A program made the translations under genes and the position numbers. A stretch of 64,000 bases of DNA from positions 1 through 64,000 of the forward strand of contig DATATI010000070.1 of assembly GCA_036268875.1 (NCBI GenBank), read 5' to 3'. The DNA is from Polyangia bacterium. GTDB taxonomy: Bacteria > Myxococcota_A > Polyangia > Fen-1088. Of the stretch, positions 1 to 64,000 are shown in pieces; within the stretch, counting starts at the first letter, position 1; each line of letters starts with the position of its first letter. The notes beneath the pieces are model-generated. The model had not been told where the DNA came from. It saw only the letters and a list, made by a program, of their open reading frames with translations, and did not search any database.

Positions 1-60
1 TATCGCTTATTGTCGAAAGAATTCGAGCGAACCATCGTTTCAAGCGAATCCGACATTCAA

Positions 61-999
61 CTATGTATGATACGTCTCATGACGCGCCGCCTGGCATTTG
101 GCTGAGTTATTGCGGCCTTTTCCTGTAGGACAGCCTCTCAGTTCGGGATGCTCGGGAATCACTTCCTTCTGTGTCACGATCGGGATTCCCAGCTTCCGCG
201 CGGACTCGAAAAGCTGCTTGCGAAGCGTACTGTAAATGCCCTCCAAAATTTTGTAGTAGCAAAGGAATCGATAGAAGTGACTGGTGGCATTCTTGGCTTC
301 GCGATACAGGGCGTAAATTGGAAGTAAATCGAAAGGAAACGACATGTGCCCCGGAGAGACAACGAGCGTTCGATATGGCGACGTGTAACCTACAATCGAC
401 ACATTGTTCTTTCGATCTACGCACAAAATGTTTCCGACTATGAGCGGCGCATTGGCAAAGTAAGCTAGGTGATCAATGACTGGGCTTACTGCGCGCAGCA
501 CAATCGCCCTTGCCTCCGCCGCTGAGCGAGCCCGACAGCGTGCCTGTATTCCAGAATATTCCCGCTTCTCGTTCAGAACGAACGCGAACTTGCCGGATGA
601 GTTTTCTATGAACAGTCGGTCAACACCCGCCGGAACTTGAAAGAATGAGGTTCCATCGGCGGGGCCGAGATCGGTTTTTATGTCACGTTCGAATCCACTG
701 TCGCGCATCAGAACGGCATGCACGTCAAAGTCGCGCTCTTCCGGATCTCCAAGGCGCTCGTCATCCGTCTGCGACGAAGGCGGATCATAGTGGAAGACCG
801 TCTGGAGATCGCCTGAGATCCCGGGGGGCGCCAATTCGGAGGCTTGCACGCTCACATGATACTGAGGACCCAGCTCTTGGATCACAGGACCGTTCGTCGC
901 CCCGGCGAGGCGGCCGACTGCGCCGCGCTGCTTCGTGCCTTTGCGTGCGGCCCTGCGCTCGCGCTTCTTCCGTGCGCGGATATCGTGTCCCTGCGCCAT
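61..999 (-). CDS. Hypothetical protein, possibly MauJ-like
   Basis: Product of about 312 residues from the ATG at 999; an in-frame TTG lies 15 bases upstream, and neither has a strong ribosome binding site. The N-terminus is very basic (an Arg/Lys-rich run over residues 7-25). The middle is a mixed alpha/beta region followed by a helical stretch around FYRFLCYYKILEG and an ending rich in Asn/Lys. The FYRFL..YKI segment recalls proteins annotated as methylamine utilisation MauJ-like, but no methylamine genes are nearby, so this is only a weak resemblance. The last 25 residues look atypical and may reflect a frameshift or truncated C-terminus. Codon use is visibly AT-richer than everything downstream, which suggests recent acquisition. 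Confidence 0.6.
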   Translation of the reverse strand: MAQGHDIRARKKRERRAARKGTKQRGAVGRLAGATNGPVIQELGPQYHVSVQASELAPPGISGDLQTVFHYDPPSSQTDDERLGDPEERDFDVHAVLMRDSGFERDIKTDLGPADGTSFFQVPAGVDRLFIENSSGKFAFVLNEKREYSGIQARCRARSAAEARAIVLRAVSPVIDHLAYFANAPLIVGNILCVDRKNNVSIVGYTSPYRTLVVSPGHMSFPFDLLPIYALYREAKNATSHFYRFLCYYKILEGIYSTLRKQLFESARKLGIPIVTQKEVIPEHPELRGCPTGKGRNNSAKCQAARHETYHT

Positions 1000-1034
1000 G
1001 CCCTGTCTGCCCAACTACTATTCTACAACAACGC

Positions 1035-1051
1035 CCCGCAGGGATAATTTT
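1035..1051. repeat. 17-base direct repeat, copy 1
   Basis: The string CCCGCAGGGATAATTTT occurs here and identically at 1177-1193, 142 bases away. On the minus strand both copies lie upstream of the 61-999 gene and read AAAATTATCCCTGCGGG. This copy also forms the left arm of a hairpin. A paired operator is possible but unproven. Confidence 0.6.
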
Positions 1052-1061
1052 TTATCCCTGC
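1038..1061. other. Perfect 9-bp hairpin with T-rich loop
   Basis: Arms GCAGGGATA (1038-1046) and TATCCCTGC (1053-1061) are perfectly complementary around a six-base loop ATTTTT. It could be a protein-binding palindrome or a stem-loop in the leader of the minus-strand gene. There is no terminal T-run outside the stem, so it is not a standard intrinsic terminator. Confidence 0.55.
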
Positions 1062-1176
1062 AGGCGCACGGAGCCCCATCCACTCCGCCGCGTTTACTTT
1101 CAACGCCGGTATTCCCGCCTCCCTGGACACTTCGTCCGCATTCGCCTTTGCATTCCTTCATCGCCGAACCTCCGCG

Positions 1177-1193
1177 CCCGCAGGGATAATTTT
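1177..1193. repeat. 17-base direct repeat, copy 2
   Basis: Identical to 1035-1051. This copy lacks the right-hand arm, so it is not palindromic. Confidence 0.6.
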
Positions 1194-1247
1194 GCTATGC
1201 AGCAACGCCTTTCGTGCCCCCGGTCACTCTCACCCGCCCGCCCGTCA

Positions 1248-1865
1248 TCACCGTCCGCCCGTCCGCCCGCCCGCCAACCGCTGCCTCCCAATCATCACTG
1301 CCCGTCGCAAATAATCCCCCAGCGCCAGCATTCCGACCCCGAACGCGACCCACGCCGCCACCCACTGTCCCGGCGAATCCACCAGCAACGCCGCCACCGC
1401 CGCGAACTGCGCCACAGTCGCCGCCTTCCCGAAACCGCTGGCGTGAAAGTCGTAGTGCAGCCACTGTCGCAGCACGGGCACGAACCGGTAAGTCAGAGAC
1501 AGTGGCAATTGACATAACTCTCGCCCGACGATTAATGCCAGCAGCGACAAAGGCGGGTGACGGTAATATTCGATCGCGCCCAACACCGCCGCGACGAACA
1601 CCTTGTCGCAGATGGGATCCAGCCACGAGCCGATGCCATTGGTGATGCCGCGGCGGCGGGCCAGCATTCCGTCCAGCACGTCGGTCACCCCGGCGGCGGC
1701 CAGCACGGCGAACGGCCACCACAGGTGCGCGGGCTGGGTGTCGGTCGCCAGCCAGAACAGCGCGCCCAGCGGCAGACGGCTGAGACTGAGGATGTTCGGC
1801 GCGCCCAACCACTCAAGGCGGGGCGGGGCGTTGGTGTCGCCGGGATTTTGGTCCGGATGATCCAT
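1248..1865 (-). CDS. CDP-alcohol phosphatidyltransferase family protein
   Basis: 205-residue integral membrane protein carrying the complete family signature D-x2-DG-x2-AR-x-G-x3-D-x3-D around residues 62-89 (DVLDGMLARR, then SWLDPICDKV). The Asp residues bind the metal and the CDP-alcohol. Several hydrophobic segments flank the motif, as expected for an enzyme of phospholipid head-group synthesis (phosphatidylglycerophosphate or phosphatidylinositol type). The substrate cannot be read from the sequence. The ATG at 1865 is back to back with hslO, about 50 bases apart, so the two genes share a promoter region. Confidence 0.9.
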   Translation of the reverse strand: MDHPDQNPGDTNAPPRLEWLGAPNILSLSRLPLGALFWLATDTQPAHLWWPFAVLAAAGVTDVLDGMLARRRGITNGIGSWLDPICDKVFVAAVLGAIEYYRHPPLSLLALIVGRELCQLPLSLTYRFVPVLRQWLHYDFHASGFGKAATVAQFAAVAALLVDSPGQWVAAWVAFGVGMLALGDYLRRAVMIGRQRLAGGRTGGR

Positions 1866-1918
1866 GGAGGGGAATCAGTGAGCGGACTTCAGCGTGAGCG
1901 AAGGGTAACATTAACGTG

Positions 1919-2893
1919 ATGACCAGCAGCAAAGGGATCAAGGCCGTGCCGGGCGATCAGATCGCCCGCGCGGTGTGGGACGGCGGGACGGCGCGCGTGA
2001 TCGCCGCCATCACCACGGCCACGGCGCGCGAGGCGGTGCGCCGCCACGGGGCCAGCGGTCAGGCGGCGCTGGCGCTGGCGCGCGGGACGACGGCCGGGTT
2101 GTTGCTGGCCACGCTGACCAAGGATGACGAACGGGTGACGTTGCAGGTGATCGGCGACGGGCCGCTGCGCGGGGTGACGGTGGACGCGCGTTCGTCGGGC
2201 GGCGTGCGGGCGTACGTCAAGCGTCTGGACGGCGGTTTGGTGACGGCGAACGCCGGACAGCGGGCGTCGCTGGCGGCGGCGCTGGGGCGTGGCGGGTTGG
2301 TCAGTGTCATCCGCGACGTCGGCTTGAAGGAAAACTTCAGCGGGCAAACGCCGCTGGTCACCGGCGAGCTCGACACCGACGTCGAACACTATCTGAACAC
2401 CAGCGAACAGATCGACAGCGCGCTGGCCTGCGATGCGCTGTTCGCGGCCGGCTGGTCCGACATCGTCATCTCGGGCGGCATCCTGGTGCAGGCGTTGCCG
2501 GGCAGCGCGGGCAGCGCGGTGATCGAACGGGCGCGCGCGGTGCTGCGCGCGGGGGCGCTGCCACGGGCCCTGGCGGCCACGCCGGCGCCGTCGGCGGAAG
2601 AGCTGGCGCGCGCGGTGATGACAGAGCTGGTCCAATCGCCGTCGGCGCTGCCCGGGTCGCTGCCATTGCAAATGCTGGACGTGCGCCCGGTGCGGTTCGA
2701 GTGTCCGTGCTCGCGCGAGCGGGCGCAAGGCTCGCTGGCCTTGCTGGGCGGCGCCGAGCTGGCGTCGATGATCGTCGAGGACGGCAAGGCCGAGGTGGTC
2801 TGCGAATTCTGCCGCGAACGCTACGAATTCAGCGAAGGCGAGCTTGAAGTGATTCGCCGCGAGACCGCTCCCCGCGCCGGCTTGCCCAGCTGA
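1919..2893 (+). CDS. hslO: Hsp33 redox-regulated chaperone
   Basis: 324 residues from ATG 1919 (a GTG three bases upstream is an alternative). It matches Hsp33 along its length: an N-terminal substrate-binding domain with the characteristic GGL/VSVIRD and LNTSEQI segments, and a C-terminal zinc switch with four cysteines in CPC (near residue 262) and CEFC (near residue 297). In the family these cysteines hold zinc when reduced and form disulfides on oxidation, which activates the holdase. The gene is convergent with the phosphatase gene at 2903, with only nine bases between the stop codons. Confidence 0.95.
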   Translation: MTSSKGIKAVPGDQIARAVWDGGTARVIAAITTATAREAVRRHGASGQAALALARGTTAGLLLATLTKDDERVTLQVIGDGPLRGVTVDARSSGGVRAYVKRLDGGLVTANAGQRASLAAALGRGGLVSVIRDVGLKENFSGQTPLVTGELDTDVEHYLNTSEQIDSALACDALFAAGWSDIVISGGILVQALPGSAGSAVIERARAVLRAGALPRALAATPAPSAEELARAVMTELVQSPSALPGSLPLQMLDVRPVRFECPCSRERAQGSLALLGGAELASMIVEDGKAEVVCEFCRERYEFSEGELEVIRRETAPRAGLPS

Positions 2894-2902
2894 TCGCGAC
2901 GT

Positions 2903-4234
2903 CTATCGCGCCGGTTGGCGGGGCGTGACGGTGAACGAATCGAAGGTGTCGCCTTCGCGACAGTCGATGTCGGTCTGGCCCGGCGAGTTCGGGCCGCAGA
3001 TGGCAACCCCTTCGATTGAATGCGCGCCAAAGTGCAGGCGCACCACGCCGTGATGGATGGCCCGCCGCGACGACCAGGCCGGCTTGGCGCTGCATTGGTC
3101 CCACAGACAAGGCGTCGCCGCGTGCTCCAGCGCGCCGCCGCCGATGCCGGCGGTGATGTGGACGACGCCGTCCTGGGGCGCGCTGCGTTCGTAGTTGTGA
3201 CTGTGGCCGTTCAGATTCAGCACGTATTTCGGGTGCCGGCGCGCCAGCTGGGCCATCGCCCGTTGCAGCACCTTCACGCCGGCGTGGTGGCCGGACGAAT
3301 ACGCCGGGTGGTGGCCGAAGGTGACGATGAAGGTGATGGCCGGATCGCGCTCGGCGGCGGTGAAGATCGGTTCGGCGGCGGCCAGCCAGTCGGCCCAGGT
3401 GCTGTGCGCGTACGGTTCGGGATAGGCGACAAAACGAGTGTGGCCGTAATCGAACCAGTACCAGTCTTCACCACAACAACCGAGCTTCGGCGCGGTGCGC
3501 GCGGTTTCGCTGTGGGGGAAGGCGAAGCGGCCTTTGTAGTTCCGCAGATCGTCGTGAGTGGGATTTTCCCATTCGTGGTTGCCCCAGATGGGCATGTACG
3601 CCGCGTCCTGCGACCACACCATCACGTCGTCAAAGTGCTGGTCGACGGCGTTCGCTTTCAGATCGCCGTAAGCCAGATCGCCCAGCACCAGGACCAGATC
3701 GGGTTTGGCGGCGGCGACCATCTGCTGAATGCGGCTGACGTTGGGCCAGATCGTGCTGGCCCCGATGTCGCCTTGCGCGACGACGGTGAACCCACTGCTG
3801 CCGCGCAGGGGCGGCGGCGCAAAGCGATGCCAGACGGTGGCGTCGCCGACGGCGTATTCGTATTTCACGCCGGGCGACAGATCGGAGACGGTCGCCTCCC
3901 AGAACGGGCCGGGCGACGACGTCGGCATCGGTTGCGGCGGGTGGCCGGCGACGGTGGTCTCGGCGCCGCCGCCGGCCGGGCGCCAGCGCACTGATTTCGC
4001 GACGCCGCGCCAGTCGAAGGTCACCGCCGTCGGGCTGGTCAGGGTCCAATGAACTTCGTCGGCGGCGACGGTGGGCGTCACGTGCACCGCGCTGCTGTTG
4101 GCGGCGCTGGTGGTGACCACCGCGGCAAACCCGGCCGAGATCACGCCGCCGCTCGCGATCGCCATCGCCGCCGCGCCCACTGCGCACGCCCGAGCGGCGG
4201 CGGTCACGGCCGCTCGTCGTCGCCCGGGCCGCAT
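2903..4234 (-). CDS. Secreted purple-acid-phosphatase-like metallophosphoesterase
   Basis: 443 residues from the ATG at 4234, which gives a long N-terminal export signal with an Arg-rich start (RPGRRR) and a hydrophobic Ala/Gly stretch, possibly Tat-type. A fibronectin-III-like beta domain (about residues 55-130) precedes a calcineurin-like catalytic domain with the ordered metal ligand motifs VAQGDIG, GDLAYGD, WGNHEWE, FGHHP and [10 protein letters not shown]. This matches purple acid phosphatases acting on phosphoesters outside the cytoplasm. The start lies 31 bases inside the 3-prime end of aroC in another frame, so the two are probably cotranscribed. An ATG further upstream would extend it deeper into aroC and lose the signal-like start. 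Confidence 0.85.
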
Positions 4235-5328
4235 TGACCGCGCTGTCGCAAGGCATGATCGGCCAGCACCAGCGCCACCATCGCCTCGACGATGGGGACC
4301 GCGCGCGGCAGCACGCACGGATCGTGACGGCCGCGCGCCTTGATGGTGGTGTCGTTGCCGTTGACGTCGACGGTTTCTTGCTCGCGCAGGATGGTGGCGG
4401 TCGGTTTGAAGGCCACGCGCAGCAGGATGTCTTCGCCGTTCGAGATGCCGCCCTGCACGCCGCCCGAGCGGTTGGTGCGCGTGCGGACGTGGGCGGTGCC
4501 GGTGCCGGCGCCGGCATTGTAAAACGGATCGTTGTGCTGGCTGCCGGTCAGCAACGTGCCGGCGAAACCGCTGCCGATCTCGAAGCCCTTCGCCGCCGGC
4601 AGCGACAACATTGCCTTGGCCAGATCGGCGTCCAGCTTGTCGAACACCGGCTCGCCCAGGCCGACGGGCAGGCCGCGCGCCACCACTTCGACCACGCCGC
4701 CCAGCGAATCGCCGGCTTTGCGCGCCTGCTCGATCAGGGTGATCATCTCGGCGGCCACCGCGGCGTCGGGGCAGCGCACGATGTTGGCGTCGACGGCGGC
4801 GGTGGTCACCGTCGACGGATCGACGGCGGCCTCCAGGTTCTGCACCCGCTTGACGTAGGCGACGATCTCGATCGTTGCGCCGGTGGCCGCGGCGATCGCC
4901 TTGCGCGCCACCACGCCGGCGGCGACGCGGCCGATGGTCTCGCGCGCGCTGGCTCGCCCGCCGCCCTGCCAGGCGCGGATGCCGTACTTGGCCTGGTAAG
5001 TAAAGTCGGCGTGCGAGGGGCGGAACTTGTCGCGCATCTCTTCATAGTCGCCGCCGCGGTTGTCGTGGTTGCGCACCATCATGGCGATGGGCGTTCCCTG
5101 CGTCAGGCCCTCGTGCAGGCCCGACAGGATCTCCACCTCGTCTTTTTCGCGGCGCTGGGTGGTGATGGCGCTTTGGCCGGGGCGGCGGCGATCCAGCTCG
5201 CGCTGAATTTCGTCGACGGTCAGCGGCAGTCGCGGCGGACAGCCGTCGATCACCAGACCCACCGCCGGGCCGTGCGATTCGCCCCAGGTGGTGACGCGGA
5301 AAAGCGAACCGAAGATGCTTCCGCCCAT
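4204..5328 (-). CDS. aroC: Chorismate synthase
   Basis: 374 residues from ATG 5328, beginning [20 protein letters not shown], the classic chorismate synthase N-terminus. Other family blocks are present: [36 protein letters not shown] and [13 protein letters not shown]-like (here [13 protein letters not shown]). The enzyme converts EPSP to chorismate with reduced FMN, the last shared step of aromatic amino acid synthesis. The upstream gene stop and this ATG overlap as TAATG, so translation is probably coupled. The 3-prime end overlaps the phosphatase gene by 31 bases. Confidence 0.97.
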
Positions 5329-5771
5329 TATTTGCCGGGCAGGATGTCGATCATCCCTTTGTGCACCGATTCGCCCACCAGCGCACGCGTGCGGCCGCCG
5401 TCTTCTTCGATCTGCAGATAGCGATCGCCCGCCGCTCGATACCGCCACAGTTGGTGCGATCCCGGCGAATGCCCGGGCAAGTTACCGGTGATCTGGACCT
5501 GGCCCAGGCCGGTCAGCCGCTGCACGTAGGTCAGGTTTTGATAGCTGATGGTCTGGGGCGGCGGCACCGACATGGCCAGGTCGCGCACCTCGCGCAGGAT
5601 CAGCAGCCGATCGTCGCCGTCGTCGCGCACAGGTTCGATCCACAGGACCGCGTCGCCGTCGACGGCGCGCGCCAGTTGATAATTGTGGCCGTTCAGGGCC
5701 CACGTCGCGACGCCTTCCACCACAAAGTCCTGACCGAGATAACTGACAACGTCGCGAACCTGGATCTTCAT
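5328..5771 (-). CDS. DUF4178-like protein
   Basis: 147 residues, no signal peptide. It begins with a short beta-rich segment ([16 protein letters not shown]) and ends with an [17 protein letters not shown] strand pair, a pattern like the DUF4178 fold, which often sits beside membrane-remodelling or polyamine-related genes. Function unknown. Its stop shares one base with the aroC start (TAATG), and the gene is divergent from the E1-alpha gene at 5876, so it leads a three-gene minus-strand unit with aroC and the phosphatase. Confidence 0.75.
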
Positions 5772-5800
5772 AGCAAGCTCCCTCGTATCGACTGATAGCC

Positions 5801-5829
5801 TTGACCGGCGATGAATGACCGATTATACG
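5801..5829 (+). promoter_or_regulatory. Sigma70-type promoter for the E1-alpha gene
   Basis: TTGACC at 5801-5806 and TATACG at 5824-5829 are separated by exactly 17 bases, close to the consensus for a housekeeping sigma factor. They lie about 47 bases before a GTG start that has an AGGAGGA ribosome binding site. Confidence 0.65.
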
Positions 5830-5875
5830 GGTCGCGGCTTGCCTGGCCAGCACAGGATAGCGGCAGGAGGAAACG

Positions 5876-6973
5876 GTGAAGCTGGAAGTCATCAGGGTGA
5901 TGGACGACGACGGTCGCGTCATCCACCCCGAACGCGAACCCAAGATCTCTGGCGATGATCTGCGCCGGCTCTTCCGCACTGTCTTGCTGGTGCGGCTTCT
6001 GGATGAACGCATGCTGCGCCTGCAGCGGCAGGGACGGCTGGGCTTTTACCTGGCCTCGACCGGCGAGGAGGCCACCCACATCGGCGCGGCGTTTGCGCTG
6101 CGGCCGAGCGATTGGTTTTACCCGGCCTACCGCGAGGTGGGCGCGGCGCTGTACCGCGGATACGACCTGCGCACGTTCATGTGCCAGCTTTTCGGCAACG
6201 CCGAGGATCCGGTGCGCGGCCGCCAGATGCCGGTGCACCACTCGATCCGCAAGCTGAACTTCGTGTCCATCAGTTCGCCGGTGGCGACGCAGATCCCGCA
6301 CGCGGTCGGCACCGCCTGGGCGGCCAAGCTGCAAAAGAAAGACGACGTGGCGGTGGCCTTCTTCGGCGAAGGCGGCACGTCGACGCCGATCTTTCACGCT
6401 GCCTTGAACTTTGCCGGCGTGTTCAAGACGCCGGCCATTCTGGTTTGCCGCAACAATGGCTGGGCGATCTCCGTGCCGCGATCGGTGCAGACGGTGACGC
6501 CGACCTTCGCGCAGAAGGCGGTGGCCTACGGCATCCCCGGCGTGCTGGTCGACGGCAACGACATCCTGGCCATGATTCACGTCATCAGCGAAGCGGCGGC
6601 GCGCGGCCGGCGCGGCGAGGGCGCCACGCTGGTCGAGGCGCGGACCTACCGGCGCGGGGCCCACAGCTCGTCCGATGATCCGTCGGTGTACCGCGATCCG
6701 GCCGAGCCGAAAGAATGGGAGCAGCGCGATCCCTTCGATCGCCTGCGCAAGTACATGACCGCCCGGCAGGAGATCGACGCCGGCATCGAAGCCAAGATGC
6801 GCGCCGAGATCACCGACCAGATCTCCGACGCCCTGGCCTACGCCGAAAGCCGGGCGCCCAAGCCGCCTTTGCACAGCATGTTTGAAGATGTCTACAGCGA
6901 CATCCCCTGGCATCTGCGTGAACAAGCCGCCGAGCTGGAAGCCGAGGTCAGTCGACACGACCGGACCGAGTAG
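5876..6973 (+). CDS. 2-oxoacid dehydrogenase E1 component, alpha subunit
   Basis: 365 residues from a GTG start preceded by AGGAGGA. It has the thiamine diphosphate fold of the branched-chain 2-oxoacid (or pyruvate) dehydrogenase E1-alpha: FYLASTGEEATHIG, the diphosphate/Mg motif starting GEGGTSTPIFHAA and ending RNNGWAIS near residue 198, and the phosphorylation-loop-like TYRRGAHSSSDDP. In the complex it decarboxylates a 2-oxoacid and passes the acyl group to lipoyl-E2. No E1-beta, E2 or E3 gene is adjacent, which is unusual. The next gene starts one base after the stop and encodes an unrelated secreted glycosidase. Branched-chain substrate is the better guess; this is inference. Confidence 0.92.
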   Translation: MKLEVIRVMDDDGRVIHPEREPKISGDDLRRLFRTVLLVRLLDERMLRLQRQGRLGFYLASTGEEATHIGAAFALRPSDWFYPAYREVGAALYRGYDLRTFMCQLFGNAEDPVRGRQMPVHHSIRKLNFVSISSPVATQIPHAVGTAWAAKLQKKDDVAVAFFGEGGTSTPIFHAALNFAGVFKTPAILVCRNNGWAISVPRSVQTVTPTFAQKAVAYGIPGVLVDGNDILAMIHVISEAAARGRRGEGATLVEARTYRRGAHSSSDDPSVYRDPAEPKEWEQRDPFDRLRKYMTARQEIDAGIEAKMRAEITDQISDALAYAESRAPKPPLHSMFEDVYSDIPWHLREQAAELEAEVSRHDRTE

Positions 6974-6974
6974 G

Positions 6975-9107
6975 GTGCGCGTCGCCGTTGTCGCGCTGAT
7001 CAGCATCGGCGCGGTGACCCCGGCGGCGGCGCAAACCGTGCGCGTCGACAGCACGCCAGCCCACGCCACCAACAGCATTCGCCCGTCGCTGGCCCTGGGC
7101 GCGGGCATCGACCGCATGTCCAGCGTGGCCGTTGACGCCGACTACGCGCCGGCGTCGTTGCAACAATCGCTGGCCGCCGGCTGGGGCACGGTCAGCTATC
7201 GCCTGAACACCGAGCTGCATGTCGAGGACTGGCACTGGAACCCGCAAGGGACCTGGAGCGATCCGGCTGGCCGCGGGTACTTCACCGGCGACGCCAAGCC
7301 GGGCGCGCAACCGATCCGTCATTCGTGGGGATACGCGCTGCCCCACCGCGGGTACACGCACAACGAAGGGACGGACAACGTCGGTTTCAGCGTGCTGGAC
7401 GACGGCGATCGCCGCACGTACTGGAAGAGCAACCCGTACCTGACCAGACCGTTCACCGGCGAGGACGACGAGAAATTTCCGCAGTGGATCCTGATCGATC
7501 TCGGCAGCGCCCAGCCGGTGGACGCCATCCGCATCGCCTGGGCGGCGCCGTACGCGCGGCGCTTCGCCGTGCAGTATTGGATCGGACCGGACGCCATCAA
7601 ACAGGCGGGCCAGGGCCGCTGGCAGACCTTCCCGTCGGGCGCGATCAAGAACAGCAAGGGCGGCGATCCCCTGCTGACGCTGGCGCCGGCGCCGATCAGC
7701 GCGCGCTTCGTGCGCGTGACCTTGACCGATTCGTCCGGCACCTGCGACGACCACGGCGCCGCCGATCGCCGCAATTGCCTGGGCTACGCCATCAGCGAGG
7801 TTTATCTGGGCCGGCGCCAGGCCGACGGGCAGCTGAAAGATCTGCTGGTGCACGCGCCCAGCCAGTCGCAAACCGCCACCGATTGCTCGTCGGTCGATCC
7901 CTGGCACCAGCCGAGCGATCGGACGGCAGACGAAGAACAATCGGGATTGGATCTCTTCTATCAAAGCGGCGTCACGCGCGGCCTGCCGGCGATGATTCCC
8001 GTGTCGGTGGTCTACGGCATCCCCGAAGACGCCGCGGCGGAGATCGCTTATCTGAAAGCGCGCGGCTATCCCCTCTCCTACGTCGAGATGGGCGAGGAGT
8101 CCGACGGGCAATACATGACGCCCGAACACTACGCCGCGCTTTACCTGCAGTGGGCAAAGGCGATCCACGCCGTGGATCCCGCGCTGAAGCTGGGCGGCCC
8201 GGCCTTCAGCGGCGTCAACGAAGACATCCCGGCCTGGCCCGACGCGCGCGGCGATATCTCGTGGTTCGGGCGCTTCTTGAAATACCTGCGCGCCCACGGC
8301 CGGCTCGGCGATCTGGCTTTCATGTCCTTCGAACATTACCCGTACAATCCGTGCAAGGCCGCCTGGCGCGATCTGTACGACGAGCCGAAACTGATCACGC
8401 ACATCATCGACGTCTGGCGCATGGACGGCCTGCCCGCCGAAGTGCCGCTGCTGGTGACGGAGGTGAACCTGGCCTGGCAATCCGGTCAGCGCTACGTCGA
8501 CATCTTCGGTGCCTTGTGGCTGGCCGATTATGTCGGCGCTTTCTTGACCGCCGGCGGGACCGCGAGTTATTTCTTTCACTATCTGCCGCTGCCGCTCGGT
8601 CATGCCTGCGACGGCACCTTCGGCACCTTCGGCCTGCACACCACCGACGCCGCCTACCACATCAAACAACCGGTGGCGCAGTTCTTCGCCAGCCAGTTAA
8701 TCACACGCGAATGGATGGCGCCCGGCGACGGCGTGCACCGGATTTTTCCTGCCCGCAGCGACGTCGTGGACGCCGCCGGCGACGTTCTGGTCACCGCGTA
8801 CGCGGCCCTGCGGCCGGACGGTCAATGGTCATTGCTGCTGATCAACAAAGACGCCGCCGCCCCCCACGATGTGCAGATCGTCTTCCAGGACGCCGCCGCG
8901 GCCACTTCGTCGCGACGCTTTGTTGGCCCGGTCGATACGGTCACCTTCGGCGCCGCTCAATATCAGTGGCACCCGAACGCCAAGGACGGCCACGCCGATC
9001 CGGATGGCCCGGCGATGAGCGGCAAGGTCAACGCCGAATCGCAGACGCGTTACCACTTGCCGCCCGCGTCTCTCACCGTGCTGCGCGGAAAAGTGAGCCG
9101 CCCCTGA
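6975..9107 (+). CDS. Secreted glycoside hydrolase with discoidin-like domain
   Basis: 710 residues from GTG 6975, chosen because it gives a clean signal peptide (MRVAVVALISIGAVTPAAAQ) and starts just after the E1-alpha stop. A beta-sandwich resembling F5/8 type C carbohydrate-binding domains spans about residues 135-275 (FPQWILIDLGSAQPVDAIRI). The rest looks like a clan GH-A TIM barrel: YVEMGEES (E371-E375 region, likely acid/base) and LLVTEVNLAWQ (E496, likely nucleophile), with FMSFEHYPY between, then a C-terminal beta domain. The family could be GH39, GH51 or GH79-like; the substrate is unknown. It is probably secreted to degrade plant or bacterial glycans. Confidence 0.75.
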   Translation: MRVAVVALISIGAVTPAAAQTVRVDSTPAHATNSIRPSLALGAGIDRMSSVAVDADYAPASLQQSLAAGWGTVSYRLNTELHVEDWHWNPQGTWSDPAGRGYFTGDAKPGAQPIRHSWGYALPHRGYTHNEGTDNVGFSVLDDGDRRTYWKSNPYLTRPFTGEDDEKFPQWILIDLGSAQPVDAIRIAWAAPYARRFAVQYWIGPDAIKQAGQGRWQTFPSGAIKNSKGGDPLLTLAPAPISARFVRVTLTDSSGTCDDHGAADRRNCLGYAISEVYLGRRQADGQLKDLLVHAPSQSQTATDCSSVDPWHQPSDRTADEEQSGLDLFYQSGVTRGLPAMIPVSVVYGIPEDAAAEIAYLKARGYPLSYVEMGEESDGQYMTPEHYAALYLQWAKAIHAVDPALKLGGPAFSGVNEDIPAWPDARGDISWFGRFLKYLRAHGRLGDLAFMSFEHYPYNPCKAAWRDLYDEPKLITHIIDVWRMDGLPAEVPLLVTEVNLAWQSGQRYVDIFGALWLADYVGAFLTAGGTASYFFHYLPLPLGHACDGTFGTFGLHTTDAAYHIKQPVAQFFASQLITREWMAPGDGVHRIFPARSDVVDAAGDVLVTAYAALRPDGQWSLLLINKDAAAPHDVQIVFQDAAAATSSRRFVGPVDTVTFGAAQYQWHPNAKDGHADPDGPAMSGKVNAESQTRYHLPPASLTVLRGKVSRP

Positions 9108-9405
9108 CGTCGGTCCCGGCGATCTTCTATCGTCCGATCGCCGACTCTTTCGCCGGCGGCTCGGTCGCAGCCGCGTCGGATCCTCGTCCATCCCCGCAGA
9201 GATGTTTCGCGCCGGCGTGGCAGGCGCGCGCGCGGGCGGCCGGTGCTTCCGGATCGCCGTCTTGGTCAGCAGCTTGGCCAGCATGGCCAAAATCTCGCGC
9301 CGGCGCGCCCACCGAGGATCGCCGCTGGCGCCCAGCGCGCGGGCTTTTCCCCGCAAGCCGCGGCGATTGCCGCGGGATCCTGACCTGGCAGCGCCCGGGC
9401 GCGCC
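9108..9405. other. Intergenic region without a clear gene
   Basis: About 300 GC-rich bases between the convergent glycosidase and esterase genes. Short open frames exist on both strands, but none has a good start or a recognisable product. No terminator-like hairpin with a T-run was found. Confidence 0.4.
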
Positions 9406-10518
9406 CTAAAACTGCGACCAGAAGCGCCACATCCCGGTGGTCGTGATCGGCACCTGGTCCACGTGGCCTTTGTTCATGGTCGGGCACCACACCACCGGGT
9501 ATCCCGACATGCAGCCTTGAAACAGCATGCAGGTCGACGGCGTGGCCGGATCGCCGTCATAGTCGTACGGCACGCTGTTGTCCATGCTGCAGCCGTTGAT
9601 GGCCAGGATGCGATTGCGCGCGATGATGCCGCCGGCGTACGAGTTCATGGTGTCCTGCATGTCGTGCACCATCATCGCCGCGATCGGGCCCGCGCACATC
9701 TTCGGCACCGACGGCAAACCGCCGGTCGAGTTTCCTTGGGCGCGAATCACGCCGGCCCGCGTGCAGCCGAGCAGGTTGGTCAGCCACGACCCGCTGCTGA
9801 AGCCCGACATGAAGACGCGCGCCTTGTCGACGCAGGCGACGCCCTCGATGTCTTTCAGCACCTGGTCGAAGTAAGCCAGCTCGGTGAGGCTGGTCGAGCC
9901 GGGCCCGGTGTCAAAGCAACCACCGCCGTACGTCTGCCCCGTCTGCTGCGAGCTGTACGCGCGCAGGGCGACGACGATGGCGTTGCCCTTGGTCACCGTC
10001 GTCATCGATGGACTCTCCATGAACGGAATGCTGCCGTCGCAACCGTGGTCAAGGAAGATGATCGGGTAGGCCCGCATCGGGTCGTAGGCGCTGGGCAGAT
10101 AAAGGTCATAAACGCGCTGCTGGTTGTTGGTCTTCATGCTGACGTTCTTGCGGATGAACATGGTCAGCGCCTGCGGTGCCGCCATGCCGCAGCCCTCACT
10201 GGCCATCACCGGCGCGCGTCCGTCGCCGCCGCCACCGTCGGTGGTGCTGCCATCCGAGGAGGACATGCCGGCGTCGCTGCTGCCGCCCGCGCCACCTGTC
10301 GCCGCTACGCTGCCGCCGGTTCCGCTGCCGCCGGTTCCGCCGCTGACGCCGCCCGATGCGGCGCCGCCGGTGCCCGACCCACCGCCGGTTCCCGTGCCGC
10401 CCGCGCCGCCGCCGCTGCCGGTTTGTCCTCCCGGCGTGGTGTCGCTGCTTGTGCAGCCGACCAACAAAGTGACCGCCACGACGCCCAGAATCTGGCCAAG
10501 ACGAGTCGGTGTGAGCAT
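9406..10518 (-). CDS. Secreted esterase lipoprotein, PHB-depolymerase/feruloyl esterase type
   Basis: 370 residues. The start is a lipoprotein signal ending in LLVGC (Cys 22), followed by a long Gly/Thr/Ser linker to about residue 105. The alpha/beta-hydrolase domain has the oxyanion region DHGCDG, the nucleophile elbow GFSSG, a likely acid in MQDTMN and a likely catalytic His in KGHVDQ near the C-terminus. Cysteine pairs suggest disulfides. This set matches the LpqC/feruloyl-esterase/PHB-depolymerase group acting on ester-linked polymers outside the cell. It is divergent from ndh. Confidence 0.82.
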   Translation of the reverse strand: MLTPTRLGQILGVVAVTLLVGCTSSDTTPGGQTGSGGGAGGTGTGGGSGTGGAASGGVSGGTGGSGTGGSVAATGGAGGSSDAGMSSSDGSTTDGGGGDGRAPVMASEGCGMAAPQALTMFIRKNVSMKTNNQQRVYDLYLPSAYDPMRAYPIIFLDHGCDGSIPFMESPSMTTVTKGNAIVVALRAYSSQQTGQTYGGGCFDTGPGSTSLTELAYFDQVLKDIEGVACVDKARVFMSGFSSGSWLTNLLGCTRAGVIRAQGNSTGGLPSVPKMCAGPIAAMMVHDMQDTMNSYAGGIIARNRILAINGCSMDNSVPYDYDGDPATPSTCMLFQGCMSGYPVVWCPTMNKGHVDQVPITTTGMWRFWSQF

Positions 10519-10622
10519 GGATTTTTTCCTACGGAGAGTTGGTTGAGACTAAGACGTGACGTTTGCGGGCATCAGGCAGTTTTGTTGGCGCCGCGCCCTG
10601 AAGCCGCGAAAGTGGTATCCCA

Positions 10623-11945
10623 ATGGTCGTCATGGCAGGGCTTTCCCCTCCCCAGGTGGTGATCATCGGTGGCGGCTTCGGCGGCTTGAACGCGGCCATT
10701 GGACTGGCCGACGTGCCTGTCCAGGTGACGGTGGTTGACCGCCGAAATCACCACGTTTTCCAGCCGTTGCTGTATCAGGTGGCCAGCGCCGCCCTGAATC
10801 CCAGCGACATCGCCGCGCCCATCCGCGGCGTGCTGCGCCAGCAGGCCAACGCCCGCGTTCTGCTGGCCGAGGTCACCGCCATCGACCTGCCCGCCCGCCG
10901 CGTGCGCTTGCGGGACGAGGTGTTGCCCTTCGATTTTTTGGTTCTGGCCACTGGCGCGACGCATTCCTATTTTGGCCACCCCGAATGGGCGACCTTCGCC
11001 CCCGGCCTGAAAACGCTGGAAGACGCCGTCGAGATCCGCCGCCGCGTTCTGCTCGCCTACGAAGCGGCCGAACGCACCACCGACGCCGACGAACGGCGCG
11101 CGCTGTTGACCTTTGTGATCGTCGGCGGCGGCCCCACCGGCGTCGAGCTGGCGGGCGCGCTGGCCGAGATCGCGCGTCACGCCCTGGCCAAGGATTTTCG
11201 GCGCATCGATCCGACCCAGGCGCGCGTCCTGCTGGTGGAAGGCCAGCCGCGGGTGCTGCCGCCCTATCCAGAGACACTGTCCGCCAGCGCCGCCCGCCAG
11301 CTAGAAAAACTGGGCGTCGAGGTGCGGGTGGGCGCGCGCGTGCAAGCCATCGATCAAGGCGGTGTCACCGTCGAAGGCGAGCGCATCGCCGCGCGCACGG
11401 TGTTGTGGGCGGCCGGCGTGGCGGCGTCACCGCTGGCCCGATCGCTGGGCGTGCCGCTGGATCGGGCGGGCCGGGTGATCGTCGATGCGCACCTGCACCC
11501 GCCCGGTTGCGACGCGGCCTGGATCGTCGGCGATCTGGCGGCGATCACCCAAGGTGGCGACGGCGACGGTCCCGGGTTGGTCCCCGGCGTGGCGCCGGCG
11601 GCCATTCAAGGTGGCCAGTACGCGGCGCGGGCCATCGCCGCCCGCGCTCGTGGCAACCCCGACATCGAGCCGTTTCACTATGTCGACAAGGGATCGCTGG
11701 CCACCATCGGGCGCGCCTCGGCGGTGGCGGACTTCGGCAAGGTCAGACTGTCGGGGTTCTTCGCTTGGCTGGCCTGGGGCCTGATTCACATCATGTTCCT
11801 GATCGGCTACCGCAACCGCGTGCTGGTGATGCTGCAGTGGCTGTGGCAGTACGTCACCTTCCAGCGCGGCGCGCGCCTCATCACCGGGACCGAGCCGCCG
11901 GTGATCGCTTCGGCTAAAGCGGGGTCGGGTGGCGCATCCAGTTGA
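10623..11945 (+). CDS. ndh: Type II NADH dehydrogenase
   Basis: 440 residues with two dinucleotide-binding folds: FAD site VVIIGGGFGGLNAA at residues 12-25 and NAD(P)H site FVIVGGGPTGVELAGALAE near 161-179, then the second FAD contact AWIVGDLAA. The C-terminus (FFAWLAWGLIHIMFLIGYRN) is an amphipathic/hydrophobic membrane anchor typical of NDH-2. It oxidises NADH and reduces quinone without pumping protons. A second ATG lies nine bases in. The 3-prime end overlaps the convergent deacetylase gene by 32 bases. Confidence 0.93.
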   Translation: MVVMAGLSPPQVVIIGGGFGGLNAAIGLADVPVQVTVVDRRNHHVFQPLLYQVASAALNPSDIAAPIRGVLRQQANARVLLAEVTAIDLPARRVRLRDEVLPFDFLVLATGATHSYFGHPEWATFAPGLKTLEDAVEIRRRVLLAYEAAERTTDADERRALLTFVIVGGGPTGVELAGALAEIARHALAKDFRRIDPTQARVLLVEGQPRVLPPYPETLSASAARQLEKLGVEVRVGARVQAIDQGGVTVEGERIAARTVLWAAGVAASPLARSLGVPLDRAGRVIVDAHLHPPGCDAAWIVGDLAAITQGGDGDGPGLVPGVAPAAIQGGQYAARAIAARARGNPDIEPFHYVDKGSLATIGRASAVADFGKVRLSGFFAWLAWGLIHIMFLIGYRNRVLVMLQWLWQYVTFQRGARLITGTEPPVIASAKAGSGGASS

Positions 11946-13245
11946 TGACGTCGATGAACCGCACCATCCGCACCTCCGGCTTTGACAGCGCGTAGTCGAT
12001 GAAATCCGACAGTGCCTTGCGCCGCACTTGATAATTGAAAGTGGTCCAGACGCTGTTGGCCGATTCGTTGAACTGCGAATAATTGTCCGTGTGCGCGCCG
12101 ATGGCGAACGGCGACCGGTTGCCCATCAGCCGTTGATCCAGGCTGGTTTTCAGCACGCTGGTAAAGTCGAAGGTCGAATCCGACTGACACTTGGTCCACA
12201 GGTTGTAATCAAACCCGGTGACAGTCGACGCCATGTCGCCATTGATCTTGTTGAAGGTGTAAACCGGGATCTCCCACATGCCCGGATTGGGCGTGACGCC
12301 TTTGTTGTAGAACCCCAGCAGGAACGGTCCGTCCATGGTGAACGGCCAGTAATAGTGTTGGCCGCTGAGGGGGGCGCCGGGGCTCCACCCCATCGGCTGC
12401 CCGGCGGCCTGCCACCAGTCGTATCCGAACTCGATGCTGGCGTCGTAATGGACGAAGCCGGCCGCCTTGACCGCGTCGAAGGTCGATTGAGAGAAACCGA
12501 GAAACGGCGTGCGAAAGCCGGCCACCTGACACTGCTGCAAGCCGAGCGTGGTGGTGAACAGGTTGTTGGCCTTGGTGAGCTCCGCCGTCCAGGTGGCGGT
12601 GTCGGCGCCCATCAGGTTTTCGCCGTGGCTCCAGGTGTGGTTGGCGATCTCGTGGTCGTCGGCTTTGATCTTCTTCCAGGCGGCCAACAAATCAGCCTCG
12701 GATTGCCCGCCGGCCGGGTTGAAGAACTCGCTGTCAAAACCGGCCGAGATGAAGAAGGTCGAGCGCACCGCCGTGCCGTCGGCGTTCTTGCGCTCGCGCA
12801 GGTTGTCCAGCGCCCAGTTGATGCCGTCGGCGAAGGCGTTGTCGTCAAAGCCCAGCATCACGAACATCGGGACCTTGTCGGCGGTCAACCCCCCGGGCGG
12901 ATCGATCGACGGCGCCACGTTGTCGACCTGCCTGTCGCAGGGAACGCTGGTGACCACGCCGATTCCGCCCGCGGCGCCGCCGCCGGTGCCGCCGCTGGTT
13001 CCTCCGCTCCCGGCCACCATGCCGTTGCCGCCGGTTCCGCCGCCCGATTTGCCGCCACTACCGCCGCCCGGGCCGCCGCCGCTGCCGTCGATCCCGCTGC
13101 CGCCGGTGCCGTTGCTTGGCGACGAACCGCCGCCGCCATCATCTGTGCCCGCGGCCGGATTGCACGCAGGCATCGCGGCGTCGGCGAAAGCGAACAGAGT
13201 CAGCGCGAATGACCACGACAAACGCAAGCCAGGGGGGCGCAGCAT
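11914..13245 (-). CDS. Polysaccharide deacetylase-like lipoprotein, copy 1
   Basis: 443 residues from ATG 13245, which has GGAGG six bases upstream; another ATG at 13272 is also possible. The N-terminus is an export signal ending in PAC, then a Gly/Ser-rich linker to about residue 100. The NodB-like domain has motif 1 LGFDDNAFADG (catalytic and metal Asp), motif 2 HEIANHTWSH (metal His pair), motif 3 GFRTPF and a late GAHTDNY His. This places it with the carbohydrate esterase 4 superfamily, though motif 1 is FDDN rather than FDDG. It is a close paralogue of the product of 16699-18054. Likely role: removal of acetyl groups from a surface or extracellular glycan. Confidence 0.85.
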   Translation of the reverse strand: MLRPPGLRLSWSFALTLFAFADAAMPACNPAAGTDDGGGGSSPSNGTGGSGIDGSGGGPGGGSGGKSGGGTGGNGMVAGSGGTSGGTGGGAAGGIGVVTSVPCDRQVDNVAPSIDPPGGLTADKVPMFVMLGFDDNAFADGINWALDNLRERKNADGTAVRSTFFISAGFDSEFFNPAGGQSEADLLAAWKKIKADDHEIANHTWSHGENLMGADTATWTAELTKANNLFTTTLGLQQCQVAGFRTPFLGFSQSTFDAVKAAGFVHYDASIEFGYDWWQAAGQPMGWSPGAPLSGQHYYWPFTMDGPFLLGFYNKGVTPNPGMWEIPVYTFNKINGDMASTVTGFDYNLWTKCQSDSTFDFTSVLKTSLDQRLMGNRSPFAIGAHTDNYSQFNESANSVWTTFNYQVRRKALSDFIDYALSKPEVRMVRFIDVINWMRHPTPL

Positions 13246-13322
13246 CGAAACCTCCGTGCGTCCCTTAAGCATACTGATTACCTCGTCGTCGGCATCGCCG
13301 TTTTCGCGTTACTGAATGGCGT

Positions 13323-14084
13323 TTAATTGCGCCTTCTGCCGGTGTGCAGCACGAACGTCCGGCCCCACAGCGGCGGGCCAGGCAGGGCCTGTAGTTGGTC
13401 GCGAAAGGCGGCGAAGCGCGCGGCGTTCATGGCTGGACCAATGAACGAGATCGATCGCAGGATGCGCTCCAGCGTCGGCGGGTCCACCGGCGTCTCGTCG
13501 ACAAAGCGGTGCTTTTCGGTGAAGGCCACGCCGGTGATCGCCGAGACGTGAACCAGGTGGCCGCCCAGGGCGCGCGGGCGGCGCGGGACAGCGTCGTTCA
13601 TCGCCCGCACCACGCCGCGCATGTACGGCGTCTCGGCGAAGCCGCAGGTGATCACCGCCAGCGCGCCGCCGGGGGCCAGCACGCGATCGATCTCGCGCGC
13701 GGTCAGCTCGGCGTCGAGAAAGTGCAGGGCGTCGGCCACCACCACCAGCTCCAGCGCCGCGGTGGCGACGGGCAGCGCCTCGGCGGTGGCGTGGTGGGCC
13801 CGCACGGCCAGGCGCCGGCGGGCAGCCTGGACGCGCAGCTCGCCCAGCATTGATGCCGCCGGCTCGATTGCCTCGACGGCGAACCCGCGGGCCGCCAGCG
13901 GCAGTGCCACGTGACCGATGCCGGCGCCGAGATCGCCAACGCGCGCCCCGGGCCGAACCAGATCGGCCAGCGCGTCGATCAACGCCGTCGGGTAGGGCGG
14001 CCGCGCCGGGTACACGTCGGCCATGCGGTTGAACACCCACCGCGTCTGATCGGCAAGCGCCACTTTGCGACGACCGAGGCTCAT
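13323..14084 (-). CDS. SAM-dependent methyltransferase (class I)
   Basis: 253 residues. A Rossmann-type methyltransferase core is plain: motif I VGDLGAGIGHVALPLAARG (residues 48-66), acidic motif II VEAIEPA, and a post-motif VVVADALHFLD with the APGGALAV strand. The N-terminal WVFNRMADVYPARPPYP resembles UbiE/Methyltransf_11 members acting on small molecules. The substrate is unknown. The next minus-strand gene begins 37 bases upstream of its start, so the two may be one unit. Confidence 0.85.
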   Translation of the reverse strand: MSLGRRKVALADQTRWVFNRMADVYPARPPYPTALIDALADLVRPGARVGDLGAGIGHVALPLAARGFAVEAIEPAASMLGELRVQAARRRLAVRAHHATAEALPVATAALELVVVADALHFLDAELTAREIDRVLAPGGALAVITCGFAETPYMRGVVRAMNDAVPRRPRALGGHLVHVSAITGVAFTEKHRFVDETPVDPPTLERILRSISFIGPAMNAARFAAFRDQLQALPGPPLWGRTFVLHTGRRRN

Positions 14085-14121
14085 GGCTGCGCCGGCTTTC
14101 TATGATCGGCGGCGCGCGGGC

Positions 14122-14907
14122 TCAACCAGAAAATGTGGCCGCCGCTGCTTGCGCGTGGGCAAGCGCGATCAGGTACAGACCCAGATCGGTGGGCTCGGCG
14201 CTGGTCGAGGGCAGGGCCCGCAAGAAACCAGGTTGGCCGGCGCGTTCGTCGAACGGCGTGCGCGGGCAGAACGCTCGCAGGCGCGCCAGCAAGCGATCGA
14301 AGTTGGCCCGGCTGGCCGGCTGCATCTCGGCGCCGAGAAACCGGTAGTCCAGGCGCCGTTCGTACAGGATGACGTCGGGCGCGCCGTCGCGGCGTTGGAT
14401 CAGCAAGAACAGCTCGCGCGTCTCGGTGGTCTGGGTGGTGGTCTGGGTGGCCTTCCTGGTCAGCATCAGACCGCCGCTGAGCAAGGCGCGTCCGGCGTCG
14501 AACTTTCGCTGCGTGGTGGTGGTGGTCGTCGTCTCGGTGCTGGTGCGCAGCCCGCGCTGCACCAGGGCGATCGCCGGGCGCGGCAGTTCGTGGCAGGTGT
14601 CGGCGCCGTCCCAGATCTGCAGGACCTCGCCGTCGACGGCCACCCGGCGGCCGATGATGCGGTCGTCGTCGGTGGGCGCCGCCGCCGGATCGCAGATCAC
14701 CGTGGCGAATCCCAGCCGACCCAGCGCCGCCGCCGCGCCGTCGAGATTGTCCGCCTCCCGCTCGCTGAGCAGGACGCGCGGCAACACACCGGAAAGACGC
14801 ATGCGCACGTCCGCCGCCGCCAGCCCGGCCGCCGCCGCCACGGATTTCATGGCATCGGCGGACAGCGCGGCGATCGGCTGCGGCGTTCTGATGACGGCCA
14901 GAAGCAC
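14122..14907 (-). CDS. Hypothetical protein with threonine run
   Basis: 261 residues with no recognised family. The first 75 residues form an alpha/beta module (MLLAVIRTPQPIAAL, then a helix and VLLSEREADNLDGAAAALG) that looks like a small ferredoxin-like domain. The middle contains a Thr-rich stretch (residues about 123-132, encoded by a simple GTG/GTC-type repeat) and a second Thr-rich patch. The C-terminal third is helical with FLRALPSTSAEPTDLGLYL. No signal peptide. It lies upstream of the methyltransferase gene and is divergent from the CRP-DUF1003 gene. Confidence 0.7.
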   Translation of the reverse strand: MLLAVIRTPQPIAALSADAMKSVAAAAGLAAADVRMRLSGVLPRVLLSEREADNLDGAAAALGRLGFATVICDPAAAPTDDDRIIGRRVAVDGEVLQIWDGADTCHELPRPAIALVQRGLRTSTETTTTTTTQRKFDAGRALLSGGLMLTRKATQTTTQTTETRELFLLIQRRDGAPDVILYERRLDYRFLGAEMQPASRANFDRLLARLRAFCPRTPFDERAGQPGFLRALPSTSAEPTDLGLYLIALAHAQAAAATFSG

Positions 14908-14994
14908 GCCACCAGTCTAGCAAGTTCGCGGCGCCGGCCCGCTGCGCTCGCCGTCCGCGCTATAGTGCCGCAGGTTTTTCTCTCGACGAGGGAG

Positions 14995-15840
14995 ATGGTG
15001 CCGACGAACGCAGACATGCTGGCCGAGGTTCCGCTGTTCACGCAGCTGTCGGACAGCGAGCGCGTCGTGCTGGCCGAACGGTTGGACGTGATCACCATGG
15101 CCGCCGGCACCACCATGTTCAACCACGGCGATCCGGGCGACGCACTTTTCGTCCTGCGGTCGGGCGAGGTGGAGCTGTTCTTCAAGAACGACACCGGCGA
15201 ACGGATCGTCCTGGAGACGGTCGGGGCAGGACAATTTTTCGGCGACATCTCCCTGCTGGATGGCGGGTCGCGCACGTCGTCGGCGCTGGTGACGAAGGAT
15301 CTAGAGGCGCTGGTGGTCGACCGCGGCGATCTGGAGGCGTTGATCGCCACCAGCCCGCAAGCGGCCATGCACCTGCTGGCCGCCACCGGCGAGCGCATGC
15401 GCCACACGGTGATGATGTTGCGGCGGACCGCCTCGCGAAATCCCAACATCGAGACCGAAGACCAGCGCACGGCGGTGATGCGGGTGGCCGACTGGATCTC
15501 CGAGTTCAGCGGCAGCCTGCCGTTTCTGTTCATTCACATCGGGCTGTTCGCGGTGTGGATCGGCCTCAACGTCGGCCCGCTGACGTCGACCGCGCTGGGC
15601 GGCTGGGACCCGTTTCCGTTCGGCCTTTTGACCATGGTGGTGTCGCTGGAGGCGATCATCTTGTCGGTGTTCGTGCTGCTCAGCCAAAACCGTCAGGCCT
15701 CGCGCGAGCGCGTGCGCAACGACATCGAATATCAGGTCAACCTGAAGGCCGAGCTGGAGATCGCTCACATGCACGAGAAGGTCGACACGATGTACGCCGA
15801 GATCATGGCCCGCCTCGACAAGCGAGAAGGTCGTGCCTGA
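14995..15840 (+). CDS. Cyclic-nucleotide-binding DUF1003 membrane protein
   Basis: 281 residues from ATG 14995; the adjacent GTG 14998 or ATG 15016 are alternatives. Residues 8-130 are a CRP/cNMP-binding beta-barrel (FNHGDPGDALFVLRSGEVEL, GQFFGDISLLDGG). Residues 150-280 are DUF1003, with two membrane segments (FLFIHIGLFAVWIGLNVG and LLTMVVSLEAIILSVFVLLS) followed by the QNR..ERVRNDIEYQVNLKAELE signature. The DNA-binding helix-turn-helix of true CRP is absent. It probably senses a nucleotide or similar ligand at the membrane. Its TGA is immediately followed by the GTG of the next gene. Confidence 0.88.
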   Translation: MVPTNADMLAEVPLFTQLSDSERVVLAERLDVITMAAGTTMFNHGDPGDALFVLRSGEVELFFKNDTGERIVLETVGAGQFFGDISLLDGGSRTSSALVTKDLEALVVDRGDLEALIATSPQAAMHLLAATGERMRHTVMMLRRTASRNPNIETEDQRTAVMRVADWISEFSGSLPFLFIHIGLFAVWIGLNVGPLTSTALGGWDPFPFGLLTMVVSLEAIILSVFVLLSQNRQASRERVRNDIEYQVNLKAELEIAHMHEKVDTMYAEIMARLDKREGRA

Positions 15841-16599
15841 GTGGCGCGGCCGCGCGCCTGTTTGCTCCTGACGGTGGGTGTGCTCAGCATCGGCGCGTGC
15901 GGCGGCGGGGCCGGTGGGGCAGACGCCTCGCCCAACCCGCGCGACGCGGCGACGTCGATCGACGTTCCGATCGCCCTGCCCACCGACGGCGGCGGCCACA
16001 CCGAAACCGCCGACGCGCGAACCGACGTCGGGTTTGATGGTTGGCCGGACCGTGGGTCTGACGTTTCGATTGATACGGCGCCTGACGCTTCGGCCGCCGC
16101 TTGCGTTCCGGACTCCGGGACGCAGCTCGTCGGCGACGCATCGGTGCTGGACCGTCGCACCTGCTTGCTGTGGCAGCGGGCCGCCAGCGCCGCGATGACC
16201 AACAAGCAGGCGGCGAAATATTGTGACGGCCTGGCGCAAGACGGCTTCTCCGACTGGCGCGTTCCGCCGCCGGAGGAATTGGTCACCTGGCCGAACCTGG
16301 CCGCCAACGACAACGCCTACATCACCAACCCGACGTACATTCCCGTCGCGTCGGCGCCGGCCGACGGCTGCGCCGGCGACAGTCACTCGTGCAATATCAC
16401 CGAATACAACGCCGGCAGCATCGCCTGCGCCTGGCAGGGCGTGGGATTCACCGGCCCTACCATCTGCGTGCGCGGCACGGCCGCCGCCGGAACGACCTCA
16501 ATGGCTTTCGCCGCCACCACCTGCGCGGCGTGCGCTGCCGAGGTCGCGGGCGCCGCTGCGCCGTTCAAGGCCGTCGATTGCCTGCCGTTCGCGCACTGA
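15841..16599 (+). CDS. DUF1566-domain lipoprotein
   Basis: 252 residues from the GTG that directly follows the upstream stop. The signal ends in SIGAC (Cys 20), so it is a lipoprotein. An Asp/Thr-rich linker leads to a DUF1566/Lcl C-terminal-like domain with RRTCLLWQRA near residue 102 and YCDGLAQDGFSDWRVPPPEE, the hallmark WR(L/V)P block. Cysteines are numerous, in line with an extracytoplasmic location. The zero spacing makes cotranslation with the DUF1003 protein likely. Function unknown; surface recognition is a guess. Confidence 0.8.
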   Translation: MARPRACLLLTVGVLSIGACGGGAGGADASPNPRDAATSIDVPIALPTDGGGHTETADARTDVGFDGWPDRGSDVSIDTAPDASAAACVPDSGTQLVGDASVLDRRTCLLWQRAASAAMTNKQAAKYCDGLAQDGFSDWRVPPPEELVTWPNLAANDNAYITNPTYIPVASAPADGCAGDSHSCNITEYNAGSIACAWQGVGFTGPTICVRGTAAAGTTSMAFAATTCAACAAEVAGAAAPFKAVDCLPFAH

Positions 16600-16630
16600 C
16601 CAACACAGGGCCGCATTTCGACATTGGCTT

Positions 16631-16647
16631 GACGGAAAATATCCGTC
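16631..16647 (+). other. Small hairpin before deacetylase copy 2
   Basis: GACGGA and TCCGTC arms of six bases enclose a five-base loop AAATA. It sits between the DUF1566 gene stop and the next gene start. It has no T-run, so termination is uncertain. Confidence 0.35.
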
Positions 16648-16698
16648 GCTGGCCACAAATCCAGAGGAGACTTTTCCTGTGCAGGAGGCAACACCGTC

Positions 16699-18054
16699 GT
16701 GACAAGCCGTTCTTCTTTTTTCATGACCTTGGCTTTGGCGGTGTCAGGCGCGTGTGCGGTCGCTGCCGGTTGCGTGGCTTCCGACCCGGCCAGCGGCGGC
16801 GGCACCGGCGGCGCCGCTGGCCCAGGCGGATCATCGGGTGGCGGCAGCGGCGGCAGCGGACCCCGTCCCGGCAGTGGCGGTCAGTCGGGTGGCGGCAGCG
16901 GCGGTAAATCAGGCGGCGGCAGCGGTGGAATGTCGGGCGGTGGCAGCGGTGGCAAGACCGGCGGTGGCAGCGGTGGAATGTCGGGCGGTGGCAGCGGCGG
17001 CAGCCCGATCGTCGGTTCCCTGCCATTCGACAACTGCAACTGGGGGCCGCCGGTCTTCACCAAGCTTGATCCGTCCCAGTTGCCGCCCGGAGGCCTGGCG
17101 GTCGACAACGTGCCCCAGTTCGTCAGCATCGGCTTTGACGACAACGCCTTCGCAGACGGCATGCAGTGGGTGCTGGATCTCTTCAAAGGAAAGCAAAATC
17201 CCGCCGGCACCGGCAACCACTGCACCTTCGACGGCACGCCGGCGCGGGTCAGCTTCTACATCAACTCGCACGTCGGGATCACCAGCGACGCGCTCAAGTC
17301 TTTGCACGCCCGCGTCTACGCCGACGGGCACGAGCCGGCCAATCACACCGATACGCACGCCGACACATTGATGCAGAACCCAAACGTGTCGGTCTGGACG
17401 CAAGAGATGACCACCTGCAACGACTACCTGGTCGGCCTGGGCGTGCCGCGCGCCCGCCTGATCGGGTTTCGCACGCCGTTTTTGCAACAGTCAGAGGCGA
17501 CGTTTCAGGCCATCGTGCAAGAGAACTTCAAATACGACTGCAGCGTCGAGCATTACAACGACGGCAGCGGGTTCATCTGGCCGTACACCCTGGACAACGG
17601 AAAGGATCCCAAGCACACGTACATGACCCCGCCGAACGGAAAATATCCCGGACTGTGGGAGTTGCCGGTCAATCAACTGTCGCTGGCCGCCACCGGGTAC
17701 CAGGCCATCACCGGCCTTGACTACAACATGTGGGTCAACGCCAAGATGACCGGGGATCAGGTGCTGGAGACGTTGAAGATCAACCTCATCCTGCGCATGA
17801 AGGGCGGCATGATGCCCGACGCCGCGCCGAACCGGGCGCCGATGCTGGTGGGCGGCCACAGCGATCTGTATTCGCTGCTGAACGCCGACGCCAACGCCGC
17901 GGCGCCGACGCCGGTGCTGGAACGGCGGGCGGCTATCTCGCAATTCATCGACTGGGCGCTGGCCTACGATCCGGCCGTGCGCATCGTTCCCTCCGCCGAG
18001 GTGATGCACTGGATGCAAGCGCCCGTCGGTCTGGACGGCACCAAGGGCAAATAG
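16699..18054 (+). CDS. Polysaccharide deacetylase-like secreted protein, copy 2
   Basis: 451 residues from GTG 16699 with an AGGAGG site 10 bases upstream. The signal segment ends near VAAGC (lipobox-like), then a repetitive Gly/Ser linker occupies residues about 35-103. The NodB-like domain carries IGFDDNAFADGMQW, HEPANHTDTH, GFRTPF and GGHSDLY, in the same order as copy 1 at 11914-13245. Both share the unusual FDDN motif and the PPGGL..D..P lead-in, so they are paralogues. Copy 2 replaces HTWSH with HTDTH, keeping both metal His residues. Likely role: deacetylation of an extracellular or cell-surface polysaccharide. Confidence 0.85.
   Translation: MTSRSSFFMTLALAVSGACAVAAGCVASDPASGGGTGGAAGPGGSSGGGSGGSGPRPGSGGQSGGGSGGKSGGGSGGMSGGGSGGKTGGGSGGMSGGGSGGSPIVGSLPFDNCNWGPPVFTKLDPSQLPPGGLAVDNVPQFVSIGFDDNAFADGMQWVLDLFKGKQNPAGTGNHCTFDGTPARVSFYINSHVGITSDALKSLHARVYADGHEPANHTDTHADTLMQNPNVSVWTQEMTTCNDYLVGLGVPRARLIGFRTPFLQQSEATFQAIVQENFKYDCSVEHYNDGSGFIWPYTLDNGKDPKHTYMTPPNGKYPGLWELPVNQLSLAATGYQAITGLDYNMWVNAKMTGDQVLETLKINLILRMKGGMMPDAAPNRAPMLVGGHSDLYSLLNADANAAAPTPVLERRAAISQFIDWALAYDPAVRIVPSAEVMHWMQAPVGLDGTKGK
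16882..17001 (+). repeat. Five tandem 24-base coding repeats (Gly/Ser linker)
   Basis: Five units of 24 bases encode x-(S/T)-GGGSGG, where x alternates between Gln, Lys and Met. They form part of the linker of deacetylase copy 2. Slippage here would change tether length without breaking the frame. Confidence 0.8.
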
Positions 18055-18224
18055 CCGCCGCGCACGTCGTCGCTCAGGTCGACGCGACTTGCAGGGCGTC
18101 CGAGATGATGCTCTCGACGGTCTGGAACACGCCGCCCGGTCCACCGCCGGGGCCGCTGCCGGACTGTCCGGCGCCGGCGCCAGTGGCATCAGTGCTGCTT
18201 TGCGAGGCCGCGCGCGCCGGCGGG

Positions 18225-20189
<1,965 letters not shown>

Positions 20190-20307
20190 GGGTGGTTGCC
20201 GGTGCCGGGTGGCGGGGCGGTACCGTAGCACCGTCGCTGGCCGGCTGTTGGTTAGCCCGCGGTTGTCCTGATTTTTCCGGCAGATCGCCGCTGGCGCACG
20301 ACAGTAG

Positions 20308-22752
20308 ATGACAGCGGTGGCAACCAACACTATGCTGACCGGTCGCTTGGAACGGCTAGACGAAATATCCGTCGACGACACGGGTGGGGTTCCGCGCGCC
20401 GATGCCGGCGCGGGCGGTGCTCCGGGGCCGGCCGCGCCGACCATCGTGGCCGAAGAAGAGGCCCTGCTGAGCGTGGTGCTGCGGCGCCTGGACAGCGAGA
20501 AGAAAAAGACCCGCGCCCCGGTCGACGACGCCGGCAGCCTGATCGAACTGCGTGACGCCCTGGCCGAGGCCAAACCCGAAGACCAAGGTTCGATCCTGGA
20601 ACAGATGCACCGGATCGAAGCGCTGTCGCGCCAGCGCGGCAAGGGCGACAACCCGCCCATCGATCGCAAGTCGCCGTACTTTGGCCACCTGCGCCTGGAA
20701 GAAGGCGGCAAGCGCCGCGACGTCTTGATCGGCGCCCGCAGCTTTGTCGAACCGGGCGGCGGCGTGCAGATCGTCGACTGGCGAAACGCGCCCGTGTCGC
20801 GGCTGTTCTATCGTTATGAAGAGGGCGATTCGTACGAAGAGCAGCTGGGCGATCGCCTGGTCGAAGGCGAGATCGTCGCCCGCCGCACGGTGGCCATCGT
20901 CGAAGCCCAGCTGCGCCGGGTGGCCTCGCCGCAGGGGACGTTTTCGCGCGACCTGCGCACCAATGACTGGCGGGCCGTCGCCACCCAGCAGGCCAAGCTG
21001 CAGATCGCCCGCGACGGCACGGCGACGATCATCCCGTCGCGCCCGCCGCTGCCGGGACGCAGCGGCGCCGCCGCACCCGCGCTGCCGCCGCCGCCCCCGA
21101 CGCGCGGCAAGCTGGGTTTCGATGACGCGGGCGGCGGGCGCAGCCCGGACCGCCACCTGCCGGCCATCGCCGCGCTGATCGATCCACGCCAGTTCGAATT
21201 GATCACCCAGCCCAGCTCGGGGTTGATCGCCGTGCAGGGCTCGGCCGGCAGCGGCAAGACGACCATCGGATTGCACCGCATCGCCTACCTGGCGTTCGCC
21301 GAGCCGCGCCGCTTTCGACCCGAACGCATGCTGGTGGTGGTGTACCAGCGCGCGCTGGCCAGCTACGTGTCGCGGGTGCTACCGTCGCTGGACGTCGACG
21401 GCGTGGCGGTGCAGACGTTCGCCGACTGGGCGGACACGGTCCGCAAGCTGGCGCTGCCGCTGCTGCAAGCGCCGCTGACCGACGACACGCCGCCCTTGGT
21501 GATCCGAGCCAAGTCGCACGGGGCCATGCTGCGTGTCGTGGCCGACCGGCAGGAAGCGATGCAAACGTCCCTGCGCGAGCGGCTGGCCCGCGAGCTGGAC
21601 GGCAAGCCCGGGCGCGACGCCACCCTGGCCTTTTGGGATCAAACGCGCGGACCGGCCGACACCCGCGTCACCGCGCTGGCGATGTGGATCAAAGGAGCCG
21701 CCGACATAGATCCCGCCACGCGCAACGCCATCGAGAATGTCGGCCGGGCCTTGCGTTCGATCACCCGCGACGTCACCGGCGAGTGGGCGGCGCTGCTGAC
21801 CGATCGGCGCGCGCTGGGTGAAGGCTTTGCCCGCCACGCGCCCGGATTTTTCAGCGAAGGTCAGCTGGACGACATCCACCGCTGGTGCGTGGCGCGCGAA
21901 CGGCTGCGCCACGCGCCCAAGGACGGCGACGACGCCGGCGAGGTCTACGGCCTTGATCCCGAAGACGACGCGCTGCTGCTGCGCATCTACCAGTTGCAGC
22001 GCGGGCTGCTGCCGGGCGCCAAGGGGCCGCCGCTGGCGTACGAGCACCTGATGGTCGACGAGGTGCAGGATTTTTCGCCGGTCGAGCTGGCCGTGTTACT
22101 GGACACCACCACGCGCCAGCGCTCGGTCACCTTGGCGGGCGACACCGCGCAGGCCATCGCCCCCGAGCACGGCTTCACCAACTGGCGCGCGCTGCTGGAC
22201 GATCTCGGGATCCCGCACGAACGCATCGAGCCGCTCCGGGTCAGCTATCGATCGACGCGAGAGATCGTCGACTGCGCCGAGCACGTGCTGGGCCCTCTGC
22301 AAGGTGACGTGCGCCCGGTGGCGCCGCGCGCCGGCGCGCCGGTGGAGGCGTTCGGTTTCGCCTCGGCCGGCGAGGCCAGCGAGTTTCTGTCGCACGCCCT
22401 GAAAGAATTGATCCGCAACGAGCCGACGGCATCCGTGGCGCTGGTGGCGCGGCACCCGGAGCAAGCGCGTCTTTATTACGACGCCTTGTCGCGCGCGGAG
22501 GTCCCAACGTTGCGTTTGGTGGCCGACCAGGATTTCTCGTTCACCGCCGGCATCGACGTCACCGACGTGCGCCAGACCAAGGGCCTGGAATTCGACATCG
22601 TCATTCTGCTGGAGGCCGGCGACACGTCGTATCCGGTGGCCGACGACGCGCGGCGGTTGTTGCACGTGGCAATGACCCGCGCCGCGCACCAACTGTGGAT
22701 CACCTACACCGGGCGCCCGTCGCCCCTGCTTCCCGACGAGCTGCGGGGCTAG
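20308..22752 (+). CDS. HelD-like UvrD/Rep-family helicase
   Basis: 814 residues. The N-terminal region has a helical arm (about 40-120) and the HelD-type block SPYFGHLRLEE with VDWRNAPVSRLFY. The ATPase core shows Walker A GSAGSGKTT near residue 312, Walker B LMVDEVQDFSP near 588, an AGDTAQAI motif, YRSTREIVD, and the C-terminal TKGLEFDIVILLEAG and LLHVAMTRAAH motifs. HelD proteins pry stalled RNA polymerase off DNA. A Pro/Ala-rich insert (about 245-275) is unusual. UvrD-type DNA repair is the alternative, but the DWR segment favours HelD. Confidence 0.87.
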   Translation: MTAVATNTMLTGRLERLDEISVDDTGGVPRADAGAGGAPGPAAPTIVAEEEALLSVVLRRLDSEKKKTRAPVDDAGSLIELRDALAEAKPEDQGSILEQMHRIEALSRQRGKGDNPPIDRKSPYFGHLRLEEGGKRRDVLIGARSFVEPGGGVQIVDWRNAPVSRLFYRYEEGDSYEEQLGDRLVEGEIVARRTVAIVEAQLRRVASPQGTFSRDLRTNDWRAVATQQAKLQIARDGTATIIPSRPPLPGRSGAAAPALPPPPPTRGKLGFDDAGGGRSPDRHLPAIAALIDPRQFELITQPSSGLIAVQGSAGSGKTTIGLHRIAYLAFAEPRRFRPERMLVVVYQRALASYVSRVLPSLDVDGVAVQTFADWADTVRKLALPLLQAPLTDDTPPLVIRAKSHGAMLRVVADRQEAMQTSLRERLARELDGKPGRDATLAFWDQTRGPADTRVTALAMWIKGAADIDPATRNAIENVGRALRSITRDVTGEWAALLTDRRALGEGFARHAPGFFSEGQLDDIHRWCVARERLRHAPKDGDDAGEVYGLDPEDDALLLRIYQLQRGLLPGAKGPPLAYEHLMVDEVQDFSPVELAVLLDTTTRQRSVTLAGDTAQAIAPEHGFTNWRALLDDLGIPHERIEPLRVSYRSTREIVDCAEHVLGPLQGDVRPVAPRAGAPVEAFGFASAGEASEFLSHALKELIRNEPTASVALVARHPEQARLYYDALSRAEVPTLRLVADQDFSFTAGIDVTDVRQTKGLEFDIVILLEAGDTSYPVADDARRLLHVAMTRAAHQLWITYTGRPSPLLPDELRG

Positions 22753-22772
22753 CGCGAAGCGAGCGAGCGCTA
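22750..22772. other. Palindrome spanning two convergent stop codons
   Basis: TAGCGC (22750-22755) and GCGCTA (22767-22772) form a 6-bp stem. The TAG of the helicase gene and the stop of the PilZ gene (read on the other strand) are its two outer ends. No T-run follows on the plus strand; instead a run of A follows, which reads as T on the minus strand before the PilZ stop, not after it. Bidirectional termination is doubtful. Confidence 0.35.
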
Positions 22773-23096
22773 CGCGGTCTGAAAAAAACGGTTCAACGCC
22801 CAGACGTCGCGCGCGCGCAGCCCTTCGAAGCGGATGCCGATGCCGATGGGATCGGCTGGCCCTTTGCGCACCACCCAGCGGACATCGCCAGCCACTTCGA
22901 TCGCTTCGGGCTGGGTCGGCAAGACAAAACGGAGCTGCACGGCTGTGCCGATGGCGGCTGCTTCTTGCACTTCGACGTAAAGACCGCCCAGCGAGATGTT
23001 CCGCGTTCGGGCCACCCGCTTTTTCCCCTCCAAAAACAGCTCGACCTCTAGCTGTCGGTCATATCGGGGGTCGATTCGTCGAAAGTGTTCTGCCAA
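22770..23096 (-). CDS. PilZ-domain protein
   Basis: 108 residues from a TTG start with AAGAGG upstream. It is a single PilZ domain: the Arg-rich lead-in FRRIDPRYDRQ, the TRNISLGGLYVEV strand matching (D/N)xSxxG, then a beta barrel to VRWVV and GIRFEGL. PilZ domains bind cyclic di-GMP, but the first motif here is RYDRQ rather than RxxxR with standard spacing, so binding is likely but not certain. Myxobacteria have many one-domain PilZ proteins that control motility and adhesion. Convergent with the helicase gene. Confidence 0.82.
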   Translation of the reverse strand: MAEHFRRIDPRYDRQLEVELFLEGKKRVARTRNISLGGLYVEVQEAAAIGTAVQLRFVLPTQPEAIEVAGDVRWVVRKGPADPIGIGIRFEGLRARDVWALNRFFQTA

Positions 23097-23236
23097 AGCG
23101 CCTCTTGAAAACGTCAGCCGACCGCCGACGCCGAAATGAACGGTGAGAGATCATCATACAGGAAAGCGGCGACGAACGACATTCCGGAGCCGCGTCTTCC
23201 GACCGCGCGTCGGCTCCGTCGATTCAGCGTGCCGGC

Positions 23237-23476
23237 CTACGGCGTCGTCGGAAAGTCCGGACACAAGCTGGGGTCGCCGGTGTCTTCGGCGGGCGACCAG
23301 GGCTTCAAGTTGTACGTCGGGGCGAACCCCGAGCCCCAGCATTCGTCTTGCTGCGCGCCGGCGGCGTCACCGGCGATCACCGCGGCCTGCGTGCGGCCGG
23401 CGCCCGCGCCGAAAAATCCGGCCGCCACAGTGGTCAGCACGAGCACGACACTGACTGCTTGCTTCTTACATTTCAT
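23237..23476 (-). CDS. Small secreted hypothetical protein
   Basis: 79 residues from ATG 23476, where the product begins MKCKKQAVSVVLVLTTVAAG, a good signal peptide. The mature part is short and has Cys and Pro/Trp residues (QQDECWGSGF, SLCPDFPTTP). An earlier start would add 30 residues ahead of the signal, which is less likely. There is no strong ribosome binding site. No family recognised. Probably an exported peptide held by one disulfide. Confidence 0.55.
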   Translation of the reverse strand: MKCKKQAVSVVLVLTTVAAGFFGAGAGRTQAAVIAGDAAGAQQDECWGSGFAPTYNLKPWSPAEDTGDPSLCPDFPTTP

Positions 23477-24002
23477 AAAACACCGCCGCGGCCAGCTCCC
23501 CGTAACCGAGAGAGCGATTTTCGTCGACGTTGTAAAGAGGTAGTGCACGCGCCCGCGGGCGACCACGCCCAGCGAGTGCCAGAGGCGCGTGCTGACCCCG
23601 GTGCGGCCACTCGGCGACGATCGAGATGGCCAGCGCCAGCTCGCTGAACTTGAAGGGCAGTGTCAGTGGGCAGGTTCACCGCGCCGCGCGCGCTGCCGGC
23701 GGCGAAATCGAACGACCACACCCGGTTGCGCCGGGAAAAATCATGCAGTTGCAATTCCAATCCTCAGTGCCATCGGCGCCAAAAGGACAATCGCAACAAG
23801 AGCGGCAGGAGGGCGTGCCCTGGTGCCTCCTCTTCGATCGTTGATGGTGCCGCTTTTATTCGGCCGCAAAAGGCGGCTGCTCAAACCGATCGACACCGCT
23901 GCGGTGAAAAATAGAAAACGATCGCCGCTGCTTACAATGTGGGCCGGCCGGTCACCCCACGGGCCCGCCAGGACAATCGCGCACGTGCCGGCGCGGCGGG
24001 GC
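23477..24002. other. Gene-poor region, possible decayed coding DNA
   Basis: About 525 bases between the small secreted gene and the kinase stop. On the minus strand a 95-codon open frame (23473-23760) begins MELQLHDFSRRNRVWSFDF, and a second frame in the next phase reads PFKFSELALAISIVAEWPH. The two together look like one gene broken by a frameshift, but no family was recognised. 23830-23940 is AT-richer than its surroundings. No promoter or terminator could be assigned. Confidence 0.35.
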
Positions 24003-25727
24003 TCAGGGCGTCTTTTCGGATTCGCCCGACGGGGCGGGCGGCGGGGGCGCCGGCTCTTCGGTGTTCTCGTGCTTGGGCTCGGGCGCTGTTGCGCCTTGCG
24101 GTGGCAGCAATGACGGATCAGGCGCCATCATATTCTTGAGCTCCATCATGCCGTGGCGCAGGTGGTCGCTGCTGCTACCGCCGGAAGCGCGCGGTTTCTT
24201 GCCGGTGCGCTCGCGCGATTCGGCGGCGGTGGCGGGGCTCGCGGCTTCAGCGGGCGCCGGCTTCTTGGCAACGGCGGGCTCGCTCTCGCCTGCGGCGCCG
24301 GCCGTGCCGGGCGTCTTCGACGGCGGGCTGGTCGTCGCCGGTTTGCTGGGGCCGGCGGCGGTCGAATCAACCGGGCCTCCGGCGCGCGCTGTTGGATCTT
24401 GCACGCGGAAGCCCATGTAGCTGCCGGCCAACCAGGCGCCCACCACCAGCAGCGCTCCGACGAAAAAGATCGTCAAAAGGCCCCGCCCGCCGCTGCGCCG
24501 TCGCCGCCGCCCGGGCGGTCCGCCCTCGTCGTCGGGCACCGGCAGCGAGAACTCGGCGCGCGACTGGCGCGCCGACACCGGCGCTTCCTTGTCATCGGGC
24601 ACCGGCAACAAATTCTCTGACGAGCGGTGGCGGGTGGTGCGCGGCCGCGATTCGTTTTCCGCGCGGCCGAGAACATCCAGCGACGTCTCCTCTTCGCCCA
24701 CGTCGAGAGGCTGCGACGCCGAATCGCTGAGCACGACGTCCTTGCCTTCCATCTCGCCGCTACCGGGCGACATCGCCGACGGCTGCGAGGCCGCCTTGCC
24801 GATGGAATCGACGCCGTCGGTGGCGTGCAGGTCGGCCAGCCAGCGTTTGAGCTCGGTCTGTCCGACGGGCTGGAACACCGTGCGCATCACCCGCTCGACG
24901 TCGATCAACATCTCGTCCGCGCTTTGGTAACGCTGTTCGGGTTGCAGGTGCATGGCGCGCGAGATGACCGTCGCCAACGCTGGCTCCATGTCCGGGCGCG
25001 CCTTGTCGGGTGGACGGAAGTCGGCCTTCTGCACGCGCAACAACGTTTCCAGATCGGTCGGTGCCTCGAAGGGCCGCTTGCCGGCCATCAGCAGGTACAA
25101 CATTGTCCCCACCGAGAACAGATCCGAACGCGCGTCGATGGCCTTGCCCATCGCCTGCTCGGGCGACATGAAGGCGACCTTGCCTTTGACCACGCCGGTG
25201 CCGGTGTGCTCGCGCTTGTTCATCGCCTTGGCGATGCCAAAATCGGTCAGCTTCACCTCGCCCTGCTCGCTGATGAGGACGTTGTGCGGGCTGACGTCGC
25301 GGTGAACGATGCCGAGCGGCTTGCCGTCCTGGGTCTTGCCGTGCGCGTAAGACAGGGCGCGGCAGATCTCGGCGGTCATATAAAGACCAAGCTCGCGCGG
25401 CAACGGCATGCCGGCGTTGTTCGAACGCTGCAGCACCCGCCCCAGATCCCAGCCGTCGACCAGCTCCAGCACCAGAAAGTACCGCCCGCCGGCGAGGCCC
25501 AGATCCAGAATCTGCACGATGTTGCTGTGCGACAGGCTCATCGAGATGTGGGCTTCGTCGATGAACATGTTGCGGAACTGGGGGTCGGCGTAGATCGTCC
25601 CGTGCACCCGTTTCAGCACCACGGTCTTCTGGAAACCTTCGCGTCCGATCTGGGTGGCGAGAAAGATCTCGGCCATGCCGCCGTCCGCGACCTTCCTGAC
25701 AATCTTGTATCGCCCGTGCTTCGCCAT
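24003..25727 (-). CDS. Receptor-like Ser/Thr protein kinase
   Basis: 574 residues from ATG 25727. The kinase domain (1-290) has a glycine-rich loop VADGGMAEIFLA, catalytic Lys39 in VVLKRV, HRDVSPHN at 142-149 and DFG at 162-164, with MSPEQ and a bacterial PknB-like layout. A charged, Pro/Ser-rich juxtamembrane region leads to one membrane helix (about 416-438, LLTIFFVGALLVVGAWLAG). The extracytoplasmic tail is Pro/Ala/Lys-rich with no PASTA repeats. The layout matches the many myxobacterial kinases that relay envelope signals. No cognate phosphatase is adjacent. Confidence 0.92.
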   Translation of the reverse strand: MAKHGRYKIVRKVADGGMAEIFLATQIGREGFQKTVVLKRVHGTIYADPQFRNMFIDEAHISMSLSHSNIVQILDLGLAGGRYFLVLELVDGWDLGRVLQRSNNAGMPLPRELGLYMTAEICRALSYAHGKTQDGKPLGIVHRDVSPHNVLISEQGEVKLTDFGIAKAMNKREHTGTGVVKGKVAFMSPEQAMGKAIDARSDLFSVGTMLYLLMAGKRPFEAPTDLETLLRVQKADFRPPDKARPDMEPALATVISRAMHLQPEQRYQSADEMLIDVERVMRTVFQPVGQTELKRWLADLHATDGVDSIGKAASQPSAMSPGSGEMEGKDVVLSDSASQPLDVGEEETSLDVLGRAENESRPRTTRHRSSENLLPVPDDKEAPVSARQSRAEFSLPVPDDEGGPPGRRRRRSGGRGLLTIFFVGALLVVGAWLAGSYMGFRVQDPTARAGGPVDSTAAGPSKPATTSPPSKTPGTAGAAGESEPAVAKKPAPAEAASPATAAESRERTGKKPRASGGSSSDHLRHGMMELKNMMAPDPSLLPPQGATAPEPKHENTEEPAPPPPAPSGESEKTP

Positions 25728-25824
25728 CCGCGCTCTGCGGACGTTAGCACTATCCAGGCCGGATTGGCCGCGGCGGGGCCCCGAAGTTTCCATGCGTTTT
25801 GTGGTGTTGGCGCCAGGTGGTCGG

Positions 25825-26070
25825 TCAGCTTGGCGCAAGGGGCAATCGCCGTCGCCGTCGGGCCAGCAACACCACCGTCGGAAGGCCGACGAGAATTTCC
25901 GCTGTCCGGTTCCCGGATGCAGGCGAATCGCCGCCCATTGCGCAAGAACCATCGGGAGTAGGGTTCACCCGATCTAACGGGCACATGCTCTTCACGCCTT
26001 CATCGATCCGGCCGTTGCAGTTGTCGTCCAGGCCGTTTCGGCTGGCGCTACCACTTTGACAGTTCGGGGT
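25825..26070 (-). pseudogene. Remnant 3-prime end: MopE-type motif plus MYXO-CTERM-like tail
   Basis: An open frame of 81 codons with no usable start at its beginning. It reads RNGLDDNCNGRIDEG, the copper/calcium-binding MopE-type repeat (usually CNGLDDNCNGxIDEG), then CPLD, a Cys in GSCAMGG, a hydrophobic stretch ILVGLPTVVLL, and an Arg cluster ARRRRRL before the stop. Cys, hydrophobic helix and Arg cluster in that order is the MYXO-CTERM sorting signal of myxobacteria. It starts inside the 3-prime end of the DUF4139 gene (another frame, same strand) and has a stop just upstream, so it is probably the tail of a deleted surface-protein gene. Confidence 0.6.
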
Positions 26071-27943
26071 TCACGGCCAGCTTGATGCCGCGGATGGCGT
26101 CGTTGAACCGCACGCGCTGTTCGTTCAGCGACAGGTCCAGCTCGATCAATTTCTTACCCAAGGTGTCCAGGCGGGCCGAGTCGGCGGCCAGACGGGCAGT
26201 CAGCTTGGCGCGCAGGTCGGCGGCGGCGCTGTTCTTCTCCAGCGCCTTCAAGTTGGCGCGCGTCTCCTCGGTGGCGCGCCGGCGGTCGGCGTCCTCGGCG
26301 GCCAACTTTTCTCGATCTTCGCCGGCGCGCACCAGGGCCTTGCGGAGCTCCCAGGCCGCCGCCAGCGGTGTCTTCACCGCCGGATCGCCACCAGCGTCGC
26401 CGAGGTAGGCCTTCACCGCGTCGTCGGCCAACGGCGCCAGCCAATCGACCGCGGTGATGATCGGCTGCCGTTCGTCGACGGTGACGGTGGCGGTGGCGTG
26501 CGGGCTCACCGTCGCCGGCACCAGCGCGCTGCCCGCGCCCACGTTGTCTTCGGTGCCGGTGGGCGGCTTTTCCAGGCGGGCGCCGGCGGTGCGCGGGTGC
26601 TTCAGCAGCACCTTGGCCGCGCGGCCGGCGCCGTTGCGCACGCGATAGCTGGTCAGCGTGACGCCGTCGCGGGCGACGGTCAGTGTGCCCGCTTCGATGT
26701 GGAAAATGCGGGCTCCTTCTTCGCGGTAGGCGTGATCCTTGTCGACGGCCACCGTGTGTTCCAGGGCGAACGGAACCGTCGCGGTGGCGCCCACTGGCAG
26801 CGGATCGGTCATGCCCTGGCCCAGGAAGCCGCCGTCGCTGCCGGCCGAGAAAATGGCCATCGGCCCCTTTTCCAGCAGGCCGCCGGTGGTGTTGGTAAAG
26901 CGCGCCACGCGAAACGGGTGCGACGCCGATTCGGGCACGCCGTCGTCGGGAGCGTAAAGCGAGATGGCCTCGCCGGTGACCTGCTTGTCCATCAACAAGA
27001 CCATGGTGGCGTTCTTGTCAGGCAGGGTGATCGGCACCGGGATCTCGTAGCGGGTGGCGCCCGCTTGCAAGGCCACCGCCGCCAGCGCCGACAGATTGCG
27101 GGCCTCGCGCGAATACGCCGGCGCGGCGGGCGCCGCCCATTTGTCCATCAAGCGGGGAGCGGCGCCACCGACGGTCGAGGGACCACGCGATGCTTTTTTC
27201 CTCTTGGGGCTTCCGCCCGGATTCTTGTCCGTCGACTCGGGAGCGGCCGATTCCATTTCGGCTGCTGGTGGCGGCGCAGGCGCTGGCGGTGGCGCCGCCG
27301 CCTGGGACAGGCTGGTCTCGCTCTTTGGCACCACCGCGATGACCTCGCCGCCATCCGAGACGATCGGCCGCGGCGGAATCACCGGCGTGGCCAGCGAGGC
27401 ATCGAAGGCCAACGGCGCCTCGGCGATCAGCGACAGAGAGACGTCGTTCCAGTCTTCACCCGACAGGTTCTCGACGATCCCCCATGCCTGCAAGCTGGCC
27501 TTCGCTTCCCACTGATCCAGCACCAGCCGGTACGACGGCCGCCACACCGGGGTCTCGGCGATATAGCCCACCTGCAGATCGTGCCGGGCGCCGTCGAGAT
27601 GCATGGTGACCGTCTGCAGCGGGCTCTTTCGGGCCTCGGGCGCGCCGGCTTGGGGCGGGTCCAGCGACAACGGGAACGACGCCGATCGTACCGAGCTGCC
27701 CCCGCGTTCCAGCACCGCCAACGAGGCCAGGAAATCGCCCACCTCGTTCTGGCGCACCTGGAACTGGACCCGATCGCCGTCGACGCGGCCGGCCCGTTCG
27801 AAATAACCGACGCCGTTGCGGTAGATGACCACCTTCTTCAAGGCCAGCCCGGGCGCGGCCACCGGCGCGTGCACGCAACCGGCGGTGGCGATCAAAAGGA
27901 CGGTCAGGGCAGCGGACTCACAAAGCGGCGGCGGACGTTTCAT
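26048..27943 (-). CDS. DUF4139-domain lipoprotein
   Basis: 631 residues. The signal ends in ATAGC (Cys 23). The early KKVVIYRNGVGYFERAG and the block GYIAETPVWRPSYRL with VENLSGEDWNDVSLSLIA are the hallmark of DUF4139/DUF4140 proteins, which have a beta-rich body. A Pro/Ala/Lys-rich insert (about 210-265, AAPPPAPAPPPAAEMES) is typical of loops between domains. The C-terminal 100 residues are a coiled coil (EDREKLAAEDADRRRATEE). Function unknown; likely an envelope structural or binding protein. Confidence 0.85.
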   Translation of the reverse strand: MKRPPPLCESAALTVLLIATAGCVHAPVAAPGLALKKVVIYRNGVGYFERAGRVDGDRVQFQVRQNEVGDFLASLAVLERGGSSVRSASFPLSLDPPQAGAPEARKSPLQTVTMHLDGARHDLQVGYIAETPVWRPSYRLVLDQWEAKASLQAWGIVENLSGEDWNDVSLSLIAEAPLAFDASLATPVIPPRPIVSDGGEVIAVVPKSETSLSQAAAPPPAPAPPPAAEMESAAPESTDKNPGGSPKRKKASRGPSTVGGAAPRLMDKWAAPAAPAYSREARNLSALAAVALQAGATRYEIPVPITLPDKNATMVLLMDKQVTGEAISLYAPDDGVPESASHPFRVARFTNTTGGLLEKGPMAIFSAGSDGGFLGQGMTDPLPVGATATVPFALEHTVAVDKDHAYREEGARIFHIEAGTLTVARDGVTLTSYRVRNGAGRAAKVLLKHPRTAGARLEKPPTGTEDNVGAGSALVPATVSPHATATVTVDERQPIITAVDWLAPLADDAVKAYLGDAGGDPAVKTPLAAAWELRKALVRAGEDREKLAAEDADRRRATEETRANLKALEKNSAAADLRAKLTARLAADSARLDTLGKKLIELDLSLNEQRVRFNDAIRGIKLAVNPELSKW

Positions 27944-28021
27944 GCCGCGGCAGTGTGGCAGGTTTTTCGCCGAGGGAAAATTGCGCGCCGACTTTTGCCG
28001 CGCGCGCGACGATCGCCGGCC

Positions 28022-28927
28022 CTAGCCCTGCCGATCGCGCATCGCTTGCTCCCGCTTGCGCCAGCCATCGGGTTTCTCGGCGGCGTCGACCGGAAAGTCT
28101 TCCAGCTCGAACAGCGGTCGCACCTCCAGCACGCTTTCGACCAAGGGCACGCGGCTGGTCTCGACGTGTACGCGCAGCCAGTCCTTGGCGAAGGCGATGG
28201 CTTCGTCGCGCGTCTTCACCTGGATCAGCGAATAGCCGGCGATGAGCTCCTTGGTTTCGGAGAACGGCCCGTCGGTGACGGTGCGCTTCTCGCCGTCAAA
28301 TTTGATGCGCGCGCCGGTGGCGCTGGGCTTGAGACCTTCGCCGCCCAGCAGCGCGCCCGATTTGGCCAGCCCGTCCATCAGTGCGCCCATCTGGGCCAGC
28401 GCTTCCTCGGTCGGCAGGGCGCCCGATTCGGTGGCTTGGTCCGCTTTCAAGGCGACCAGGTAGCGGGTCGTGCCCGGTTGACGCGGCGGCGGCGCGGCGG
28501 TGTCGGTGGCGTCGCGGAACCCTTGTTCCTTTTCGCGCCAGCCATCCGGTTGTTCACCGTCGGCGACCGGGAAGTCCGACACTTCGTAAAGCGGGCGAAT
28601 CTCGATCTCGCCGTCGGTGTGCGGGACGCGTTTGATCCAGTTGATGGCCTCTGCCTTCGAGGCGACATTGATGATCCAGAAGCCGGCGATCACCTCTTTC
28701 GATTCGGTGAAGGGGCCGTCGACGATGGTCACCTTGGCCGCGCCCTTGCTGCCGCTCTGCTTGACCCGAAAGCCATACTTCGACGACTTCAGGCCTTCCC
28801 CCGTCCGCATCACGCCGGCGCTGGTCATCTCCTGATTGAACTGGCCCATCTCGGACAGCAGTTTTTCGCCGGGAAGAATCCCCGCTTCGGATTGGGCGTT
28901 GCCTTTGACCAGCACCATGAATCGCAT
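28022..28927 (-). CDS. Tandem YCII-domain (DGPF) protein
   Basis: 301 residues from ATG 28927, preceded by AAGGAGAGG. The protein is two copies of one YCII-like domain: RFMVLVKGN...GEGLKSS...DGPFTESKEVIAG (1-125) and RYLVALKAD...GEGLKPS...DGPFSETKELIAG (about 155-280). Both copies have the DGPF motif, a (F/Y)xV strand and a charged C-terminal tail DGWR-(E/K)-(K/R)-EQ. Single-domain DGPF proteins usually pair with an ECF sigma factor; none is adjacent here. The role is unknown. The close copy identity points to an internal duplication. Confidence 0.88.
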   Translation of the reverse strand: MRFMVLVKGNAQSEAGILPGEKLLSEMGQFNQEMTSAGVMRTGEGLKSSKYGFRVKQSGSKGAAKVTIVDGPFTESKEVIAGFWIINVASKAEAINWIKRVPHTDGEIEIRPLYEVSDFPVADGEQPDGWREKEQGFRDATDTAAPPPRQPGTTRYLVALKADQATESGALPTEEALAQMGALMDGLAKSGALLGGEGLKPSATGARIKFDGEKRTVTDGPFSETKELIAGYSLIQVKTRDEAIAFAKDWLRVHVETSRVPLVESVLEVRPLFELEDFPVDAAEKPDGWRKREQAMRDRQG

Positions 28928-29028
28928 GTGACCTCTCCTTGTTGACGGTTCAAACTCGGCTTTCACCTGGACGACGAACCGTCGGCCAGCGGATCGACAC
29001 CGGCGCTGACTTTTTTTGGCAAATTCTT

Positions 29029-29313
29029 CTAGCGGTTGGCGTCGGGCCGTCCGAATCGTTCCGCCGACCGCGCCTTGGCCTTCTCGGCCTCGATCGCCCG
29101 GTCGCGGAAAGGCGCGGCGGTCACCAGGCCGTCGATAAGTAGCCGGGCGATCGCCGCTACTTCCTCGACGCTGCGGTTGAAGATGGCTTCGTTCAGTTTT
29201 GACGGCTGGGTGAACCCGCTCAGCTTGCGCACGAACTGCACCGAGGCGGCCCGGATCTCATCGTCGGTGGCCGGCGGTTCGAAATTGAAAAGGGTCTTGA
29301 TGTTGCGGCACAC
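29029..29313 (-). CDS. DUF2277 family protein
   Basis: 94 residues from a GTG start beginning MCRNIKTLFNFEPPATDDEI, which is the conserved start of DUF2277 proteins. A second helix KLSGFTQPSKLNEAIFNRSV and a helical middle follow. The family is small, cytoplasmic and of unknown function. Its length matches the usual 80-95 residues. It is divergent from the gene at 29383. Confidence 0.88.
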   Translation of the reverse strand: MCRNIKTLFNFEPPATDDEIRAASVQFVRKLSGFTQPSKLNEAIFNRSVEEVAAIARLLIDGLVTAAPFRDRAIEAEKAKARSAERFGRPDANR

Positions 29314-29382
29314 GAATCACCTCGCGGTTGCGTCTCGCCGGGATCTGCCACGTTTCCGGGGGCGCGGCCAACCGCCGCTTTT

Positions 29383-30462
29383 TTGACGGCGGCGTTGTCC
29401 CGGTCGACGCTGTTGTCCAGCGTGGCCAACACCGCACCCGCCGACAACGTCGTTCTGCGCGAGACCATCGCCGAGCTGCAGCGCTGCCTGCCCGGTCACT
29501 GGACGACCGCCGTCTCGGTGAAGACCAACGACGCGGCCGACGCCCGGGTGGTCATCAAGACCCCGTCTGGAGCCAGCGCGGCGTTGGCCATCGGCGCCCG
29601 CCGGCAGCTGGATCCGAAGTTCGTACCAGCGCTGGCCGACGATCTCCGGGCGTCCGCCGCTGATGCCTTCGTGGTGGTGGCGCCGTTTCTGGGTCAGCGC
29701 ACGCGTGCCCGCCTGGGCGAGGCGGGCATTGGCTACGTCGACCTGACCGGCAACATGCGCCTGTGTCTGGATCGCCCGACGGTGTTCATCCAGACCCAAG
29801 GCGCCGCGCGCAGCCCGTGGTCGCAGGGGCGGGCTGCCCGCGCGCTGGACGGGGCCAAGGCGTCACGGCTGGTGCGCGCGCTGTGCGACGGGAGTCCGCC
29901 CTTCGGTGTGCGCGCGCTGGCGGCGCAGGCCGAGACCGATCCTGGGTACGTGTCACGGCTTTTCGATCAGCTGGACCGCGAAGAACTTGTCGAACGCACG
30001 CCGCGCGGGCCGGTGGTCAGCGTTGACGTTGCCGGGTTGTTACGACGGTGGACGACCGATTATCACTTCGAGGAAGCGAACCGCGCCCTGTCGTGCGCGC
30101 ACCCGCACGGCGTTCCCGGCCTGCTGTCGCGTCTGGCGGGAGCCGCATTTCCTTACGCGCTGACCGCACGCGCCGGCGCGGCCGCGTTGCTGGACAGCGC
30201 CTTGCCGCCCCTGCTGGCGGTCTACGTCGACAACCCGGAACGCGTGGCGCGGACGCTGGGCGCTCGTCCCGTCGACGACGCGCGCGAGGCCAACGTCAGC
30301 TTGGTGCAGCCGTTCGATGCGGTGGTGTTCGCCGAAACCTGGGAGCGCGACGGGCTGCGATTCGCCGCTCGCAGTCAGATCGTCGCCGATCTGCTGGGCA
30401 GCCGGCCGCCCGGCCCCAGCCAGGCCGACGCGGTCCTTGCGAAAGCGGCACGACAGCGATAA
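29383..30462 (+). CDS. Winged-helix protein of unknown function
   Basis: About 359 residues. The TTG at 29383 is weak and a GTG at 29422 is an alternative start. Residues 60-135 form a mixed alpha/beta module with the striking GIGYVDLTGNMRL, reminiscent of nuclease-like or AbiEi-type proteins. Residues 160-205 are a winged helix (FGVRALAAQAETDPGYVSRL...LVERTPRG). The C-terminal third is another alpha/beta unit with VYVDNPERVARTLGARP. No membrane segment. It could be a DNA-binding regulator, or one half of a defence or toxin-antitoxin pair, but no partner gene is beside it. Confidence 0.7.
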   Translation: MTAALSRSTLLSSVANTAPADNVVLRETIAELQRCLPGHWTTAVSVKTNDAADARVVIKTPSGASAALAIGARRQLDPKFVPALADDLRASAADAFVVVAPFLGQRTRARLGEAGIGYVDLTGNMRLCLDRPTVFIQTQGAARSPWSQGRAARALDGAKASRLVRALCDGSPPFGVRALAAQAETDPGYVSRLFDQLDREELVERTPRGPVVSVDVAGLLRRWTTDYHFEEANRALSCAHPHGVPGLLSRLAGAAFPYALTARAGAAALLDSALPPLLAVYVDNPERVARTLGARPVDDAREANVSLVQPFDAVVFAETWERDGLRFAARSQIVADLLGSRPPGPSQADAVLAKAARQR

Positions 30463-30477
30463 ACAGGCAGCCTTCCC

Positions 30478-30551
30478 GGCCTCGTAGCTCAGTTGGATAG
30501 AGTACCGCCCTCCGAAGGCGGGAGTCGCTGGTTCGAATCCAGTCGAGGCCA
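30478..30551 (+). tRNA. tRNA-Arg (anticodon CCG)
   Basis: A 74-base cloverleaf. The acceptor stem GGCCTCG pairs with CGAGGCC and the discriminator is A. The anticodon stem CCGCC/GGCGG encloses the loop CTCCGAA, giving anticodon CCG for codon CGG (Arg). The D-arm GCTCAGTTGGATAGAGT and T-loop TTCGAAT are standard. CCA is not encoded. CGG is a codon well used in this GC-rich genome. Confidence 0.97.
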
Positions 30552-30804
30552 CATCCTATTTGGGGACGTGGTTCGTTGCCGCGAACACGCCCCCCAGCCC
30601 CCTCGCTGCGCGCGGCGGAGCCGCGCTTCGCTCGCTTTGGGATTGGGCGCGCGGCAGGCGAAACCTGCGCGCGCCCTGACGGTGGTGGGGTGCGATGCGC
30701 GGCTCGCGAAGACGAAGTGGAGGACGGTGTGGGTTGGCGCTGGTGACAGGGTTGTGGGGGGAAAATGACAATACGGTGACAGGACCTCGAGCATAGAATA
30801 CAGG
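30552..30804 (+). other. Region after tRNA-Arg with two strong GC hairpins
   Basis: No gene seen. GCGCGGC/GCCGCGC with a 3-base loop lies at 30610-30626. A longer stem at 30645-30676 pairs GGGCGCGCGGCAGG with CCTGCGCGCGCCC (one bulged G) around loop CGAAA. Neither is followed by a T-run. They may process or terminate the tRNA transcript, or be repeat-like palindromes. AT-richer sequence near 30760-30800 may hold the desaturase promoter. Confidence 0.5.
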
Positions 30805-31695
30805 GTGTCGGTCATTGACTCAGGGATGGTTCCTCCGCTCGTCGACGCGCCGCCGGCGGCCAGCGGGTGGCGCGGGTATTTTCGTCTCACCACGGTCCTG
30901 TTCGCGGCGGTGCACGCGGCGGCGGTGATCGGGATGGTGTTGTGCTGGTCGTGGGGTGGGGTCCTGCTGGCGGTGGCGTCTTACTTCATTCGCATGGTGG
31001 TGGTGACGGCGATCTACCACCGCTATTTTTCCCACCGCGCGTTCAAGACGTCGCGGCCGATGCAGTTCCTCTTTGCTTTGGCTGCGCAGACCGCCGGTCA
31101 AAAAGGCGTGATCTGGTGGGCCAGTCATCATCGCTGGCATCACAAATACTCGGACACTGCCCGCGACATTCACTCGGCCAAGCGGCGCGGGTTCTGGTTC
31201 TCGCACGTCGGCTGGATCCTGAACGACGAGTGGAATGACACTGATACAAACCTGGTCAAAGATTTGCTGAAGTATCCCGAGCTGCGCTTCCTCGATCGGC
31301 CCGGCCTCTCGATCCTGCCCATCGCCGCTCTTGGTCTGGCGGTTCTTCTCATCGGTGGCGGCCACACCTTCGTCTGGGCGTTCCTGGTCTCGTCGGTGCT
31401 GGTCTGGCACGGCTCGTTCGCGATCAATTCGCTTTCCCACCTGTTCGGGCGGCGCCGTTACGCGACCGACGACGATTCGCGCAACAGCTGGTGGTTGGCG
31501 GTGCTGACCACCGGTGAAGGCTGGCACAACAATCACCACCACTATCCCAGCTCCGCCAATCAGGGTTTTCGTTGGTGGGAGATCGACGTGACCTACTATG
31601 TTCTCTGGTTGCTGGAGCGAGTGGGCCTGGTTTGGGATCTGCGCCGCCCTCCGGCGGACGCTCTGGCCGGTCCCGTCGCCAAATCGAGCTCGTGA
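30805..31695 (+). CDS. Acyl-CoA (stearoyl-CoA-type) delta-9 desaturase
   Basis: 296 residues from a GTG start. The three His boxes of membrane di-iron desaturases are in order: HRYFSH (around residue 73), SHHRWHH (around 109) and GWHNNHHHYPS (about 237). About four membrane segments surround them. It inserts a double bond into saturated acyl chains using molecular oxygen. It lies between tRNA-Arg and a small orphan ORF, and is one of two desaturases in the window (see 38633). Oxygen dependence fits an aerobic lifestyle. Confidence 0.93.
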   Translation: MSVIDSGMVPPLVDAPPAASGWRGYFRLTTVLFAAVHAAAVIGMVLCWSWGGVLLAVASYFIRMVVVTAIYHRYFSHRAFKTSRPMQFLFALAAQTAGQKGVIWWASHHRWHHKYSDTARDIHSAKRRGFWFSHVGWILNDEWNDTDTNLVKDLLKYPELRFLDRPGLSILPIAALGLAVLLIGGGHTFVWAFLVSSVLVWHGSFAINSLSHLFGRRRYATDDDSRNSWWLAVLTTGEGWHNNHHHYPSSANQGFRWWEIDVTYYVLWLLERVGLVWDLRRPPADALAGPVAKSSS

Positions 31696-31779
31696 CCGTC
31701 GCGGCGAAGGGCCAACGAGGTCCACTCGTGCTATGGTGCTCGCCGCCGGCGACTGGCGATCCAAACCAAGAGGAGCTCC

Positions 31780-31962
31780 ATGGGAAAAGCAGAAGACAAG
31801 CGCGCTGCCATCGTGGCGCAACAGGCGACGCGCGAGCTCGCTGAACGAGCAGCGCGGGGCCTGACTGGCACGGCGCAGTCGACACCGAAGCGTCGGTCGA
31901 ACTGGGCCGCCACCACGTCGCACCCGAGACCGGGCCGTCCGCGCAATCCCCACTCGTCATGA
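31780..31962 (+). CDS. Small basic hypothetical protein
   Basis: 60 residues. A strong AGAGGAGC site sits before the ATG, which makes a real gene plausible. The N-terminal helix is charged and Ala-rich (EDKRAAIVAQQATRELAERA), and the tail is Arg/Ser/Pro-rich (TPKRRSNW, RPGRPRNP). No family. It is convergent with the acyl-CoA dehydrogenase gene. Confidence 0.5.
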   Translation: MGKAEDKRAAIVAQQATRELAERAARGLTGTAQSTPKRRSNWAATTSHPRPGRPRNPHSS

Positions 31963-31987
31963 TCGAGGCCGCCGGGGGCCGCGGACG

Positions 31988-33784
31988 TCAGAGCGCGTAG
32001 CCGCCAGACTCGAGGACGTGCAGCGCGATCTTGCGGCGTAGCGAGAACGTGTTCACGCGTTCCAGCTGGTAATAGCTGTTGATGTCGCGGATCTCGCGGC
32101 CCCACTCTTCGTCCTGCGACATCCACATCAGCATCTCGCGCAGGTGGTGAAAGACGCTCTCGTACGATTGCGCGACGAAGAGTTGGGTCATGAAGATGGG
32201 GATCCGGCTTCTCTCCTCGCCCTTGGCGCGGACCAGTTGCACGGTGCGCGTGATGGCCGAATCCATGGCGTAGATCTGGATCAGGCAATCAGCCAACACC
32301 CCCAGCAACTCTTGCTTTTCCGAGATGCCCTGCATGTACTTCTGCACGCCCAGCGACGCGCCGTAGGCCACCGCCCGCTTGGCAAAGTTGCACTGGCGCT
32401 GCTCGCGTCCCAGCGGCCCGGGCGGGACCTGGCGATTGATCTTCGTCGGGTCGGCCAGCTCCTGCTGCACCTGCCCGACCAGCGCCATCAAACCCAGTCG
32501 TCCCTGTAACGCCCGCTTGAGCAAGGTGCCCGGGACCAGCAATCGGTTGATCTCGTTGGTGCCCTCGAAGATGCGGTTGATGCGAGCGTCGCGGCTGACC
32601 CGTTCGATGGGATAATCTTCGATATAACCGGCGCCGCCGAAGATCTGCAGCGTCTCGTCGGCAGAAGCGTGCAGCATCTCTGAACCGAACACCTTGATGA
32701 TCGACGCTTCGATCGAGTGCTCCTCGATGCCATCGATCATCTTCTTCTGCGCCGCCGGATCATTCGGATCGACGGCGTGGGCCCGGGCGTCCAGCAAACC
32801 CGCCGTGCGAAAGGCCATCGACTCGGCGACGAAGGTCTGGGTGGCGATGTCGCCCAGTTTTTTTCGGATCAGATCGAAATCGGCGATCGGTTTGCCGAAC
32901 TGTTTGCGATCGCGCGCATAGCGGACGCCGATCTCCAGGCAATACTTCGCCCCGCCCACCGCGCCCACGCCCAGCTTCCAGCGCCCGATGTTCAAGATGT
33001 TGAAGGCGATCTTGTGGCCCTGGCCGACGGTGCCAAGGACGCTGTCCGCCGGGATGGTGCAATCCTCCAGATAAAGCGCGCAGGTCGAGCTGCCGCGGAT
33101 GCCCAGCTTGTGCTCCTCGGGACCGATGGTCAGCCCGGGCGCGCCGCGTTCGACCAGAAAGGCGGTGAATTTTTCGCCGTCGACCTTGGCGAAGACGGTG
33201 AACAGATCGGCGAAGCCGGCGTTGGTGATGTATTGCTTGGTGCCGGTCAGCTTCCAGCTTTTTCCGTCGGCGGAAAGCACCGCTTTCGTCTTGGCGGCCA
33301 GCGCGTCCGAGCCCGAACCGGGTTCGGTCAGGGCGTAGGCGGCGATTCGCGCTCCGCTGGCCAGGCTGGGCAGGTAGTGCAAGCGTTGCTCGGGCGTGCC
33401 GAACAAGACCAGCGGCATGGTTCCGATGCCGACGTGCGCGCCGTAACTGACGGCGAACGAGCCCAGGCGGCTGACCGCTTCGGTGATCAGGCTCGAGCTG
33501 GTCTTGTCACCGCCGAGGCCCCCGTACGCCTCGGGGACGTCGTGCCCCAGAAGGCCCACCTCACCGGCCTTTTCCAGCAAGGCGCGCATGGTGCCGGGTT
33601 TTTTTTGCTCGATCTCGGCGGTGCGCGGCTCGACCTCGCGGCGCATGAAGTCCTCCGCCGTGTCGCGCATCATGCGCTGCTCGTCGCTGAGCATCTCGGG
33701 CGTCAGGATCGTCGCTGAACCGGTCGGCTCGATGAGAAAGCCGCCGCCAGGGGACAACGTGATGTCAGATGGCAGATCACCCAT
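31988..33784 (-). CDS. Acyl-CoA dehydrogenase, VLCAD-like
   Basis: 598 residues from ATG 33784, longer than the usual 380 because of a C-terminal helical extension like VLCAD/ACAD9. The FAD and substrate motifs are present: YALTEPGSGSDALA, ITNAGFADLFTVFAKV, FGKPIADFDLIRKKLG, IFGGAGYIEDYP. The catalytic base is most likely Glu407 in IFEGTNEIN. It performs the first step of beta-oxidation on long chains. Convergent with the small gene at 31780 and divergent from the patatin gene. An electron-transfer flavoprotein is not in the window. Confidence 0.93.
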   Translation of the reverse strand: MGDLPSDITLSPGGGFLIEPTGSATILTPEMLSDEQRMMRDTAEDFMRREVEPRTAEIEQKKPGTMRALLEKAGEVGLLGHDVPEAYGGLGGDKTSSSLITEAVSRLGSFAVSYGAHVGIGTMPLVLFGTPEQRLHYLPSLASGARIAAYALTEPGSGSDALAAKTKAVLSADGKSWKLTGTKQYITNAGFADLFTVFAKVDGEKFTAFLVERGAPGLTIGPEEHKLGIRGSSTCALYLEDCTIPADSVLGTVGQGHKIAFNILNIGRWKLGVGAVGGAKYCLEIGVRYARDRKQFGKPIADFDLIRKKLGDIATQTFVAESMAFRTAGLLDARAHAVDPNDPAAQKKMIDGIEEHSIEASIIKVFGSEMLHASADETLQIFGGAGYIEDYPIERVSRDARINRIFEGTNEINRLLVPGTLLKRALQGRLGLMALVGQVQQELADPTKINRQVPPGPLGREQRQCNFAKRAVAYGASLGVQKYMQGISEKQELLGVLADCLIQIYAMDSAITRTVQLVRAKGEERSRIPIFMTQLFVAQSYESVFHHLREMLMWMSQDEEWGREIRDINSYYQLERVNTFSLRRKIALHVLESGGYAL

Positions 33785-33883
33785 GAGAACAGGATACCAG
33801 CTCCGCGTTCTCTCCGCGCCGTTCGCCGGCGCCCCGAATAACGACTTGCTAACGACGACGACTGGCTTAACCTGAAAAAAGGG

Positions 33884-35134
33884 ATGAGCGCGCCTACCCG
33901 GCCCCCCAAACGCGGCGATCGTCCAAGGCTGGCCTTGGTTTTGTCGGGCGGCGGTGCGCGCGGCGCCTACGAAGCGGGCGTGATGCGCTATATCCGCGAG
34001 GATCTGGCGGGCGATCTGGGCGGGCAGGTCCGCTTTGACATCATCTGCGGCACCTCCGTCGGTGGCATCCACGCCTGTTTCTTCGCCGGCACGGCCCACG
34101 TCGCCGACAAACAGGGTCGGATGCTGTGCGACCGGTGGGAGAGCTTTGTCCTGGAAGAGATGGTCAGCTTTGGCGTGAAAGAGTTCTTGCGCGCGCCGCA
34201 GACTCTGCTGGGTGGTGGGGCCATCGAAGAGTTCGAGGGCGAGCGGCGCCTGGGCGGCGTGGTGCAGACGCAGAAGTTGGAGCGCGTGGTGCGCCGCCTC
34301 ATCCCCTGGCAGCACATCAGCTCGAACGTGAAGCAGGGATTTTTGGAGTCGCTGGCGGTGACCGCCACCGACATCGGCTCGGGAAAGTCGGTGGTGTTCG
34401 TCGAACGCTCCGGGACGATCCCCAAGTGGAGCAAGGATCCCTTCGTGCGCGCCCAGGCCGTGACCATGGCGCCCGAGCACGCGCTGGCCTCGGCGGCGTT
34501 GCCCATCCTGTTTCCGGCGGTCGCCGTCGGCGAGCGCTTTTTCTGCGACGGAGGTCTGCGCCAGAACACGCCGCTGTCGCCGGCGTTGCGCCTCGGCGCC
34601 GACAAGGTGCTGGTGATTGGCCTGCGCCACAAGCCGCCGATCGTGGAAGGCGCGCCCGAAGAATCGATGCCCTATCCGGGAGCGGCGTTTCTGGTCGGCA
34701 AGATCCTCGACGCCTTTCTGCTGGACCACATCGACTACGATCTCGATCGCCTGCGGCGGTTCAACGCCGTCATCGAAGCGGTGCGTACGGTGGGCCGCGA
34801 CGATTCGCAGCGCTTCGACGAGGTGGTGACGAAGATGCGCGGCGCGCCTTATCGCGTGGTGGGCGAGTTCATGATTCGCCCGTCCGCCGATCTCGGCGAG
34901 CTGGCCGGCGACGTGGCCCGCACCGGCAAGTTCAAAGGCACCGGCGGCGGGGCCGGCATCCAGCTCCTGCGCCGCCTGGCCACCGCGCGGGGCGCCAGCG
35001 AGGCCGACCTGCTGTCGTACATCCTGTTCGACGGCTTTTATGCCGCCGAGGTGGCGCGCCTCGGATACGAAGACGCCCGCGCCCAGCACGCCGAGCTGGC
35101 GACGTTCCTGTCCGACTCGGTCATCCGCGAGTGA
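33884..35134 (+). CDS. Patatin-like phospholipase
   Basis: 416 residues. The patatin catalytic dyad is clear: GGGARGAYEAG oxyanion region at 22-32, nucleophile Ser58 in GTSVGG, and Asp near 222 in FFCDGGLRQ. The C-terminal third is helical and less conserved. It has no signal peptide, so it is probably cytoplasmic or secreted by another route. Patatin lipases hydrolyse acyl esters of phospholipids. Its neighbour is a long-chain acyl-CoA dehydrogenase, which would use the released acyl groups; this is inference. The 3-prime end is convergent with the SspB-like gene. Confidence 0.93.
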   Translation: MSAPTRPPKRGDRPRLALVLSGGGARGAYEAGVMRYIREDLAGDLGGQVRFDIICGTSVGGIHACFFAGTAHVADKQGRMLCDRWESFVLEEMVSFGVKEFLRAPQTLLGGGAIEEFEGERRLGGVVQTQKLERVVRRLIPWQHISSNVKQGFLESLAVTATDIGSGKSVVFVERSGTIPKWSKDPFVRAQAVTMAPEHALASAALPILFPAVAVGERFFCDGGLRQNTPLSPALRLGADKVLVIGLRHKPPIVEGAPEESMPYPGAAFLVGKILDAFLLDHIDYDLDRLRRFNAVIEAVRTVGRDDSQRFDEVVTKMRGAPYRVVGEFMIRPSADLGELAGDVARTGKFKGTGGGAGIQLLRRLATARGASEADLLSYILFDGFYAAEVARLGYEDARAQHAELATFLSDSVIRE

Positions 35135-35158
35135 TGGTGACGGGCCTGCGGGCCGCGA

Positions 35159-35698
35159 CTACTTGACCAGGCGTAGCTGCGGCTTGCGCCGGCGGCGTCC
35201 AGCGGCGGTCGGTTCGTCTTCGACACTGCCCGCATCGGCGGGGACTGAATGCAGCGTTCGTTCGGTGATGCGCCCGCTGGGGCCGTTGACGCCGGCGGGG
35301 ATTTCGCCGACCGGGGCTGGTTCCAGGTCAGCCAGGTCATCGGGGGTGCCGCCGGTGCGCGCCGCGACGATGGAAACGTCCTCGGGCACGTCCTCGTGAT
35401 AAAGCACGCCGCGACCGTCGTCGCAGGCCACCACGTAGACCGCCGACCACGGCACCACGGTTCGGTGCGGCGTCTTGGCGAACGAAAGCGTGGCCCGCAC
35501 GCCGTACTCGTCGATTTCCAAATCAGGAATCGGAATGGGCAGGTCGTGCCCGTATTGCAGCACCAGATGGCCTTCGGCGCGCAGGTGCAAGGGGACAACC
35601 ACGCCCGGCCGGCGCGCGTCCAAATGCAAGGAAGTCCATCCCTCTCGTAGAAGTGCGAGGAAAGCGTCCTGCTTTGACGGACGTTCTGGAGAGCGCAT
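35159..35698 (-). CDS. SspB-like ClpXP adaptor
   Basis: 179 residues from ATG 35698. Residues 8-100 match the SspB fold of ClpXP specificity-enhancing factors, with the myxobacterial-type LHLDARRPGVVVPLHL, then IPDLEIDEYGVRATLSF, VPWSAVYVVACDD and YHEDVPEDV. The C-terminal 80 residues are charged and Pro/Ala-rich, ending RRRRKPQLRLVK, close to the short XB-type ClpX-binding tail of SspB (usually LRVVK). That ending supports the call. It would deliver ssrA-tagged proteins made by the SmpB/tmRNA system; smpB is also in this window (49322). Confidence 0.82.
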   Translation of the reverse strand: MRSPERPSKQDAFLALLREGWTSLHLDARRPGVVVPLHLRAEGHLVLQYGHDLPIPIPDLEIDEYGVRATLSFAKTPHRTVVPWSAVYVVACDDGRGVLYHEDVPEDVSIVAARTGGTPDDLADLEPAPVGEIPAGVNGPSGRITERTLHSVPADAGSVEDEPTAAGRRRRKPQLRLVK

Positions 35699-35830
35699 GT
35701 CTCGCAAGCGAAGGAAGTTTAGTCTTAACTGATAGGCCGCAGGTTGCAAATGCAGAGTTAAGCCGCTGCCCGGCCGCAACTGAATGGAAGGCGCAGAATT
35801 TTCTGGTTCCGCGGCGACGGATCGTCGGTT

Positions 35831-36883
35831 TTGCGATACCCTGCTGACGTGCCGAATCGAACGCCCTTCGCGCCAGCCCCGGCGAATCCTGCCCGGTTTC
35901 CGTCTGGTTGGCGCGCGCGGTTGGCCCGCGATCCGATTCCGGTGCTGCTGCGGGAGGGCAGCCCGGCCCTGGTCGCCCGGGTGCGGCGCGATTTGATCGC
36001 CGACGACGAAGCGCCCGGCCCCGACGAGGTAGCCAGTTATCCTGAAGTGAAGGCCTTTCTGCGCAAGCAGGAAAAAAAAGGCAGCTTTCTGCCCAAGACC
36101 ACGGAGAAGGCCCTGGGCTCGGTCAAGTTCGCTGCTTGCTTGGCCACGTTGCGCGCGCTGGATCATCTGGCCGAGATTGGCCTTCACTTGCCCAATCCCG
36201 CCGTCGAAGCCGCGGCCGAGTTTCTGTTGTCGTCGCAAGCCAAAGACGGTGGAATCTCCGACCTCACGCTGGCTGAGACGCGCGAAGGCCGCGGCAAGAT
36301 CGTGGCGCTGCATTTCCACGGCTGGGCGCTGGGCGTCCTCTGCAAGGCTGGCCTGGACGCTGACGAGCGCGTCACGCGCGGGTTTCGCTTCTTGCTTGAG
36401 AACCGGCAAGCCGACGGGGGCTGGGCCTGGCGGGGCGTGCGCGCCGATTCGGCAGCACGGCCGTCGAGCCACCTGGTCACCGGCATGGCCTTGCGGGCTT
36501 TCGCCACCTCGCCGACGCGCAAGACCTCGCGCGAGGCCCGACGCGCCGCTGAGCTTCTGGCAACGCGGTTCCTTCAGCCCGATCGCTATCCGGATCGCAA
36601 GGCCGCCAGCTACTGGGAGCAGATCGCCGAGCCGCGTTTTTACACCGACGTGCTGGACGCACTGGATTGCGTGACCGCCGTCGGTCTCGGAAAAGAAAAC
36701 TCCGGCGTGCGCACGGCCGAGGCCTATCTACGCGGGCGGCAACAGGCCGACGGCCTGTGGTACCCCGGCGCGCCGGTCCGCCCGATGGCCGGCGAGAAGC
36801 CCGAACCACCGTCCGACAAAGATCGCGAAGCCGCCCGCTGGCTGACCATCCGCGTGCTGATGGTTTTGCGCCGAGTGAATTAG
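35831..36883 (+). CDS. Prenyltransferase/squalene-oxidase-type repeat protein
   Basis: 350 residues; the ATG at 35831 or a GTG at 35849 may be the start. The body shows alpha/alpha-barrel repeats with the QxxDGGW-like signature: FLLSSQAKDGGI (near 137), FLLENRQADGGWAW (near 187) and YLRGRQQADGLW (near 300). This fold is shared by prenyltransferases, squalene cyclases and polysaccharide-acting enzymes. The DxDD acid of squalene-hopene cyclases is not seen, so it is unlikely to be a cyclase. The gene is divergent from the SspB-like gene. Substrate unknown. Confidence 0.75.
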   Translation: MRYPADVPNRTPFAPAPANPARFPSGWRARLARDPIPVLLREGSPALVARVRRDLIADDEAPGPDEVASYPEVKAFLRKQEKKGSFLPKTTEKALGSVKFAACLATLRALDHLAEIGLHLPNPAVEAAAEFLLSSQAKDGGISDLTLAETREGRGKIVALHFHGWALGVLCKAGLDADERVTRGFRFLLENRQADGGWAWRGVRADSAARPSSHLVTGMALRAFATSPTRKTSREARRAAELLATRFLQPDRYPDRKAASYWEQIAEPRFYTDVLDALDCVTAVGLGKENSGVRTAEAYLRGRQQADGLWYPGAPVRPMAGEKPEPPSDKDREAARWLTIRVLMVLRRVN

Positions 36884-37001
36884 ACCCGCCACCTTCGTTC
36901 CTTGGACCTAACGATGTAGGCACTCGTGGGTCTTTTCGATCGATTTTATGCGGCGTTATTGGGCTGGGAACCTTGGGCGCGGCAGGCACCGTCCTAGTCG
37001 C

Positions 37002-37571
37002 ATGGTTCGGGGATGGTGGGTTCTCGCTGTCGTGGCGGCGGTGGGTTGTTCAGGCGATACGCCGCTGCAGCCAGCCGCGTTTCCCACGGCGTTTGTGCGC
37101 GCTGGGTGCGCGCGCGTGCAGGCGTGTTGCGTGCAACAGGCGCAGTCGCCTGTGGCCGGTGACGCCCAGACCAGCTGCGAAGCCATGTACGACTTTTCGG
37201 CGGCCCTGATGGGCGACCTCGGCGAGGCAGTCCGGCAAGGCCGGGCGGTTTACGACGCCGACAAGGCCGTGGCCTGCGTCGACAAGCTGGCCACCATCGG
37301 CTGCGATATCCACATCGACGTGACCCGCGCGGACATGGTCAGCGACGAATGCGCGCAAGCCGTGCGAGGCCTGGTCTCGGTGGGCGGCGACTGCCAGAGC
37401 ACGTGGGAATGCGCGCCCGGGCTTTTCTGCGACGGTGTTTCGGACGGCGACCATCGCTGCGTCTCGCGCCGTCCCGACGGCGCACCTTGCACCAGCGACG
37501 AGCAATGCGCCGGCAGTGGCTGCCTCGACTGGAATTGTCAGCTACGTCCGCCCATGTGCACCGCCGGCTGA
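37002..37571 (+). CDS. Cys-rich lipoprotein
   Basis: 189 residues from ATG 37002. The signal ends VVAAVGC (Cys 16). The mature protein has about 17 cysteines; the C-terminal third reads GDCQSTWECAPGLFCDG then GAPCTSDEQCAGSGCLDWNC, which resembles the two-step Cys knots of dickkopf-like or EB-module domains common in Polyangia. Function unknown, probably extracellular binding. Start choice rests on the signal; no good ribosome site is visible. Located just upstream of bioB on the same strand. Confidence 0.68.
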   Translation: MVRGWWVLAVVAAVGCSGDTPLQPAAFPTAFVRAGCARVQACCVQQAQSPVAGDAQTSCEAMYDFSAALMGDLGEAVRQGRAVYDADKAVACVDKLATIGCDIHIDVTRADMVSDECAQAVRGLVSVGGDCQSTWECAPGLFCDGVSDGDHRCVSRRPDGAPCTSDEQCAGSGCLDWNCQLRPPMCTAG

Positions 37572-37670
37572 TCGCCCGCCCGGGTCGAGCGGCGGCGACA
37601 GCCAGCAAGGGCCGCCAAAATGTGATACAAGGACCGTGGTTTTGTGCCGTCTTTTACCGCAGGAAGGCCC

Positions 37671-38636
37671 TTGATTAGGCACGATTTCACCCTGACCCAG
37701 GTTCGCGCCATCCACGATTCGCCGCTGCCCGAGCTGATGCTGCGCGCGCAGATGGTGCACCGCGAACACCACAGACCGGACGAGGTGCAACTGTGCTCGC
37801 TGCTGTCTGTGAAGACCGGCGGTTGCCCGGAGGACTGCGCGTATTGTCCGCAATCCTCGCGTTACGACACCGCGGTCGATCCGGCCCGCTTGATGACGGT
37901 GCCCGAAGTGATGGAAGCGGCGACGCGGGCAAAAGAAGCCGGCGCCTCGCGTTTCTGCATGGGCGCGGCCTGGCGCGAGGTGAAGGACGGACCGGCGTTC
38001 GATCAAGTGCTGCAGATGGTCCGCGGCGTCCGTCAGCTGGGAATGGAGGCCTGCTGCACGCTCGGCATGCTCAGCGACGAGCAAGCGGCCAAGCTGGCCG
38101 ACGCCGGCCTCACCGCTTACAACCACAACCTCGACACCTCGCGGGCCTTTTACGGGTCGATCATCAGCACGCGCACCTACGACGACCGGCTGCGCACGCT
38201 GAACAATGTCCGCCGCGCCGGCATCACCGTTTGCTCGGGCGGGATCATCGGCATGGGCGAATCGCTCGACGATCGTTGCGCCATGCTGATGACGCTGGCC
38301 AACCTGGACCCGCACCCGGAGAGCGTGCCAGTGAACGCGCTGGTGCCATCGCCGGGGACGCCGCTTGCCGATCGCCCGCCCGTCGACACCATCGAGTTCG
38401 TTCGCATGATCGCCACCGCGCGAATCCTGATGCCGAAGGCGAAGGTGCGCCTGTCGGCAGGCCGCCTGCAGATGTCGCGCGAGGCACAGGTGCTGTGTTT
38501 TCTGGCCGGCGCGAACTCGGTGTTCTACGGCGAGAAGCTGCTGACCACCGGCAACCCAGACGTCGACGCCGATCGCGCGCTGCTGCGCGACGCTGGCATG
38601 CGACCCGCCCCCGCGCCCGGGTTGCCGACTTCATGA
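37671..38636 (+). CDS. bioB: Biotin synthase
   Basis: 321 residues from the TTG at 37671, chosen because homologues start near RHDFTL and AGGAAGG lies just upstream (a GTG at 37644 is an alternative). It is a radical-SAM enzyme: [11 protein letters not shown] has the three cluster cysteines (C52, C56, C59). [24 protein letters not shown] and VPVNALVP blocks match BioB, which adds sulfur to dethiobiotin. The stop overlaps the next start as ATGA, so the desaturase gene is coupled. Biotin supports acetyl-CoA carboxylase, so the coupling with a fatty-acid gene is functionally sensible. Confidence 0.96.
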
Positions 38637-39553
38637 GCGCCTCGCCGCTGTCCGCCGCGCCGTCGCTCGATGTGCGCGGCAAGCTGCCGCTACTGGACGC
38701 CGTCGAGATGTCCAAGCTGCGCCCCTGGCTGCGCCCGTGGTGGCGGCCCACCACCGGCGACGGGCCGACGTTCTTCTGGATGATCCTCATTCACGCCGGC
38801 GCGCTGGCCGCCCTGATCGTCGCGCCGTTGCCGGGCTGGCGCATCCTGGCCATCGCCTATGGGGTTCATGTACTGGGCGGTCTGGGGACAACGGTTTGCT
38901 ACCACCGGGCCATCGCTCATAAATCGGTCAAGCTGCACCCGGTGGTGCGAAACATCTTCACGTTCTTCGCCATGATCAACGGATCGGGCTCGCCGCTGTC
39001 GTGGGCGGCCTATCATCGCCTGCACCACGCCAAGTCGGACACCCCGGAGGACATCTCCAGCCCGCGCGTGGGCGGCTTCTGGTGGTCGCACCTGCGCTGG
39101 CTGTGGCAAGCGGGCGCCCCACCGATCCAAAAATATTGTCGCGAGCTGGACCTGCCCGGCTATCGCATCTGGGCCCGCCTGCAGATCCCGGTCTTGATCC
39201 TGGCGTTTTTTGCCGCGGCGCCGTTCGGCTGGGCGGCGTTCTTGTGGATCGGGCCGGCGCGGCTGGTGTGGGCGCTGCACGCGCAGTGCTTCGTCAACAG
39301 CATCTGCCACATGCGCCCGACGTCGTCGATGGACGAGCCGACGGCGAAGAACGTGCCGTGGCTGGCGCTGATGCACGCGTTTCAGGGCGAAAACTGGCAC
39401 CAGAACCACCACGACCGCCCGGGTTCGGCGCGCCTTGGAGCGACCGCCGCGCAGCTGGACGTCGGCTGGTACACCATCCTGCTGCTGGAAAAGCTGGGCC
39501 TGGCCGCCGACGTGCGCCGCCCGGAGCGCCGCGTGCTGGACGTAGCGGCCTGA
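38633..39553 (+). CDS. Fatty-acid desaturase (second copy)
   Basis: 306 residues from the ATG that overlaps the bioB stop (ATGA). The His boxes are HRAIAH (near residue 90), YHRLHH (near 126) and HQNHHD (near 258), with four membrane segments. It is only distantly related to the 30805 enzyme, and its first box is HRAIAH rather than HRYFSH. It has a longer N-terminus with an LRPWLRPWW segment. It acts on acyl-CoA or acyl-lipid chains. Translation probably depends on the upstream bioB. Confidence 0.9.
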
Positions 39554-39573
39554 GCGACGCCTACGCGCGCTTC

Positions 39574-40266
39574 TTACGAATCGCCGGCGCGAACCGCGGC
39601 GCGTAGACGCGCCACCAATTCGTCGACGCGATCCGCGTATAGCTTGGCGGCGGCGCGGCCGACACAGAGGCGCGCGCTGATCGGCAGGATGGTCTCCACT
39701 TCCCGCAGGTGGTGCTGGCGCAGGGTCTCGCCCGACGAGACCAGATCGACGATGCGATCGGCCAGGCCCACGAGCGGCGCGATCTCGATCGAACCGTAGA
39801 GCTTGATGATCTCCGCGACGGTGCCGCGCGCCTGCAGGTGGCGGCGGGTGATCTCGGGAAACTTGGTGGCATAGCGCAGGTGCACCTGGGCTGATTCGTC
39901 GACCGGGCGCGACTCGGGTTCGGCGACCACCATCCGGCAGCGGCCAATGCCCAGATCAAGCGGTTCGTAGAGATCGCGATCCTGCTCGGCCAGCACGTCG
40001 CGGCCGGCGATGCCGATGTCGGCGGCGCCGTGCTCGACGTAAGCGGGCACGTCGGTGTCGCGCACGATCAGGATACGCAGGCCGTGCTCGGGGATGGAAA
40101 TGATCAGCTTGCGGCCGGCGTGCGATTTGTCGGCGGCGCTCAGATCCAACCCGGCGCGTTTGAACAGCACCAGCGCCTCGTCCAGGATCCGCCCGCGCGG
40201 CATCGCTATGGTCAGCGGCCGGACACTCAACGCCGGGCCAGTCGGCTTTTTCTTCGGCGGCGTCAC
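39574..40266 (-). CDS. hisG: ATP phosphoribosyltransferase, short form
   Basis: 230 residues from a GTG that overlaps the murA stop (GTGA). It has the HisG-S type sequence: [46 protein letters not shown] and [12 protein letters not shown] near residue 172. It performs the first committed step of histidine synthesis. The short form lacks the C-terminal regulatory domain and normally needs HisZ, which is not in this window. Convergent with the second desaturase. Confidence 0.93.
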
Positions 40267-41534
40267 AGCGATCCCTTGGCGCGCCGAATGTCCGCCCCCA
40301 GCGCCCGCAGCTTCTTGTCCAGACGATCGTAGCCGCGATCGAGATGATAGATGCGCAGGATCTCCGTGGTGCCCTCGGCGATAAGGCCGGCCAGCACCAG
40401 CGACGCCGACGCGCGCAGGTCGGTGGCCATCACCGTGGCGCCGGTTAACTTCGTTCCGCCGCGCACGATGGCGGTGCGGCCCTCGACGACGATGTCGGCG
40501 CCCATGCGCTGCAGCTCGGGCACGTGCATGAAGCGATTTTCGAAGATGGTCTCGGTCAGCACCGACTGGCCCCGGGCGCGGGTCATGAGGACCATGAACT
40601 GCGCCTGCATATCGGTGGGAAAACCGGGGAACGGCTGGGTGGAGATGTCCGCCGGTTTCAGGTCGGCCTTGCCGCGCACGCGGATGCCGTCACCGTCGGC
40701 GCTGACCTCGGCGCCCGCCGCGCGCAGCTTGGCCAGCACGGCTTCCAGGTGTTCGGGCAGGCAGTCGCGCACCAGCACGTTGCCGCGGGTGATGGCGGCG
40801 GCCACCAGCAGCGTCCCCGCCTCGATGCGATCGGGAATCACCGAGTGCTCGATGGGGTGCAGCTCGTCGACGCCTTCGATGGTGATGAGGCTGGTGCCGG
40901 CGCCGTTGATCTTGGCGCCCATCTTGTTCAGCACGCGCGCCAGCTCTTCCACCTCGGGCTCGCGGGCGGCGTTCTCCAGCGTGGTGCGGCCGCGGGCCAG
41001 CGCCGCCGCCATCATCAAATTCTCCGTGCCGGTGACGGTGACCAGATCGAAGACGATGGTGGCCCCGCGCAGCCGGCGGGCCCGCGCGGTGACGTACCCG
41101 TGCGATAGCTCGATCTTGGCGCCCATCGCCGCCAGACCCTTGAGGTGTTGATCGATTGGCCGCGCCCCGATGGCGCAGCCGCCGGGCAGCGAGACGCGCG
41201 CCCGACCGTAACGCGCCACCAGCGGGCCCAGCACCACCACTGACGCGCGCATGGTCTTCACCAGCTCGTACGGCGCTTCCAGATCGCCAGCGCTGCCGAC
41301 GCGCGTGGTGTCGACCCAGGTCAGGCCGTTCGGTTTATTGGTGACCTCGGCGCCCAGGTTTCCCAGCAGGCGGCCCATGGTTCGCACATCGCCCAGGGCC
41401 GGGACATTGCGATAGATCGATCGTCCCTGCGCCAGCAGCGCCGACGCCAGGATCGGTAGCGCCGCGTTCTTGGCGCCCGACACGCGGACCTCGCCCGAAA
41501 GCCGGGCGCCGCCGCGGATGACGATCTTTTGCAC
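40263..41534 (-). CDS. murA: UDP-N-acetylglucosamine 1-carboxyvinyltransferase
   Basis: 423 residues. It starts [23 protein letters not shown]-like, with the conserved SGAKNAALP (19-27), [10 protein letters not shown] (about 96) and the reactive Cys120 in [10 protein letters not shown], the residue attacked by fosfomycin. Later blocks [14 protein letters not shown] and [13 protein letters not shown] are standard. It adds enolpyruvate to UDP-GlcNAc, the first step of peptidoglycan synthesis. Its TGA overlaps the hisG GTG, so the two are coupled. Confidence 0.97.
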
Positions 41535-41589
41535 CTGGCGCCGCTTTTCTTAGCGAAAGGCGACCGGCCAACGAGGCGCGGCCGTTACC

Positions 41590-41916
41590 TTAACCAGCGG
41601 CCTCGGCGGCGGGAGCGGTCTTGCCCCCGTGTTCGTCGCAAAGACCGCCGTGCGTGCGGGGCTTGCGACAGCCTTCCTTGCTGCACGTCTTGTAGCGGTG
41701 CTTGTTGCCGACGTCGCCGCGGCGCCAGCCAAAGTAGTGCTTGCGGCAAAATCCTTTGGCGCGCACCGGCTGCTTGCACTTTTCCACCTTGCAAGGCGGA
41801 CCGGCGGGCGCGGCCTCGGCGGCGGCGGTTTTTGCCGCTTTTTCGGCCTTGGGCGCTTTCGCTGTCTTCGCCGTTTGGGGGTCTTTGGCTGCTTTGGTCT
41901 TGGTTTCGTCGGCCAT
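41590..41916 (-). CDS. Small zinc-finger-like protein with Lys/Ala-rich N-terminus
   Basis: 108 residues from ATG 41916. Residues 1-40 are a Lys/Ala-rich, histone-H1-like stretch ([17 protein letters not shown]). The rest has two Cys/His clusters: [19 protein letters not shown] and [19 protein letters not shown]. Each fits C-x4-C-x7/8-C-x2-H, likely a zinc-binding fold. Similar small proteins of myxobacteria are called vegetative proteins, from memory only. It probably binds nucleic acid. Its gene is divergent from the thiolase gene at 42035. Confidence 0.75.
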
Positions 41917-42034
41917 GGCGGGCAGGAGAATAGGCGGTCGGGCTCCCAAGTCAAGGCGGCAGGCGCCGGGCGGCCAGGCAGCCTCGGCGCGGAATCGTGC
42001 ACGGCGGGCCGGGGTCCCGTACAGTGAAAGCGGC

Positions 42035-43258
<1,224 letters not shown>

Positions 43259-43268
43259 GGAGATAGCG

Positions 43269-44015
43269 ATGTCAGACCGGGCTCCCAACGACGATCCGAA
43301 GGACGATCTGAAAACCCCCGCCGTGCTCACGGCCGACGCCGCCGAGGCGCAGCAGGTGCTGGGCATGGTGGCGCACGAGATCAAGAATCTGCTGGGGCCG
43401 TTGGCCATGACCCTGCAACTGTGCGAGCGCCGCGCCCAGCAAGGCGAGCCGGCCGGCAAAGAGGATCTGGCCTTCGCCCGCGCGCAGGTGCAGCGGCTTT
43501 CCCAGCTGGTCACCGATCTGCTGGACACCACGCGCATCGACGCCGGGCACTTTCCCATTCACCTCGGCACGGTGGATCTGGGCGCGCTGGTACAAAGCGC
43601 GCTGGAATCCTTTCGGCGCGTTCATCCGCGCCGGGTGGTCACCGACATTCCGACCGAGACCATGGCCATCACCGGCGACGGCGAGCGGCTGGCAGCGGTG
43701 CTGGCCAATTTTCTCGACAACGCCGCCAAGTATTCGCCCGAGACCTCGCCCATCGAGGTGCGCATCAGCCGCGCCGGCGGTCGCGTGCGCGTGGCGGTGG
43801 TCGACGGTGGCCCGGGGATCAGCGCCGAGGATCAGACGCGCTTGTTCCAGCGTTATTTTCGTTCTGCCGCGACCGCCGAGAAGACCCGGGGCCTGGGCCT
43901 TGGTCTTTACATCAGCCGACTGATCGCCGAACGCCACGGCGGCACGGTCGGCGTGACCTGCGCACCGGGGCGCGGGACCACCTTCTGGTTGGAGTTGCCG
44001 CTGGGGCAAAGCTAG
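43269..44015 (+). CDS. Soluble histidine kinase, sensor-less
   Basis: 248 residues from ATG 43269, with GGAG upstream. Residues 28-95 form the HisKA helix pair with phospho-acceptor His36 in VAHEIKN. The HATPase domain has the N-box NFLDNAAKYSP, VVDGGPGIS, the F-box and GLGLGLYISRLI. The N-terminal 25 residues have no sensor domain and no membrane segments. The signal must come from a partner or another domain in trans. There is no adjacent response regulator. It begins ten bases after the thiolase stop and is probably in the same transcript. Confidence 0.9.
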   Translation: MSDRAPNDDPKDDLKTPAVLTADAAEAQQVLGMVAHEIKNLLGPLAMTLQLCERRAQQGEPAGKEDLAFARAQVQRLSQLVTDLLDTTRIDAGHFPIHLGTVDLGALVQSALESFRRVHPRRVVTDIPTETMAITGDGERLAAVLANFLDNAAKYSPETSPIEVRISRAGGRVRVAVVDGGPGISAEDQTRLFQRYFRSAATAEKTRGLGLGLYISRLIAERHGGTVGVTCAPGRGTTFWLELPLGQS

Positions 44016-44109
44016 GCGCCGGCGCGGCGCTGGCGGCTAATCGGGTCAAACCCTTGCCGCAGCGATGCAACGCCGATACTCTGCCCATTTTCGACGGAGA
44101 TAACCGACG

Positions 44110-44439
44110 GTGCCACGCGATCCGAAGATCACACCCATCACCCGCCACGAGCCGCGGACGTTCTACGCCACCCGCGTGACGCGCACGCAGGCCGGCGAAT
44201 CGTGGGATCTGTGGTCGGTGGAAGATGGGCGCCGGGTGGGATTTTTGTCGGTCGTCGACGACGGACACGTTGTCTACGCGCTGGCCACCGTCAAACGCGG
44301 CACCGCCCACGAAGAGGTCGCCGATCTGGTCGAAGGCTTTTTCACGCCGTCATCCACCGACGCCCACAACCGCGAGATCATCATCTCCGACTACGACGAA
44401 GAGCCCGAGATGCTGGAGTCCGATATCAGGCAAGCGTGA
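44110..44439 (+). CDS. Hypothetical small protein
   Basis: 109 residues from a GTG start. The sequence is a short beta-rich module (TFYATRVTRTQAGESWDLWSVEDGRRVGFL) and an acidic C-terminus with ISDYDEEPEMLESD. No signal peptide or membrane segment. No family was recognised. It lies between the histidine kinase and the STAND-HEAT gene on the same strand, and may form one unit with them. Confidence 0.65.
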   Translation: MPRDPKITPITRHEPRTFYATRVTRTQAGESWDLWSVEDGRRVGFLSVVDDGHVVYALATVKRGTAHEEVADLVEGFFTPSSTDAHNREIIISDYDEEPEMLESDIRQA

Positions 44440-44484
44440 GGCCGCGGACCGCCGCGCGCCCTTCTGGGCTATTCTGATCTATTG

Positions 44485-47400
44485 ATGATGGGCAGCGTTC
44501 CCGCCACCGGGCCCTTCCGGGGATTCACTCCCTTCGACGAAGCCGCGGCGGAGACTTTCTACGGTCGCCGCGAAGAGACCACCCGCCTGACCGAGCTCGT
44601 GCTGACCGACGCCAATCGGGTCAGCGCGCTGACCGGTGAGCTGGGCGTCGGCAAGACGTCGCTTTTGCGCGCCGGGTTGATCCCGGCCTTGCAGAAGCGC
44701 GGCGTGGTGGCGATCTACCTCGGCGCCTACGACGACATCGACGCCGAGGTCTTGCAGGCGACCAGCCGGGCGGGCGTTGATCCGCCGCAACCGAACCAGG
44801 AGGTCGCCGACTACCTGGCGCGCATCGCCCGCGAATCGCGCGCCGGCACGGTGCTGATCCTCGATCACCTGGAAGAGATCCTGGGCGACGAACTGGGTAT
44901 CGCCGCCGATCTGGGGACGCTGCTCGCGCGCGCTTTGGAAACCGGCGGCAACCGTCTGCGCCTGGTGTTGTCGGTGACCGAGGCCTGGTTTCCGCGGCTG
45001 GATCTCTTGTTTCGCACCGCCGGGGTGACGCCGCAGCCCGGCGCCTGGATGACCCTCGGCCCACTGACCGAGACCCAAGTGACGGAGATCTTCGAGCAGA
45101 CCGCGCTGCAATCGGGCGTCTTCTTCGAGGGTGGTCTGTCAGCGGCGGTGGCGGCCGACATGGTGCGCGGGCGGGCCCGGCCGCTGGAGTTGCAACTGGT
45201 CGGCGCGGCGCTGCTGAATCTGCGCCTGACGTCGCTGCGCAAGTACCAGCGCAGCGGCGGCGCCGAGGTGTTGCCGCTTTTGTATCTGGATCAAGTGTGC
45301 GCCCAGGCCGGCGGTGCGCTGGCCCGTCGGGTGTTGGTGGACGTCGCCGAGTCGAAAGAGATCGGCATCGAACGGCTGGAGAATCGCCAGCGCCGGCCGC
45401 GCCCGCAGCTGGTGGAGATCCTGAACGCGTTCAAGAAGCGCAGCTTGATCCGCTCGCGTCCGTCGCGGCGCGGGGATTTTTATGCCCTGGTGCACCCGGC
45501 GCTGCGCGGGCCGATCGAAGATTTCGCCATCGCCGATCGCGGGCGGGCGACGGCCACCCGGCGCGGGATGCGGCGGCGGTTGAACGCCGGCGAGCGGCTG
45601 CGCGTGCGCGATTTGGTGGCCGTTCGTCGTCACCTCGGCGCCGCGCTGACCGACGACGAGCAGGCGGCGGTCAGCCGTGGGGTGCGTCGGCTGGCGGTGC
45701 AGGTCGGCGTGGCCTTCGCGCTGCTGATCGGGCTGGGGGTTTTTCTGCTCACCGATCTGCGGCGGTCGTACACGCTTGGTTTTGATCCGCCGGGTGGCGG
45801 CGGGGCGGCGCGGGTGGTGGTGCGCCTCGGGCGCTCCAGCTTGTCGTTCTTCAATTTTCTGCCCAACCGTCCGCGTTTCGGCGCGGTGCTGGCCGACACC
45901 GGGTTCTCGCCGGCGGGACTCGTCGCCGAGGAAGCGGAGAAGATCGCCGCCGGCAAAGCGTCGGGCACGCTGGACGCCGCTGCTGACAGGAAAGGCGCGC
46001 GCAGCGACAAGCCGAACGCGCCGCCGGTGCCGGGTTGGTTGCGCGAAGTGCTAAGCGGCCTGCGCCCGGTTCCACGCGGGGTGGCCAAGGCGCTGCTGGG
46101 CGATCCCGACGGCGTGACGTCGTTGAAGCACGCCTTCAGCGATCCGCGCGCCCGGCGCGAAACCCTGGAGGCGCTGGCGGTGATCGGCAGCGGCCGCGCC
46201 GGCGAGGACGAGATCTTGTCGGCGGCGCTGACCGACAGCGCGCCGGAGATCCGCCGCCGCGGCGTCGAGGTGGCGGCGGCCATCGATCGCCGGCAAGGCG
46301 GTGGCGCGCACGGGGCCACCCTGCGCACGGCCCTGGCCGACAAGTCGCTGGACGTGCGGGCGGCGGTGCTGCGGGAAGCGGCCTCGCTGCCGCCGGCCGA
46401 GGCGGGCGGTATCTTGACCGTGGCGCTGCGCGATCCCGATCCGGCCTTCCGCAAGAACGCCGAGGACGCCACGCTGGCCCTGGCCGAACGCGCGCCGGGC
46501 GCCGCCGCCGAGGCGGTGCAACAGGTGCTGCAAAGCCCCGACGGGGGCGTGCGCCGCGCTGGCCTGGCTTTGCTGGAGACCATCGCCGCGCGCGCGCCGG
46601 CCGCGTGCGCCGGTGCGCTTTCGCGCGTGGTGGCCAACGAGCAAGCGCCCGAAGAGGCGCGCGTCGCCGCGTTGCTGGTGTTGCGGCGGGCGGGCGTGCC
46701 GTCGGAGGATCTGCACGCCCTGCTGGAAAAAGCGGTGCGTCCCGAGGCGTCACCGCGCTTGCGGGCGGCGGCGCTGCCGCTTTACGCGCGCTTTGTCTCG
46801 GCCGAGCAAGCAGAGGAGATCGCCCGCACCGAAATGAAAGGGGCGGCGCCGGCGCGCGCGGCCGGCGCGGCGGTGTGGGGGACGGTGGCGATCAGTCGGC
46901 CGGATCTGGCGCTCAAGCCGCTCAAGGGTTTGCTCTACGATCCGTCGACGGACATTCGGCTGGAGGCGGCACGATCGTTCGCTTATCTCAAACGCGATGG
47001 CATCAATCTGGCCGAGAAGGCCCTGCGCGATTCCAGCGTCGAGGTGGAACGGGCGGCGCTGGATTCGCTGATGGCGCTGACGGCAGTGAACGTGAATCTG
47101 GTGGCCGACATCCTGGGTCGGGCGGGCAAGACGGTGCGGCCGGTGGTGCGGCGCAATCTGATCGAAGCGCTGGGGCGGCTGGGGGAGACGCGGCCGAACG
47201 CGGTGCTGCCGTCGCTGGCCCACGCCATGAAAGACAGCGACGCCGGCGTGCGCACGGCGGCGGCCAACGCGTTTTGCGGCATCAGCAAGAAGAACGCCGC
47301 CGCCGCGTCGCCGTACCTGCGCATCGCCGCGCGCGACGACCGGCACGAGGTGCGCACGGCGGCCGCGGCCTGTCTCGGCGATCTGGGCGACGCCGATCCG

Positions 47401-48489
47401 AAGGGCGCGGCGCGCATCGCCATCGAGCTCGGCGACGCCGGCGAGGCGTCGGTGCGCATCGCCGCCGCCGAATCGATGGGACGCCTGGGCGGCAAAGCCG
47501 TCGATCTGGCCATCCCGGCGCTGACCAAGCTGGCGGGCGATCCGGATCGCAACGTGCGCATCGCCGCCGTGCGCGCGCTGGCCGGGGTGACCGCGGCGGC
47601 GTCGGCGCCCGGGCCGGGAAACGCCCCGGGGGGCGCAAGCTTCGCCGGATCAAGGCGCGGCGGCGAAGTCGAGCGCACGTTGAACGCGGCCTTGCTTCAA
47701 GGCGACGCCGGTGAGCGGCGGTTGGTGGTCGAGGCGGCGGCCAAGGCGGGGCTGGTGACCGTACTTCGTCAGGCCACCGCTGACGGCGACGAATCGGTGC
47801 GGCTGGCCGCGGTGCGGGCGGCGGGCGCGCTGTCGCCGCCGGCGCTGGACGTCGTGCGCGGCGCCGTCGACGATCGGGCCAACGCTGTGCGCGCCGAGGC
47901 CACGCAGATCCTCTCGGGCGCGTCGGGCGCCGGCGCGCGCGAGGTGCTGCCGATCTTCGAATCGATGTTGCGGGGCGGCGACCGCAGCGCGCGCGAGGCA
48001 GCGATGATCGGCATCGGCCAGCTGTCGGGCGCCGGCGAGGCGGGGGCGCGTTTGCTGGGCGAGGCCCTGGGCCAGCGCAGCGAGGCGTTGCGGACCGGCG
48101 CGGCGCGCGCCCTCGGTCAGCTGGCCGAGCGCGAGCCCGATGTGGCGGCCGTCTATCTCGAACGCGCCGTGCGCGACCCGTCGTACGACGTGCGCAACGC
48201 CGCCATCCCCGGTTTGGCGCGGGCCTGGGCGGGCAAGCAAACCGCCGACGAGCTGCGCCGCACGCTGCTCGAAACCGAGGCGGACAGCCCGCACCGTTTC
48301 GTGGCGCTGGAGGCGCTGGTGGTCAAGGCGCAGACCGGCACCGACGGTGGCGCGGCCGGCAAGGCGCTGGGCGAGGTGGCCGCGTCGGGGCCGCCGCTGG
48401 CCCGGCTGGCGGCGCAGCTAGGACGCAGCTTTGTCAGTGCGCCGCTGGGTGATCTGCACGCCTTCTTGGAACGCTTGCTGGGCAGTTGA
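44485..48489 (+). CDS. Membrane-anchored STAND NTPase with HEAT-repeat array
   Basis: 1334 residues from ATG 44485 (a TTG and another ATG are adjacent). Residues 11-65 have the novel-STAND-NTPase entry PFRGFTPFDEAAAETFYGRR, then Walker A GELGVGKTS at about 52-59 and Walker B TVLILDHLEE near 122-131. A winged-helix-like region follows to 350, and one membrane helix lies at 403-425 (LAVQVGVAFALLIGLGVFLL). After a linker, residues about 540-1330 are HEAT/PBS-lyase-type repeats (units such as DSAPEIRRRGVEVAAAI and DPSYDVRNAAIPGLARAW) of near-regular length. The usual sensor of STAND proteins is WD40, TPR or ankyrin, so HEAT plus a membrane span is uncommon. It could sense a ligand and assemble an oligomer; immune function is only a guess. 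Confidence 0.88.
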   Translation: MMGSVPATGPFRGFTPFDEAAAETFYGRREETTRLTELVLTDANRVSALTGELGVGKTSLLRAGLIPALQKRGVVAIYLGAYDDIDAEVLQATSRAGVDPPQPNQEVADYLARIARESRAGTVLILDHLEEILGDELGIAADLGTLLARALETGGNRLRLVLSVTEAWFPRLDLLFRTAGVTPQPGAWMTLGPLTETQVTEIFEQTALQSGVFFEGGLSAAVAADMVRGRARPLELQLVGAALLNLRLTSLRKYQRSGGAEVLPLLYLDQVCAQAGGALARRVLVDVAESKEIGIERLENRQRRPRPQLVEILNAFKKRSLIRSRPSRRGDFYALVHPALRGPIEDFAIADRGRATATRRGMRRRLNAGERLRVRDLVAVRRHLGAALTDDEQAAVSRGVRRLAVQVGVAFALLIGLGVFLLTDLRRSYTLGFDPPGGGGAARVVVRLGRSSLSFFNFLPNRPRFGAVLADTGFSPAGLVAEEAEKIAAGKASGTLDAAADRKGARSDKPNAPPVPGWLREVLSGLRPVPRGVAKALLGDPDGVTSLKHAFSDPRARRETLEALAVIGSGRAGEDEILSAALTDSAPEIRRRGVEVAAAIDRRQGGGAHGATLRTALADKSLDVRAAVLREAASLPPAEAGGILTVALRDPDPAFRKNAEDATLALAERAPGAAAEAVQQVLQSPDGGVRRAGLALLETIAARAPAACAGALSRVVANEQAPEEARVAALLVLRRAGVPSEDLHALLEKAVRPEASPRLRAAALPLYARFVSAEQAEEIARTEMKGAAPARAAGAAVWGTVAISRPDLALKPLKGLLYDPSTDIRLEAARSFAYLKRDGINLAEKALRDSSVEVERAALDSLMALTAVNVNLVADILGRAGKTVRPVVRRNLIEALGRLGETRPNAVLPSLAHAMKDSDAGVRTAAANAFCGISKKNAAAASPYLRIAARDDRHEVRTAAAACLGDLGDADPKGAARIAIELGDAGEASVRIAAAESMGRLGGKAVDLAIPALTKLAGDPDRNVRIAAVRALAGVTAAASAPGPGNAPGGASFAGSRRGGEVERTLNAALLQGDAGERRLVVEAAAKAGLVTVLRQATADGDESVRLAAVRAAGALSPPALDVVRGAVDDRANAVRAEATQILSGASGAGAREVLPIFESMLRGGDRSAREAAMIGIGQLSGAGEAGARLLGEALGQRSEALRTGAARALGQLAEREPDVAAVYLERAVRDPSYDVRNAAIPGLARAWAGKQTADELRRTLLETEADSPHRFVALEALVVKAQTGTDGGAAGKALGEVAASGPPLARLAAQLGRSFVSAPLGDLHAFLERLLGS

Positions 48490-48539
48490 GCGCCGAACGC
48501 GCAAGCAGCGCACGCCAAGACCACGTAAGATCAGCGGCC

Positions 48540-49253
48540 ATGTTGGCTTATGGACCACGGACCGCGCTGGCGGCGAGCGTGACGCTGTTGTGGCTGACCG
48601 TCGGCGGTTGTGGCGACGGTTTACCGATGGCGACCACCGGCAGCGGCAGCGGCGGCACCGGCAGCGGCGGCGATTCGATGGGCGGGGCGCCCGGCGACGA
48701 CGCCGGCACCGATGACGGCTCGGGCGCCGGCACCGACGGACCGGTCACCGTCGACGGTGGGGCCTGCAACGTGGTGGTGCAAAACCACCCCGACGAAGGC
48801 GCCAACCACGTCGATGAGTGCTCCGCGGTCACCTACGCCACCAATCCGCCGTCGTCGGGAAATCACTATCCGATCTGGGCGGCCTATCAGACCTACGCCA
48901 AGCCGGTGCCGTGGGGATACCTGGTCCACGATCTCGAGCACGGCGCGGTGGTGATCAGCTATCGCTGCCCGTCGGACCCGGCCGCTTGCAACGTCGATCT
49001 GACTGCCGTGCAAGCGTTCATCGCCAGCCAGGCGCCCGACGACCTCTGTCTGTCTCGCAAGTTGATCACGCTCGTCCCCGATCCCGATCTGGACGTGGCC
49101 TTCGCCGCCAGCGCCTGGACCTGGACGTTGCGCGCCGATTGCTTCGACGCCGCCGCCTTCGGGCAGTTCGTCGACGATCACTACGCCCACGGGCGCGAGC
49201 GGATCTGCAGTCAGGGCATCGACAACTCCGCCAGCGGCTGGTGCCCGCCTTAG
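48540..49253 (+). CDS. DUF3105 lipoprotein
   Basis: 237 residues from ATG 48540. The signal ends in VGGC (Cys 24), then a Gly/Ser/Asp linker leads to the DUF3105 domain: YATNPPSSGNHYPIWA and YLVHDLEHGAVVI, the two hallmark blocks. Conserved His and Cys residues may bind metal or form disulfides. The gene follows the STAND-HEAT gene by 50 bases. Family function is unknown. Confidence 0.85.
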   Translation: MLAYGPRTALAASVTLLWLTVGGCGDGLPMATTGSGSGGTGSGGDSMGGAPGDDAGTDDGSGAGTDGPVTVDGGACNVVVQNHPDEGANHVDECSAVTYATNPPSSGNHYPIWAAYQTYAKPVPWGYLVHDLEHGAVVISYRCPSDPAACNVDLTAVQAFIASQAPDDLCLSRKLITLVPDPDLDVAFAASAWTWTLRADCFDAAAFGQFVDDHYAHGRERICSQGIDNSASGWCPP

Positions 49254-49321
49254 GCACGGCCGACGGCGGCGTTGGTCATTCGGTTCGTTCGCTACGCTTT
49301 GACGCCGTCGTAGCGTCGCGG

Positions 49322-49810
49322 TCAGCGGCGCCGGCTGGCCATGCCGCGGTCGATCTCGCGCTGGCTCTCGCGCTTTTTCGAGTCTTCGCGCTTGTCCCAC
49401 TGTTGCTTGCCGTGCACCAGGGCCAGCTCGGCTTTGACGTGGCCGCGCTTTTCGTACAGCGACAGCGGGACCAGCGTGTAGCCCTTTTCGCGGATTTTTC
49501 CCGACAGGCGATCGATCTCCCGCCGGTGCAGCAGCAGCTTGCGCTTGCGGCGCGGGTCGTGGTTGCGGCCGTGAGCGAAGGCGTAGACGCCGACGTCGAC
49601 CTGGTGCAGCCAAAGTTCGCCGTGATCGATGTCGGCGAAGGCGTCGACCAGCGTCACCTTGCCATCGCGGATGGATTTCACCTCTGACCCGGCCAGGACG
49701 ATGCCCGCTTCGATCACCTCGTCGACGTGGTACTCGTGGCGGGCGCGGCGGTTACGCGCCAGCACCTTGACCTCGTCGGCGCTGTCTTTGTTCTTCGGGG
49801 GAGCGGCCAT
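49322..49810 (-). CDS. smpB: SsrA-binding protein
   Basis: 162 residues from ATG 49810. It has the SmpB core: ARNRRARHEYHVDEVIEAGI, GSEVKSIRDGKVTLVDAF, the KRKLLLHRREIDRL block and GYTLVPLSLYEKRGHVKAEL, with the basic C-terminal tail WDKREDSKKRE. It brings tmRNA to stalled ribosomes. The ssrA gene itself was not found next to it. It is transcribed together with the ComF-family gene 37 bases upstream on the same strand. Confidence 0.96.
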   Translation of the reverse strand: MAAPPKNKDSADEVKVLARNRRARHEYHVDEVIEAGIVLAGSEVKSIRDGKVTLVDAFADIDHGELWLHQVDVGVYAFAHGRNHDPRRKRKLLLHRREIDRLSGKIREKGYTLVPLSLYEKRGHVKAELALVHGKQQWDKREDSKKRESQREIDRGMASRRR

Positions 49811-49847
49811 GGCGGTGTGCGCGAGCGGCAGCCTAACAGACCGGCAG

Positions 49848-50615
49848 TCACACCGCCCGAGCCAGAGCCAACACGTGCACCGACCGCGCGCCAGCCCGGC
49901 GCAAGGCATCGGTGCAGGTGGAGAACGTCGCCCCGGTGGTGAAGACATCGTCGACCAGCAAGATGCGGCGCCCGTCGACGGCCGCCGGATCGTCGACGGC
50001 GAAGGCGCCGGAGACTTCGCCCAGGCGCGCCGCCGGACCCGCGTGGCCAAGCTCGCGGGTGGGCCGGATGCGGCGCAGGCGATCCCTTTCCAGTCGGGGG
50101 CGGGCGGCCGCTGGCAGCGAACCGTCAGGCAGCGCGCCGAAAGCGCCGCGGATGATCTCCAGCGCTTGGTTGAACCCACGCTGGCGCAGCCGGCGCGGGT
50201 GCAGCGGCACCGGCAGAACCGCGTCGGTGGGTTGCAGATCCGCGGCGGCGATCGCCTCGGCCAGGGCGGGCGCCAGCAGCCGACCCAGCCGGCGGGCCAG
50301 ATCGCGCCGCCCTCCGTGCTTCATGCGCACGATGGCCGCGGCGATGGCCTCGCCATAGGAGAAAACCGCCTGCGCTTGCCGGAAGGGAAACGGCACCCGG
50401 TGGCAGCGGTGGCAACGCCGGCCCGGATCGGCGTCGGCGCTGGTCTCCTCGGAAAACGGCAGCGCGCAACCGCGACAGACGGGGCCCAGCTTGCCCAGCG
50501 ATAGCTGACAGGCGGCGCAGAAGACGGCCGCGTCAGGAATGAAGGCATCGCAGGCCGCGCAGCGAGCAGGCCACACCAACTGCGCAGCGGCAGCGAACCA
50601 ATGACCGACGGGCAT
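49848..50615 (-). CDS. ComF-family phosphoribosyltransferase
   Basis: 255 residues. The N-terminus has Cys pairs (CAACDAF, FCAACQL, CRGCAL and CHRCHR) typical of the ComF zinc finger. The phosphoribosyltransferase domain contains LPVPLHPRRLRQRGFNQA and the PRPP loop ILLVDDVFTTGATF near residue 220. In other bacteria the family is linked to natural competence or DNA uptake, although the substrate is not known. It sits upstream of smpB and downstream of the coiled-coil gene on the same strand. Confidence 0.9.
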   Translation of the reverse strand: MPVGHWFAAAAQLVWPARCAACDAFIPDAAVFCAACQLSLGKLGPVCRGCALPFSEETSADADPGRRCHRCHRVPFPFRQAQAVFSYGEAIAAAIVRMKHGGRRDLARRLGRLLAPALAEAIAAADLQPTDAVLPVPLHPRRLRQRGFNQALEIIRGAFGALPDGSLPAAARPRLERDRLRRIRPTRELGHAGPAARLGEVSGAFAVDDPAAVDGRRILLVDDVFTTGATFSTCTDALRRAGARSVHVLALARAV

Positions 50616-50656
50616 GCCTGATCATCGGACGATCGAAGCGGCAGTTGCGCCGGCCG

Positions 50657-52090
50657 TCAGCGGGCCTTGGCCCGCTTGCGGGTTTTTTCCGTCGCTGACG
50701 CTTGCTTGAGCGATCCGTTGCTGGGCGCCGTTTGACTGGCCACCACCGCCGATCCCGGCGGCAAGATGGTCAGCACGTCCGGCGACGACGGCTTGCCATT
50801 GCTCACCGCCACCTCCTGGCGCGCGTCGCGGGCCTCGATGTAGTAGTGCAGGAACTTCCCGCTCAAGCGATTCGCCGGGATCACCGCGGTGAACCAGCCC
50901 TTCTTTGACGGCTCCATCAGGACCGCGTTGTAGGGAACCACGCCGGCCGGCCGGTAATAAAAGACGATCAGCTTGGCGCCCACCTTCGGTTGCGCCGCGC
51001 AATGAACGTAGAGATCGGCGCCCGCTGCTGCCTCGTCGGGAACGGTGCAGTGCAGCGGCTCGGGGAAGGTCTTCGGCAGGTCCGGGCCTTCGACCAGCTT
51101 TTCGCGCTCGGTCGCTTCCTTGGTCTCGCGCGCCTTGCGGTCTTTCTCCCTGGTGTCGGCCTCTTGCCAGACCTTTTCCAGTTTCTCCTTGGCGTCGCGC
51201 TCTTTCTTGTCTTCGTCGCGCATGATGGCCAGCTGGTGATCTTTGTCGGCGTTGTCTTTCTCTAGCTGCTGAACGCGCGCCCTCAGATCGGCCAGTTGCT
51301 TGTCGTTGTCCACCTTGGTCTTTTCCAGCTTCTCCTTGGCCTCGCGTTCTTTTTTTTCGTTGGCCTTGAGCGCGGTCAGCTCCTGCTCTTTGTCGGTTTT
51401 TTCTTTTTGCGCCTGCGCCAGCTGGACCTTGCTGTCTGTCAGTTGCTTGTCGGCGTTCTGCTTTTCTTTCTCCGCTTTGTCGCGGGTCGCCTGGGCCTTG
51501 CTTTCGCTTTCTTTGGCCGCCACCAGATCCTTTGATTGCTTCTCTCGTTCGGCCTGGGCGCTCTTGTCGGCGGCTTTCTCCGATTGCTGGTCTTTTTCTT
51601 TGTCGGCCGCGGCTTCTTTGTTGTCGCTCTTTTGAGCCTTGTCGGATTTCTTTGGCTCGACGGGGGCTGGTTCTTTGGTCGCCGCGGTGGCGTCCTGATC
51701 CTCGGCCTTCGAGAAGGCCGCCTTCACCGCCTTCTTGTTCATCTTGGACGGCACCTCGGCCGCCGCGCTGATCCCCAGGGCCTTGACGAAGTCGCTGATG
51801 CCGGCGTCCTTGTTCTTGCTCTCGACCTCGGCCACGCCCAAAAGCACGTAGGTCTGCGCCAGCGCGGCGTGCTTGGAAAAACCGTTGTCGTTGGCCAGCG
51901 TCACCGCCTCTTGCAGCTCGCTTTTCATTTGCTCCCACTTGCCGCTGCCGTAGGCGGTGGTGGCCGCCTGATTGTGGGCTTTGATCTGGTCGACGACGGC
52001 CTTTTGATCAGCGGCCTGGCTGGACGGGGCTGCCGCCAGCAAAACCATCAAACCAACGGCCACGGTGGCGATATGGGCGGGACGGGTCAT
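50657..52090 (-). CDS. Secreted coiled-coil protein with N-terminal TPR-like region
   Basis: 477 residues from ATG 52090 with AAGGAG upstream. Residues 1-27 are a signal peptide (VAVGLMVLLAAAPSSQAA). Residues 28-125 are TPR-like helices. Residues 130-345 are a highly charged Lys/Glu/Asp/Ala coiled coil with many heptads. The C-terminal domain (about 350-455) is beta-rich with a CTVPDEAAAG start, plausibly an adhesin or envelope-binding fold. Function unknown, but the plan suggests a periplasmic rod. A sigma70-type promoter is visible upstream. Confidence 0.8.
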   Translation of the reverse strand: MTRPAHIATVAVGLMVLLAAAPSSQAADQKAVVDQIKAHNQAATTAYGSGKWEQMKSELQEAVTLANDNGFSKHAALAQTYVLLGVAEVESKNKDAGISDFVKALGISAAAEVPSKMNKKAVKAAFSKAEDQDATAATKEPAPVEPKKSDKAQKSDNKEAAADKEKDQQSEKAADKSAQAEREKQSKDLVAAKESESKAQATRDKAEKEKQNADKQLTDSKVQLAQAQKEKTDKEQELTALKANEKKEREAKEKLEKTKVDNDKQLADLRARVQQLEKDNADKDHQLAIMRDEDKKERDAKEKLEKVWQEADTREKDRKARETKEATEREKLVEGPDLPKTFPEPLHCTVPDEAAAGADLYVHCAAQPKVGAKLIVFYYRPAGVVPYNAVLMEPSKKGWFTAVIPANRLSGKFLHYYIEARDARQEVAVSNGKPSSPDVLTILPPGSAVVASQTAPSNGSLKQASATEKTRKRAKAR

Positions 52091-52165
52091 GGGTCACTCC
52101 TTTTGCTGATCCCCCTGCCTGGTACGCCTTTCCAAATTCTCCGATTCCGAAAAGCGCGAGACCGC

Positions 52166-52196
52166 ACTATACGCGACGAATCCGTCCCCAGGTCAA
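52166..52196 (-). promoter_or_regulatory. Sigma70-type promoter for the coiled-coil gene
   Basis: Read on the minus strand, TTGACC (52196-52191) and TATAGT (52171-52166) are separated by 19 bases, about 75 bases before ATG 52090. Spacing is slightly long, so strength is uncertain. Confidence 0.5.
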
Positions 52197-52271
52197 GCTG
52201 GCCCATTCAAAGGAACGCGTTTTTCCGGCCAAAATCTTCACTTTCCGTCGACGACCAGGCCACGTTCGCGC

Positions 52272-53618
52272 TCAGGGATCGATCTGATGGCGCCGCAAAA
52301 GTTCCCGGAGGTGACTGCGGTCCATCTGTCCCAGGCGCGCGGCCAGCGACAGATTCCAGCCGGCGTGTTTGATCAAAGATCGCAGATACATCCGCTCCCA
52401 GTCGGCGACCGCCCGATCCTTGGCGTCGCGAAATGAAACCCCAAGGTCGAACTCTGTCGAATCGTCCAGCAGAGCCGCTCCCGCGCTGCTTGGTTCGGAG
52501 GGCGGCGTTCCCAGGCCCGGGTCGAAGTCGCCGAGCAAGATCGCCTTTTCCACCGCGTTGCGCAGCTCGCGGATGTTGCCCGGCCAATCCTTGCGCTTGC
52601 TCAGCGTCCGTTTGATCCCTTCCAGCAGCGCGGGATCCAGGTCGGCGCGCGCCCGCTTGGCGAATTGCTCGATGAGCGGCGGGATGTCCTCGCGCCGTTC
52701 GCGCAGCGGCGGCAGGCGCAGCCGCAAGGCGTCCAGCCGATAGAAGAGATCGGCGCGGAACGACCCGAGCTCGACGCCTTCTTTCAGATCGCGGTTGGTG
52801 GCGGCCACCACCCGCACGTCGATCTGCACCGACTTGGTCGATCCGACGCGCTTGATCATCCGCTCTTCCAGCACGCGCAACAGCTTGGGTTGCATGTGCA
52901 GGGGAAGCTCGCCGATCTCGTCAAGGAAGACGGTCCCGCCGTGGGCCGCCTCAAACGCGCCGATCTGCCGCTCGGTGGCGCCGGTGAAGGAGCCGCGCTC
53001 GTGACCGAACAGCTCGCTTTCGATCAAATTGGGCGGGATGGTGCCGCAGTCGACGATGATGAACGGGCCTTCGGGGTGCGGGCCGGAGCGGTGGATCATC
53101 TCGGCCAGCAGCGTCTTGCCGGTGCCGGTCTCGCCTTCCAGCAGAACGGTGGCGCCGGCGTTGGCCACTTTGGGCAGCACGCCCAGCAACTGCCGGACCG
53201 CCGGGCTGGTTCCCAAAAGCCGCACGTCCTGGGTGGCGTCCGACGAAGGGTTGCTCTCCGCCAGCACCGACATCACTTGCAGCGTGCTGCTGCCGATCTG
53301 GATGGGAACCAGCGGCGTCAGGTAGGCGCGCTCGACGAAGCAGCCGCCCACCTGCGTGCCGTTGGTGCTGCCGAGATCGCGCAGCATCAGGCCGTGCGGC
53401 GTCGATTCAATCACGCAGTGGAAGCGCGAAACGGTGGGATCGGACAGCGCCAGATCGTTCGCCGACGCCTTGCCGATCCGAAACTCGCGCGCTTCGATGG
53501 CTCGATTGGCGCCGACGCTGGGGCCGCTGACGACGGCCATCCGGAACGATCGCGTGGCCGGGGGCTGATTGTACGAGCCAGAGACGATCGACGTCCGGAG
53601 CTCACGTTCTGCTTCCAT
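52272..53618 (-). CDS. FHA-domain sigma54-dependent transcriptional activator
   Basis: 448 residues from ATG 53618, preceded by GGGAGG. The FHA domain (about 25-118) has RIGKASANDLALSDP, VSRFHCVI and STNGTQV, the phosphothreonine-binding residues. The AAA+ domain has Walker A GETGTGKT (162-169), GSFTGA (209-214; usually GAFTGA) and Walker B GGTVFLDEIGEL. A C-terminal helix-turn-helix (about 410-445) finishes the protein. It would be switched by a Ser/Thr kinase, and two kinases are in the window (24003, 54371). The Ala to Ser change in GAFTGA is the only deviation seen in the sigma54 contact loop. Confidence 0.94.
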   Translation of the reverse strand: MEAERELRTSIVSGSYNQPPATRSFRMAVVSGPSVGANRAIEAREFRIGKASANDLALSDPTVSRFHCVIESTPHGLMLRDLGSTNGTQVGGCFVERAYLTPLVPIQIGSSTLQVMSVLAESNPSSDATQDVRLLGTSPAVRQLLGVLPKVANAGATVLLEGETGTGKTLLAEMIHRSGPHPEGPFIIVDCGTIPPNLIESELFGHERGSFTGATERQIGAFEAAHGGTVFLDEIGELPLHMQPKLLRVLEERMIKRVGSTKSVQIDVRVVAATNRDLKEGVELGSFRADLFYRLDALRLRLPPLRERREDIPPLIEQFAKRARADLDPALLEGIKRTLSKRKDWPGNIRELRNAVEKAILLGDFDPGLGTPPSEPSSAGAALLDDSTEFDLGVSFRDAKDRAVADWERMYLRSLIKHAGWNLSLAARLGQMDRSHLRELLRRHQIDP

Positions 53619-53711
53619 CGAGACCTCCCTGGAATCAGATGCGCGTGACCAACCAGTTTGTTCCCAAACACTAGGACGATTGCCCTCCTTTTGTCTATGA
53701 CTGTTGTTTAT

Positions 53712-54278
53712 TCAGGCAGCGCACGCGTCAATGACAGTTCCCGCGCTCAATTGTTTGGCTATCTGTTTTCGTGCGCGATGGCGGCGCACTCTCAATGTGT
53801 CGGGACGCAAGCCGGTCAATTCAGCCACTTTCACCGTCGGCAGGCGATTGACCTCGCACAGCAAATAGACTGTCCGATAGTGCGGGGCCAAGGTGTCGAT
53901 GGCGGCCCGCAACTTCTCCAGAGAACGGTGGGTTTCCAGGGCCTGCAACGGATCAGGCGGTGCGGTGGTGATGCCTTCCCAATCAAATGACTCTTCGCGT
54001 TTGGCCAATCGTCCCCGTGAGCGCCAAAGATGCCGCACCACGTTCAGCGTGACTTTCAACAGCCACGCGCTCGGGCTGCCGACGTCATTCAAAGACGATC
54101 CGCGCCGGTGAACGATCAAGAAGACTTCTTGAACCACGTCCTCGGCGTCACTGGTTGACCTGGTCAAGCGGGTCGCCCAGCGACTGACTCGCCGAGCGTA
54201 GTCGCGATACAGCGCGGCGGTATCAGGCGGGGCGCAAATGGTCGCTGAGGCGCATTCCGAGGCGGTGTTGATCGACAT
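53712..54278 (-). CDS. ECF sigma factor
   Basis: 188 residues from ATG 54278 (an in-frame TTG lies 30 bases upstream). Region 2 runs about 22-95, with the intact DAEDVVQEVFLIVHR block at 44-58, and region 4 runs about 115-180 (ALETHRSLEKLR, PTVKVAELTGLRPDTLRVRRHRAR). It lacks an adjacent anti-sigma gene. Instead, a Ser/Thr kinase gene lies 92 bases upstream on the same strand. Kinase-controlled ECF groups usually have a changed DAED motif; here it is intact, so direct phospho-activation of that site is less likely. An RBS-blocking hairpin precedes it (54279-54318). Confidence 0.92.
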   Translation of the reverse strand: MSINTASECASATICAPPDTAALYRDYARRVSRWATRLTRSTSDAEDVVQEVFLIVHRRGSSLNDVGSPSAWLLKVTLNVVRHLWRSRGRLAKREESFDWEGITTAPPDPLQALETHRSLEKLRAAIDTLAPHYRTVYLLCEVNRLPTVKVAELTGLRPDTLRVRRHRARKQIAKQLSAGTVIDACAA

Positions 54279-54318
54279 GCCTCTTTGCAACAGCAACCGA
54301 CGTACCAAGCAAAGAGGC
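54279..54318 (-). promoter_or_regulatory. Perfect 10-bp hairpin masking the ECF sigma start
   Basis: Read as minus-strand RNA: GCCTCTTTGC (54318-54309), a 20-base loop, then GCAAAGAGGC (54288-54279), directly joined to the ATG at 54278. The 3-prime arm contains the AAGAGG ribosome binding site, so the stem would hide it. A translational switch or a thermosensor is possible. It could also be a binding palindrome for a protein. Confidence 0.6.
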
Positions 54319-54370
54319 GGTCGCGCTGCGGGTCATGCTGGTGGTCGCAGCGCGGTGGAGGTTCCAGCCT

Positions 54371-56209
54371 TCAGGTACGGGCCACCGCCTCCCGAAAGGC
54401 GGCGGCCACCGGCGGCTTGGCGTAACGGCGAGAGAGGGGAACGTTTGGATCGATTTTCAACGCCTGGCGAAATTGCTCGATGCCCAGGTGCGGCTGCTTG
54501 AAGCCGCTCACCAGGACGATGCCCAGATCGGCATGGGCGATCGCCGCGATCGCGTGTCTTTGCAGACGCGCCCGCCCAGCGACGGTCAGCGCTGCCTGCA
54601 GCAGCGCGCGGGCGGCTTCGACGTTGCCGCGCTGATAGGCCAGCATCGCCTTGTTGTTCAGGGCGGCGATCTGCGCCACCGCTTGCTGGCGGGCGGCCAT
54701 CGGGGTGATCGTCTTGCGGCCGCGTCGAGCGTCGGCGGGCGGCGCTTCGTGGTCGACGGCGAAGACGGTCGGTCCGTCGGCAGCGGGCGTGTCGTCTTCT
54801 TCTTGGTCGGCGCTGGTCGGCGCGATTTCCAGCGCCGCCAGTGGAACGAACTCGGGCGGGTGAACCGCCCGGCCAAGCTGGATCACCGCCGGCGGCGTGG
54901 ACCGTCGCAACAGCGCGCGGCTCGGCCCCGATGAGATGGCCATGCCGGCCAGCGCGGCCACCAGCAGACCAAGGCCGCTGAAGCGCCGGCGAGGCGACAG
55001 CCACCCTAGAAAGCGCGTGATCAGCGCCGGCATCTTGCGCGGTAAGCGTGGCGCCGGGCGAGCCGGCAGATCGTGGCCGCCCATGATCTCGGCGACTCGC
55101 CGGGCCCGCTGGCCCAGCACGTCGCCGCTGACGCCTTGAACCCACTGACCGATCTCGGTGGCGCTGGCCACGTCGATGGCGTCGATGATCGCCTGGGCGA
55201 AATGCCGCGCCGTCGGGGGGCGCCGCCCGCGGTCGCGCTCCATCGCCTGCAGCACCACCAGATCCAGCGCCGGCGGCACGGCGGGATTGAACCGGCTGGG
55301 CGGCGGTATATCACCGGACAAGATGCTCACCCAGACCATGCGCGGATCGTGGTGGCGGAACAATCGCCGCCCGGCCAGCAGCTCCCACAGGACCACGCCG
55401 GCCGAGAACAGATCGGCGCGCCGATCGATCTTCTGAAAACGGATCTGCTCGGGCGCTAAATAAGCAGGCTTACCGCCGCGATCGCGCTCGCCGGTGGGCA
55501 GGTCTTGCATCTTCGCGCGCGCTACCCCGAAGTCCAGTACGTGGGCCACGCCGTCGGTGCCCACCATGATGTTCTGCGGTGAGATGTCGCGGTGGACGAT
55601 CTCCAGCGCGGCGCCGTCTTCGGTGGTCGCCTCGTGCGCCGCCTGCAGGCCGCGCAGCACTCCCACCATGATTCCGGCGGCCACTACCGGCGCCGGCGCG
55701 CTGCCGGCGTGAATCGATCGGTTCAAAAGATGCGACAGGGTTTCGCCGTGCACGTACTCCATCACCAGGCACAGCTCGCCCTGCGCGGCGCGCACCACGA
55801 AATCCAGAGGCGCCACCACGTTCGGGTGATGCACGCGCGACGCCAGCCGACCTTCGTCCAGGAACATCGCCACGAAGCTGGGATTCCAGGCCAGCTGCGC
55901 GTGCAGCTGTTTGATCGCCACCACCCGCGGCACGCCCGGCTCGATCGAGCGACCAAGGTGCACGGTGGCCATTCCGCCGCGGGCGATCTCTTCGTAAACC
56001 TCGTAGCGATCCTCCAGGCGACCAAGATCAGCGGCGAGATTGGCCGGGTGCTCCCGATCCGCGACGTCGAGTTGCAGATCGCGGCGGCGTTGCCACGGCG
56101 TCTGTTCGCTATGCCGGTGGCGCCCGTCGGCCTTGGTCAGCGCGGTGATACCTTCGTCCCAGGCGGTGGGGTGAGGCGGTGGCATTTGCGATCGCAGTTG
56201 GTGCGCCAT
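54371..56209 (-). CDS. Ser/Thr protein kinase with membrane anchor
   Basis: 612 residues from ATG 56209, two bases after the upstream stop. The kinase domain (about 66-345) has a Gly loop IARGGMATVHLG, catalytic Lys100 in VVAIKQL, HRDISPQN at 206-213 and DFG at 226-228, with APEQ. A single membrane segment lies near 410-428 (FSGLGLLVAALAGMAISSG), much shorter than in the 24003 kinase. The C-terminal part has a Pro/Ala linker and TPR-like helices (about 520-605, AAARALLQAAL, IEQFRQALKIDPN). In this operon it sits between a barrel protein and the ECF sigma factor. Confidence 0.92.
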   Translation of the reverse strand: MAHQLRSQMPPPHPTAWDEGITALTKADGRHRHSEQTPWQRRRDLQLDVADREHPANLAADLGRLEDRYEVYEEIARGGMATVHLGRSIEPGVPRVVAIKQLHAQLAWNPSFVAMFLDEGRLASRVHHPNVVAPLDFVVRAAQGELCLVMEYVHGETLSHLLNRSIHAGSAPAPVVAAGIMVGVLRGLQAAHEATTEDGAALEIVHRDISPQNIMVGTDGVAHVLDFGVARAKMQDLPTGERDRGGKPAYLAPEQIRFQKIDRRADLFSAGVVLWELLAGRRLFRHHDPRMVWVSILSGDIPPPSRFNPAVPPALDLVVLQAMERDRGRRPPTARHFAQAIIDAIDVASATEIGQWVQGVSGDVLGQRARRVAEIMGGHDLPARPAPRLPRKMPALITRFLGWLSPRRRFSGLGLLVAALAGMAISSGPSRALLRRSTPPAVIQLGRAVHPPEFVPLAALEIAPTSADQEEDDTPAADGPTVFAVDHEAPPADARRGRKTITPMAARQQAVAQIAALNNKAMLAYQRGNVEAARALLQAALTVAGRARLQRHAIAAIAHADLGIVLVSGFKQPHLGIEQFRQALKIDPNVPLSRRYAKPPVAAAFREAVART

Positions 56210-56211
56210 GA

Positions 56212-57642
56212 TCAATTCCCTCCCAGCGTGGGCCGATAGGTGAGGCCCATGGTCATCGACACGTACTCGTCCAGAGCGCCGCCCGCGATCAGGCTGTCGC
56301 CCGGCTGCACTTTCAGATCGAACCCGTAGCGGCGCAGGCCCACGGCGACGAACAGCTCGACGTCGTCGTTGAACGCATAGCCGGCGCCCATTGTCAGATC
56401 GATGCCGCGGGTGACGGCGCGCGGAAATCGATCGGCGTCGTTCAGCCGCCCGGCCGTCAGCACGTACAGGTAATCGGCGCTGGTGCGCATGAAGGCCTGA
56501 CGGGACAGCGCCAGTTGCAGTCCCATTCCGGCGCGAATCACCCGGTAGTCGACGTCGGGCGCCACCGTGCCGACGTTGGCGGCGAAGGTCTCCGCCAGGT
56601 AGCCACCGCGCGGGACCAGGTCCACCGGGCCCAGCGCCGCCCGATAGCGCACGCCCAATTCGTATCCGTGCACATCGGTGCGCGCGCGCCCGTCCGAGCC
56701 GGTCTGCTCGGTGGTGACGCCCATGGCATAGGTGACGTTGCCAGTCAGGCCGAACCCGGCGATCCAGTCGTCGCGCGTGGCTTCGACCAGCGCGAACGGG
56801 TGGAAGGCCATCTCGATGGTGATGGCGGTGGCGCGATCCAGTCGATAGGCCGGGATGTTGCTGAAGTTGTCGGTGAAGGTCATCGACCGACTGAACACGC
56901 GGCCGCCGGCGCCCAGTTCAAGATACGGGCGCGGCATGTTCGCGCCGGGCAGGTCGCGTGGTTTCTCGTCGCTGGTTTCGGCTTCGACGTCGTCTTCCTT
57001 TTCTTTGTTGGCTTGCGCCTTGCTCGGTTTTCGCGCCGGTTTGGCCGCCTTGTCGCCGTCTTCGTCGTGGTCGCCTTGCTGGTGCGAACGGGCGTGGACC
57101 GGCGGGCGGGCCTTCACCCGAACCTCGGCGTCTTCGTCGTCGGCGCTGTCGGCCGCGCGATTGGCCAGCAGCACCTGCAAGCGGTGCGGCGTGGCTCGGG
57201 CCACCGTGGCGGTCAGGCCGTCCAGGCGGCGGTTGGTGACGTCGTAACGAGCCACCGCTTCCCCGGTCTCGCCGTTGCGGACGATCATCTCCACGCGCCA
57301 GTTCTTGTTGCGCCTGACCGTCGCGGTGACGAACGCCGCCACGTTCAGCGACCGCCCGACCTCGGCGAAGTCTTCGTCGCTGCGCAGGCGCACGCCCGAC
57401 TTGCGGGCGGCCTCCAGCACCTGGGCGTCGGGGACCAGGTAATACTGGCGCAGCAGCGCGCTCTCGACGGCGTCTTGCACCACCGCACCCTGCGGTCCGC
57501 GGAACGAATCGATGGCGACCCGCTGCGCCAGATCGCTGGCCGCCGCCGGCGCCGCCGCTGCCATCAGCAGCGCCGCGAGCAATCCAAACCCGCTGGCCGT
57601 CGCCTCCAAGCTGCGCCTGCGTCGATTTTTTTTCATGACCAT
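56212..57642 (-). CDS. Putative outer-membrane beta-barrel protein
   Basis: 476 residues from the ATG at 57642 (shared with the upstream TGA, as TGATG). Residues 1-36 are a signal peptide (LLAALLMAAAAPAAAS). The N-terminal periplasmic region (about 37-170) has a TolB-N-like ALLRQYYLVPDAQVLEAARKS. A highly charged, Lys/Glu/Asp linker spans about 180-245. The rest (about 250-476) is a repeated alternation of aromatic and small residues, ending in a final strand YVSMTMGLTYRPTLGGN, as in barrels. No plug or SUS-type sequence. It probably spans the outer membrane. Confidence 0.72.
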   Translation of the reverse strand: MVMKKNRRRRSLEATASGFGLLAALLMAAAAPAAASDLAQRVAIDSFRGPQGAVVQDAVESALLRQYYLVPDAQVLEAARKSGVRLRSDEDFAEVGRSLNVAAFVTATVRRNKNWRVEMIVRNGETGEAVARYDVTNRRLDGLTATVARATPHRLQVLLANRAADSADDEDAEVRVKARPPVHARSHQQGDHDEDGDKAAKPARKPSKAQANKEKEDDVEAETSDEKPRDLPGANMPRPYLELGAGGRVFSRSMTFTDNFSNIPAYRLDRATAITIEMAFHPFALVEATRDDWIAGFGLTGNVTYAMGVTTEQTGSDGRARTDVHGYELGVRYRAALGPVDLVPRGGYLAETFAANVGTVAPDVDYRVIRAGMGLQLALSRQAFMRTSADYLYVLTAGRLNDADRFPRAVTRGIDLTMGAGYAFNDDVELFVAVGLRRYGFDLKVQPGDSLIAGGALDEYVSMTMGLTYRPTLGGN

Positions 57643-58367
57643 CACTTTCCCCCGCTGACCTTGGCAATGGCGGTGACCGCCCAGTCGCTGACACAAGCGA
57701 TCTCTGCGGCGGTGAGCGGTGTCCCGCCGGCGGGCATCTGGACGCCGCAATCGGTGACGGCGCCGGCCAGCTTTTGGAAAAGCAAACCGGTCGGTTTGCC
57801 GCTGGTCAGCAAGCCGGCGACGAGCGGCTGGCTCTTGCAGGTGGAAGTCTTGTTCACCATGCGCGCGCCCAAGCCCGTCGACACCAGATCCAGATTTTTC
57901 GTCGGGGCGGCGGCGCCGTGGCAGCCGCCGCAGCGGTTGCTGAAGATGTCGGTCAGCACGTTGACGCCGGTGGGACAGGCCACCGCCGCCGCGGTGCCGG
58001 CCTCGCCGATCGCCGAACCGCTGTCGGTGCCGATGGTGCCGCCGCCGTCAGCGGTCGGGTAGCCAGCGCCGCCGGCGTCGGGAGCGGCGCCGTTGCCGCC
58101 GCTGCCGGTGGTGCTGCCGGTGCCCGACGCTGATGCTTGTCCGCCGGTGCCGGTCGAGCCTTGGTTGCCCTGGCTGCCTGCCCAACCGCCGCTGCCGGCG
58201 CTGACCGTGTTGTTGTTATTGCTGGTGCCGCCGCTGGTGCCGCCGCCGTTGTTCGCGGGCGGCGTGGTTCCGGCTCCGCCGTCGGCCAGTGGATCGAACT
58301 CCAGGTGACCGACACAGCCGGTGACAACGACAAGACCGACGACCAGGGCGCTTCCTCGTGCGATCAT
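57642..58367 (-). CDS. Lipoprotein c-type cytochrome
   Basis: 241 residues from ATG 58367 (overlapping the upstream stop as ATGA). The signal ends VVTGC (Cys 18), so it is a lipoprotein. A long Asn/Gly/Ser/Thr linker occupies about 30-125. The C-terminal domain has one haem-binding CGGCH (146-150) and a later Met in VQMPAGG that could be the second axial ligand. Some Cys residues besides the haem site may pair (CPTG, CKSQ, DCGVQ, IACVSDW). It likely transfers electrons at the outer or inner membrane surface. Confidence 0.83.
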   Translation of the reverse strand: MIARGSALVVGLVVVTGCVGHLEFDPLADGGAGTTPPANNGGGTSGGTSNNNNTVSAGSGGWAGSQGNQGSTGTGGQASASGTGSTTGSGGNGAAPDAGGAGYPTADGGGTIGTDSGSAIGEAGTAAAVACPTGVNVLTDIFSNRCGGCHGAAAPTKNLDLVSTGLGARMVNKTSTCKSQPLVAGLLTSGKPTGLLFQKLAGAVTDCGVQMPAGGTPLTAAEIACVSDWAVTAIAKVSGGK

Positions 58368-60382
58368 TGACACAACCCCCGGACGGCAGCGGCGTTGAAG
58401 GTCTTGTTGCAGAAGCGCTTGGCCTCGATCTTCGGGGCCAGGGCCCGCCAGGCGCAGACCATGTCGGCGCGCGACACCAGCGGATCGGCGGTGGTGCGCG
58501 GGAAGCTCCGGTTGGTGGGATCATTGGCCAGCACCGTCGCCTCGAAGGCGGCCGGATCCTGATTGAACTCGGCGGCGACGCCGCGGAAGCCCAGATTGGA
58601 TTCGTATTCACCGTCCAGCACGACCAGGTCGGTGTATTCCGTCGCGCCGAGCGGCGGGCCGCCGCCGTCCAGCGAATTGACGATGCCACGATAGCGGGCG
58701 CTGTCGGCGACGAACACGTCGGGCATGAACACTGGCGGGTAAAGCGCGGTGATCTCCTGGAACTCGCGCACCTGGAACGCCGAGACGTCGGCGCTGATGA
58801 AGCTGCGCATCTCGTCGGTGCGGCGCGGCCGGACCATCCCGCCGTTGCCGTGGCAGCCAAAGCAGGAGATCCCATTTTCCACCACCGCGCCCGGCCGGCG
58901 GATGTCGCGCACGATGGCGGTGTCGGCGACGGCCAGCTTGTTGCCAGCGCTGTTGATCAGCATGTAGCCCTGCATGCCGTTCGGCATCGAGAAGATCACC
59001 TCGCCGGCGTCGTTCTCGAACGTGTGGACGAAGTTCTGGCGATCCACCGCCGTCGGCCCCAGCGGGTTGGCGAAGATGTCCTCGCGACCGGTGTCGGTCT
59101 TGAAGTCGTAGCTCACCCACAAGTACTGGCCGCCGTTGCCCAGGTGGCGTTCCGCCATCCGGTTGTGCAGCGAGACGCCCGAGCGAAGGACGGCGAAGCG
59201 CACCAGGTTCTCCGGCTCGGCTTGACCCGGATGGTTGATATCGTTGGCGATGTTCACGCCCACCTGCTGCGCCAGCTGGTTCAACGTCGCCGGCAGATTG
59301 ATCAGAGTGTCGTAAAGCGGCGCGCGCGAGGCGGTGTCCCAGAACCAGTCGGCGCGCACGAACGGCGCTTCTGTTCCGAGCTCGGCGTACAGCGACCGAT
59401 GTCCGGCCAGCGCCGAGGTCAGACAGTACGGATAAAATCCGGTCAGCTGATCCCACACGGCGTTGTTCCAGCCGAGATCCGACAGCCGCACGCGAAAGAT
59501 CGAACTGCGCGAATCGATCGGGACCATCGGGACGACGGTCCCGCGGCGCGACACCGAGTTGACGGCGAAGGCCAGCAGGTTCTTGGCCACCGTCACCTCG
59601 CTGTCGGGACGGCCCATGTCGATGAAGTGCGCCAGGCTGAAGTAACGAAAGTCCGACGACAGCGAGCGCAGCTGCAGCACGTCCGCGTTGATCTCGTCGA
59701 GGATGTCCTCGTCGGTGCGCGGCTCGAGGATCGGGCGCTTGAGGTTTTGAATCCAGGTGCGCAGGATGGCCACCTCGGCGGCGGAAACACGATCGCCTTG
59801 TGGCGGCATGTCGCCGCGCACGACCACCCGATCGATCATGCGCGACGTGGTGGGGCTGCCCGGCACGACGATCTCGGCGTCGATCAGACGCGACAGATCC
59901 AGCACCGAGCCCCAGCCGCCCAGATCGCCGACGCCGTAGGTGTGGCAGGCCGAACAGCGCGCCTGCAGGATGGTCGAGACGTCGGCCGGAATGGCGCCGG
60001 GGGTGACCTGCGCCGGCGGCAGCGACTGCGGATCGTTCATCGTGCCGGTCATGCTGACGGGCGTGGTGGTGCCGATGGCGCCACCGTCACCGCCGTTGCT
60101 GGCGGCCGGGGTGTTGTTGGTGGCGGGCACGTTTCCGCTGCCGTTGGTTGCGCCCGGATCGTCGGTGTTCGATCCTGACGGCGTGTTGTTGCCAGCGCCG
60201 CCGCCGGCGTTCGTGGTGTTGCCGGCGCCCGCCGTCGCCGAAGAATCACCAGCGGGGATTTGCCGTCCGGTGTTGACACAGCCATTGGAGCCGCCGGCGC
60301 AGAGGGCCAGCGATACGCCCAGGATGGTCAGATCGTCCTTGAGATGCCGAGAACGGACAACGACCGAGGTCCATCGAGACAT
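58364..60382 (-). CDS. Large secreted di-haem cytochrome c-like protein
   Basis: 672 residues from ATG 60382, preceded by GGGAGG. An N-terminal export signal (about 15-35, LTILGVSLALCAGG) is followed by an Asn/Gly/Thr linker to about 130. The first haem motif CSACH is at 143-147 and a second CFGCH at 507-511. Between them lies a conserved block of about 300 residues (SDFRYFSLAHFIDMGRP, LYDTLINLPATLNQLAQQVG). MPPQGD after the first site may supply the Met ligand. The layout resembles the cytochrome-like domains of Planctomycetes/Polyangia. Its 3-prime end overlaps the next gene by four bases (ATGA), so the two cytochromes are coupled. Confidence 0.82.
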   Translation of the reverse strand: MSRWTSVVVRSRHLKDDLTILGVSLALCAGGSNGCVNTGRQIPAGDSSATAGAGNTTNAGGGAGNNTPSGSNTDDPGATNGSGNVPATNNTPAASNGGDGGAIGTTTPVSMTGTMNDPQSLPPAQVTPGAIPADVSTILQARCSACHTYGVGDLGGWGSVLDLSRLIDAEIVVPGSPTTSRMIDRVVVRGDMPPQGDRVSAAEVAILRTWIQNLKRPILEPRTDEDILDEINADVLQLRSLSSDFRYFSLAHFIDMGRPDSEVTVAKNLLAFAVNSVSRRGTVVPMVPIDSRSSIFRVRLSDLGWNNAVWDQLTGFYPYCLTSALAGHRSLYAELGTEAPFVRADWFWDTASRAPLYDTLINLPATLNQLAQQVGVNIANDINHPGQAEPENLVRFAVLRSGVSLHNRMAERHLGNGGQYLWVSYDFKTDTGREDIFANPLGPTAVDRQNFVHTFENDAGEVIFSMPNGMQGYMLINSAGNKLAVADTAIVRDIRRPGAVVENGISCFGCHGNGGMVRPRRTDEMRSFISADVSAFQVREFQEITALYPPVFMPDVFVADSARYRGIVNSLDGGGPPLGATEYTDLVVLDGEYESNLGFRGVAAEFNQDPAAFEATVLANDPTNRSFPRTTADPLVSRADMVCAWRALAPKIEAKRFCNKTFNAAAVRGLCQ

Positions 60383-60538
60383 GAAACACCTCCCGAGCAG
60401 GAGACTCGTTGGATGGGACCGGCGTCCCACCATTCGTGATGTTCCCGCCGGGATGGAAAATGTTTCAGCGACCGAGGTCGGGTCTTAACGCGTCCGTTGC
60501 CGGGCGCCGCGTTGGCCGTCGGGATAAACTGGGCAGCC

Positions 60539-61321
60539 GTGGCCGAGCAAACCCACACTTTTTATGCCCTCGCCTTCGTCGAGAACTTCTCGCTGAAGGA
60601 ACTGACGGTGCGCTATCCGGAGGGCAAGCGCACGCACCAGATGCTGTGGTTTCCGGCGGCGGCAGGCGGCACGGTGTTCATGTTTCCTTCCGGCACGGTG
60701 GTCTTTCACAACGTCGGTCAGGCCGGGCGCGAAGCCGAACTTTTGCGGCTGCGCCGGTCGCTGCCCAAGCTCAGCGACGCCCAGGTCTTCGGCGAACAGT
60801 TCGCGGTGCGGGAGATCCTGGGCGCCAAGACGGACATCGTAAATGGCGTGCTGGAGCTGTCGGAGCTCGGCTTCGAGAGGGCCGGCGTGGTGGCGGTGTC
60901 TGTCGCCCAGAGCGTGGCCATGGAGTACTACGAACGCATCGTCGATCAGATGTTCACCGAGACCGATCGCCTGGTCGAGCGCCTGGAGAAGGTCGGCACC
61001 ATGCCCGTCTTCACGCGCAAGCTGCACAAGTTCATCGGCGCCGCCATCGGCACGCGCAGCGAGGTGCTGTCTGTGTTGCACCTGTTCGACAAGCCCGACG
61101 CGGCCTGGGATGATCCCGGCGCCGACCACATCTACGAACAGCTGCGGGCCGAATTCGATCTCGTCGACCGCCATCAAGCCTTGGAGCTGAAGCTGCGCAG
61201 CGTGCAGGAGGCGCTGGAGCTGGTCACCGACATCGCCCGCGACAAGCGCCTGGTGTTGCTGGAGGTGTCGGTGGTGCTCCTGATCGTCCTGGAAATTGTC
61301 CTCAATTTCTTTCGCCACTGA
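60539..61321 (+). CDS. DUF155 (RMD1/YagE-family) membrane protein
   Basis: 260 residues from GTG 60539 (an earlier start at 60497 is possible). The body is cytoplasmic with ALAFVENFSLKEL and GTVVFHNVGQ at the start. The C-terminus has a helical region ending DKRLVLLEVSVVLLIVLEIVLNFF, the single membrane helix with conserved Glu residues that marks DUF155/RMD1 proteins. Related eukaryotic proteins (RMND1, Sif2) act in mitochondrial translation; the bacterial role is unclear. Divergent from the di-haem gene. Confidence 0.85.
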   Translation: MAEQTHTFYALAFVENFSLKELTVRYPEGKRTHQMLWFPAAAGGTVFMFPSGTVVFHNVGQAGREAELLRLRRSLPKLSDAQVFGEQFAVREILGAKTDIVNGVLELSELGFERAGVVAVSVAQSVAMEYYERIVDQMFTETDRLVERLEKVGTMPVFTRKLHKFIGAAIGTRSEVLSVLHLFDKPDAAWDDPGADHIYEQLRAEFDLVDRHQALELKLRSVQEALELVTDIARDKRLVLLEVSVVLLIVLEIVLNFFRH

Positions 61322-61426
61322 ACCCGACCGGCCGATGCCGCGTCGGCAAGCGCTCTAAAGTCGCGTCGCCGAAACGCCGACCTATCCCCTGCGGCGCAAT
61401 CAAACGATGCGGCGAGGAGAACGCGC

Positions 61427-62719
61427 ATGCGTTCAATAACAACGGCGGCGATCGGTGTGGCGATCGGGGGGATGGTTCTGTCGGTGGCGCTCGGCGGCTG
61501 CCAGAACGGGGGTCCCCAGGAAGACGATCGCCTGGTCTTTTTCAACTGGTGGACCAGCCCCGGCGAGCTGGCCGCCTTGAACAAGCTGGTCGCCGTCTAC
61601 ACCGATCGCTACCCCGCGGTGGCGGTGGAGAACGCCGTGGTCACCGGCGGGCCCGCCACCGATCTGCACCAACGCCTGTACAACCAGGGCCTGGCCATCG
61701 GTCACCCGCCCGACACCTATCAGGTGCACATCGGCGCCGAGGCGCGCGCCGACCTGACCTATCTGCAGCCCATCGACGATCTGTACGCCCTGTACAACTG
61801 GGAGGCGGTCTTTCCGCCGGCGGTGCTGGCGCTGTCGAAATTCGCCGGCTCGTATTACACGGTTCCGCTGAACGTTCACCGCAGCAACGTGCTTTGGTAC
61901 CGCAAAGACAGCCTGGCCAAAGTCAACCGGCCGCCGCCCGCCACCTGGGATCAATTCTTCGTCGTCGCCGACGCGCTGAAGGCGATCGGCGAAGAGGTGT
62001 TCGTCTGGAACCCGGCGCGCGACCCGGCGGATCCGTCGAACCGCGTCAGCTGGACCACCCATCACATCTTCGAGAGCATCTTGCTGTCGCAGCTGGGCAA
62101 CACGCGCTTTCTGGGTTTGTTCGACGGCTCGCAATCATGGAACACGCCCGAGGTGCTGGCGGCGTTCGCCACGCTGGATCGCCTGCTGGCGTACGCCAAA
62201 CCGATGCCCGACAGTGCAACCTATGACATGACGGCGATGACCAGCAACGACAAGCCGGCGGCCCTGGCGCTGATGGGTGATTGGTCGGAGGGCGATCTGA
62301 CCGCGCTGGGATTTCGGCCCGACGTCGACTTTGGCTGGGCGGCAGCGCCGGGCACCGCCGACTATTTTCTGTTCTTGAGCGATTCGTTCCCGCTGCCCAG
62401 GGGTGCGCCGCACGAACGCAACGGTCGCCGCTGGCTGGAGGTGATCGGCTCAAAAGACGGCCAGGATGCGTTCAATCCCGCCAAGGGATCGATCCCGTCG
62501 CGGCTGGACGCCGACCTTTCGAACTACGACAGCTATCACAAATCAGCGATCACCGACTTTGGCAGCAAGACCCTGGTGCCGAGCCTGGCGCACGGCCTGG
62601 CGGCGCGGCCGGCGTTCACCCAGGCGTATTACGAGATCATCGGCAAATTCCTGGACGATCGCGACGCGACGGCCGCGGCGGCGGCGCTGGACGCCGCGTG
62701 CACAGGCTCGTGCAGCTAG
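61427..62719 (+). CDS. Sugar-type ABC substrate-binding lipoprotein
   Basis: 430 residues from ATG 61427, preceded by GAGGAG. The signal ends VALGGC (Cys 25). The bilobal extracellular solute-binding fold (family 1) is clear: FNWWTSPGELAALNKLVAVYTD, VPLNVHRSNVLWYRKD and GDWSEGDLTALGF. It resembles glucose/mannose-type binding proteins. No permease or ATPase genes are adjacent. The next gene is a TonB-dependent receptor beginning 19 bases later on the same strand, which hints at a SusD-like or delivery role. Confidence 0.87.
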   Translation: MRSITTAAIGVAIGGMVLSVALGGCQNGGPQEDDRLVFFNWWTSPGELAALNKLVAVYTDRYPAVAVENAVVTGGPATDLHQRLYNQGLAIGHPPDTYQVHIGAEARADLTYLQPIDDLYALYNWEAVFPPAVLALSKFAGSYYTVPLNVHRSNVLWYRKDSLAKVNRPPPATWDQFFVVADALKAIGEEVFVWNPARDPADPSNRVSWTTHHIFESILLSQLGNTRFLGLFDGSQSWNTPEVLAAFATLDRLLAYAKPMPDSATYDMTAMTSNDKPAALALMGDWSEGDLTALGFRPDVDFGWAAAPGTADYFLFLSDSFPLPRGAPHERNGRRWLEVIGSKDGQDAFNPAKGSIPSRLDADLSNYDSYHKSAITDFGSKTLVPSLAHGLAARPAFTQAYYEIIGKFLDDRDATAAAAALDAACTGSCS

Positions 62720-62738
62720 CCGGCGCACGAAGACGTCC

Positions 62739-64000
62739 GTGGTGAAGCGGGGCGCGCCGGCGGCGCTGGCGATCATCCTGCTGGTCGCGACCGGCGGGGC
62801 CCGCGCGGCGGATGCGCCCGAGCTGGACGCCGCCACCATCGACTGGATCACCGATTTTTCGCTGGAGGATCTCCTGAACATGTCGGTCACCTCGCCGACG
62901 CGCACCCAGGTGCGGCTGCCCGACGCGCCGGCGCGGATCATCGTCATCACCCACGATCAGATCCGCCGCCACGCCTATCGCTATCTGCGCGACGTATTTC
63001 GCGACCTGCCCGGTTATCAGGTCAGCTACTGGAGCACGGCCGAGTGGGGCACCACGCTGTCGGTGCGCGGGATGAGCGGCAACCACCGCCTGGTCTTCTT
63101 GCTCGATGGGCGCCGCATGAACCCGCCCGGCGGTGAGGAGGTGCCGCTGTTCGCCAACTACCCGCTGACCTTCGTCGACCACATCGAGGTGATGTACGGC
63201 CCGGGGTCGGCGCTGTACGGCAGCGACGCCTTCAACGGCATCGTCAACATCGTCACCACGCCCGGCTATCCGCACGACGGCGCGGTGGCCAGCGCCAGCG
63301 CCGGCACCGGGGGCGCCGCCGACGTTTCGGCGCTGGCCCGCCGCACCTTCGGACCGATCGAGGTTCGCCTGGCCCTGCACTACGTGCGAACGCGACCACC
63401 GAATATCTACGCGCTTTACCCGAACGAATACAGTTATCCGGCGCCGGGCACGGGGCGGCCGGTGCGCCTGGACGGCCTGCCGTCCGCCACGCACGGTCTC
63501 GGCGCCTTCGACGCCCACGAATCGGGCTACGACGGCCTCTTGTTCGTCGGCACCAAGCAAACGCATGCCACGTTTTTGTTGCGCGGCTTTGATCAATCCA
63601 GCGCCTGGGAGCAGAACGCCTCGGGCGGTCCGTTCGTGCCGCAGGCCCGGCTCGGCGATCAGCAGTATCTGTTATCGGCGTCGCACGGCTTCGAATACCG
63701 GCGGCTGCGTTCGACCACCAGCGCCGATTTTTCGCGCTATCTAATTTTGCCCAGCACGCGTTTTGTCACGCCGCTGAATTTGGACGCCCGCACCTTCACC
63801 GAGAGCGCGCGCAGCGGCTCGTCGTCGGCGGTGCGCGCCGAAGAGCAAATCGACTACGCCTTCGTCCCGAACGTGCTGGCCTTGACCGTCGGCGCGACCG
63901 CCCAGGACGTCTGGGTGACGCCGCTGTCGCAGGTTGGGATCGGCGATGTCAGCTATCGCCGGTACACCGGGCCCGGCGACACACCGGCCGTCGACGGCAA
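62739..64000 (+). CDS. TonB-dependent receptor, N-terminal part (cut by window end)
   Basis: At least 420 residues from a GTG start (a second in-frame GTG follows at once); the gene continues past the window. A signal peptide (APAALAIILLVATGGARAA) is followed by LEDLLNMSVTSPTRTQ and the plug domain (about 60-190): PARIIVITHDQIRR, DVFRDLPGYQVSY, SVRGMSGNHRLVFLLDG and FVDHIEVMYGPGSALYGSDA. The beta-barrel begins after residue 190. It imports a large or scarce ligand such as a siderophore, vitamin or glycan fragment. The substrate cannot be told. It lies 19 bases after the binding-protein gene. Confidence 0.9.
   Translation, partial: MVKRGAPAALAIILLVATGGARAADAPELDAATIDWITDFSLEDLLNMSVTSPTRTQVRLPDAPARIIVITHDQIRRHAYRYLRDVFRDLPGYQVSYWSTAEWGTTLSVRGMSGNHRLVFLLDGRRMNPPGGEEVPLFANYPLTFVDHIEVMYGPGSALYGSDAFNGIVNIVTTPGYPHDGAVASASAGTGGAADVSALARRTFGPIEVRLALHYVRTRPPNIYALYPNEYSYPAPGTGRPVRLDGLPSATHGLGAFDAHESGYDGLLFVGTKQTHATFLLRGFDQSSAWEQNASGGPFVPQARLGDQQYLLSASHGFEYRRLRSTTSADFSRYLILPSTRFVTPLNLDARTFTESARSGSSSAVRAEEQIDYAFVPNVLALTVGATAQDVWVTPLSQVGIGDVSYRRYTGPGDTPAVDG

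Follow-up and report, generated by a model that had tools for sequence, protein, structure and literature searches.

For most bacterial Ser/Thr kinases, and likewise for ECF sigma factors linked to kinases, the extracellular input is unknown. In the ECF43 systems EcfP-PknT of Vibrio parahaemolyticus and EcfK-PknS of Xanthomonas citri, the ECF factor is encoded beside a transmembrane Hanks-type kinase, and the DAED of region 2.2 is replaced by a phosphorylatable threonine motif (PMC8999054, PMC13147305). Haem proteins are not mentioned as components of these systems in the available portions of the two reports (PMC8999054, PMC13147305). ECF59, ECF61, ECF62, ECF217 and ECF283 have been proposed to be regulated by kinases while keeping DAED-like residues (PMC8999054). 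The locus studied here resembles the ECF43 systems in its pairing of an ECF gene with a Hanks-type kinase gene, which lies 92 bases upstream on the same strand, and in having no anti-sigma gene beside them; it differs in that the sigma factor retains DAED where ECF43 has the threonine motif.

The window, a stretch of 64,000 nucleotides from a bacterium of the class Polyangia, carries on its minus strand the genes of a di-haem cytochrome (diCytA), a lipoprotein cytochrome (CytB), a barrel protein, a membrane kinase and an ECF sigma factor, in this order. The ORF coordinates agree with the initial annotation in the order and strand of the five genes and in their junctions, which are ATGA (a 4-base overlap), TGATG, a gap of 2 bases and a gap of 92 bases. 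The haem motifs CSACH, CFGCH and CGGCH that it had listed were all found in the translations, the HRD and DFG motifs of the kinase are intact, and regions 2 and 4 of the sigma factor are intact as well, both Sigma70_r2 and Sigma70_r4_2 passing the Pfam cut-off. A literature search gave nothing to contradict its remark that no system of this exact composition has been described. Codon usage favours all five reading frames, although the codon model was trained on the same five genes and this support is therefore weak. The tight same-strand packing of the first four genes, by overlaps or a 2-base gap, is not due to chance. The row may extend past the sigma gene, where an FHA-domain sigma-54 activator gene and a TPR/coiled-coil gene come next on the same strand. 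A search for sigma-70 promoters found none. A GGAAC element was observed 5' of diCytA, the ECF gene and the FHA activator gene; its -10 element and spacing are wrong for an ECF promoter, and for this reason we do not claim it as one.

Conservation of the row and its two parts

The initial annotation had treated the five genes as a unit and had named, as one ground for refuting its proposal, a neighbourhood confined to this genome. By that criterion the whole unit fails, since in the comparison of genomes the full order was found in this genome only and the sub-modules alone recurred; the reading of the five genes as a single conserved system was rejected: the five-gene order was present in no diCytA locus read from 318 genomes of the class, nor in the 80 loci of the contig search. 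diCytA itself occurs in 19 of the 318 class genomes, never together with the CytB-barrel pair in the loci read, and was absent from all 17 further genomes sampled within the family.

CytB (57642..58367, minus strand) is a lipoprotein of 241 amino acids with the lipobox VTGC and a single-haem cytochrome c domain, for which the Cytochrome_CBB3 match (E 0.008) falls under the Pfam cut-off. Its haem motif CGGCH lies at 57918..57932 (minus strand); among its relatives the haem spacing ranges from CX2CH to CX4CH, and probably to CX5CH in one, while the MP dipeptide is conserved. The barrel protein (56212..57642, minus strand; 476 amino acids) carries a signal peptide followed by an alpha/beta domain (~37-160), a charged linker and a C-terminal beta domain (~230-476). 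Its description as a barrel is weakly supported: the match to OMP_b-brl lies below the cut-off (E 0.11 for this protein, and 0.0063 at best among 2 of 13 relatives). A single-sequence fold model was unusable (pLDDT 35), and a sequence search of the PDB returned nothing convincing for this protein. Relatives of the barrel protein are present in 129 of 241 class genomes, and CytB relatives stand upstream of barrel homologues in many genomes; the two form a conserved pair in the class. In other genomes such pairs show no linkage to a kinase or an ECF factor. The pair is reminiscent of the Cyc2-type cytochrome-porins in that a cytochrome with one haem goes together with a probable barrel of the outer membrane (PMC8406198). 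However, Cyc2 is a fused protein, whereas CytB and the barrel protein, for which the barrel evidence is weak, are encoded by two genes joined by TGATG.

Two parts that each recur elsewhere, the CytB-barrel pair and a diCytA coupled to signalling, are combined as a mosaic in this row. Our best explanation, to which we give slightly less than an even chance, is that this mosaic is an envelope-signalling operon in which a haem sensor acts on the membrane kinase and the kinase on a cytoplasmic regulator. Exported diCytA, perhaps together with CytB and the probable outer-membrane protein, would use its c-type haems to sense the redox or ligand state in the envelope; the signal would reach the membrane Ser/Thr kinase by way of the kinase's periplasmic TPR domain, and the kinase would then phosphorylate the FHA/sigma-54 activator, the ECF sigma factor or both. 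The contact with the TPR domain, the target of the kinase and the kind of signal are inferred, and diCytA is placed here as a putative sensor rather than as a regulated product. Several observations were counted against this explanation: the complete order was found in this genome only, and diCytA in no other sampled genome of the family; most diCytA genes read stand apart from kinases and ECF factors; the gap between kinase and ECF genes is 92 bases, and their adjacency is at the level of chance; and the CytB-barrel pair is unlinked to kinases or ECF factors elsewhere.

An alternative is that two unrelated units, the haem proteins and barrel on the one hand and the kinase, ECF factor and sigma-54 activator on the other, abut by chance. 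The genome is indeed rich in kinases (~95) and in sigma region-2 matches (59) within its 6.15 Mb, so that about 0.6 same-strand kinase-then-ECF pairs per genome would be expected by chance, and the adjacency of kinase and ECF factor in this row is not clearly above that level; the full order, moreover, is not conserved. However, only 2 bases separate the barrel and kinase genes, and both the linkage and the fusion of diCytA with kinases recur independently. We consider chance abutment quite improbable.

diCytA and its relatives in several phyla

diCytA (58364..60382, minus strand) is an exported protein of 672 amino acids with a Cytochrome_CBB3 match above the Pfam cut-off (E 1e-6). A Gly/Ser/Asn-rich N-terminus (~1-126) precedes a di-haem c domain (~130-650). 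We aligned 58 sequences of this family from at least five phyla; the family spans Planctomycetota, Rhizobiales, Acidobacteria, Poribacteria and Myxococcota. The first haem motif, CSACH (residues 143-147; 59942..59956, minus strand), is invariant in 58 of 58 sequences, as is Met192-Pro193; M192 is the candidate sixth ligand. In the second motif, CFGCH (residues 507-511; 58850..58864, minus strand), C507, C510 and H511 are likewise invariant (58/58), and H413 is too. On the evidence of its CxxCH motifs and conserved axial-ligand candidates, diCytA is a c-type cytochrome by sequence; both motifs are predicted to be loaded with haem, and their conservation in 58 relatives, as judged from the alignment, is not a product of chance.

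Over most of its length, diCytA is a di-haem domain without a named family. The AF2 model places the domain mostly near a pLDDT of 90. A sequence search of the PDB matched the first haem domain to ordinary cytochrome c only and gave nothing convincing for the second-haem domain, for which Foldseek likewise returned no PDB match at E up to 0.001. The best structural match of the second-haem region, obtained with VIA-align, was to P460/c'-beta structures (7zqz and 9htv), with a low Z of 4.9 over 102-106 aligned residues. Cytochrome P460 and cytochrome c'-beta share an NO/CO-binding fold (PMC10318465). No Pfam P460 match was found for the domain, and comparison with the P460 profile aligned 12 columns around CxxCH with no further sequence support.

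The coupling of this family to signalling proteins was seen in several forms. Two planctomycete genomes encode kinase-TM-diCytA fusions, 38% identical along 855 aligned columns, in which HRD, DFG and both haem motifs are intact, and one of these fusions has as neighbours a gene for a double truncated globin and a divergent ECF gene. In a third ORF, a kinase is linked with two simple cytochrome domains. The window encodes kinase and diCytA separately, within a single gene row. Among about 19 independent types of diCytA locus in the class, 5 have a same-strand kinase domain within 1.2 kb, versus 0 of 29 barrel-centred controls, under thresholds for adjacency that were set after the data were seen. 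Several loci of the Nannocystis type have same-strand kinases adjoining diCytA. In addition, an operon of ECF factor, TM protein, S8 protease, OmpA and diCytA is conserved in Afipia and Bradyrhizobium. Because members of the family elsewhere neighbour signalling proteins of these kinds or are fused to them, diCytA may be a haem-based sensor; as read from the sequences, the fusions, the neighbouring kinases and the ECF operon support a haem sensor that would feed a kinase.

The same loci bear on the alternative that the haem proteins and the barrel are the output, that is, an envelope electron-transfer or detoxification module under the control of the co-encoded kinase and of the ECF factor, the sigma-54 activator or both. 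This would agree with the wide occurrence of CytB-barrel pairs without regulators, with the many diCytA genes that stand without a kinase or ECF factor, and with the Afipia/Bradyrhizobium operon, where diCytA comes last behind the sigma factor and its own TM partner, as a target gene might. The kinase-TM-diCytA fusions argue the other way, placing the di-haem domain at the usual position of a kinase sensor domain, and we regard the output alternative as doubtful. Neither a kinase nor an ECF factor lies near most of the diCytA genes read (Planctomycetota, Labrys, Poribacteria), and diCytA may for this reason have a separate enzymatic role.

Returning to the sensor explanation, its widest form would make diCytA the founding family of extracytoplasmic di-haem c-type sensors, each combining a cytochrome c domain with a second haem domain that would bind ligands and may be P460/c'-beta-like. 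Across several phyla, such sensors would feed Hanks-type kinases and ECF or sigma-54 transcription; some would be fused to their kinase, and in the window the sensor would be coupled to the outer membrane by the CytB-barrel pair. We put this forward tentatively and think it rather unlikely as a whole. If true, a cross-phylum di-haem extracytoplasmic half of a kinase would provide a concrete input open to spectroscopy (redox state, NO, CO or O2), and the planctomycete fusions make the sensor reading testable in a single polypeptide. Even as an output, diCytA would define a di-haem family that is widespread, has no name and is under ECF control in some lineages.

The kinase and its candidate targets

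The kinase (54371..56209, minus strand; 612 amino acids) was identified by the Pfam domains Pkinase (2.5e-32) and TPR_12 (4.2e-7). The kinase domain (69-340) is followed by a membrane helix at ~410-428, located by hydropathy, and by C-terminal TPRs (~504-610). With HRD and DFG, the helix and a putative extracytoplasmic domain, it appears to be a transmembrane Hanks-type kinase of this predicted topology. The sigma factor (53712..54278, minus strand; 188 amino acids; Sigma70_r2 9.5e-16, Sigma70_r4_2 1.1e-10) fits the general description of an ECF factor in being a short protein with regions 2 and 4 only. Its region 2.2 motif is intact in the alignment (SDAEDVVQE). The ECF43 mechanism was considered for this sigma factor and rejected, since the retained DAED makes it unlike ECF43. 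In keeping DAED beside a kinase gene, the sigma factor resembles ECF59, ECF61, ECF62, ECF217 and ECF283 as described (PMC8999054).

The initial annotation had proposed that an envelope signal, redox or oxygen, passes through the kinase to the sigma factor. The fusions, the Nannocystis-type loci and the Afipia/Bradyrhizobium operon, which were not available to it, bear out a link of diCytA with membrane Ser/Thr kinases and ECF factors, but the putative step from kinase to sigma factor is weaker than the reading from sensor to kinase, given the near-chance adjacency, the retained DAED and the presence of a rival target. The rival is the FHA-domain sigma-54 activator (52272..53618, minus strand; 448 amino acids; FHA 6e-14, Sigma54_activat 2.5e-65), whose gene starts 93 bases downstream of the sigma gene. 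FHA domains bind phospho-threonine, and the activator is a candidate phospho-threonine reader that is likely associated with the row; as a phospho-target it is equally good as the sigma factor or better.

The kinase might therefore act mainly through the activator, with the ECF factor independent or secondary. Apart from the binding property of FHA domains, this is favoured by the recurrence of FHA/sigma-54 activators near diCytA or the barrel. The loci L078, its relatives and L084 have one near diCytA together with kinases, L321 has one near diCytA, and L092 has one near a CytB-barrel pair; in L052, which belongs to the same genome as the window, one occurs with paralogues of the kinase, the barrel and the TPR protein. 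In addition, as the sigma factor has kept DAED, phosphorylation would not be needed for its binding to RNA polymerase (PMC8999054). On the other side, the regulator that lies nearest in several Nannocystis-type loci is an ECF factor and not an FHA activator, and the 93-base gap before the activator may hold a separate promoter. We judge the chance that the activator is the main target to be appreciable, if rather below even; this is compatible with the haem-sensor explanation, in which it concerns the output step. The next gene, encoding an exported TPR/coiled-coil protein (50657..52090, minus strand), is of doubtful membership in the row. It was rejected as a core member, its orthologues in the family standing beside no other gene of the row.

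None of the seven genes in this neighbourhood was recognised as an adjacent membrane anti-sigma gene. Within the family, the ECF genes most closely related to the one in the window are mostly followed by a gene for a TM protein; of three such proteins scanned, two had C-terminal TPRs and the third a weak TPR match. In contrast to a canonical ECF factor with its TM partner or anti-sigma factor, the sigma gene in the window has no TM gene behind it, and a kinase-TM-TPR protein precedes it instead. The kinase next to the sigma factor itself has a TM helix and TPRs, and this, together with the lack of the TM protein that mostly follows its close relatives, was counted in favour of the best explanation.

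The gene row in the window and its conservation

Reading of the window bore out the initial annotation of five genes on the minus strand, in the order di-haem cytochrome (diCytA, 672 aa, 58364-60382), single-haem lipoprotein (CytB, 57642-58367), barrel protein (476 aa, 56212-57642), Hanks-type Ser/Thr kinase (612 aa, 54371-56209) and ECF sigma factor (53712-54278), joined by ATGA, TGATG, 2-base and 92-base junctions. Pfam support was strong for the kinase and the sigma factor and weak for the barrel protein, while the first cytochrome domain of diCytA scored above the Pfam cut-off and CytB below it. Two further genes lie beyond the sigma gene on the same strand: an FHA-domain sigma-54 activator (52272-53618), 93 bases 3' of it and absent from the initial annotation, and an exported TPR/coiled-coil protein (50657-52090). 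The upstream end of the row is bounded by a divergent gene. In addition, a GGAAC element was observed in the gaps upstream of diCytA (60383-60480), the ECF gene (54279-54370) and the FHA activator (53619-53711); the -10 spacing in these gaps does not fit an ECF promoter. Another ECF gene, followed by that of a 381-aa protein, lies outside the window on the same contig (G000:C70:67582-68094).

diCytA was found in 19 of the 318 class genomes and in none of the 17 further family members sampled. Among the fetched class loci, only the window places it beside a barrel homologue. The initial annotation had taken a neighbourhood confined to this genome as grounds against its reading, and the row as a whole was found only here; it therefore looks like an assembly of separate parts.

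The diCytA family and its kinase and ECF neighbours

A search with a 14-sequence profile revealed at least 450 diCytA relatives in genome_contigs, with the best matches in Planctomycetota, followed by Rhizobiales, Acidobacteria, Poribacteria and Myxococcota. Residues C143, C146, H147, M192, H413, C507, C510 and H511 are invariant in 58 aligned sequences. The AF2 model was confident across the domain, and Foldseek matched it to no solved structure at E-values of 0.001 or below. In a second structure comparison, residues 361-550 matched cytochrome c'-beta, an NO/CO-binding haem fold, best (Z 4.9); sequence profiles did not confirm this, and the possible likeness of the model is a lead. Cytochrome_P460 domains occur in 119 of 310 class genomes, yet none was found in the window's genome.

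In two planctomycete genomes, a kinase, a transmembrane (TM) segment and diCytA share a single reading frame; these fusions are 38% identical over 855 columns, and their HRD and DFG motifs and the two haem motifs are all intact. One adjoins a divergent ECF gene and a gene for a protein with two truncated-globin domains (L175:1220-2704). Six Nannocystis-type loci carry, in this order, a divergent ECF gene, a kinase, sometimes a further gene, diCytA and a kinase; another genus has a divergent ECF gene, then a kinase, then diCytA, and in a third a same-strand kinase lies 3' of diCytA, with an opposite-strand ECF gene on the other side. With each type counted once, a same-strand kinase domain lies within 1.2 kb of diCytA in 5 of ~19 locus types, compared with 0 of 29 control loci and an expected rate of ~0.027 per locus; because the thresholds and the grouping into types were fixed after inspection of the data, the binomial P of ~1e-4 is a guide value. 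In L270 (genome G241), two simple cytochrome c domains are fused to a Ser/Thr kinase by way of a membrane helix.

At one locus, an ECF gene lies 4 bases 3' of diCytA, and Afipia and Bradyrhizobium share the order ECF, 223-aa TM protein, S8 protease, OmpA protein, diCytA. The ECF proteins of the diCytA-linked lineages resemble different subfamilies on inspection of an alignment, so the diCytA-ECF link probably arose more than once. The Afipia diCytA (L201:9827-12121), preceded by the S8 protease and OmpA protein, bears a C-terminal DUF4384 domain. The family is of greater interest than the single operon in the window, and no description of such a system was found in the literature searched, which covered few subscription journals.

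The CytB-barrel pair

Relatives of the barrel protein were found in 129 of 241 class genomes, and in many of these a small lipoprotein-like cytochrome gene lies immediately 5', commonly with a 4-base overlap. A second copy lies between fumarase-type and DinB-type genes (neighbours named by eye from sequence) in the window genome and others of the family. These barrel-linked cytochromes keep a Met-Pro near the C-terminus, and their haem motif spacing runs from CX2CH to CX4CH, with CX5CH in one reading. Haem-type motifs of such unusual, variable spacing, mostly CX4CH but also CX2, CX3 and probably CX5, were seen in CytB-like proteins next to barrel homologues at L051, L054, L055, L056, L057, L090, L092, L093, L095, L097, L098, L101, L104 and L107. 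No kinase or ECF gene was seen close to the CytB-barrel loci.

Candidate outputs of the kinase

The proposal that haem proteins signal through the kinase to the sigma factor is partly supported: the step from haem protein to kinase, backed by fusions and linked loci, is better evidenced than that from kinase to sigma factor, whose adjacency is near chance. The window genome encodes ~95 kinases and yields 59 matches to sigma region 2; at these numbers, 0.6 same-strand kinase-ECF pairs at the window's distance are expected per genome by chance. A switch of the type found in ECF43, a known kinase-activated group, was ruled out because the window sigma factor retains DAED, the region 2.2 motif replaced in ECF43; DAED is also kept by other kinase-linked ECF groups (PMC8999054). 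For most of the sigma factor's closest relatives in the family, the next gene encodes a TM protein; three such proteins were scanned, and C-terminal TPRs were recognised in two, with only a weak TPR match in the third. No TM protein gene follows the window sigma gene, and the window kinase itself combines a TM helix with a TPR domain.

The FHA/sigma-54 activator would be well suited to read phosphorylation by the kinase, and comparable activators are found repeatedly close to diCytA or barrel genes. The sigma factor and the FHA activator are about equally likely to be targets of the kinase. Elsewhere in the window genome, L052 (G000:C29:114000-132000) carries paralogues of the kinase, FHA/sigma-54 activator, barrel and TPR proteins, without diCytA or a recognised ECF gene.
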